A DNA stretch of 37,506 bases from the NCBI GenBank assembly GCA_022614955.1, contig JAKEHP010000163.1, forward strand, positions 1-37,506. Direction: 5' to 3'. Of the stretch, positions 1-37,506 are shown piece by piece; positions within the stretch are counted from its first letter, which is position 1, and each line of letters opens with the position of its first letter. Source of the DNA: Candidatus Methylomirabilota bacterium. GTDB lineage: Bacteria > Methylomirabilota > Methylomirabilia > Methylomirabilales > JACPAU01. Made by a program: the position numbers and the translations under genes. Under the pieces are notes generated by a model. The model did no database searches, was not told the DNA's origin, and saw only the letters and a program-made list of their open reading frames with translations.

Positions 1-1140
1 CCGGGCGGCGTTCAGGCCGGCCAGGAGGCCGGCGCCGACCGACTCGGTGTATCCCTCGACGCCGATGAGCTGCCCGGCGAAGAGGAGGCCGGGGTCCCCG
101 CGGAACTGGAGCGTCGGCGCGAGGAGCAGGGGACTGGCGATGTAGGTGTTCCGGTGGACGCTCCCGTAGCGCAGGAACTCGGCCTGACCGAGGCCCGGGA
201 TCATCCGGAAGATCCGCTGCTGCTCCCCCCGCCGCATCCGGGTCTGGAACCCGACCAGGCTGTGCATCGCCCCGGCGGCGTGCTCCCGGCGCAGTTGGAC
301 CACGGCGTGGGGGCGCTTGCCGGTCCGCGGATCCGTGAGGCCGACCGGCTTCATCGGGCCGAAGCAGAGGGCCTCCTTCCCCCGGCGGGCCAGCTCCTCG
401 ATGGGGAGGCAGCCCTCGAAGAAGGGGGTCTCCTCGAAGGGGTGCAGGGGGTACAGCTCGGCGGCCCGGAGGGCGTCCCAGAAGGCGGTGTACTCCGCCT
501 CGTTCATGGGACAGTTCAGGTAGTCGTCCCCCCCTCTCCCGTAGCGGGAGGCAGCGAACACCGCCGTCCCGTCCACGGAGTCGGCCGCCACGATGGGAGA
601 TATGGCGTCGTAGAAAAAGAGGCGGGCCCGGGGGGCGGCGGCCGGGGTCAGCCCGGGGCGCCCCCCCGCCTCCCCCAGGAAGCGGGCGAAGAGCGCGCAG
701 AGATCCTCGGCCAGGGCATCGGAGGTGAGGGGGCCGGTGGCCACGATGCAGGGCCGGTCGGGCGGGAGGGCCTTCACCTCTTCCCGGACGATGGTGATGC
801 CGGGATGCCCCGCCAGACGGGCCGTCACCTCGGCGGCGAAGGCCTCCCGGTCCACGGCCAGGGCGGTCCCGGCCGGGACGGCATGCCGCTTCGCCACGTC
901 CAGGATGAAGGAGCCCAGCCGGCCCAGCTCCGCGTTCAGCAGACCACTGGCGGTGGTCAGCTCCAGGGACTTGAGGGAGTTGCTGCAGACCAGCTCGGCC
1001 AGGTGAGAGGTCTTGTGGGCGGGAGTGGGGACGGCCGGCCGCATCTCATAGAGCTGCACCGTCGCGCCAGCTTCGGCGGCCTGCCAGGCCGCCTCTGCCC
1101 CGCTGAGACCACCGCCGATGATTACCACGACGGGGGGCAT
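1..1140 (-). CDS. trmFO: Methylenetetrahydrofolate-tRNA-(uracil-5-)-methyltransferase TrmFO, 3' part cut by left window edge
   Basis: Reverse-strand translation from ATG at 1140 reads [35 protein letters not shown]...[15 protein letters not shown], the FAD-binding GxGxxG start and family motif of TrmFO. Open to the window edge, so absent from the ORF track. Starts 8 nt after the topA stop. Confidence 0.93.
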
Positions 1141-1148
1141 AGGAATCT

Positions 1149-3620
1149 TCAGGAAGCGGGGGCCGCCGCCGGTTCCAGTGCACCGGGGATCTTGGTGTAG
1201 TCACAGCCCTCGGCGGCGCACTTCAGCGTCACCTCACCCCCCCGCTTCCGCTTCTCCACCAGGAATTTCGCCCCGCACTGGGGGCAGGGCTCGGGGACAG
1301 GCCGGTCCCACAGGGCAAAGGTGCAGGCCGGGTAGGTGCTGCACCCGTAGAAGGGCTTTCCCCGCTTGGTCCGCTTCTGGGCGAGCGGCGCCCCGCACTG
1401 AGGACAGTCCACGCCAATCGGAAGCGGCTTGATCGCCTTGCACTTCGGGTAGGTGGAGCAGGAGAGGAACCGGCCGTACCGGCCCGTCCGGATCACCATG
1501 GGCGCCCCGCACTTTTCGCAGATCTCGTTCGTCGGCTCCGGGGGCGATGCGGCTGCCCGCTTCCCGCCGTCCACCCGGATCACCGTCCGGCACTCCGGGT
1601 AGCCGGAGCAGGCGAGGAAGGGGCCGTACCGTCCCTTCTTCAGGACCATGGGCCGGCCGCACTTCTCGCAGGACTGCGGCGCCGCCTCGGGGGGAGCCGC
1701 CTCCGCGGTTGCCCCGTCCCCGTTGCCGCGCGGCAGCTCCCGGGTCGCCTTGCACTTGGGGTAGGTGGAGCAGGCCAGGAACTTCCCGAACCGGCCCCAT
1801 TTGATGACCATGGGGGCGGCGCACTTTTCGCACCGCTCCTCCGTTTCCTCCTCCATCGCCTTGATGTTGGCCATGGAGGCCTTCGCCTCCTTCAGCCACT
1901 TGGCGAAGAAGTGGTAGAAGCGGTGCATCTCTTCCAGCCACTCCGCCTTCCCCTCCTCAATCTCATCCAGGCGGCTCTCCATGAGGGCGGTGAACTCGTA
2001 GTCCATGATCCGGGGGAAGGACTTGAGGAGGAGATCCACCACGATCTCCCCCAGCTCCAACGGGACGAACTTCCCCTTCTCCTTCACCACGTAGTCCCGG
2101 TTCTGGATGACGGAGAGGATGGCGGCGTAGGTGCTGGGCCGGCCGATGCCCCGTTCCTCCAGCTCCTTCACCAGGGTCGCCTCGGTGTAGCGGGGCGGGG
2201 GCTGGGTGAAGTGCTGCTCCGGGGACACACTCCGGAGCGCCAGGACCTCCCCCTCCCGCATCGGCGGGAGAGTCAGCTCCGCCGCCTCTGCCGCCTCGCC
2301 GTTGGCGTTCTCCTCCTCCGTCTCGTGGGGCGGACGCTTCGGCACCTCGTCGGTTCCCTCCACGTACAGCCGCATGAACCCCGGGAACCGGATCACCCGC
2401 CCGGTGGCCCGCAGGAGGAACCGTCCCGCCGCGATGTCGGCCGTGGTGACATCGAAAAGCGCCGGCGGCATCTGGGAGGCGACGAACCGGTTCCAGATGA
2501 GGGTGTACAGGCCGAGCTGGTCCCTGGTCAGGGAGGCCCGGACCGCCCCCGGCTCCCGCATGACCGAGGTGGGCCGGATGGCCTCGTGGGCCTCCTGGGC
2601 GCCCCGGACGCTCTTGTAGGCCGGGGGGGTCTCCGGGAGGAAGGCCCCCCCAAACTTCTCGACGATGTAGGCCCGAACTTCCGCCACCGCCTCGGCTGAC
2701 ACCCGGGTGGAGTCGGTCCGCATGTAGGTGATGAGGCCGACGGCCCCCTCCTCCCCCAGCTCGATCCCCTCGTAGAGCTGCTGGGCCACCTGCATCGTCT
2801 TCCGGGCCGTGAACCCCAGCTTCCGAGCCGCCTCCTGCTGCAGCTTGCTGGTGATGAAGGGGGGGACGGGGTGCCGCCTCCGCTCCTTGGTGGCGAGGTG
2901 GGCCACCCGGAAGGTCGCCCGCTCCAGCTCGGCCACGGCGGCGGCCGCCGCCGCCTGGTCCGGGAGCCGGACTTTCTCCCCGTCGGCCTTCAGAAGCCGC
3001 GCCGTAAACTCCGGGGGTTGCCCCGCGGCGAGCCGCGCGTCCACCGTCCAGTATTCGGTGGGGACGAAGGCCCGGACCTCCTTCTCCCGGTCCACGACGA
3101 GGCGCAGCGCCACCGACTGGACCCGGCCCGCCGAGATCCCGCGTCGCACCTTCTCCCACAGGAGGGGGCTGATCTTGTAGCCAACGAGGCGATCCAGGAT
3201 CCGGCGAGCCTGCTGAGCCTCCACCTTCCGGGGATCGATCTTCCCGGGATTGGCGAAGGCCTGTTGCACGGCCCGCTTGGTGATCTCGTTGAAGAGGACC
3301 CGGTGGACCGGCCTGCGCGCCCCCTTGAGTTCCTGGGCCAGGTGCCAGCAGATCGCCTCCCCCTCCCGGTCCGGGTCTGCGGCCAGGAAGACGGCGGCGG
3401 AGGCCTTGGCCGCCTTCTTCAGCTCGGCCACCACCTTCTCCCGGCCCTTGATGACCTCGTACTGGGGTTTGAAGTTATGCTCCACGTCCACCGCCAGCTT
3501 CTTCACCGGCAGGTCGCGGACGTGCCCCAGGGAGGCCTTGACCACATAGTTCCGCCCCAGGAACTTGTTGATGGTCTTCGCCTTGGCCGGTGACTCCACG
3601 ATGACCAGCGACTTGGGCAC
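1149..3620 (-). CDS. topA: DNA topoisomerase I with several C-terminal zinc ribbons
   Basis: [20 protein letters not shown]...[14 protein letters not shown]...[13 protein letters not shown]...YMRTDSTR, then five CxxC...C zinc-ribbon-like repeats. GTG start at 3620 preferred over the track start at 3677: protein begins [14 protein letters not shown] and AGAGGAG lies just upstream. Confidence 0.96.
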
Positions 3621-3683
3621 GGTGTGTCTCGCTCCTCTAATGATAGCCCGTGACCGGGTCGCGCCCGGCCATCGCATCCTGAT

Positions 3684-3689
3684 ATTATA
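3684..3689 (-). promoter_or_regulatory. Candidate -10 element (TATAAT) for topA
   Basis: Reverse strand GGGTATAATATCAGG, about 65 nt upstream of the topA GTG start and overlapping the dprA stop codon. -35 weak. Confidence 0.4.
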
Positions 3690-4785
3690 CCCGATCAGCA
3701 GCCCTGACGTAGGTCTGGCCCGGCAGTTGTCGGACGAACCCCGCCATCTCCAGGGCCAGGAGACCGGCCGCCACCCTCCCCGGGGGAAGCGCCGTGCGGG
3801 TCGCTACCGTATCAATGTGGGCCGGCTCGGCAGCCAGCGCCCCCCATACTAGCCGGGCCTCCTCTGGCAGCTCTTCGGGGAGGTCGAGGGGCGGGGCCGC
3901 CGCGGGCCTCACCCAGCCCGGGATCAGCTCCTCCAGCACGTCGGCCCAGTCCTCCGTGAGCTTTGCCCCCGCCTTGATGAGGCGGTTCGCCCCGGCCGAG
4001 GTGGGGGCTGTGACGGGGCCGGGGACAGCGAACACCTCCCGGTTCTGCTCCAGGGCGCAGCGGGCGGTCACGAGAGCCCCGCTCCGCTCCGCCGCCTCCA
4101 CCACAACCACGCCGCGGCAGAGCCCGCTGATGATCCGGTTGCGCCGGGGGAAGTTCACCGGCAGCGGCCGCGTCCCCAGGGGAAACTCGCTCAGGAGCGC
4201 TCCCCGGCGGACCACATTGTCGGCGAGGCCGCCCGACCCGGCGGGATAGGTCACGTCGAGGCCGCACCCCAGGACCCCCACTGTGACCCCTCCGGCGTGC
4301 AGCGCCCCCCGGTGGGCCGCCGCGTCGATCCCCCGGGCAAAGCCGCTCACCACCGCCACGCCGGCCCGGGCTAGGTCGCCGGCCAGCCGCTCCGCCACCA
4401 TCCTGCCATAGGGGGTGGCCTGCCGGGCCCCCACCACCGCGACCGCCATCTCCTCGGGTGAGGAAAGGCTCCCCCGGATGAAGAGGGCCGGGGGAGGATC
4501 CGGGATCTGGCGGAGCAGCGGCGGGTAGGTAGGGTCGGTGAGCGTGACGGCGGAGCACCCGAGGGCATCCAGGCGGCGGAGCTCGCGTCCTACCTCCTCG
4601 GCCAACGCGGGATCGCGGAGGCGCGCGGCCACCTCGCGCGTCACCCCGGGGACGGCGGTCAGGGCTTCGGGCGACGCGGTGCGGAGAGCCCGGGCCTCCC
4701 CGAATCGGGCCAGGAGGCCCGCTGCCCCTGCCGGCGGCAGGCCCGGGAGGAGGGCGAGGGCGACCAGGGCTTCCCGCTCCTCCAC
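3685..4785 (-). CDS. dprA: DNA-processing protein DprA (Smf)
   Basis: VAVVGARQATPYGRMVAERLAGDLARAGVAVVSGFARGIDAAAHRGAL...GVLGCGLDVTYP...FPRRNRIISGL...GSGALVTA-like DprA signature. Confidence 0.95.
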   Translation of the reverse strand: MEEREALVALALLPGLPPAGAAGLLARFGEARALRTASPEALTAVPGVTREVAARLRDPALAEEVGRELRRLDALGCSAVTLTDPTYPPLLRQIPDPPPALFIRGSLSSPEEMAVAVVGARQATPYGRMVAERLAGDLARAGVAVVSGFARGIDAAAHRGALHAGGVTVGVLGCGLDVTYPAGSGGLADNVVRRGALLSEFPLGTRPLPVNFPRRNRIISGLCRGVVVVEAAERSGALVTARCALEQNREVFAVPGPVTAPTSAGANRLIKAGAKLTEDWADVLEELIPGWVRPAAAPPLDLPEELPEEARLVWGALAAEPAHIDTVATRTALPPGRVAAGLLALEMAGFVRQLPGQTYVRAADRV

Positions 4786-4819
4786 GCCCGCTCCTCCCCC
4801 CCCGCCGGGGGCGTGCTCC

Positions 4820-6004
4820 TTACGGCATCTTCGCCGCCAGCCGGACGCGATCCCCGATCCGGAGGTCGAGGTCGCTCCGCAGGACCCGCGCCGTGGCGGT
4901 CCGCTCGGTCACCCGGACCACCACCAGCTCCCCCCGCAGGGTGGGGGTCAGGCGGATCGTCCCCCAGCCGCGGGGATCGGCGACGCGCCCGGTCTCCCGG
5001 TGGACCGAGAAGACATCGCCAGGGACAATGCCGGCCTTGAGCCCCAGGTCAATGTAGACCATGTGGAGCTCTCCCACCGAGACGCGGCTCAAGTCCGTGC
5101 GGACGATCATCCCGTCTGCACTGAGGGCGGTCGGAGCCGCCGTACCCAGCGCCGGGATCTCGCTCTCCTGGAACCGAAGGAGCGTATCCCCCGCGGTCAT
5201 GTCCTCACACCCGTAGATGACCTTCGCCCGGATGGACTGGTCCTGGACCTCCGTCACCTGGAGGAGTCCCCGGCCCCGAACGAAGCGTCCCAGGACGCCG
5301 CCGGCCCTGGGATGGGTGACCGGATTTTCCTGGCGGACGACCTGGAGCACCTCCCCCACCTGGACGGAGGTGCCGGAGCGGAGCGTCAGGAAGACCGTAT
5401 CGTGGGGCCCGATGGTGAAGCTATCGCGGAGCGGTCGGAGAATGTTCCCGACGCCCAGGGGCCCCCCCTCGTGGATGAACCCGAGGCAGATGGCCTGCCC
5501 GCGGGTCACGACAGGAATGACCGCCGGCGGGGGCGCGATCGTGGTCGGGGCTGGCTCCGGCTCCTGGGGTGCCACCGCGGGGGCGGCTGGAGCGGCTGGA
5601 GCGGCCGGCTCAGTCGGCGCGGCCGCAATCGGCTCCGGCGGGGCCGCGGGTGGAGCCACCGGTGCGGGGACGACTGCTGCCGGGGCTGCCGGCAGAGCGA
5701 CAGCCTCGGGCGCGGCCGGGACGAAGCCCGGGATGAAGAGGGGATCCCCCGGATAGATCCGATTCGGGTTGACGACGAACTTGTTTCGCTCCCAGATCCT
5801 GGGCCAGAGGAACGGGTTGTGCAGGAACTGACCGGAGAGGGTCCAGAGGTTGTCCCCGGGACGGACGACGTACACCCCCGCCGCCGCCTCGGCACTCGCC
5901 GGCGGCTCGGGGGCCGGGACCTGTTGCCCCTCGGCCTCCGGGCCGGCCAGAGTGAGGGTCAGGGCAGCGAGGAGTACCCCCGCCATCCGCATAGCCTTCC
6001 CCAT
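4820..6004 (-). CDS. Secreted LysM-domain protein with Ala/Pro-rich linker
   Basis: N-terminal signal peptide (MGKAMRMAGVLLAALTLTLAGPEAEG), LysM motif YVVRPGDNLWTLSGQFLHNPFLWPRIWERNKFVVNPNRIYPGDPLFIPG, then A/P-rich linker and C-terminal domain. ATG at 6004 has AGGAGG about 9 nt upstream, preferred over track start 6028. Confidence 0.85.
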   Translation of the reverse strand: MGKAMRMAGVLLAALTLTLAGPEAEGQQVPAPEPPASAEAAAGVYVVRPGDNLWTLSGQFLHNPFLWPRIWERNKFVVNPNRIYPGDPLFIPGFVPAAPEAVALPAAPAAVVPAPVAPPAAPPEPIAAAPTEPAAPAAPAAPAVAPQEPEPAPTTIAPPPAVIPVVTRGQAICLGFIHEGGPLGVGNILRPLRDSFTIGPHDTVFLTLRSGTSVQVGEVLQVVRQENPVTHPRAGGVLGRFVRGRGLLQVTEVQDQSIRAKVIYGCEDMTAGDTLLRFQESEIPALGTAAPTALSADGMIVRTDLSRVSVGELHMVYIDLGLKAGIVPGDVFSVHRETGRVADPRGWGTIRLTPTLRGELVVVRVTERTATARVLRSDLDLRIGDRVRLAAKMP

Positions 6005-6045
6005 TGCGATGCTCCTCCTCCCCGCCACCGGACCCGCCCCGCCCC

Positions 6046-6672
6046 TTACGGGCGGCGGCCGGTGGCCCCCGACGTGGTCCCGGGCCTGGTGAAGGCCCGG
6101 TCCACGACCTCGCAGAGAGCGTGGCCGATTGTGATGTGAACCTCCTGGATCCGCGCCGCGGAGCGGGAGGGAACCACCAGAGCCAGGTCCACCAGGGCAG
6201 CCAGGCGGCCGCCATCCCCCCCCGTGAGCCCCACCGTCTTCAGACCGCGGGCCCGGGCAGCCTCCACGCCCCGCAGGACGTTTCGCGACTTCCCCGACGT
6301 GCTGAGCGCGAACACGAGGTCCCCCGGCTTCCCCAAGGCCTCCACCTGTCGCGCGAAGATCTCCCCGAAGTCCCGGTCGTTGCCGATGGCGGTGAGGGCC
6401 GAGGTATCGGTGGTGAGGGCGAGGGCTGGTAGCGGGGCCCGCTCCAGCCGGAACCGGTTCACGAACTCGGCCGCCAGGTGCTGGGCGTCGGCTGCGCTCC
6501 CACCGTTCCCGAAGAACAGAAGCATCGCCCCCCGCCGCAGCGTCTCCACCGTCATCTCGGCCGCCGCCACCAGGCGGGGGAGAGCCTCCGCCGCGAAGGC
6601 GCGCTTCACCGCCGCGCTCTCCTCAAAGCACGCGGCAATGACGGCCGCCTCCTCTCCCGCCGCTCCCCCCAT
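6046..6672 (-). CDS. gmhA: SIS-domain protein, phosphoheptose isomerase GmhA/DiaA family
   Basis: LLFFGNGGSAADAQHLAAEFVNRF...ALTTDTSALTAIGNDRDFGEIFARQVEAL...ALSTSGKSRNVLRGVEAARARGLKTVGLTGGDGG, typical GmhA/DiaA. Confidence 0.88.
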   Translation of the reverse strand: MGGAAGEEAAVIAACFEESAAVKRAFAAEALPRLVAAAEMTVETLRRGAMLLFFGNGGSAADAQHLAAEFVNRFRLERAPLPALALTTDTSALTAIGNDRDFGEIFARQVEALGKPGDLVFALSTSGKSRNVLRGVEAARARGLKTVGLTGGDGGRLAALVDLALVVPSRSAARIQEVHITIGHALCEVVDRAFTRPGTTSGATGRRP

Positions 6673-6688
6673 GCTCCCGCCCCGCGCG

Positions 6689-6940
6689 CTACGCCTCTCG
6701 GAGGATGACCTTCCGCACCTCCACCCGTCCGAGGCCGATTCGCGCCTGCTCCCCCGCTTCTACCAGCGCTTCGGGATCCACCAGGAGCGATGCAACAAAG
6801 ATCGTGGTGTCCTCCGTCCCGTCCCCCCCAGCCTCCAGAGGTTCCTCCCAGACCTCCTGCTCTTCCGGGAAGACGCTCTCGCTTCCCTCCCCGCGGACCA
6901 GCGCCCGGTAGTACTTGATGGCTGCCATGCCTTTCGGCAT
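6689..6940 (-). CDS. Small hypothetical acidic protein (83 aa)
   Basis: Intact ORF directly upstream of gmhA, downstream of a strong promoter-like element at 7024-7051. No family recognised. Start could also be the internal ATG (MAAIKYYRAL). Confidence 0.55.
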   Translation of the reverse strand: MPKGMAAIKYYRALVRGEGSESVFPEEQEVWEEPLEAGGDGTEDTTIFVASLLVDPEALVEAGEQARIGLGRVEVRKVILREA

Positions 6941-7023
6941 CCTTCCTGCGCGGTCCCCTGGGGGCCGTCCCCGCGCCCCCTCGCGCGCCGCTCCGCGCTC
7001 AAGCGGGGCGAGGTATGTTGGCC

Positions 7024-7051
7024 ACTATACACACGGGCCGGGTCAAGTCAA
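7024..7051 (-). promoter_or_regulatory. Candidate sigma70-type promoter TTGACT-N16-TATAGT
   Basis: Reverse strand TTGACTTGACCCGGCCCGTGTGTATAGT, about 85 nt upstream of the 6940 ORF start, in the gap before the hypothetical/gmhA/LysM/dprA/topA/trmFO block. Confidence 0.55.
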
Positions 7052-7149
7052 GCGCAAAGCCGGCGGATTCCGGTCCGTCCCGCGCGCATCGCTCGGGGAT
7101 CTGTCCGCTGGTCACTCCCGCGGGCCCACGACGCCACGCTGGCCCGGCC

Positions 7150-7743
7150 TCATGCGGTCCCGCGCGCCTCGGCTTCCCGCCGCAGGGCTTCCAGCTCGTC
7201 CCGGACCTGGGCGAGCAGGCGCTCCGCCAGCGGATCCGACCCGCCACACCCCTGGAGGTGCCGCCGGAGGGTCTCCACCCCTTTCGCGGCGTTCTCGCGC
7301 CGCGCCTCAAAACGCGCCCAGCGCTCTTGCAGGCTGGCGCCGAGCTCATTGACGCAGGCCTCCAGTTCCCGAAACCAGTCACGCCGCCTGAGCCGCATGC
7401 GGAGGCCGAACTGCCCGCGCCCGTACGCCCGCAGGGTCTCCTGGAGCCGGAAGAGGGGCCCGGCCGTCCGGTGGGCTCGGAGGACGGCATGGACACCCAC
7501 GAGGAGGGCGATGATGAGGATGCTGGGCCAGACCCGCCCGTGCAGCCGCAGGATCTGCTGCGCGAGCTCGAGCTGCTCCTGAAAGTCCCCGGCGGCGGTG
7601 AATTCCCACTCGAGGGGGAAGAAAATGAGAAATGCGAGGAGCATAGAATAGGCGAGGATATAGATGATGGCGGTAAAGGCGCTCGCCAACTGATAGGTGG
7701 GGTGGATGAGGAAGTTTCGCCGCCGGAACCACCGTCTGGCCAT
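7150..7743 (-). CDS. Membrane protein with two TM helices and HAMP-like/coiled-coil cytoplasmic region
   Basis: MARRWFRRRNFLIHPTYQLASAFTAIIYILAYSMLLAFLIFF...VWPSILIIALLVGVHAVLRAHRTAGPLFRLQETLRAYGRGQFGLRMRLRRRDWFRELEACVNEL. Start moved to 7743 because the upstream part of the track ORF is not protein-like. Confidence 0.7.
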   Translation of the reverse strand: MARRWFRRRNFLIHPTYQLASAFTAIIYILAYSMLLAFLIFFPLEWEFTAAGDFQEQLELAQQILRLHGRVWPSILIIALLVGVHAVLRAHRTAGPLFRLQETLRAYGRGQFGLRMRLRRRDWFRELEACVNELGASLQERWARFEARRENAAKGVETLRRHLQGCGGSDPLAERLLAQVRDELEALRREAEARGTA

Positions 7744-7854
7744 CTGGGGCTCCACGAAAGTCTCACAACCGACCGCGAATGGGGCGAAACCACTCCGGCC
7801 TGACAAGGGGCAGCAATTCGCATGCCATGGTAACAATATCAAGGAGTTCGGAGG

Positions 7855-8778
7855 TCAGGCCCGGGCGGGGCGGCGCCGTCGGCGATCCGCCGCCAGGCGC
7901 CACTCGTAGACGATGGGACTCGCGACGAACCAGGAGGAGTAGCTCCCCACGATGATGCCGAGGAAGAGGGAGAAGGCGAAATCCCGGAGGACCTCGCCCC
8001 CCACGAGGAGCAGGGCGAGGACGGCCAGCAGCGTGGTGAGGGAGGTCATCAGGGTGCGCGCGAGCACCTGGTTGATGCTGGCATTGATGGTCTGGGCCAG
8101 CGTCTCCCGCCGGCGCGCCCGGAGGTTCTCCCGGATCCGGTCGTAGATGACGACGGTGTCAGTGAGCGAGTAGCCAGCCAGGGTGAGGAGGGCGGTGACC
8201 ACAAGGAGGGTGATCTCCAGGTCCAGCAGGTAGAGCGCGCCCAGGACCGCCAGGACATCGTGGAAGGTGGCGACCGCGGCGGCGATCCCGAACCGGAACT
8301 CGAACCGCCACGCGATGTAGGCGACGATTCCTACCAGCGAGATGAGGATGGCCCAGAGCGCGGCCTTCTGGAGCTCCCGCCCGATGACCGGCCCCACCTC
8401 GTTGGAGCTCTCCAGCTCGAGGGGATTCTGCGGGAAGGCTGTCCGGAGCCCCTCCTCCACCCCCCGGGCGGTCCCGGCTGCCGACTCCCCTTTCGCCTTG
8501 AGGCGGACCAGGACCCGGCGCCCCCCCACGAACTGCTGCAGGTCCGATTCCGTGAGCCCGCCCCGCGACAGGGCCGTCCGGACCTCGCCCAGCTCCACGG
8601 GGTCCCGGAAGCGGACCTGGACCGAGGTCCCCCCGGCAAAGTCGTTCCCCAGGTTGGCCGCGCCCCGCCAGATCTGGACCATGGCCACGGTCCCCAGGAG
8701 AACCAGGGCTCCCGAGACGACGAAGGCCGCCTTGCGTCGGCTGATGAAGTCGATCTTCGTGTTCGTCAGCAGTTCCAT
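7855..8778 (-). CDS. secF: Protein translocase subunit SecF
   Basis: IDFISRRKAAFVVSGALVLLG...LGNDFAGGTSVQVRF...GIVAYIAWRFEFRFGIAAAVATFHDV...TDTVVIYDRIRENLR. Start at 8778 (MELLTNTKIDF) avoids overlap with secD. Confidence 0.95.
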   Translation of the reverse strand: MELLTNTKIDFISRRKAAFVVSGALVLLGTVAMVQIWRGAANLGNDFAGGTSVQVRFRDPVELGEVRTALSRGGLTESDLQQFVGGRRVLVRLKAKGESAAGTARGVEEGLRTAFPQNPLELESSNEVGPVIGRELQKAALWAILISLVGIVAYIAWRFEFRFGIAAAVATFHDVLAVLGALYLLDLEITLLVVTALLTLAGYSLTDTVVIYDRIRENLRARRRETLAQTINASINQVLARTLMTSLTTLLAVLALLLVGGEVLRDFAFSLFLGIIVGSYSSWFVASPIVYEWRLAADRRRRRPARA

Positions 8779-8798
8779 GCGCTCGACCGACCCGCGGT

Positions 8799-10412
8799 CT
8801 AAATACTCAGGCGCCGGATGTGATACCGCGCCGTCAGCCAATCGAAAACCACCTTGGTCCCCACGATGGCCGTGAACAAATTAATCATCACGCCCAGGGA
8901 GAGGGTGACAGCGAACCCTTTCACCGGCCCGGAGCCGAAGAGGAACAGGGCGAAGGCCGTGATGAGGGTGGTCACGTGAGAGTCAATGATCGCCACCCAG
9001 GCCTTCTCGTAGCCGGCGTCAATCCCGGCCCGGACCGTCTTCCCCAGGCGGAGCTCCTCCCGGATCCGCTCGAAGATGAGGACGTTGCTGTCCACCGCCA
9101 TGCCGATGGTGAGCGCGATGCCCGCGATGCCCGGGAGCGTCAGGGTGGCCCGGATCATGGCTAACGCCCCCATGAGCAGGAGGAGGTTCAGGAGGAGCGC
9201 CCCGTCGGCGATCAGGCCCGACCCCCGGTAGTACACAGCCATTAGCACGATTACCAGCAGCCCCCCCAGGAGGCTGGCCCGGATCCCGGCGGCGATGGAA
9301 TCCTGCCCCAGGGAGGGGCCCACCGTCAGGTTGGAGACGATGTTCACCGGCGCGGGCAGCGCGCCTGCCCGGAGCACGATGGCCAGGTCCCGGGCCTCCT
9401 CCATCTTGAATCGCCCGGTGATCTGGGCCTGGCCCGCCGGGATCCGCTCGTTGATGCGGGGCGCGGAGTAGACGTTCCCATCCAGAACGATGGCCAGCCG
9501 GCGCCCCACACTCTTTTCCGTGACCTCCGAGAAGATCCGCGCGCCATCCCGGTCGAACTCGATCCCCACGTAGGCCTCGTTCGTGTCCCGGTTGATCCGG
9601 ACCTCGGCTGAGGTCAGGGTGCCGCCGGTCAGGAGGGTCTTCTTCTCCAGGAGGTAGGGCTCTCGGCCCACCACGTTGCCCTTCTCGTCCACCATCTTTT
9701 GATAGAGGATCTCAGACCCGTCCGGGACCTTGCCGGCCAGGGCCTCCTTCGGACTGAGCCGGTCGTCCACCAGCTTGAACTCCAGCAGGGCGGTCTGCCC
9801 GATCAGATTGATGGCCCGCTGCGGGTCCTTGATCCCCGGGAGCTGGACCACCATCCGGTTCGCCCCCTCCCGCTGGATGAGCGGCTCCGTCACCCCGAAC
9901 TGGTCCACGCGGTTCCGGATCTTCTCGACGTTCTGATCCACGGCGGCCTCGGTGATCCGGTTCGCTTCGGCATCGCTGACGCGCAGGAGGATCTCGCCGG
10001 GCTGTTCCCCGTCGGTCCGGGTCATCTCCCGGTAGGCGCCGAGGACCGTCTCGGCCTTCTCCTGGTCCTTCGGGTCCGGGAACCGGAGGCGCAGGGTCCG
10101 CCCCCCCTGCGGCTCCACCGTCACCCCCTTCAGGCCCTCCCGCTCGAAGGCGCGGCGAAGCTCGGCGGCCCGCCGGAGCACCGCGCTGGCGACGGCCTGG
10201 GCGGTATCCACCTCCAGGACGAGGTGCATCCCGCCCTGGAGGTCCAGCCCCAGATTGATCGGCTCGGGCGCTGGGGTGACGAGAAAGGGCCGGACGTAGC
10301 CCCACCAGGAGGGGAGGCGCTGCGGACCGACCAGGGAGGGGAGGAGGTACAGGAGACTGAGACCCGCGCAGAGGAGGACCGCAGAGAAACGCCAGCCGAT
10401 GGCCTGCTTCAC
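8799..10412 (-). CDS. secD: Protein translocase subunit SecD
   Basis: LGLDLQGGMHLVLEVD...RNRVDQFGVTEPLIQREGANRMVVQLPGIKDPQRA...AIVLRAGALPAPV...GMAVDSNVLIFERIREELR. Confidence 0.96.
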   Translation of the reverse strand: MKQAIGWRFSAVLLCAGLSLLYLLPSLVGPQRLPSWWGYVRPFLVTPAPEPINLGLDLQGGMHLVLEVDTAQAVASAVLRRAAELRRAFEREGLKGVTVEPQGGRTLRLRFPDPKDQEKAETVLGAYREMTRTDGEQPGEILLRVSDAEANRITEAAVDQNVEKIRNRVDQFGVTEPLIQREGANRMVVQLPGIKDPQRAINLIGQTALLEFKLVDDRLSPKEALAGKVPDGSEILYQKMVDEKGNVVGREPYLLEKKTLLTGGTLTSAEVRINRDTNEAYVGIEFDRDGARIFSEVTEKSVGRRLAIVLDGNVYSAPRINERIPAGQAQITGRFKMEEARDLAIVLRAGALPAPVNIVSNLTVGPSLGQDSIAAGIRASLLGGLLVIVLMAVYYRGSGLIADGALLLNLLLLMGALAMIRATLTLPGIAGIALTIGMAVDSNVLIFERIREELRLGKTVRAGIDAGYEKAWVAIIDSHVTTLITAFALFLFGSGPVKGFAVTLSLGVMINLFTAIVGTKVVFDWLTARYHIRRLSI

Positions 10413-10489
10413 CGGGGTGGTCCGTGGTCCGGGAGCCGCGGGCGGCCCGGCCCCGTGCCGGGCGGCTCAACGCTCCCAACGAAGTGTGG

Positions 10490-10518
10490 ACTATACGGCA
10501 AGGCCCGCCCCCGCGCAA
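10490..10518 (-). promoter_or_regulatory. Candidate promoter TTGCGC-N17-TATAGT for secD-secF
   Basis: Reverse strand TTGCGCGGGGGCGGGCCTTGCCGTATAGT, about 78 nt upstream of the secD start. Same -10 hexamer as at 7024. Confidence 0.45.
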
Positions 10519-10546
10519 TCAAAAAGTCGGGAGGGCAGGAGGGAGA

Positions 10547-10981
10547 CTAGGAGGGGACGGCCACGAGGGGCCGACGGCTGGCCTTTGCCGGCCGGTCGGC
10601 GGGGATCTTGTGGGGGAGCTTCCGGCTGGCGCCCGGGATGACACCCCGCTTCACCTCCACGATGGAGGGGGTGGCGCACCCGAACCGGAGCGCGATGTGC
10701 TCAACGGCCTCCTGGGGCTTGATCACGGTGCCGCAGGTGAAGATATCCAGCGCGGCGTACCGGTACTCGGGCCAGGTGTGAATGGAAAGGTGAGACTCGG
10801 CAATGACCACGACGCCGCTGACGCCAAAGGGGTTGAACTCGTGGAACGCGACGTCCACAACGGTCGCTTTGCACGCCCGGGCTGCGGAAACCATGGTGTC
10901 CCTCACGATATCCACGTGCTTGAGTTTGTCCGGGTCACAACCGTGGAGCTCCACCAAGAGGTGCGTCCCCAAGGCGTGCAA
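10547..10981 (-). CDS. speD: S-adenosylmethionine decarboxylase proenzyme, prokaryotic type
   Basis: HALGTHLLVELHGCDPDKL...VVIAESHLSIHTWPEYRYAALDIFTCG, with the conserved ES self-cleavage site. Likely TTG start at 10981 preceded by a G-rich stretch (AAGGGGGTGGGGAA). Confidence 0.92.
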   Translation of the reverse strand: MHALGTHLLVELHGCDPDKLKHVDIVRDTMVSAARACKATVVDVAFHEFNPFGVSGVVVIAESHLSIHTWPEYRYAALDIFTCGTVIKPQEAVEHIALRFGCATPSIVEVKRGVIPGASRKLPHKIPADRPAKASRRPLVAVPS

Positions 10982-11057
10982 TTCCCCACCCCCTTTCTGC
11001 GTCTGGCAGCGGATTGCCCGCGAGAACCCCCTTGCTCGGGCCCCCAAATTGTTTGCG

Positions 11058-11085
11058 TTTATACCGTCTTTCCCTCAAAATGCAA
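11058..11085 (-). promoter_or_regulatory. Candidate promoter TTGCAT-N16-TATAAA for speD
   Basis: Reverse strand TTGCATTTTGAGGGAAAGACGGTATAAA in the AT-rich divergent intergenic region, about 77 nt upstream of the proposed speD start. Confidence 0.45.
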
Positions 11086-11125
11086 GCAAAAAATACACCC
11101 GCGCACGCTTTTTTTGGGCCTGCCC

Positions 11126-11515
11126 ATGCCCCATCCCTTCCCAGGCCACCAGCGCACCATCCTGGTGGTGGATGACGAGCGCCCGACCCTCACTCTCCTG
11201 TCGGAGTACCTGGCCTCCAAGGGCTTCCAGGTTCTGACCGCCCGGGACGGCCAGGCCGGCCTGGAGACGGCCCGCTCCGCCCGCCCCGACCTCATCGTCC
11301 TGGACGTCATGCTCCCCCGCCTGGACGGGTACGCCGTGGCCCGGGCCCTGAAGGGGGACCCGGTCACGGCGGCCATCCCCATCATCATCTTCAGCACCCG
11401 CTCCAGCCCGGCCGACCGGGCTGCCTTCACGGCAGCCGGGGCCAACCTCCACGTCCTCAAGCCTTTCGACCCGGAGCACCTCCTGGTGAAGATCCTGGAG
11501 CTCCTCCCGCCCTGA
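11126..11515 (+). CDS. Single-domain response regulator (CheY-like receiver)
   Basis: MPHPFPGHQRTILVVDDERPTLTLLSEYLASKGFQVLTARDGQAGLETARSARPDLIVLDVMLPRLDGYAVARALK...IIFSTRSS...HVLKPFDPEHLL: acidic pair, phospho-Asp, S/T and K all present. The track ORF 10424-11515 is this gene extended upstream over antisense speD. Confidence 0.9.
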   Translation: MPHPFPGHQRTILVVDDERPTLTLLSEYLASKGFQVLTARDGQAGLETARSARPDLIVLDVMLPRLDGYAVARALKGDPVTAAIPIIIFSTRSSPADRAAFTAAGANLHVLKPFDPEHLLVKILELLPP

Positions 11516-12677
11516 CGCCCCCCTCCCGCAGCCGCCGGTTCCCCTCCCGCTCCAGGATGGTGACGATGAGGAGGATGATCACCCCCTGGGCGATGAGGAG
11601 AAGGGCGTCGCGGGTGTCGGCGTGGCGGAGGACCGTGGCGGTCAGCCCCAGGCAGACGCTCATCCCGTAGATAAAGAGAACGCTCTGCGCCCTCCCCCCG
11701 AAGAGGGCCTCCAGCCGGTGGTGGAGGTGATCCCGCCCCACGTACTCGATCCAGCCCTTGAAGGACCGGACCTTCCCCGACCAGATCCGGTTAGTGGTGA
11801 TGTAGACCATATCGTAGATAAAGATGCCGAAGACCAGCAGAGGGGCCGTCAGGGCCACCACCGGGTTATTCTCTGCCCAGTCCCCCTTCACAGCCAGGGC
11901 CGCCAGGACGAACCCGATGAAGGCGGCCCCGGAGTCCCCCAGGAAGATGCTGGCCGGGCGGCCGGGACGGAAGTTATAGGGGAGGAATCCCAGGCAGCTC
12001 CCCATGGTGGCAGCCGCCAGCCAGCCGAGGAACGGCTGGTGGTTCTGGTAGGCCAGGACCCCCAGGAAGAAGGCGGTGACGGCGCCGAGGCCGGTCGCCA
12101 GCCCGTCCATCCCGTCGAAGAAGTTCATGGCGTTGGTGATGCCGAGGATCCAGAGGAACGTGAGGAGGGCATTCGCTCCCCAGGTCCACCCGCCCAGGGC
12201 TGGCGGGAGCACGTCCAGCGTGAGCCCGCTGGCCATGACGAGCGCCGTGGCCGCGACCTGGGCCGCGAGCTTCAGGCCGGCCGGAACCGGCCGGATGTCG
12301 TCCGCCACCCCCACCGCCACCAGGAGCGCGGACCCCAGGAGGATGCCCAGCAGGTCCCGGGAGAAGATGGAGTTGGCCAGGAGGGAGAGGCAGAATGCGG
12401 CAAAGAGAGCCACCCCTCCCAAGAGGGGCGTGGCCCTGCCGTGGAGCTTCCGGGGATCCGGGAGGTCGAGGACTCCGGAGCGGCGGGCCACCGCCCGGAC
12501 CGGCGGGACGAGGAGCGCGCTCAGGGTGCCCGAGAACAGGAGTATGTAGAGCCACCGCCCCCCGCGCTCCGCGAACCAGCCCCGGACGGGGATCAGGAAA
12601 AGTCCCAGGAAGAGGAGAACGAGCCCCAGATAGGCGGCGATCCGCTTCCGGGTGGGCCAGGCCGCCGCTCCGTTCAT
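11457..12677 (-). CDS. MraY/WecA-family undecaprenyl-phosphate sugar-1-phosphate transferase
   Basis: GVLDLPDPRKLHGRATPLLGGVALF...VGVADDIRPV...GITNAMNFFDGMDGLATG...IFLGDSGAAFIGFVLA...GRDHLHHRL plus many TM segments. Start 12677 gives ATGA overlap with the upstream aminotransferase. Confidence 0.92.
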   Translation of the reverse strand: MNGAAAWPTRKRIAAYLGLVLLFLGLFLIPVRGWFAERGGRWLYILLFSGTLSALLVPPVRAVARRSGVLDLPDPRKLHGRATPLLGGVALFAAFCLSLLANSIFSRDLLGILLGSALLVAVGVADDIRPVPAGLKLAAQVAATALVMASGLTLDVLPPALGGWTWGANALLTFLWILGITNAMNFFDGMDGLATGLGAVTAFFLGVLAYQNHQPFLGWLAAATMGSCLGFLPYNFRPGRPASIFLGDSGAAFIGFVLAALAVKGDWAENNPVVALTAPLLVFGIFIYDMVYITTNRIWSGKVRSFKGWIEYVGRDHLHHRLEALFGGRAQSVLFIYGMSVCLGLTATVLRHADTRDALLLIAQGVIILLIVTILEREGNRRLREGGVRAGGAPGSSPGGAPGRKA

Positions 12678-13759
12678 GGCCGGCGCCTTCCAAGAATGGC
12701 CCGGGCGGCCTCGGCGACGCGGGTGACCTCCCCGTCCGTCAGGGCCGGCGCGCAGGGAAGGGAGAGGGAGGTGCGCCAGGCCTCCTCCGCCCCCGGGAAC
12801 CCTTCCTTCCCCAGGAGGCGGTGCAGCGGGGTATGAACCGGCCGCCGGCACGTGATCCCCCGCCCGGCAAACGCCTGGAGGGCGGCCTCGGCCCCGCCCG
12901 GCACCCGGATGACGAACCGGTAGTAGATGCGCCCCGGGACCTCCGCCGGGAGGCTCACCGGGGCATCGTCCAGGGCCTTCCCGTAGGTCTCGGCGATGGC
13001 GGCCCGGCGCCCCAGGAGCTCCGGGAGGCGGCCGAGCTGAACCCGCCCTACGGCCGCCTGAAGGTCCGTCATTTTGTAGTTGAACCGGAGGCGGGCGTCG
13101 GGTGCCTCGTCGTAGGCCCGGAGCTCCCGGGCCACGGCCAGAACCTCCGGCCGGTCACTCAGCAGCATCCCCCCCTCCCCCGTAGCGATAACCTTGGTGG
13201 CATAGAAGGAACAGATGGCCATCTCCCCCCGGCTGCCCACGGGCCGGCCGCCGGCCGTCGCCCCCAGGGCCTGGGCGCAGTCCTCGACGATCGGCAGGCC
13301 CAGGCCGCGCAGTGCCTCCGCGTCGGCCGGCAACCCGAAGGCGTGGACCAGGATCAGGGCCCGGCAGTGGGGAGTCCGGGCTCTCCGGGCCGCCTCCGGG
13401 TCCAGGTTCCCGGTCGCCGGGTCCACGTCGGCCAGGACCGGCTCCGCGCCGGCCAGGCGGACCGCATGGAGCAGGGCGGCGCAGGTGTAGCTGGGGAGGA
13501 GAACGGCGTCCCCCGGCCCGACCTTCAGGGCCAGGAGGGCCAGGTGCAGGGCCGCGGTCCCCGAGGCAACGGCCACCCCGCCCCGGAGCCCCATCCGGGC
13601 CGCCACCTCCGCCTCGAAGGCGGCGACCTCGGGCCCCTGGGCGACCTGCCCTAAGCGGAGGACGGCGGCCGCCGCCTCGGCCTCTGCCGCCCCCAGGCTC
13701 GGTCGCGAGTGGGGGATCACCGGTTCCCGCACTCCCCCGCCCTCCGCCTCAACGGACAT
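12674..13759 (-). CDS. DegT/DnrJ/EryC1/StrS-family PLP-dependent aminotransferase
   Basis: IPHSRPSLGAAEAEAAAAVLRLGQVAQGPEVAAFE...VASGTAALHLALLAL...LPSYTC...IVEDCAQALGA...ICSFYATKVIATGEGGML (PLP lysine)...RFNYKMTDLQAAVG. Confidence 0.93.
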   Translation of the reverse strand: MSVEAEGGGVREPVIPHSRPSLGAAEAEAAAAVLRLGQVAQGPEVAAFEAEVAARMGLRGGVAVASGTAALHLALLALKVGPGDAVLLPSYTCAALLHAVRLAGAEPVLADVDPATGNLDPEAARRARTPHCRALILVHAFGLPADAEALRGLGLPIVEDCAQALGATAGGRPVGSRGEMAICSFYATKVIATGEGGMLLSDRPEVLAVARELRAYDEAPDARLRFNYKMTDLQAAVGRVQLGRLPELLGRRAAIAETYGKALDDAPVSLPAEVPGRIYYRFVIRVPGGAEAALQAFAGRGITCRRPVHTPLHRLLGKEGFPGAEEAWRTSLSLPCAPALTDGEVTRVAEAARAILGRRRP

Positions 13760-14369
13760 TGATAAAGAGCCGCAGGGGCACGAACCCCTCCGCGCACCGG
13801 ACCCGCCCCTGGATCCCCCGGAAGTGGGCCGAGGCCCGGCACAGGTCCACGATGGAGAGCCCCTCGATGTTCGTCTTCAGGACCTGGGAGGCGTGCGCCT
13901 GGAGGGCCCGGACCTTCTCCTCCAGAGCGCTCTCGATGTCCACGAAGACGCTCGGGCTGAAGTTGTTGGTGGTCGGCCCCTCGTAGAACAGGACGTTCCG
14001 GGTGTACCGGGTCGCGGAGATGGTGCAGGCCGCCAGGTGCCGGTGGTCCTGGTGGGTGTCCTCCCCGTAGTGGACGAAGATGAAGTCCGGGGCCACGCTG
14101 CGGACCACGTCCTCGATCTTCTGGATGAGGGCCTGGTTCACGGGGATCTGAGTGTCCCCGTACTCCCCCCAGAACACCTCCTTCGCCCCCAGGACGGCGG
14201 CCGCCGCCTCCTGCTCCCGCCGGCGGCACGAGGCGTCCCCACCCCCATCCCCGGCGGTCAGCACCATCAGGAAGAGGTCGTGGCCCCCGCGGGTGTACTT
14301 GATCAGGGTCCCGCCGCAGCCGAACTCGATGTCGTCCGGATGGGAGCCGATGGCCAGGATGCGCATCAC
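13749..14369 (-). CDS. PIG-L/LmbE-family deacetylase
   Basis: MRILAIGSHPDDIEFGCGGTLIKYTRGGHDLFLMVLTAGDGGG...HYGEDTHQDHRHLAACTISATR. PHPDD-like and HxDH motifs. Confidence 0.93.
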   Translation of the reverse strand: MMRILAIGSHPDDIEFGCGGTLIKYTRGGHDLFLMVLTAGDGGGDASCRRREQEAAAAVLGAKEVFWGEYGDTQIPVNQALIQKIEDVVRSVAPDFIFVHYGEDTHQDHRHLAACTISATRYTRNVLFYEGPTTNNFSPSVFVDIESALEEKVRALQAHASQVLKTNIEGLSIVDLCRASAHFRGIQGRVRCAEGFVPLRLFINVR

Positions 14370-15055
14370 CCCTCCCCGCGCTGGCGGCGCAGGCGGGCCA
14401 AGCCTTCGGGCCCGCAGTTGAACAGGAGATCCACCACCGACAGGTCGGGCTGGAAGGCCCCGTAGCGCTGGGGGTAGACGGGGCAGGTGAAGGCCTGGGT
14501 TTGGACCGCGACCCCGGCGGCCGTGAACTGTGCCAGGTCCATGTAGCCCGCCCCGTCACGCCCGGCCAGGTAGGTGGACGCCTTGAGCCACCGGCAGATG
14601 GCCACCAGCCGGCCCGTGGGGTCCTCCGGGAAGCTCCCGGCGCTGGCGCGGACCAGGCGCGCGCGGACCCCGAGGGCGGACGCCAGGTACTCGATGAGAT
14701 GGCAGGTGAGGTCCACCAGGCGCTCCCAGGGGCGGCCGTAGCAGTCGGTCAGGAAGGGAGCATGGGGCGCGAAGAAGGGGGCCGCGCCGTAGTGCGTCTG
14801 GAGGGCGTGCCAATGCTTGCGTGCCCAGGGGTCTTCGGCCGGGATCTGGACCTCGTCAATCCGCTGGGGGAATCGGTGCAGGACCGGGACGGTGAGCCAC
14901 TGCCAGCCCTCGGGGGTCTTGATCCGGTTCCGATTCTGCCACTCGTTCTTCTTGAACTGCACCGTGTCCAGGAGCACAAAGGCATCGGCCCGGTCCATCT
15001 TGTCGAAGTAGCCGATCCAGGGCAGGTACTGGGGCTGGTGGATGGCGACGATCAC
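14366..15055 (-). CDS. WbqC-like family protein
   Basis: IVAIHQPQYLPWIGYFDKMDRADAFVLLDTVQFKKNEWQNRNRIKTPEGWQWLTVPV is the characteristic WbqC family N-terminus. GTG start at 15055 with GTGA overlap to the upstream gene. Confidence 0.93.
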   Translation of the reverse strand: MIVAIHQPQYLPWIGYFDKMDRADAFVLLDTVQFKKNEWQNRNRIKTPEGWQWLTVPVLHRFPQRIDEVQIPAEDPWARKHWHALQTHYGAAPFFAPHAPFLTDCYGRPWERLVDLTCHLIEYLASALGVRARLVRASAGSFPEDPTGRLVAICRWLKASTYLAGRDGAGYMDLAQFTAAGVAVQTQAFTCPVYPQRYGAFQPDLSVVDLLFNCGPEGLARLRRQRGEG

Positions 15056-16563
15056 GCCCCGGCCCCTCCGGGACGGACGAAGATGGGGTTGCTGAGGAGC
15101 CGATGGGGGACCTCCCCCCGAGCCTCGACGCGGAAGACTACCGCGGCTCCCGCACGTTCCCCCTCCCGGTACTCCAGGGTCAGAGGCGTGGGCCCCGCCA
15201 TGCGGGCTACCACCTCCCCGGACCGGATGAGGAGGACCTCCACGGGGTGCGCCTTGCCATCGCTTGCCGCCACAGTCGTCCGGACCAGAACAGGCGCGCC
15301 GGGCGAGGCAACAAGGGTCTCCCCGATTCCCGCGCTCCGCTCCCCCGCCAAGACCTCGAACCGGTCCAGGCTCAGGCGGTAGGCGGCCACCCCCTGAACC
15401 GCCACGCCCCGACCGGCCCGGAGGGCCTCCGTCACCCCCGCCACCGTGCGCTCCCGCACCCACAGCACCGTCACGACGTTGACCAGGGACTTGCCCGCCT
15501 GCTTCTCGAAGTGGTAACCCGCTTCCCCCACCGCCCAGCCCGGTGTGCTGCGCCGCCCCACAGCGAACTCCTGAAGCCGCCGATCCCATCCCCCGCCCGG
15601 GAAGGTGAAGGTCGTTGTATCCTCGTAGATGCCGCCGAAGCCGGTGTACCCGTCGGTGGCCAGGAGGTCCTCGGGGTACGGGTCGGTCCGGAGGGTGATC
15701 CGGAACGGGCCCCGGGCCAGGGTGTGCAAATCGCGTGCCTCCGGGAACGACCAGAAGGTGAGCCCCCCCACCTCCGCGGCGTACCGGATGAGGGCCCGGT
15801 GCGGGGCCAGCCCGGCATCCCGGTACAGGTCGAAGGGGAAGGCCCGGACGGGGAAGTTGTTCAGCAGGAGGAGAGCTCCCAGGAGGATCAACGCGAGCCC
15901 CGGCAGGCCGTGCCGACGCACCTGAACGAGGGCGACCCGCTGGAGGCGAATCCGCCGGCGCCTCCGGCTCCCGGCCAGATACACCCCGGCGGTCGCCAGG
16001 ACGACGGCCCCGAAGAGCGCCGCAGCCGAAAGTCCCCAGCGGATGGGGACCCCCTCCGTGCTGCCGGCCACGGGCAGCCCCCTCAGCGCGGTCAGGTCGA
16101 GCCCGACCACCAGGAGGTTCTTCTGCGTGTCGTGGAGGGTGAGGGTTCCGTTCCAGGGTGAGCCGGACCAGTGGTAGTGGGGGAGGACCTCCAGGCCGGG
16201 GACCAGCAGGACACCGGGGTGCCGCGCTTGCGCCTCCCGCACGGCCGCCAGGTACACCGGGAGCGTCTCGGGGGTGAGGGAGGGGACCCCCTCGCTCCAG
16301 CGGAAGACTCGCCGGAACGGAAGGAGCCCGTACTCGACCCGGGCCAGGTAGTTCTCGGTCAGGATGACGGCGCGAATGCCCGCCCGCTCCGCTGCGGCCG
16401 CCAGCTCATCCAGCGAGTCTGACCCGGTACTCCAGGTGCTGTGGACATGAAAGGCTGCCGTGAGCGGTACGGCCTGCTCGACCGCCTGAGCGGGCTCGGC
16501 GAGCATCAGGCAGAGCAGAAAACCGATGAGGGGTCTACGCAAGGAGCTCCCGATACAGGCCAT
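15052..16563 (-). CDS. PHP-domain-like exported/membrane protein with internal TM hairpin
   Basis: Signal-like N-terminus (LRRPLIGFLLCLMLAEPAQA), then FHVHSTWSTGSDSLDELAAAAERAGIRAVILTEN resembling the PHP HxH motif. Two TM helices around 15850-16040 are separated by an Arg-rich loop. C-terminal WAVGEAGYHFE resembles the PHP end motif. Exact start uncertain. Confidence 0.75.
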   Translation of the reverse strand: MACIGSSLRRPLIGFLLCLMLAEPAQAVEQAVPLTAAFHVHSTWSTGSDSLDELAAAAERAGIRAVILTENYLARVEYGLLPFRRVFRWSEGVPSLTPETLPVYLAAVREAQARHPGVLLVPGLEVLPHYHWSGSPWNGTLTLHDTQKNLLVVGLDLTALRGLPVAGSTEGVPIRWGLSAAALFGAVVLATAGVYLAGSRRRRRIRLQRVALVQVRRHGLPGLALILLGALLLLNNFPVRAFPFDLYRDAGLAPHRALIRYAAEVGGLTFWSFPEARDLHTLARGPFRITLRTDPYPEDLLATDGYTGFGGIYEDTTTFTFPGGGWDRRLQEFAVGRRSTPGWAVGEAGYHFEKQAGKSLVNVVTVLWVRERTVAGVTEALRAGRGVAVQGVAAYRLSLDRFEVLAGERSAGIGETLVASPGAPVLVRTTVAASDGKAHPVEVLLIRSGEVVARMAGPTPLTLEYREGERAGAAVVFRVEARGEVPHRLLSNPIFVRPGGAGA

Positions 16564-17674
16564 CCAGCTTCTCCACCATGGATTCCACCCCGTAGGCCAG
16601 CGCGCGGCGGCGACCCACCGCCCCCATCCGGGCCGCCAGCGCGCCGTCCGCCAGGAGCTTCCCGATCGCGCCCGAGAGGCCCGCCACATCCCCCGCCTCC
16701 ACCAGCAGTCCGCACTCGCCGTCGGCAATGACGGACGGGATGCCGCCCACCCTGGTCCCAATGACCGGCACCCCAGCCGCCATGGCCTCGACGAGGACCC
16801 GGCCCATCCCTTCGTTTGCCGACGGCAGGACGAAGACGTTCAGGGCGCCCACGATCCGGGGAATGTCATCGCGCCACCCGAGGAACCGCACCCGATCGCC
16901 CACGCCGGCCTGCCGAGCCGCCGCGGCGAGGGCGGGGGCCTCCGGCCCGTCACCGACCAGCAGGCAGGCGACATCGGGGCGCGTCAGGCGGGCCACAGCC
17001 GCAATCAGGTCCTGGTACCGCTTGACCTTTGCTAGGCGGCCCACCGAGCCGACCAGCGGGGCGCCGGACGGACAGCCCAACTCGCGACGGAGCCCATCCG
17101 GGTCGGGGGCCACGGCCTGGAACCGCTCCAGCGGCACGCCGCTGTGGATGGCCACCCACTGGTCCCTCCGACCCACGCCTCGGGCGAGGTGCTCCTCAAT
17201 CTCCCGCGGGGTGAGCGCCACCAGGCGCGTTGTGATCCGGGCCGTGATCCGCTCCAGCATGGCGTAGAAGGTAGTGCGGGTCGGGGAAAAATGGCCGTAG
17301 AAGATGTGGCCGTGCGGGGTATGGACGAGCCGCTGGCAGCCGGCGAGGCGGGCGGCCCAACGCCCGAGGAATCCCGCCTTCGACTCGTGGGTATGGACGA
17401 TTGTCGGCGGGTCGCGGCGGAGTGCGCGGACGAGATGGCCCCAGGCTGTGAGGTCGCGAGCCGGTCGGACTTCGCGGCGGAGCGCCGGCAGGATCGTCAC
17501 CCTGATGCCGGCCGCCTCCACCCGCCCCAGGAGATTCGAGGGCCGGTCGTCCCCTGGACCGGTCAGCACGGTCACCCGGTAGCCACGTGCCGCCAGCCCG
17601 AGGGCCGACGACAGCGTGTTCTCGGCGGAACCCCCGCGGTCCAGGCGGGTGATAATGTGGACCACGTGGGTCAC
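16535..17674 (-). CDS. Glycosyltransferase family 4 (GT-B)
   Basis: VVHIITRLDRGGSAENTLSSALGLAARGYRVTVLTG...VGSVGRLAKVKRYQDLIAAVARL...VFVLPSANEGMGRVLVEAMAAGVPVIGTRVGGIPSVI. GTG start 17674 with GTGA overlap. Confidence 0.92.
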   Translation of the reverse strand: MTHVVHIITRLDRGGSAENTLSSALGLAARGYRVTVLTGPGDDRPSNLLGRVEAAGIRVTILPALRREVRPARDLTAWGHLVRALRRDPPTIVHTHESKAGFLGRWAARLAGCQRLVHTPHGHIFYGHFSPTRTTFYAMLERITARITTRLVALTPREIEEHLARGVGRRDQWVAIHSGVPLERFQAVAPDPDGLRRELGCPSGAPLVGSVGRLAKVKRYQDLIAAVARLTRPDVACLLVGDGPEAPALAAAARQAGVGDRVRFLGWRDDIPRIVGALNVFVLPSANEGMGRVLVEAMAAGVPVIGTRVGGIPSVIADGECGLLVEAGDVAGLSGAIGKLLADGALAARMGAVGRRRALAYGVESMVEKLDGLYRELLA

Positions 17675-19680
17675 GGAGCGCCCTCCGGGAGCTTCTCCGC
17701 CTCGGCCTCGAGCGAGGCACCCCAGAGCAGGCGGCCGCCAGAGAGCCAGGCCGCGGCCCCTGCCAGCCCGACGAGCCCCACCCGGATGAATCCGGCCAGG
17801 GGCCCGAAGTGCGCGGCGACCCCGGCCCCCTCGGCGACGGCCGCGTTCCGCAGGGCGAGGACCCTGAACCCCTGGGACAGGAGAGCCGCCCTCAGGCTCG
17901 CGGGAGTGAAACCGTACCCGTGCAGAACGGCCAGGCCGCCCAGGCCGAGTCGGGCGGTGGCCCGGATCCACCTGGCGTGCAAGGCAGCGTTGGGCACGCG
18001 CAGCAGCAGGCGTCCGCCCGGACGGAGGGCCGCTCGGGCTGCCCCCAGGAGCGCGGCGGGGTCGGGCGCCTGGTCCAAGACATTCACGAGACTCACCACG
18101 TCGTAGGCACCCACGGGCAACGGATCGGTCCCGGGATCGCGGAGGGTGATCCCGTGGCGCGTCCGCGCCCAGGCCCGGCTCTCGGTCGAGAGCTCCGTCC
18201 CGTCCGCCTCCCAGCCCGCCTCGCGGGCTATCCGAACGAACAGGCCGCTTCCCGCGCCAAGGTCCAGCAGCCGGCGCCCCCGGGCGGGCCCGAGGGGCTT
18301 TAGGAGGGCGGCGAACATCGCCCGCCGACGGGGATGATCCGACCCCGCCAGGAAGCTCGCGGCATACTCGTCGCGGTAGAACCGGCTGAGCCCCTCCCGA
18401 TCCGGGGCCGGCCGGCGGCGGAGTGTTCCGCATCCCGCGCACGCGTCGTACCTACGCCCGGGGACCTGGAGGACAGGCCGGGCGGCCGCCGTCCCGCAGA
18501 AGGGACAGGGACGGGGCGCCAGGTCGCGGACCAGGCCCTCCAGCGCCTCCACGGCCCGTTCCCAATCGTAGGTCAGCGCGTAATCCCGGCAGGCCCGCCG
18601 GAGGGCCGCGGCTGCCGCCGGGTCCGCCGCGGCCGCGCGCAGGCGCGCGAGGATCCCCTCTGAGAGCGGCGCCGGTCCGACACCGGAAAGGAGGAGCCCG
18701 GCCCCGAGCGGCCCCAGGAGCTCCGGCGTCGCCCCCACCGGCGTCCCCACCACGGGGGTCCCGCAGGCCAGCGCCTCCACGGTCACCAGGCCGAACCCTT
18801 CCAGCATCCGCGTCGGGAGGACGAACAGGTCCGCCGCCCGGAGCAGGTCCGGCAGGTGCTCCTCGGGCACGTAGCCCAGGAACCGGGTCCGGGCGGCGAC
18901 CCCCACCGTTTCCGCCAGCCGCCCGAGGTCGCCCCGGAGCGGGCCATCGCCACCGATCAGGAGCATCGCCTCCGGGAAGGCCGCGGTGACGGCCGCCATC
19001 GCCCGGATCAGGTCGTCCAGGCCCATCCGGGGGACGAGATTCCGGACCGTGATCAGCAGGGGGCCGTCCGCGGGCAGGTCAAGGCGGCGGCGCAGGGCCG
19101 CGCGGTCCTCCGCGGGCCGAAAGACGGCCGGATCAACGCCGCCGGGAATCCGGAGGACATCCGCCGGGTCCAGGGTGTGGCACCGGGCGAGCTGGTCCCG
19201 GCTGAACTCGCTCAGGACCACGACCCGATCGGCCCGGGCCAGGACGGCCGCCTCGGTCCGGTGGAGCAGGGCAGCGGCTGCCCGGTTGACCGGGCCGGCC
19301 GGGTGCCGGGTCCGATACTCCTCCCCCGCGGAGGAGAGGAACACGTAGATGAGCGGGGCGCCTCCCCCCCGCGCCACGCCCGAGGCGGTGATGGGTTGGT
19401 AGGCAATCGTGACGTCCGCAGCCAGGTGCGCCGCCACCCGGCCGCCGCGCCGCGCTGCGCCGAACACCCACCCCCACGGGCGGCTTCGGTCAGCCGGGAG
19501 GTGGAGGACCTCGACCCCGTCGAGCCGGACGGCATCCGGCGCGTCCGGCCCGGGGGTTCGGCAGAGGACGGTCACCTCGTGCCCGCGCTTCTTCAGGCGG
19601 AGGGCGTGCTCGCGGAGCACCCGCTCCCCGCCCCCGAGGATGACGACGGGCGACACATCGGCGACCAGAAGGAGTCTCAC
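17671..19680 (-). CDS. Bifunctional GT4 glycosyltransferase - zinc-ribbon - SAM methyltransferase fusion (669 aa)
   Basis: N-terminal GT4 (VRLLLVADVSPVVILGGGERVLREHALRLKKRGHEVTVLCR...LFVLPTRMLEGFGLVTVEALACGTPVVGTPVGATPELL), then CPFC...CAGCG zinc ribbon, then Rossmann methyltransferase (GRRLLDLGAGSGLFVRIAREAGWEADGTELS). Single uninterrupted frame. GTG start 19680 with GTGA overlap to asnB. Confidence 0.9.
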   Translation of the reverse strand: MRLLLVADVSPVVILGGGERVLREHALRLKKRGHEVTVLCRTPGPDAPDAVRLDGVEVLHLPADRSRPWGWVFGAARRGGRVAAHLAADVTIAYQPITASGVARGGGAPLIYVFLSSAGEEYRTRHPAGPVNRAAAALLHRTEAAVLARADRVVVLSEFSRDQLARCHTLDPADVLRIPGGVDPAVFRPAEDRAALRRRLDLPADGPLLITVRNLVPRMGLDDLIRAMAAVTAAFPEAMLLIGGDGPLRGDLGRLAETVGVAARTRFLGYVPEEHLPDLLRAADLFVLPTRMLEGFGLVTVEALACGTPVVGTPVGATPELLGPLGAGLLLSGVGPAPLSEGILARLRAAAADPAAAAALRRACRDYALTYDWERAVEALEGLVRDLAPRPCPFCGTAAARPVLQVPGRRYDACAGCGTLRRRPAPDREGLSRFYRDEYAASFLAGSDHPRRRAMFAALLKPLGPARGRRLLDLGAGSGLFVRIAREAGWEADGTELSTESRAWARTRHGITLRDPGTDPLPVGAYDVVSLVNVLDQAPDPAALLGAARAALRPGGRLLLRVPNAALHARWIRATARLGLGGLAVLHGYGFTPASLRAALLSQGFRVLALRNAAVAEGAGVAAHFGPLAGFIRVGLVGLAGAAAWLSGGRLLWGASLEAEAEKLPEGAP

Positions 19681-21626
19681 GGCCTCTGCCTTCCTGGGGC
19701 CGCGGCATCGCGCGATCCCCGCGCCGGGAACACGAGCCCTGCCCCCGCCCCGGCGGGGCGCCCATCGAATACCCGACGGCACCAGGCCTCCAGGACCATG
19801 AGTGCCCAGAGCTGGTCCGCCCGGTTCCGGCGCCCGGTGAGGTGCTCGGCCTTCAGGGCCTCCACCACCTCGGGCCGAAACCAGCCGCGCCGCCGGATGC
19901 CGGCGGGGGAGAGGAGATCCTCCATCCGGTCCCGCCAGGAGGTCTGGAGCCAGCGGCCGATGGGGAGCATGAACCCCCGCTTCCGCCCGCGCAGGACCGC
20001 CGACGGGAGCAGGTCCGCGACGGCGGCCTTCAACAGCGCCTTCAGCCGGAAGCCTCGCGTCTTGAGGTGCGGGCGCAGACCCAGGCTGAACCCCACCAGC
20101 TCGTGGTCGCAGAACGGGGCCCGGACCTCCAGCGACGCCGCCATCCCCAGCCGGTCGGCCATGGCCAGGAGGTCGTCGGGAAGGTATCGCATCAGGTCCC
20201 ACCAGACGGCGAACACCTCGGGATCGGTCGGGGGTTCCGGGCCAGGGCGATCCGGCTGGATGAGCGGTGGGGGCGGCCCCGCCGCACGGATCCAGTCATC
20301 GGTGAAGAGGTCGAATGGCTGCTGGGTCGGGAAGAACTGCATCCAGCGCGCGTACCGGAACGTCGGGCCGGACTCCGGGTGCGCCGTGAACCGGCGGACC
20401 CAGCTCCCCAGATTGCGGCTGCTCATGGTCTCCGGGATCACCACCGGGACCGCCCGCGCCAGCGCCCGCCGCGCCGCCACCGGCAGGCGGTCGTACGCCC
20501 TGGCCAGCCGGATGCCGAGGTACCGGGGATAGCCGCCGAACAGTTCGTCCCCGCCGATCCCGGCCAGCGCCACCTTCACGTGGGCCGCGGTGGCGCGCGC
20601 CACAAGGAGGGTCAGCACCGCGGACGAATCGGCGAAGGGCTCGTCGAAGGCGTCCAGGACGTCCTCGAGCAGCTCGGGACGGTCCGGGTCCACGGCCAGC
20701 TCGGTGTGCACGGTCCCGTGGCGGGTCGCGACGGCGCGGGCCAGGTCTCGCTCGTCGAAGTCGGGCGCCCCCTCGAAGCCGACGGTGAACGTGCGGACCG
20801 GCTGGTCGCTGACCTCGCGGACCAGCCCGACGATGCTGCCGGAATCGATCCCGCCGCTGAGGAACACGCCCACCGGGACGTCGCTCTCCAGGCGCAGGCG
20901 GACCGCCTCGCGCAGGCGCTCCCGCGTGGCCGCCGTCGCCTCCGCGAAGGTCGCGGGGGCTGGACCGGGCCGGGGCTCCCAGTACCGGGACAAGGTCAGG
21001 ACACCCCGTTGCCAGACCCCGACGTGGGCGGCGGGGAGCTTCTGGACCGCACGGAACAGGCTCCGGTCCCCTGGCGTGTACCCGAAGGCAAGGTAGTGGT
21101 CCAGCGCGACCCGGTCCGGCTCCGTGGGCAGGTCCGGGTGGCAGCGCAGCGCCTTGATCTCGGACGCAAAGAGAAAGGTGTCGCCCACTCGGGCGGTGAA
21201 GAGCGGCTTCTTCCCCAGGCGGTCCCGGCCCAGGAGCAGTCTCCCCTCCGCCCTGTCCCAGCAGGCGAAGGCGAACATCCCCCGCAGGAACTCGACGCCG
21301 GCCAGGCCCAGGGCGGCCAGCGTTTGGAGGAGGACTTCGGTGTCGCTCTGGGTCCGGAAGCGGTGGCCGGCGGATTCCAGGTCCCGGCGGAGCGCGCGAT
21401 AGTTGTAGATCTCGCCGTTGAAGACCAGGGTGTAGCGCCCGTCCTCGCTGGTCATCGGCTGCTGGCCCGTCACGAGATCAATGATCGCGAGGCGGGTCAT
21501 CCCCAGCGCCACGCCGGGGTCCTCCCAGCGCCCGTCATCGTCCGGTCCCCGGTGCTTGAGGGCGGCCAGCATCCGGGACATGAGACCCGGTGGCGCGCTC
21601 CCGACGTACCCCGCGATCCCGCACAT
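19677..21626 (-). CDS. asnB: Asparagine synthase (glutamine-hydrolysing)-like amidotransferase
   Basis: MCGIAGYVGSAPPGLMSRMLAALKHRGPDDDGRW...VFNGEIYNYRALRRDLESAGHRFRTQSDTEVLLQ...VGVFLSGGIDSGSIVGL...GGDELFGGYPRY. Start MCGIAG at 21626 with TGATG junction. Confidence 0.95.
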   Translation of the reverse strand: MCGIAGYVGSAPPGLMSRMLAALKHRGPDDDGRWEDPGVALGMTRLAIIDLVTGQQPMTSEDGRYTLVFNGEIYNYRALRRDLESAGHRFRTQSDTEVLLQTLAALGLAGVEFLRGMFAFACWDRAEGRLLLGRDRLGKKPLFTARVGDTFLFASEIKALRCHPDLPTEPDRVALDHYLAFGYTPGDRSLFRAVQKLPAAHVGVWQRGVLTLSRYWEPRPGPAPATFAEATAATRERLREAVRLRLESDVPVGVFLSGGIDSGSIVGLVREVSDQPVRTFTVGFEGAPDFDERDLARAVATRHGTVHTELAVDPDRPELLEDVLDAFDEPFADSSAVLTLLVARATAAHVKVALAGIGGDELFGGYPRYLGIRLARAYDRLPVAARRALARAVPVVIPETMSSRNLGSWVRRFTAHPESGPTFRYARWMQFFPTQQPFDLFTDDWIRAAGPPPPLIQPDRPGPEPPTDPEVFAVWWDLMRYLPDDLLAMADRLGMAASLEVRAPFCDHELVGFSLGLRPHLKTRGFRLKALLKAAVADLLPSAVLRGRKRGFMLPIGRWLQTSWRDRMEDLLSPAGIRRRGWFRPEVVEALKAEHLTGRRNRADQLWALMVLEAWCRRVFDGRPAGAGAGLVFPARGSRDAAAPGRQRP

Positions 21627-22753
21627 CAGGCGATCCCCCGGCCCGCCGCGACCTGCTCCAAGACCGCCAGAACGACCGCCGCGAAGCGGCCGGAGGTGAA
21701 GGTGGCCGCGCGGGCCAGCCCCCGTTCCCGCAGGCGGTCGCGGGTGGATCCGTCGGTCAGGAGAGCCTCGAGAGCCGCGGCGAGCGCCGCCGGGTGCCGG
21801 GCGTTGACCAGGGAGGCGGCCTCCCCCACCACCTCCGGAAGGGCGGCTGCGTCGCTGCACAGGACCGGGGCCCCACACGCCATCGCCTCCAGGGGCGGAA
21901 GGCCGAACCCCTCGGCCAGGCTGGGGAAGCAGAAGAGGGTGGCCCCGGAGTAGAGGGCCGGCAGGTCGGCGTCGGGGACCGGGCCCAGGAAGCGGACTGC
22001 CTGCGTGAGGCCGCGCGCCGCCGCCCACGCCCTGAGCGGCCCGGCGCCGGTCCCCCGGGCGCCGGCCAGGGCCAGCGACACGCGGGTCCGCAGGGCAGCA
22101 GGCAACGCCGCGTAGGCTTCCAGGAGCCCGCCCACGTTCTTGTGAGGCCGGAAGTTCCCCACGTACAGGACGTAGTCGCCCTCCAGGCCGTAGCGGGCAA
22201 CCACGGGCCGGACGAGGTGCGGCGGGATGGGCCGGAAGCGGGGGGAGACACCGAGCGGGGTGACGACCACCCGCCCGGCCTGGAGCTTGAAACGCCCGAG
22301 GATATCGCGGCGGGACCACTCCGAGTCGGTGAGGACGGCGGCGGCCCGCCGGGCCATGAGCGTCGCCCCCACCCCGAAGAGGAGCCGGTAGAGGGCCGTC
22401 GCGTGCCGGGGGGTCGGCGGGTATTCCAGGAAGAGGAGATCGTGGATGGTGATTACCCCCGGGCACGGGCAGGCCAGGGGCATCTTGTAGTAGGGGGAGA
22501 GGAATATCTCCGCCCCATCGGCTCGCACCCCCCTGGCCAGGCTGACCTGGTCAAACCAGAGGCGGAAGGGCTCCGGAAGCCGCCGGACCATCAGCGCCCC
22601 GCTGGAGGGGAGGGCCGTGTCGGCGTTCCCGTAGAGCAGGAGCTTGAGCCCGGGGCGCTGCCGGGGCGCCTCACCCAGGAACATCTCCAGGAACGTCCCG
22701 ATGCCGGTCCGCCGGCCAGGCTCCCACTCGCGGATGTCCACGCCCAGGCGCAT
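21626..22753 (-). CDS. Glycosyltransferase family 4 (mannosyltransferase-like)
   Basis: MRLGVDIREWEPGRRTGIGTFLEMFL...ITIHDLLFLEYP...LYVGNFRPHKNVGGLLEAYA...FPSLAEGFGLPPLEAMACGAPVLCSDAAALPEVVG. ATG 22753 has GAGG upstream. Confidence 0.93.
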   Translation of the reverse strand: MRLGVDIREWEPGRRTGIGTFLEMFLGEAPRQRPGLKLLLYGNADTALPSSGALMVRRLPEPFRLWFDQVSLARGVRADGAEIFLSPYYKMPLACPCPGVITIHDLLFLEYPPTPRHATALYRLLFGVGATLMARRAAAVLTDSEWSRRDILGRFKLQAGRVVVTPLGVSPRFRPIPPHLVRPVVARYGLEGDYVLYVGNFRPHKNVGGLLEAYAALPAALRTRVSLALAGARGTGAGPLRAWAAARGLTQAVRFLGPVPDADLPALYSGATLFCFPSLAEGFGLPPLEAMACGAPVLCSDAAALPEVVGEAASLVNARHPAALAAALEALLTDGSTRDRLRERGLARAATFTSGRFAAVVLAVLEQVAAGRGIA

Positions 22754-22865
22754 CGTTTGAACCTCGATCCCCGCGGCCGCGGTCCTCACCCCGGCCACCT
22801 CAGGCCTCGCGTGCGTATCCCCGTTGCCAGCTCGCGGCGACCGCTCCCCATTCGCATGACCCGCG

Positions 22866-24170
22866 TCATGGCGTGGCAGCCGCCGGTTTGCGCGCCTTGA
22901 AGATCATCTCGCAGAACCCGACGTACCGGCAGTCCAGGATCTCGTAGCCCGCGGCCTGAAGCCGCCTCGTCACGCCTTCGCGGGTATAGTGGGTGATGTG
23001 CTCCCTGGCGTAGGCCCCGGGCAGCACCTTCCCGTAGATCCACTCCAGGACCCACCAGAGCCACCGGCCGTAATCCGGGGTGCCCAGGATCAGGATCCCC
23101 CCGGGCCGAAGGACCCGCCACATCTCGGTCCAGATATCCGGCTTGTCCGGGACGTGCTCGATCACCTCGGAGTTGATCACGGAGGGGAAGCTTTCGTCGC
23201 GGAACGGCAACTGCTGGCACGTCCCCCGGACCAGCTGGCGGTGGCGCGGGCGGAGCCAGCGCAGCTTGTTCTCGAGGATGTCCATCCCGACGGCATCCGG
23301 CAGGTCCAGGATGATGCGGCTCGAGCCGCAGCCGATGTCCAGGATTCCCTCGCGCCCCTCCAGATACCCCAGGATGATCCGATGGCGCGTCCGTTGCCAG
23401 TAGCGCTGCGGCCAGATGGGACTGTCGAAGGCGCGGGAATCGTAGTCGGCGGCGGCCACCGAGTTCCGGAGCCGCCACATGCGAGCCAGCGTCTTCAGCA
23501 AGGCCCAGCCGAACTTGGCGAGCCGGGCGTGCGAGCGGCCGGCGCCACGGGCCATGTAGTGGAACGGGACCTCCTGGATCCGCCAGCCTTCGGCGTGGAC
23601 CCGGATCAGGATTTCCTCGAGCACGTCGAAGTCTCGCGCCTGGAGCTGCAGCCCCGCCAGGACATCCCGACGGTACATCCGGAACCCGCTGGACAGGTCT
23701 CGGAGCGGTAGCGAGAGCGCCCGGCGGTAGGTCCGGTTCAGGATGTGGCTCAGCAGGCGACGAAAGCGACCCATGTCGGCCTTTCCCCCGGCCACGTAGC
23801 GCGAGGCGATCAGCACCTCCGCTTCCTTTCGTCGCTTCCAGAATTCCTCCAGGAACACCGGCCGATGCGACAGGTCGGCGTCCATGGTGACGATGTACGG
23901 GGCCGTGGTGGCCGCGAATCCGGCCCGGAGCGCCCCACCGTAGCCCCGCTCCTGCTGGAGCACGACGCGGGCCTCCCGGCGTTCCGCTGCGTCGCGCGTC
24001 CCGTCGTGCGAGCCGCCGTCCACCACCACGACCTCGGCCCGGAGATCGAGGCCGGTGAGCACCTCCTTCAGCGCGGGGAGCAGCAGCTCCAGGTTCTCCC
24101 GCTCGTTTAACGCCGGGATGACCACGGCCATCTTGGGTGGATTCCCGGGGCTGCCGGCGCTCCGGTTCAT
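22866..24170 (-). CDS. GT2 glycosyltransferase - SAM methyltransferase fusion (434 aa)
   Basis: N-terminal MAVVIPALNERENLELLLPALKEVL...VVVDGGSHDGTRDAA...GYGGALRAGFAATTAPYIVTMDADLSHRP (DPM1-like), C-terminal ILDIGCGSSRIILDLPDAVGMDILENKLRWLRPRHRQLVRGTCQQLPFRDESFPSVINSEVIEHVPD (class I methyltransferase). ATGA overlap with upstream gene. Confidence 0.92.
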   Translation of the reverse strand: MNRSAGSPGNPPKMAVVIPALNERENLELLLPALKEVLTGLDLRAEVVVVDGGSHDGTRDAAERREARVVLQQERGYGGALRAGFAATTAPYIVTMDADLSHRPVFLEEFWKRRKEAEVLIASRYVAGGKADMGRFRRLLSHILNRTYRRALSLPLRDLSSGFRMYRRDVLAGLQLQARDFDVLEEILIRVHAEGWRIQEVPFHYMARGAGRSHARLAKFGWALLKTLARMWRLRNSVAAADYDSRAFDSPIWPQRYWQRTRHRIILGYLEGREGILDIGCGSSRIILDLPDAVGMDILENKLRWLRPRHRQLVRGTCQQLPFRDESFPSVINSEVIEHVPDKPDIWTEMWRVLRPGGILILGTPDYGRWLWWVLEWIYGKVLPGAYAREHITHYTREGVTRRLQAAGYEILDCRYVGFCEMIFKARKPAAATP

Positions 24171-25003
24171 CCGCCTGCCCCCCTCACCGGCGTCTCGGGC
24201 TTCCGGGCGGTAAGCTCGAGGGCCATCCCCCAGTTGAGCCCCGTCAGCCGGAACCAGCCATAGGCCAGCCCGTTGACCATCCGCTTCCCCCATACCGCCG
24301 CCGCACCCCGGTCGAGGCCAACCTCGACGACCTCGAAGGGGGCCGAGGCCACCAGCGTGCGGAGGGTGCGGGCCGAGAAGTGAAACAGATGCACTTCGCG
24401 CTCGCCCGGCTCGTAGAGACGCGGCGGGCGGCGGCGCGCGAGCAAGTAGGCGGCGCGGAAGATGTGGTCCTCCAGGTTCGGCGTGGCGAGAACAAGCCAG
24501 CCGCCCGGCCGCAGCACGCGGTACATCTCCTCGACGACCCGCCGGGGGTGGGACGCGTGCTCGATCGCGTGCCAGCAGGTGACGAGGTCGAAGGCTCCCG
24601 CGGGGAAGTTGGCCTCCCAGATCTCACCCTCCAGCACCCGAAGCCCGTTGCCCCCCGCCGCCCTGGCGGCGTACGGAGAGAGCTCCGTCCCGGTCACCTC
24701 CCACCCCCGCGATTGCGCCAGGCGGAGGAACACCCCGGTTCCGCACCCCACGTCCAGGAGCCCGCCGGGCGGCGATGCAAGCGCCTCCACCCGTCCCATC
24801 CGCCGCCCCCAGATCCGCGCCCGTCGCCGGGCCTGACCCTCCCAGGCCCGGTAGTAGGCCTCGTCGTAGGCCCGCTCGAGCGACGGCCGCAGCGGCTGCG
24901 GCGTGACAAAGACCAGGCCGCAGGCGCAGCGGACCACGCGCGTCGCCGCGACCTCCTCCAGTGTCTCCCAGCGCGTGCCGCCGCAGAGGTCACACCCCTC
25001 CAC
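24167..25003 (-). CDS. SAM-dependent methyltransferase with N-terminal zinc ribbon
   Basis: CDLCGGTRWETLEEVAATRVVRCACGLVFVTPQP...GLLDVGCGTGVFLRLAQSRGWEVTGTELSPYAARAA...CWHAIEHASHPRRVVEEMYRVLRPGGWLVLATPN. Likely GTG start at 25003. Confidence 0.9.
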   Translation of the reverse strand: MEGCDLCGGTRWETLEEVAATRVVRCACGLVFVTPQPLRPSLERAYDEAYYRAWEGQARRRARIWGRRMGRVEALASPPGGLLDVGCGTGVFLRLAQSRGWEVTGTELSPYAARAAGGNGLRVLEGEIWEANFPAGAFDLVTCWHAIEHASHPRRVVEEMYRVLRPGGWLVLATPNLEDHIFRAAYLLARRRPPRLYEPGEREVHLFHFSARTLRTLVASAPFEVVEVGLDRGAAAVWGKRMVNGLAYGWFRLTGLNWGMALELTARKPETPVRGAGG

Positions 25004-26108
25004 GATCCGCTCCCAGGAGCTCCCGGTAGAGAGCCTCCACGGCCTCCACATGGCGCGAGAGGCTGAACTCGGTCTCCGCCCGCCGGCGCCCGGCTGCCGC
25101 GAGGCGCGCCGCGCGGCCTGGATCCTCCAGGAGAGCGAGCACGGCTTCGGCGAGCGCCTTGGGCTGCGCGGGCGGGACCAGGAGACCCGTCTCGTCGTGG
25201 AGCACGATCTCGGGGACCCCACCCGCGTCGGTCGCCACGACCGCCCTGGCCATGGCCATGGCCTCGATCAGCACTCGACCGAAATGCTCTCCCAGAGACG
25301 GGAGCACAAAGAGATTGCAGAGCGCCAGCAGGTCGGGGACATCCTCGCGCCAGCCGGGAAAGTGGATCTGCCCCTCCAGGCCGAGGCGTCGGCGCTGCTC
25401 CTCCAGCTCCCCCCTCAGCTCCCCGTCCCCCACCAGGACCCAGTGGACCCCCGGCACGGCCGCCTCGACCAGCCGGGCCGCCTCCAGCAGATGGGCGTAC
25501 CCCTTGTACGGGACGAAGCGACCCACGCTCCCGACCACGGGCGCGTCCTCCGGCAGACCGAGGGACGCGCGGAGCGTCGGCGGGGGCCGCCGGGGGCTGA
25601 ACCGGCCGAAGTCCACCCCGTTGTAGATGCAGCGCACCTTGCTCGGCGGCGCCCAGTCCAGCCGGCGCCCGACCGCCTTTGAGTTGACGATCACGGCGCG
25701 CGCCAGCCTGGCGAGCAGACGGTCGAGGAGGCCGCCACGGTCGGCGACGCGAACGTGCCAGATGACCGGCCGGCGCGTGAGCCGTCCCGCCAGGCCAGCG
25801 TAGGCCATGGCGCGCGACCCGTTCGCGTGCAGGAGGCACGCACCGGTGCTCCGGGCCAGACGTCGCAGGGCCGCCGCGCTCCGGAGCATGCCCGGCCCCG
25901 GGCAGCGCAGGCCTGGCAGCGGGATGACGTGCGTGGGGAGCCCGAGGGCGCGGCACCCTTCCGCCACCGCCCCCTCGCACGGCAGCACCACCATCGGGGC
26001 CCAGCGCGACCGGTCCAGTCCCCCGAGGAGCGCAAGGAGGCTCACCTCGCCCCCTCCTACGATGTCGCCGTGATTCGACACCACGAGCACGGTGCGCGTC
26101 TCGGCCAT
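24990..26108 (-). CDS. Glycosyltransferase family 4
   Basis: MAETRTVLVVSNHGDIVGGGEVSLLALLGGLDRSRW...VGSVGRFVPYKGYAHLLEAARLV...LFVLPSLGEHFGRVLIEAMAMARAVVATDAGGVPEIV. TGATG junction at 26108. Confidence 0.92.
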   Translation of the reverse strand: MAETRTVLVVSNHGDIVGGGEVSLLALLGGLDRSRWAPMVVLPCEGAVAEGCRALGLPTHVIPLPGLRCPGPGMLRSAAALRRLARSTGACLLHANGSRAMAYAGLAGRLTRRPVIWHVRVADRGGLLDRLLARLARAVIVNSKAVGRRLDWAPPSKVRCIYNGVDFGRFSPRRPPPTLRASLGLPEDAPVVGSVGRFVPYKGYAHLLEAARLVEAAVPGVHWVLVGDGELRGELEEQRRRLGLEGQIHFPGWREDVPDLLALCNLFVLPSLGEHFGRVLIEAMAMARAVVATDAGGVPEIVLHDETGLLVPPAQPKALAEAVLALLEDPGRAARLAAAGRRRAETEFSLSRHVEAVEALYRELLGADRGGV

Positions 26109-27136
26109 CAGCGCTCCCGTCCCAGCAGCGCCCTCCACCGGCCCACCTCGGCTCCGAGGTCCATGGCGAGCTTGACGATCGGGACCATCCACCATCCCGC
26201 CCGGTGGGTGGGGTAGGCGCGGGCGTAGCGGAAGCGCCACAGGATGGCCGCGCCGTAGGCGAGGATGGCCGGCGGCACCAGGAGCGCGAGGGACGGCCAG
26301 CGGGCGAGGAGGACGACCCCACCCAGGACCCGAAGGGTCCAGGAGCTGCGCAGGAGCTGGCGGGCGAAGGCGGCGCGGTCCCGGCTGCGGGCCAGGATCG
26401 TCATCTCGCTTCGTCCCCGGCGGACAAACCAGTGGAAGACGGCGCCTAGGCGGCCCCGGGGCCGATGGTAGACCACGGCGGCCGGCGCGTAGACGCACGG
26501 GCCGAGGGCGCTGATCCGCTCAGCCAGCAGGAAGTCCTCTCCCCCAAAGAGGGCGTCCTCGGGGAACCCGCCGGCCCGCTCTACGGCCTCGCGGCGATAG
26601 GCGCAGTTGCAGGTGGACAGCAGGCGGGTCGGGACGACGCATCCGCCGGCGCCGTGCAGGTAGCGCAGGCCGCCGCCGGGGAAGCCGAGGATATTCTCAG
26701 CGTACCCGATCGGGCCGCAGTCCCGGACGAGGACGGCACCCGCCACCCCGAGGATCTGCCGGTCGGCCCGCAGCGGCGCCGTCAGGCCCTCGATCCAGCC
26801 CTGCTCCGCCTCGCAGTCGTCATCGAGAAACAGGATCAGGTCGCCGCCCGCGGCCCGGACGCCGGCGTTTCGGGCGTAGCCGAAGCCACGCCCCTCCCGC
26901 GGGAGATGGACATAGCGGACGCCCGGGAGCGGTCGGGGAACGTCCGACTCCTCCACGACCACGATCTTGGCGCCGCACCCGGCGTCGCTGGAGGCCCGGA
27001 TGGACGCAATGGCGCCGGCCAGATCGGCCGGCCGATCCTTTGTGCAGATGACGACGGACACGTCCCCGCCCCCGGCGCCGGCGTCGGAGGTGGCCGCCGC
27101 CACCGCGCGGGCGGGCTCAGAAGCAAACGGTGCCAT
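26108..27136 (-). CDS. Glycosyltransferase family 2
   Basis: DVSVVICTKDRPADLAGAIASIRAS...GFGYARNAGVRAAGGDLILFLDDDCEAEQGWIEGL...CNCAYRREAVERAGGFPE...GGEDFLLAERI. Confidence 0.92.
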   Translation of the reverse strand: MAPFASEPARAVAAATSDAGAGGGDVSVVICTKDRPADLAGAIASIRASSDAGCGAKIVVVEESDVPRPLPGVRYVHLPREGRGFGYARNAGVRAAGGDLILFLDDDCEAEQGWIEGLTAPLRADRQILGVAGAVLVRDCGPIGYAENILGFPGGGLRYLHGAGGCVVPTRLLSTCNCAYRREAVERAGGFPEDALFGGEDFLLAERISALGPCVYAPAAVVYHRPRGRLGAVFHWFVRRGRSEMTILARSRDRAAFARQLLRSSWTLRVLGGVVLLARWPSLALLVPPAILAYGAAILWRFRYARAYPTHRAGWWMVPIVKLAMDLGAEVGRWRALLGRER

Positions 27137-28151
27137 ACTTCACCGATCCCCACCACCGGCCCGCGGTCATGGCGGCCGACTTGAGCACCAGCAGCCCGGC
27201 GAGGCCGACCGCCGCCGCAGGCGACGCAGGGACCCCGACGCGTCTCGCCCGCCGGCCCGCCGCCACCGCCAACCAGACGGCGTAGAGCGGGAGCAGGAGC
27301 AGTACGGGACCGTACAGGGCCCCCAGAAGCACGATCGCCAGCACCTTCTTGTCCGCCGAGGCGAGGTCCAGCCAGGCCCGTATCGGACAGTCGCTCCACG
27401 CGAGGGAATGCCAAGGGAGGTCCATCCACAGACCGCGAGCCGTGTGGCGGCGGAGGAGGTAGGGATGGCTCCGGCCGAAGCCAAAGGCCTGGCGGAGCAG
27501 ACCGGCCAGGGTCGTCCGGTGGTGGTGGGCGACCCGGGCTTCTGTGACATACACGATTTCGGCTCCGAGCGCGTAGAGGCGAGCGCACAGGTCGTAATCT
27601 TCGCCATAAATCCCCACGTTCTCATCGAACCCCTCAAGCTCCTGCGCCAACGCGCGCCGGATCGCGAAGTTCGCCGTGGGATACCCGCCCTCCCACGGCG
27701 TCCAGTGCCTCCGGCGGGCGGGCCGGGCCGGCAACTGGAGGGTGTAGAGGGCACTGAACAGCTCGAGCGTTGAGGCCGCGGGGGCCGCGACCACCCGGCC
27801 GGCCACGGCGCCGACGGTCGGGTCCACAAAGGGTCCGGTCACGTGGCGCAGCCAGCACGGGTCCGGGGCGCAGTCGGCGTCGGTAAAGGCGAGTACCTCC
27901 CCCTTCGCGACGCGGATCCCCGCGTTGCGGGCGGCGGCGGCTCCCCGCCGCGGCTCCTCGAGGACCTGCGCCCGCTCGGCCGCCCGGTCCCGGGCGAAGG
28001 CGCGAAGGAGCTGGAGGCTCCCGTCGGTCGAGCCGTTATCAACCAGGAGGATCTCCGCGGGTGCGGGCTCCAGCCGCTCCAGGGCTGCGAGGCAGTGGGG
28101 CAGGGTCCTGGTCGCGTTCCGGACGGGGACCACGACGGAGACACTCAGCAT
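27117..28151 (-). CDS. Glycosyltransferase family 2
   Basis: MLSVSVVVPVRNATRTLPHCLAALERLEPAPAEILLVDNGSTDGS...AAARNAGIRVAKGEVLAFTDADCAPDPCWL...NVGIYGEDYDLCARL, then C-terminal TM segments. Confidence 0.92.
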   Translation of the reverse strand: MLSVSVVVPVRNATRTLPHCLAALERLEPAPAEILLVDNGSTDGSLQLLRAFARDRAAERAQVLEEPRRGAAAARNAGIRVAKGEVLAFTDADCAPDPCWLRHVTGPFVDPTVGAVAGRVVAAPAASTLELFSALYTLQLPARPARRRHWTPWEGGYPTANFAIRRALAQELEGFDENVGIYGEDYDLCARLYALGAEIVYVTEARVAHHHRTTLAGLLRQAFGFGRSHPYLLRRHTARGLWMDLPWHSLAWSDCPIRAWLDLASADKKVLAIVLLGALYGPVLLLLPLYAVWLAVAAGRRARRVGVPASPAAAVGLAGLLVLKSAAMTAGRWWGSVKYGTVCF

Positions 28152-29320
28152 CGGGCGGCTCTCACGGGCAGGAGTCCGGCATAGAGGGTTTCGAGGGGGG
28201 CGAGGCAGCGGGACCACTCGTAGCGCTCTTCCACCAGACGGCGGGCCGCGGCACCGAGGCTGCGGCGCTCCGTCGAATTTGCCAGGAGGCGCAGGATCGC
28301 GGTGACCGTCGTGGCAGGATCATCAGCGATCTGGACATCCCGGTCGGGGGTCGCCGCGATCCCCTCAATCCCGAGGCTCGTGGTCACGATGGGCAGGCCC
28401 GCCGCCATCGCCTCCAGCAGCTTGGTCCGGGTGCCCGCGCCCGTGAAATGCGGCGCCACATAGACCATGGCGGTGTTTAGGTGAGGGGTCATGTCCGCCA
28501 CCTTGCCGGTCACCACGACGCCCGGTCCGCGGAGGGCGAGAAGGCGGGGGTCGGGGTTGCGACCCGCGAGGCGCAGCTCCGCGTCGGGGTGGAAACGGCG
28601 GACCTCGGGCAAGATCCGGAAGGCCAGGAGCAGGGCGGCGTCCACGTTGGGCGCGAACCCCATGTCGCCGGTGAAGAGGAGGACCGGTGGGCCGCTGTCG
28701 CGGAATGGTCCCGGCCGGACGGCTGCGCAGTCCACGCCGTTCGGGACGACCAGCACCCTGCGGTCGGGGCGCGCACGGAGGCAGCGCTCCCGGTCCACCT
28801 CGGAGACGACCAGGATGCAATAGGTGTCCGGCCAACAGAAGGCGTCGAAGGCGCTGAAGCGGGCAAGGCGGAGCAGGTTGCGGGCGCGGGTGGCGATCCC
28901 CCGCTCGTGCCGCAGCGCCCGGACAGCCCCCCCGAGGCCGAAGGCCCAGGTGTCGAGGATGATCGGGATCCGGGTGTCGGCCGGCACGTACGGGAGCATC
29001 GCCGGCTTCTCGACCTGGACCGCCGCGTAGCCCCCGCCGGTGAGGCGCCGGCGGATGGCGGCGGCCAGGGCCGGATCCTTCTCGTAGGGGCCCAGGCGGA
29101 GCACACGCCGCCAGGCGCCGCCGGGGCTGGGCAGGACGAACTCCATCTCGCGGCAGCTCCCGCGGAGAAAGTGTGCTACTGCCTCCACGCCGTCCGAGGC
29201 GGGGGCGACGAGATCCAGGGCAACCCGGTCTCCGAGAAACCGGACCATGTGGAACATCCGGAGCGACCCGCCTCCCGTCCCAGGGGAGGGCAGGCCGGGT
29301 GCAAGGAAGAGCAGGCTCAT
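28145..29320 (-). CDS. Glycosyltransferase family 4/GT-B
   Basis: MSLLFLAPGLPSPGTGGGSLRMFHMVRFL...VVPNGVDCAAVRPGP...LLFTGDMGFAPNVDAALLLAFRILPEVRRFHPDAELRLAGRNPDP...GAGTRTKLLEAMAAGLPIVTTSLGIEGI. ATG 29320 preferred over the TTG at 29338. Confidence 0.9.
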   Translation of the reverse strand: MSLLFLAPGLPSPGTGGGSLRMFHMVRFLGDRVALDLVAPASDGVEAVAHFLRGSCREMEFVLPSPGGAWRRVLRLGPYEKDPALAAAIRRRLTGGGYAAVQVEKPAMLPYVPADTRIPIILDTWAFGLGGAVRALRHERGIATRARNLLRLARFSAFDAFCWPDTYCILVVSEVDRERCLRARPDRRVLVVPNGVDCAAVRPGPFRDSGPPVLLFTGDMGFAPNVDAALLLAFRILPEVRRFHPDAELRLAGRNPDPRLLALRGPGVVVTGKVADMTPHLNTAMVYVAPHFTGAGTRTKLLEAMAAGLPIVTTSLGIEGIAATPDRDVQIADDPATTVTAILRLLANSTERRSLGAAARRLVEERYEWSRCLAPLETLYAGLLPVRAARC

Positions 29321-29362
29321 CCGCGAGCTCCGTACCAAGGTCGGGCCCCGCTCACGAAGTGC

Positions 29363-30532
29363 TCAATCCGATCCGCAATCTCGCCCATCGGAACTCCGTG
29401 CCTCCCGCAGCACTTCCAGCGTCTCGGCCGCCGCCCGCTCCCAGGTGAAGCTGGCGGCCCGCGCCCGTCCACGGGCCCCCAGGTCCCGGCGCAGGTCCTC
29501 GTCCGTCGAAACCCGCGCCATGTGCTCCGCCAGCTGCGACGGGGCACCCGGGGGGAAGAAGATGGCCGCGTCTCCCAGAAGATCCGGGAGGGCCCCGACC
29601 CGCGCCGCGAGGACTATGGTCCCGCACGCCATGGCCTCCAGGGCGGGAAATCCGAAGCTCTCATGCCAGGAAGGCAGGATGACCGACGTGGCGCCGGCGT
29701 AGAGAGCCGGAAGCTCGTCATCCTCCACGAAGCCGAGAAAGCGGACGGCCCCGCCGAGCCCCAGGCTTTCCGCGACGCTCGGAAGGGCCCCGGCCCAACG
29801 GGGGTCCCCCGCCAGCAGGAGCTCATGAGGCGACGCCGCGCGCTGGCGGAATTCTCCGAACGCCTCGAGGAGCGTGCGCACGTTTTTCACCGGGCCGAGC
29901 CCACCCACATAGAGGAAGAAGGGCCCGCTGACCCGCCGGGCAGCGAGGACAGGCCGGATCTTCCCTCCGGACAGGGGGGCGAAGCGGGGATGGATCCCAT
30001 GGTGGACGACCCGAACCTTCTCACCGGGAACTCCCAGGAGGTCTTGCAAGTCCCGGCGCGTGCTCTCCGACACGGCGATCAACAGGCGCGACCGCGCGAC
30101 GAGCTTCTCGAGCCTGCCCCGAATCAGCTGGGCATCCGACGGGAACCAGTAGGGGAACTTGAGGGGCACCAGGTCATGCACGACCCCGACGATGGGACAG
30201 GGTGCCCCCGCCGGCGCAAGCCCGGCGGTGGCCAGGAAGATGTCGAGGCCCTTTAGGCATCGACCGGTGCCGGGCAGGACGAGGTCGTGGTTGGTCCACG
30301 CGAACTCGAGGAGCCGATCGGGAAGGAAGATCCGGTGCCAGCGCAGATGAGGGCTCGCAAAGGTGTCCGCTGCCTCCCGGTAGCGCTTCCAGAGCCCCGA
30401 GCGGAGCACGCGGGCGAAGAGGTGGTAGCGATAGCCCGGCCCTCGGGCGACCAGGGCAGGCAAAAGGTCTCTGAGGTGGCGGGAGATCCCCCCCCTCCCC
30501 ATGAGCGGAAGCGCGTCGATCCCGACCTCCAT
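29363..30532 (-). CDS. Glycosyltransferase family 4
   Basis: MEVGIDALPLMGRGGISRHLRDLLPALVARG...VVHDLVPLKFPYWFP...LLIAVSESTRRDLQDLLGVPGEKVRVVHHG...LYVGGLGPVKNVRTLLEAF...LPSWHESFGFPALEAMACGTIVLAARVGALPDLLG. Start moved to 30532. Confidence 0.92.
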   Translation of the reverse strand: MEVGIDALPLMGRGGISRHLRDLLPALVARGPGYRYHLFARVLRSGLWKRYREAADTFASPHLRWHRIFLPDRLLEFAWTNHDLVLPGTGRCLKGLDIFLATAGLAPAGAPCPIVGVVHDLVPLKFPYWFPSDAQLIRGRLEKLVARSRLLIAVSESTRRDLQDLLGVPGEKVRVVHHGIHPRFAPLSGGKIRPVLAARRVSGPFFLYVGGLGPVKNVRTLLEAFGEFRQRAASPHELLLAGDPRWAGALPSVAESLGLGGAVRFLGFVEDDELPALYAGATSVILPSWHESFGFPALEAMACGTIVLAARVGALPDLLGDAAIFFPPGAPSQLAEHMARVSTDEDLRRDLGARGRARAASFTWERAAAETLEVLREARSSDGRDCGSD

Positions 30533-30606
30533 TGATCCCCCGCATCGCGCCCCGGGCGCCGACGCCGCCAGCCGCGCCTTCCCCGCCCGGACCACCGGCC
30601 TCCGTC

Positions 30607-32037
30607 TCAGCCCCGGGACCACCCCGGAGCCGCCTGCCGAACCCACCTGACCACGATCGCGGCGTCCTCGACGGTGATGATCCGGAAGAGAATCAGGAAG
30701 CCCCCGTAGACGAGGAGGGCGACCAGCGTTGCCGGTACCGACCCGACATCCCCCAGCATCCACAGGACCGCCCCTCCGGCGGCCGTGGCGCCGAGGCCGA
30801 CGAGGACAGGGCGGACGGGCGGCAGTATCCCCAGTTTTCGGCTCATAAGAAACGCGCCCAAGCCCACCAGGGCCGCCTCCGACGCCAGCGTTGCGGCGGC
30901 CGCCCCGACGGCGCCCCAGAGGGGGATGGCCCAGAGGTTCCCCGCCGCGTTCAGCGCCAGGCCACCCCCCAGGCTCGCCAGCCACCAGAGCTCCTGCCCG
31001 CGGGCCTGGAGCGCCGCCCCCAGGGGCGCGTAGAGCCAGTTGGCTGCGGCCGACCAGGCCAGGAGAACCAGGATCGGCGCTGCCACCGCAAACTCCGCCC
31101 CGTAGAGCACCCGGAGCAAGGGACCGGCCAGGCCGCTGAAGGTCAGGGCCATGGCCGGCGCCGCCGCGCCGAGGCCACGCATGGCCCGGCGAAAGGTGAC
31201 CGGCGCTCCCGGGTCTCGCCCCTGCGCCATGAGCGGGAACAGTGGCCCGGCCACTGTGCCTCCGAGGTACACGGCCAGGTTTGCCGGCTTGTAGGCGGCA
31301 CTGTAGAGGCCGAGGGCAGCGGTGGAGGCCATCTGCCCCAGGAGGAGAAAGTCCAGTCGCGTATACAGGCTCTGCACCGCGGCCGTGGCGCCGAACGGGG
31401 CGGCCTGACGGAGCAGGGCACGGATGCCGAGATGCTGGGCCGCACCGGTGGGGAGGAACGGGATGGCGGCCCGTCTCGCCACCACCACTGCCACCCCCGC
31501 CGCCAGGACGTGCGCCCAGAGGAACGCCGCCACGCCACCATGCAACGCGCCGGCCGCAAGGAGAGACGAGGTCCCGGCGACGCCGGCAGCCAGCTCGACC
31601 ACCGCGACCCAGTCGTAGCGCGCGCGGCCACTCAGGACCGCCAGGTAGGGCCAGCTCAGGGTTCCAACGGCCAGTTGCGCCGCTGCCAGCGCCACATACC
31701 CGACGGGGACCGGTTGCCCTGGGAGGATCGCCGCGAAGGCGGGAATGGCGATCAGGACGCCGCCTGCCAGGAGTGCCTGCGCGCGCACCGCAGCCCGTAG
31801 CACGCCGGCCCCGGCGTCCGGGCCCTGAGCGATGGTGCGGGTGACAACGGTACTAATCCCCAGGTTCGGCAGGAGCCCGAAGATGGCCGCGACCCCCATG
31901 GCGTAGGCGTAGGCCCCGAGACGCTCCACCCCGAGGACTCGGGCCAGGATCACGGAATTTGCCAGCGCCAGGACGTACCCCGCCGCGCGGCCGATCAAGA
32001 GCAGGGTGGTGACCCGGCCGAGCGAGATCCCGCTCAT
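30607..32037 (-). CDS. Wzx-like oligosaccharide flippase (MATE/polysaccharide transporter superfamily)
   Basis: GRVTTLLLIGRAAGYVLALANSVILARVLGVERLGAYAYAMGVAAIFGLLPNLGISTVVTRTIAQ, with about 12-14 TM segments. ATGA overlap with the upstream ligase gene. Confidence 0.9.
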   Translation of the reverse strand: MSGISLGRVTTLLLIGRAAGYVLALANSVILARVLGVERLGAYAYAMGVAAIFGLLPNLGISTVVTRTIAQGPDAGAGVLRAAVRAQALLAGGVLIAIPAFAAILPGQPVPVGYVALAAAQLAVGTLSWPYLAVLSGRARYDWVAVVELAAGVAGTSSLLAAGALHGGVAAFLWAHVLAAGVAVVVARRAAIPFLPTGAAQHLGIRALLRQAAPFGATAAVQSLYTRLDFLLLGQMASTAALGLYSAAYKPANLAVYLGGTVAGPLFPLMAQGRDPGAPVTFRRAMRGLGAAAPAMALTFSGLAGPLLRVLYGAEFAVAAPILVLLAWSAAANWLYAPLGAALQARGQELWWLASLGGGLALNAAGNLWAIPLWGAVGAAAATLASEAALVGLGAFLMSRKLGILPPVRPVLVGLGATAAGGAVLWMLGDVGSVPATLVALLVYGGFLILFRIITVEDAAIVVRWVRQAAPGWSRG

Positions 32038-33464
32038 GACCAGCGTACCCGGACCAACCGGGCGGCGCTCCCCGCCGCCGGGGGCGTCGTTCCGTGCCCG
32101 ATCCACCCCGACCCCAGCACGACGATGACCCCGGTCATGAACCAGAACGGCTCCATGATCCGGACGATGATGAATGTGTTGGCGCCGATCCCGTGAACCA
32201 TAACGCCCACCATGCCGGCCAGGTAGCCGGCGGCCAGCCCCCGGCGCCAGCCGGGGAGGGCCGCGGTGAGGCTGCGCCGCGCCTGCTGCACCAGGCGCGT
32301 GAGAAGCCAGACGAAGACGGCGAACCCCGTGAGGCCGGTTTCCACCAGGACCCGGACGTACTGGGCGTCCATGAACCGGAAGCCCGTCACCCCGTGCCCG
32401 AAGATCGGGGCCTGGCTCCACCCGGCGAGCCCTTCAGTCCAGCTCTCGAACCGGGCAGAGGTGGAGGTGTCGAGGCGCACCCCGCCCACCTCCACCTGGC
32501 CGCGCTCCGCCGGCTGCGCATAGGTGTACCGGATCCGCTGAATGACCGCCTCCGGCGCGAGGAGAGGGCCCACCAGCAGGGCGGCGGAGAGGAGGCCGAG
32601 CAGCAGCCCCCGGCGCTGGAGCGTCAGCAGGAGGGTCAGGAGCATCGGGAGGGTAGCCAGCCAGGAGGCTCGGGAGAGGCTGTACAGCAGGGGGAGGAAG
32701 GCCAGCCCGCTCAGCCAGAGCCACCCCAGGCGGCTGTAGAGCCCCGGGCTCTCGCTGGCAAGCCCCAGGAGGATCGCCAGCATGAAGACCAGATAGCCCC
32801 CCAGGGTATTCGGCTCCCCCTCCTTCCCCTCAAAGGGTGCCGTCACCCGCCCCCCGGCCGGGATCTGCGCCAGGGCGAAGATGGACACCAGGGCCGTCGT
32901 CAGGGCGACGGTGAAGAGGAACCGCTTGAGCTGTCGCTCCTCCGTCAGGTGGTTGACGACCAGGAAGTAGACGACGAAGTACTCCAGGTACTTGAGGACG
33001 AAGAAGAGCCCGGTCACCGGCCGGACGCTCCCGAAGAGGATCCCCAGGCCGGTGGAAACGATGCAGGAGACCGCGTACAGGAGGATGGCGCCGTTCAGCG
33101 GCGTCTGACGGATGAGACCGAGCTGCTTGTAGACGGCCATCCGGGTAAGCCAGGAGAAGCCCACGATGACCAGGGTCACGTCCTCGATCCGGATTGCGAC
33201 CCCCCGGCTCGCCTCCAGCGAGCCGGCGGCGGCTGGCTGGGACAGGAGGATCTCTGGGGAGAGGAGCATGGACAGGATGATGATGTGGAGCGCCGCCTCC
33301 GTGTGGACGAAGGCCACCACGAAGAGGGCAACGCCGAGCCCGACGGCCAGCGCCACGCCGGGGGTGAAGTGGGAGACGAAGAGGGCCAGGAGGAGGGTCA
33401 GGGTGCCGATGCCGAGGAGGGTCGCCGCCTGGGTCCGGTCCAGCGCGCGCGGCAGCGCAGGCAT
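32034..33464 (-). CDS. O-antigen ligase / Wzy-type polymerase family membrane protein
   Basis: Polytopic. EGEPNTLGGYLVFMLAILLGL...LLYSLSRASWLATLPMLLTLLL...RFESWTEGLAGWSQAPIFGHGVTGFRFMDAQYVRVLVETGLTGFAVFVWLL, the O-antigen ligase family signature. Confidence 0.9.
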   Translation of the reverse strand: MPALPRALDRTQAATLLGIGTLTLLLALFVSHFTPGVALAVGLGVALFVVAFVHTEAALHIIILSMLLSPEILLSQPAAAGSLEASRGVAIRIEDVTLVIVGFSWLTRMAVYKQLGLIRQTPLNGAILLYAVSCIVSTGLGILFGSVRPVTGLFFVLKYLEYFVVYFLVVNHLTEERQLKRFLFTVALTTALVSIFALAQIPAGGRVTAPFEGKEGEPNTLGGYLVFMLAILLGLASESPGLYSRLGWLWLSGLAFLPLLYSLSRASWLATLPMLLTLLLTLQRRGLLLGLLSAALLVGPLLAPEAVIQRIRYTYAQPAERGQVEVGGVRLDTSTSARFESWTEGLAGWSQAPIFGHGVTGFRFMDAQYVRVLVETGLTGFAVFVWLLTRLVQQARRSLTAALPGWRRGLAAGYLAGMVGVMVHGIGANTFIIVRIMEPFWFMTGVIVVLGSGWIGHGTTPPAAGSAARLVRVRWS

Positions 33465-33473
33465 GGCCGCCTT

Positions 33474-36470
33474 CTACCGCTCGACCACGGCGGCGGCCCC
33501 GTAAGCCGCCAGGGCGGCTGCCACCGCGGCCCCCTCCTGACGCGTCCGGAAGGCCTGGAGAAGCCAGCGGCGGTCGGCCCCCTCCCCTACCTCCTCGGGG
33601 AGGTACCCCAGGGCTTCGCACTTCTCTCGGAGCGCCCGGGCCGCCTCGGGCTCATCGGGGGGGGTCAGCTCGAGGGCGAAGGGGAGGCGGTGAACGGCGA
33701 AGTCCTCCACGACCGTCTGGGCCTTCAGGGCTGCGGCCGCCACCCTGGCCTCCGCGGCGCTCCGGTAGCGCCCCAGGTAGACGCGCCGGACCTTGAGTCC
33801 CTCCGGGCTCACGGTAGGGAGGGTGAAGGCCGGGTGGCCGGCGGCCCGCAGGCGGCGGGTCTCCTTGAGAGCCTTCGCCGGCGCCTCGAAGGAGGAGACC
33901 TGGAGGGCGAACGGCGCCGGGCCGGCCGTGGTCTCCGGCCGATCCGCCCCTCCGGGGGCAGGTTGCACTGCCTCCGCGGTGGGGGGTGCGGGCGCGGCTC
34001 GCGGGGCGGGCGGGACGGGCCGGATCTGGGCCAGGGGGGGCGGCAGGCCCTCGGCCGGCCGGGCCGCCGCCCCTGCGGCAGGCCCGGCTGGCGCCGGAGC
34101 CGGCGGGGCCGGAGAAGTTTCCAGAGGGCGAGCGGGCTTTGCCGCTTGGGGGATCGGGGATGGCATCTGTGCCGCCCGCGGCGGGAGCGCATCGCGCGTT
34201 TGCGTCTGGGTCGCGGGAGACGGGTTCCCGCCGGATGGCTGCGGGGCGGCGGGCGCGGGCCCGGTTTCACCCTTCGGCGCGAGAGGCCGCTCGGCCGGCG
34301 GGGCCGGGGGCTCGGGGGGGGTGGGCCGACGCAGCCGCTCCTGGAGGCGCTCGGCCGGTCGGGTCGGGGGGTTGGGGGCGAAGAGGAGCCCCTCGCGCCA
34401 GGCGAGGAGGGCCGCCGCGAGGAGGACGCCAAGGACCACCAAGAGCAGGGTCCTCTTCAGCTTCCCGGGGGCCTGCCCCAGCGTCTTCAGCCAGCCTTTC
34501 ACCCGCTCGGCCCGCGCCACAGGGCGGCGGGGCGCCTCGCCCCGGGGGCCCGGCTCCCCGCGGTAGGCGTACCGGTAGTACTCCATGTCCTGGTAGTCCG
34601 AGCTGACCTCGGAGCGGAGGCCGGTCAGGACCACGCCCAGGACTCTGACCCGGACATTCTCCATCAGGGTCTTGACCCGCCGCAGGGCCGCGCGGGCCAC
34701 CCTTCCAACTCGGTAAATGATGAGGCAGCCGTCCGTCTTGGCCGCCAGGATGAGGGCATCGGTCACCGGAAGGACCGGCGAGCAGTCGAAGATGACCGCG
34801 TCGTAGGCGTCGCGGAAGGCCCGGATGAGTTCGGCCATCTGCTGGGAGTTGAGGAACTCGGCCGGGTTCGGGGGGGGATTGCCACTGGTCAGGATGTGGA
34901 GGTTGTCGATCCCCGGCGCCGTCACCACCTTCTCCAACCCCAGCTTCCCCAGCATCAGGTCAGTGGCGGTCCGGAGGACGTCCGTCCACTGGTAGGTCCC
35001 GATGATGACCTCGGCCAGGCCGGGATCCTTGGGGATGCCGAAGGCGTGGTGTATGTAGGGCCTCCGCAGGTCGGCCTCAACGAGCAGGATCCTGCGCCCC
35101 ATCTGGGCCATGCTGATGGCCAGGTTAATGGCCGTGGTGGTCTTCCCCTCGCTGAGGGAGGCGGAGGTGACCACGATCGTCTTCAGATCCTTCTCCAAGC
35201 GGAGGAACTCCAGGTTGGTGCGGAGCGAGCGGTAGGCCTCGGCGATGGTGGACCTGGGCAGGAGCAGGGAGACGAGAAACGCGTACCGCTCCACCACGCC
35301 CTCGTCAATGGCCTTCGGGTCCACCTCCCCCCCCTCCTGGATCTCCTTGGCCACGTCAATGTTGGGGATGAGACCCAGGACCGGGGCCTGCAGGTACGCT
35401 TCCACGTCCTCGATGGTGCCGATGGAGGTATCCATGGTTTCCACCACGAAGGCCAGGACCAGGCCGAGCGTCAGGCCCACCACGAGCCCCACGAGGGTCT
35501 TGGCCGCCGTCTGGGGGAGGTTGCTCGGCCTCGGCGGTGCCGTAGCCGGACGGACGATGCTCACCTCCTCCACCTGCTCTCGCTCCCGGATCATCGCCTC
35601 CTGGTGCTTCCCCTTCAGGAGGGCGTAGAGATCCTCGTGGACCTTCACCTCCCGCTGCAGGCGGGCAAACTGCAGGGCCGTCTCCGGCAGCTCCCGCTGG
35701 CGCTGCTCCAGGACCCGCCGCACCCCCTCGATCCGGGTCTCCAGGGCCTGCACCTGGGGATGCGCCGGCAGCAGGTCCACCAGGAGCGCCTCCCGCTCGA
35801 GCTGCAGCGCCACCAGTTGGTTCAGGGCGGCGCTCGTCTCCTCGGGGAGCGAGACGAAACGCCGCCGCTCCTTCAGGGTCTTCAGCTCCTCCTCGGAGTC
35901 CCGGAGGCGGGCGCCCACTTCGGTGAGCTGCTCCTCGATGAAAAGGCGCGCCTCCCGGACCTGCTTGGTTCGGGTGGCGATGTTCTCCTCCCGGAAGGCC
36001 TCGGCCACCGCGTTTGCGGTCCGGGCCGCCTGCTCCGCCTCCGGCGCGGTCGCGGTGATGTTGATGATGTTGGTGCTCCCCTCCTGCTCCGCCTTGACCG
36101 CCTCCTGGAAGTGCGCGATGACCTGGAGGTGGGGAGGGGCGTTGCGGACCTCGCGGCTGGACAGGTCAGCGCGGATGCGGCCCAGCTTCTTCGCCGCCCG
36201 CTCCATGACCGGGAAGGATCTGATGAGGGCGGCCTGGGTGGCGAGGTTGTCGCCGGAGGAGAAGGTGATGGCCTCTACGAGGAGGCCGGTGAGGCTGGAG
36301 GCCTTCTCCACCCGGACGCTGGCGACCGCTTGGAAGACCGGGTTGGGGCGCTGGAGCTCCGCCAGGCCGGCAGAGAAGACGGCAAAGGCCAGCGGCACGG
36401 CGATGACGATCAGCTTCCGCCGGCGGATGATCCGCCAGTAGTCCCGGAGGTTGATCTCGTACTGCGCCAC
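33474..36470 (-). CDS. Wzc-like polysaccharide co-polymerase / BY-type tyrosine autokinase with C-terminal third TM, Pro-rich linker and tandem SPOR-like domains (998 aa)
   Basis: N-terminal Wzz domain (EINLRDYWRIIRRRKLIVIAVPLAFAVF), second TM, kinase Walker A (VVTSASLSEGKTTTAINLA), Walker A' (ILLVEADLRRP), YDAVIFDCSP, tyrosine cluster DYQDMEYYRYAYR, third TM (TLLLVVLGVLLAAALLAW), P/A-rich linker, then PFALQVSSFEAPAKALKETRRLRAAGHPAF...VYLGRYRSAAEARVAAAALK. Confidence 0.92.
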   Translation of the reverse strand: MAQYEINLRDYWRIIRRRKLIVIAVPLAFAVFSAGLAELQRPNPVFQAVASVRVEKASSLTGLLVEAITFSSGDNLATQAALIRSFPVMERAAKKLGRIRADLSSREVRNAPPHLQVIAHFQEAVKAEQEGSTNIINITATAPEAEQAARTANAVAEAFREENIATRTKQVREARLFIEEQLTEVGARLRDSEEELKTLKERRRFVSLPEETSAALNQLVALQLEREALLVDLLPAHPQVQALETRIEGVRRVLEQRQRELPETALQFARLQREVKVHEDLYALLKGKHQEAMIREREQVEEVSIVRPATAPPRPSNLPQTAAKTLVGLVVGLTLGLVLAFVVETMDTSIGTIEDVEAYLQAPVLGLIPNIDVAKEIQEGGEVDPKAIDEGVVERYAFLVSLLLPRSTIAEAYRSLRTNLEFLRLEKDLKTIVVTSASLSEGKTTTAINLAISMAQMGRRILLVEADLRRPYIHHAFGIPKDPGLAEVIIGTYQWTDVLRTATDLMLGKLGLEKVVTAPGIDNLHILTSGNPPPNPAEFLNSQQMAELIRAFRDAYDAVIFDCSPVLPVTDALILAAKTDGCLIIYRVGRVARAALRRVKTLMENVRVRVLGVVLTGLRSEVSSDYQDMEYYRYAYRGEPGPRGEAPRRPVARAERVKGWLKTLGQAPGKLKRTLLLVVLGVLLAAALLAWREGLLFAPNPPTRPAERLQERLRRPTPPEPPAPPAERPLAPKGETGPAPAAPQPSGGNPSPATQTQTRDALPPRAAQMPSPIPQAAKPARPLETSPAPPAPAPAGPAAGAAARPAEGLPPPLAQIRPVPPAPRAAPAPPTAEAVQPAPGGADRPETTAGPAPFALQVSSFEAPAKALKETRRLRAAGHPAFTLPTVSPEGLKVRRVYLGRYRSAAEARVAAAALKAQTVVEDFAVHRLPFALELTPPDEPEAARALREKCEALGYLPEEVGEGADRRWLLQAFRTRQEGAAVAAALAAYGAAAVVER

Positions 36471-36476
36471 GGGGAC

Positions 36477-37506
36477 CTAGTCCTTTAGCGTCTCGTACAC
36501 GATGACCGGCTGCAGGCCGAGCGTGATGAACTCCAGGGTCGGCCGGATCTTGGCCAGGAAGGCGTTCCAGTTCCCGAGGCCGCTGCGGGGAACGATGACG
36601 ATGTCCCGAGGCTGCAGGCGGACATCCTGCCGCAGGTCGCCGCGGCGGACCAGGCCCTCCACGTCGGCCGTGAGGACGGTGGGCGCGTCGCGGAGGTTCC
36701 CCCGGATGATCCGGGTGGCGTCCCCGGCGGCCACCTCGGTGATCCCGCCAGCCTCCGCGATCACCTCCGCCAGGGTCATGCCGCTCCGGTATGGAACGGT
36801 CCCGGGCTTCAGGACCTCGCCGAAGATGAACACCTTCCGCTCGGCCCCGGGCGGGCGGGTGGGGATGAAGACGAAATCGTCGGCGTCCAGGACCAGGTCC
36901 CGGGACCGCTCTCCCTCCCCCACCACCGCAAAGAGATTCACCGTGACGGACCGGCCGTCCCCCCGGGTCACCTGGATGTGTTCCAGGTCCGCCTCCTGAG
37001 AGACCCCACCGACGCTCGCCAGGAACTCGCTGAGGCTGCTCCTCCCCCGCAGCGGGTAGACCCCGGACCCCCGGCCGCCGATGGCGCCTACTGCCCCCAG
37101 GATCGTGACCTTCTTGCTGTTGAACTCCTTGACCAGGACCTCGACCCGGGGGCTGCGGTAGTAGGCGCCGAGGGCTCGCTCGATCACCCGGCCTGCCTGT
37201 TCGGCCGTGAGCCCCCCGATGGTCACGACGACGAAGAGGACCCGAACGCTCCCGTCTGTCCGAACCGTCAGGGTGAGGCGGTCCTGGGTGACACCCCGGG
37301 AGAGGAGGATCTCCAGTAGATCACCAGGGCCGATCCGGTACTGGGGAATCCCATCCACGACGGTAAAGGTCTGGTTTTCCAGGACTTCTGGCGGCGCCGG
37401 CGCGTGGGGGGTTCCGGGGGCCTCAGGGGCAGGACCGCCGGCAGGCCCGGAGGCGAGGGTCGGCGCGGGCGAGGGGGGCAGCGGGGTCGCGCAGGCCGCG
37501 AGCGTC
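36477..37506 (-). CDS. Wza-like polysaccharide export outer-membrane lipoprotein, 5' end cut by right window edge
   Basis: YRIGPGDLLEILLSR...YYRSPRVEVLVKEFNSKKVTILGAVGAIGGRGSGVYPLRGRSSLSEFLASVGGV...VFIFGEVLKPGTVPYRSGMTLAEVIAEAGGIT (Poly_export + SLBB-like). Frame stays open to the edge, where it reads TLAAC (lipobox-like), so the track start at 37358 is internal. Confidence 0.92.
   Translation of the reverse strand, partial: TLAACATPLPPSPAPTLASGPAGGPAPEAPGTPHAPAPPEVLENQTFTVVDGIPQYRIGPGDLLEILLSRGVTQDRLTLTVRTDGSVRVLFVVVTIGGLTAEQAGRVIERALGAYYRSPRVEVLVKEFNSKKVTILGAVGAIGGRGSGVYPLRGRSSLSEFLASVGGVSQEADLEHIQVTRGDGRSVTVNLFAVVGEGERSRDLVLDADDFVFIPTRPPGAERKVFIFGEVLKPGTVPYRSGMTLAEVIAEAGGITEVAAGDATRIIRGNLRDAPTVLTADVEGLVRRGDLRQDVRLQPRDIVIVPRSGLGNWNAFLAKIRPTLEFITLGLQPVIVYETLKD

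Follow-up and report, generated by a model that had tools for sequence, protein, structure and literature searches.

Described Systems Related to the Locus

Co-polymerases of the Wzc/Etk type (PCP-2a), including the Wzc proteins of E. coli K30 and K-12, combine a Wzz domain, two transmembrane (TM) helices, a cytoplasmic kinase domain bearing Walker motifs, and a tyrosine-rich tail, and are encoded in operons with Wza and Wzy. A different architecture is found in the E. coli divisome proteins DedD, DamX, and FtsN, which have no kinase and in which a TM helix is followed by a proline-rich linker and a periplasmic, C-terminal SPOR domain. The Wzc octamer is held together partly by the tyrosine tail, which reaches into the active site of the neighboring subunit, and phosphorylation leads to its disassembly; in the Wzc model the free C-terminal tail moves through that active site (PMC8285477). 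Another BY-kinase system, CpsC/CpsD (Wzd/Wze) of Streptococcus pneumoniae, sets capsule synthesis at the septum (PMC4574921, PMC9216600, PMC10233549); this two-protein, Gram-positive system is recruited by divisome-associated proteins, and no SPOR domain is mentioned for it. The protein described here shares the Wzz domain, the Walker-motif kinase, the tyrosine cluster, and the Wza/Wzy operon with Wzc/Etk; unlike Wzc, a protein with two TM helices whose chain stops at the tyrosine tail (PMC8285477), it adds a third TM helix, a linker, and two SPOR repeats.

Domain Architecture of the Kinase

The gene lies at 33474..36470 on the minus strand of the window (the whole stretch of DNA analyzed, 37,506 nucleotides), the strand to which the coordinates of all its parts refer, and was delimited by the ORF listing, profile matches, and structure alignment. 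It has a GTG start codon and encodes 998 amino acids. The N-terminal region contains TM1 (residues ~20-37, 36360..36413), read by eye from the sequence, as was the RRRK motif that precedes it and points to an N-terminus inside the cell. The Wzz domain (Pfam PF02706) covers residues 5-95 (36186..36458) and the GNVR domain (PF13807) residues 267-342 (35445..35672), with TM2 at the end of the latter (residues ~322-344). The cytoplasmic kinase domain (AAA_31, residues 431-606, 34653..35180) was recognized by PF13614, by the NCBIfam eps_fam model TIGR01007 (158.9 bits, passing the cut-off of 108.05), and by comparison with Wzc structures, residues 117-645 aligning to 9r62 and 7nhr with an E-value of 1.7e-48; its Walker A motif, SEGKTTTA, starts at residue 440. 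Five tyrosines (Y626, Y631, Y632, Y634, and Y636; 34563..34595) form a cluster in an internal position away from the C-terminus of the protein. Its Wzz, GNVR, and Walker-motif kinase domains, together with the tyrosine cluster, make the protein a Wzc-type BY-kinase, and the Pfam, NCBIfam, and structural matches agree with the first-pass annotation, which had described a complete Wzz-TM-TM-kinase protein running on past its tyrosines. Plain members of this type have two TM helices and a cytoplasmic C-terminus; the protein has a third helix at residues 674-691 and is therefore classed as a variant.

This third helix, TM3 (KLKRTLLLVVLGVLLAAALLAWREG, 34398..34451), has a mean hydropathy of 2.3 and occupies exactly the position first proposed for it. 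It is separated from the last tyrosine by ~38 residues and immediately preceded by KLKR, which places the positive side inside, and a hydrophobic stretch ahead of the linker was present in all 37 tails measured. The linker that follows (residues 692-850, 33921..34397) is 30% Pro and 23% Ala, bearing out the Pro/Ala-rich composition noted initially. From hydropathy and positive-inside charge, the basis of the topology, the best prediction is an N-terminus in the cytoplasm, TM1, a periplasmic Wzz domain, TM2, a cytoplasmic kinase, TM3, and a periplasmic tail. The periplasmic C-terminus that had been proposed is thus the placement best predicted from TM3, and the SPOR region would therefore lie in the compartment that contains peptidoglycan.

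The C-terminal region had been described as a single SPOR-like domain, of which the SPOR identity was upheld and the number was revised to two. SPOR1 (residues about 851-918, 33717..33920) matched PF05036 in the whole protein with an E-value of 1.1e-9 and a score of 38.9 bits (cut-off 21), well beyond what chance would give, and the C-terminal 153 amino acids alone matched with an E-value of 6.5e-12. The same model matched 21 of the 21 tails tested, that of the window included. The segment after it (residues about 925-998, 33477..33698) was below the Pfam threshold when searched alone in the window's protein; in an hhalign comparison of the two tail halves, its profile aligned with that of SPOR1 over 74 columns at 97% probability, and by this profile homology it is assigned as a second, degenerate SPOR repeat (SPOR2). 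The tail profile also matched SPOR structures of CwlC (1x60), FtsN (1uta), and, weakly, DedD (6ztg), the SPOR1 profile sharing the FtsN and DedD matches. AlphaFold models computed without an alignment were of low confidence (pLDDT 50 for the tail and 54 for SPOR1 alone); the order of their secondary-structure elements fits the RNP-like beta-alpha-beta-beta-alpha-beta arrangement, and their best Foldseek matches, among them the SPOR domains of DedD and RlpA, were non-significant.

Genomic Context

The kinase gene is located between homologues of wza and wzy, a position also found in orthologues without the tail. Upstream, a Wza-type export protein with Poly_export and SLBB domain matches is encoded at 36477..37505 (minus strand); the window ends at 37506, inside this gene, which is cut by the contig end, and the start of the operon falls outside the window. 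Downstream are genes for a Wzy-type polymerase (Wzy_C, 32034..33464, minus strand) and a Wzx-type flippase (Polysacc_synt, 30607..32421, minus strand; the listed ORF probably starts too early), both identified with Pfam. The wza, wzc, wzy, and wzx homologues thus stand side by side, as in a Wzx/Wzy-type export locus, and from this context and its domains the protein is predicted to be the tyrosine autokinase and co-polymerase of an exopolysaccharide system of that type. In the genome there are two Amidase_3 genes, the products of which could be the makers of denuded glycan.

A layout unlike that of the window was observed at locus L083 (437-4134, genome G039), where extra genes lie between wza and the kinase gene. 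One of them encodes an ATPase matching TIGR03015 (XrtA/PEP-CTERM-associated) with 231.8 bits, below the cut-off of 324.5, and the second intervening ORF matches a c-di-GMP phosphodiesterase response-regulator model, also below cut-off. At further loci of this family, the spacing between wza and the kinase gene points to a similar layout.

Conservation within the Phylum

Relatives carrying the kinase domain were sought in 96 genomes of the window's phylum. Among the fetched loci, kinase, TM3, and SPOR were encoded in a single frame in 39 genomes, including that of the window, and the tail profile was matched at an E-value of 1e-40 or better in 44, in some cases by fragments at contig edges. The whole protein was present in a congener (G003), with 82% identity over the full length, and in a genome from a different family of the same order (G013). 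When a tree was built from the Wzz and kinase regions, the phylum's tail-bearing proteins all grouped with four tail-less ones, a topology that fits a single gain and at least two losses. TM3 and SPOR were both absent from the orthologues L078-L081, encoded at the same locus, and no separate SPOR ORF was found beside the kinase gene of tail-less subfamily members within the fetched stretches. A search for related loci yielded one distant kinase match only. Between the window and its congener, dN/dS was 0.14 for the kinase, 0.17 for SPOR2, 0.34 for SPOR1, and 0.53 for the linker; the kinase and both SPOR repeats are under purifying selection.

Other arrangements were also observed. Locus L137 (G040) has a frame ending near 4672 with the order TM-linker-SPOR-SPOR, homologous to the tail of the kinase and with no kinase match within the 10 kb fetched, a free-standing tail. 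At L138 (G068) the kinase and the tail are in different frames, owing to a frameshift near TM3 that may be natural or assembly-made, and genome G054 has two members (L112 and L092), one with the full tail and the other with TM3 and a reduced C-terminus.

Distribution beyond the Phylum

A search of about 297 further genomes with the tail profile found no tail with a kinase attached, and none of 20 BY-kinases from other phyla, picked with a general model, had a clear TM3. Forms with TM3 outside the phylum were revealed when the window's own kinase domain was used as the query. Four genomes (G234, G392, G101, and G149) encode kinase, TM3, linker, and SPOR, with Pfam E-values for the SPOR domain from 2.2e-5 to 3.6e-12, all above the cut-off, and four others (G136, G312, G186, and G142) encode a TM3-like helix without SPOR. 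The fusion had been considered limited to one phylum, a view overturned by this search. Together with the 39 genomes of the phylum, the four outside it show that homologues share the extension, and according to these searches the Wzc-SPOR fusion has been conserved across several phyla, in dozens of species.

All TM3 forms fell in one clade of the kinase tree (36 rows, support 99/96), and none of the BY-kinases sampled outside it had TM3. Within this clade the presence of TM3 and SPOR varies among members, and one gain followed by many losses and repeated gains appear to fit it equally well. Outside the subfamily, L147 (G181) has a long kinase frame with a tail without a clear TM helix, its best 19-residue hydropathy being 0.7. 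ExeA-like and FimV-like proteins of other phyla (L131, L132, and L134; named by eye), which are large membrane or ATPase proteins, were also observed to carry SPOR repeats; unlike in the window's protein, no BY-kinase domain was seen in them. In the open-access papers searched no description of a Wzc-SPOR fusion was found, in line with the initial statement that none was known, and the one paper in which "SPOR domain" and Wzc co-occur gives them as separate genes.

Glycan-Contact Residues of the SPOR Repeats

RlpA holds the glycan through Q270, the backbone of A273, F274, and an arginine patch, and in DamX the contacts include Q351 and S354 (PMC6895207). Matched by motif position, Q857, S860, and F861 of the window's SPOR1 correspond to Q270/A273/F274 of RlpA and Q351/S354 of DamX, and the arginine of its RV motif is invariant among the tails with glutamine. 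The key glutamine is replaced by glutamate in 33 of the 37 SPOR1 tails scored, all in one large sister family, whose SPOR1 reads YAVLIER where the window's reads RRVYLGR; in other SPOR domains of the same genomes it is kept in 35 of 37, the two exceptions being second repeats. Because Gln, Ser, Phe, and Arg are retained in the window's SPOR1 and Gln is changed to Glu in the sister family, canonical glycan binding is a reasonable prediction for the former and doubtful for the latter, the ligand of which may differ from denuded glycan. SPOR2 is degenerate but strongly constrained.

Proposed Role of the Tail and Alternative Explanations

Taken as a whole, the sequence evidence makes it reasonably likely that the tail anchors the export complex from the periplasm to amidase-processed peptidoglycan, with a septal bias, and that the tethered tyrosine loop may bias phosphorylation. 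The third crossing of the inner membrane would carry the SPOR tail into the periplasm, where the tail of the window's lineage would bind peptidoglycan strands stripped of their peptides by amidases; the Wza-Wzc-Wzy complex would thereby be anchored to remodeled cell wall and biased towards the division site. The tyrosine cluster would lie in a loop held by the kinase on one side and by TM3 on the other. Because it is fixed in this way, anchoring might in addition bias the cycle of phosphorylation through which the octamer forms and comes apart. For the Wzc model this poses a question of mechanics, as the tyrosine tail here is not free. A precedent comes from S. pneumoniae, in which a BY-kinase system directs capsule synthesis to the septum (PMC4574921, PMC10233549). 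If a co-polymerase carried a peptidoglycan-binding tail of its own, a single protein would link export to the wall, and the fusion suggests that a physical connection between polysaccharide export and the cell wall is possible.

A wider proposal, possible if doubtful, is that a BY-kinase subfamily spread over several phyla senses the wall: bound to glycan bared by amidases, SPOR would pull on TM3 and the tyrosine loop, and remodeling of peptidoglycan at division would in this way gate phosphorylation, octamer assembly, and export. Simple septal targeting for the whole family is countered by the glutamate in 33 of the 37 SPOR1 domains scored and by several close orthologues without a tail. Within the family there are natural controls for these ideas: SPOR1 domains with Gln or with Glu, members that have TM3 but lack SPOR, and orthologues that occupy the same locus and carry no tail.

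It is rather unlikely that the tail acts instead as a general anchor or scaffold in the envelope, with a partner other than denuded glycan, such as the exported polysaccharide, Wza, or another envelope protein, and with no division-site role. The change from Gln to Glu in the large sister family, with YAVLIER in place of RRVYLGR, speaks for such an anchor, as does a SPOR2 that is degenerate everywhere yet has a dN/dS of 0.17, suggestive of a role other than canonical glycan binding; on the other hand, PF05036 still matches all tails tested, and Gln, Ser, Phe, and Arg are all present in the window's SPOR1. Quite improbable is a scheme in which re-anchoring of the tyrosine tail by TM3, as a brake on autophosphorylation, is the main role and SPOR is secondary and dispensable. 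Five proteins with TM3 and no recognizable SPOR (L126, L171, L172, L173, and L177) and the several SPOR gains or losses required by the kinase tree are consistent with this scheme, whereas the conservation and constraint of SPOR1 and SPOR2, and the absence of TM3 and SPOR together from L078-L081, as if they were one unit, argue against it. Joining of separate kinase and SPOR genes by misassembly or a frameshift has a negligible probability even in a fragmented assembly (624 contigs, 8.3% contamination), as assembly error is ruled out by the occurrence of the same fusion in 38 further genomes from the phylum and four outside it, and by the 82% identity of the congener over the full length; the kinase tree, the wza-kinase-wzy synteny, and the purifying selection are in agreement with this.

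Other Features of the Window

Between dprA and a SIS-domain gene, near secDF, the window encodes a protein with LysM and FlgT_C-like regions (4820-6028, minus strand), which by its domains is possibly another envelope-linked protein. On the plus strand, opposite the kinase gene, an open frame of 1464 amino acids extends over 32094-36488 and is probably a GC-rich shadow ORF.
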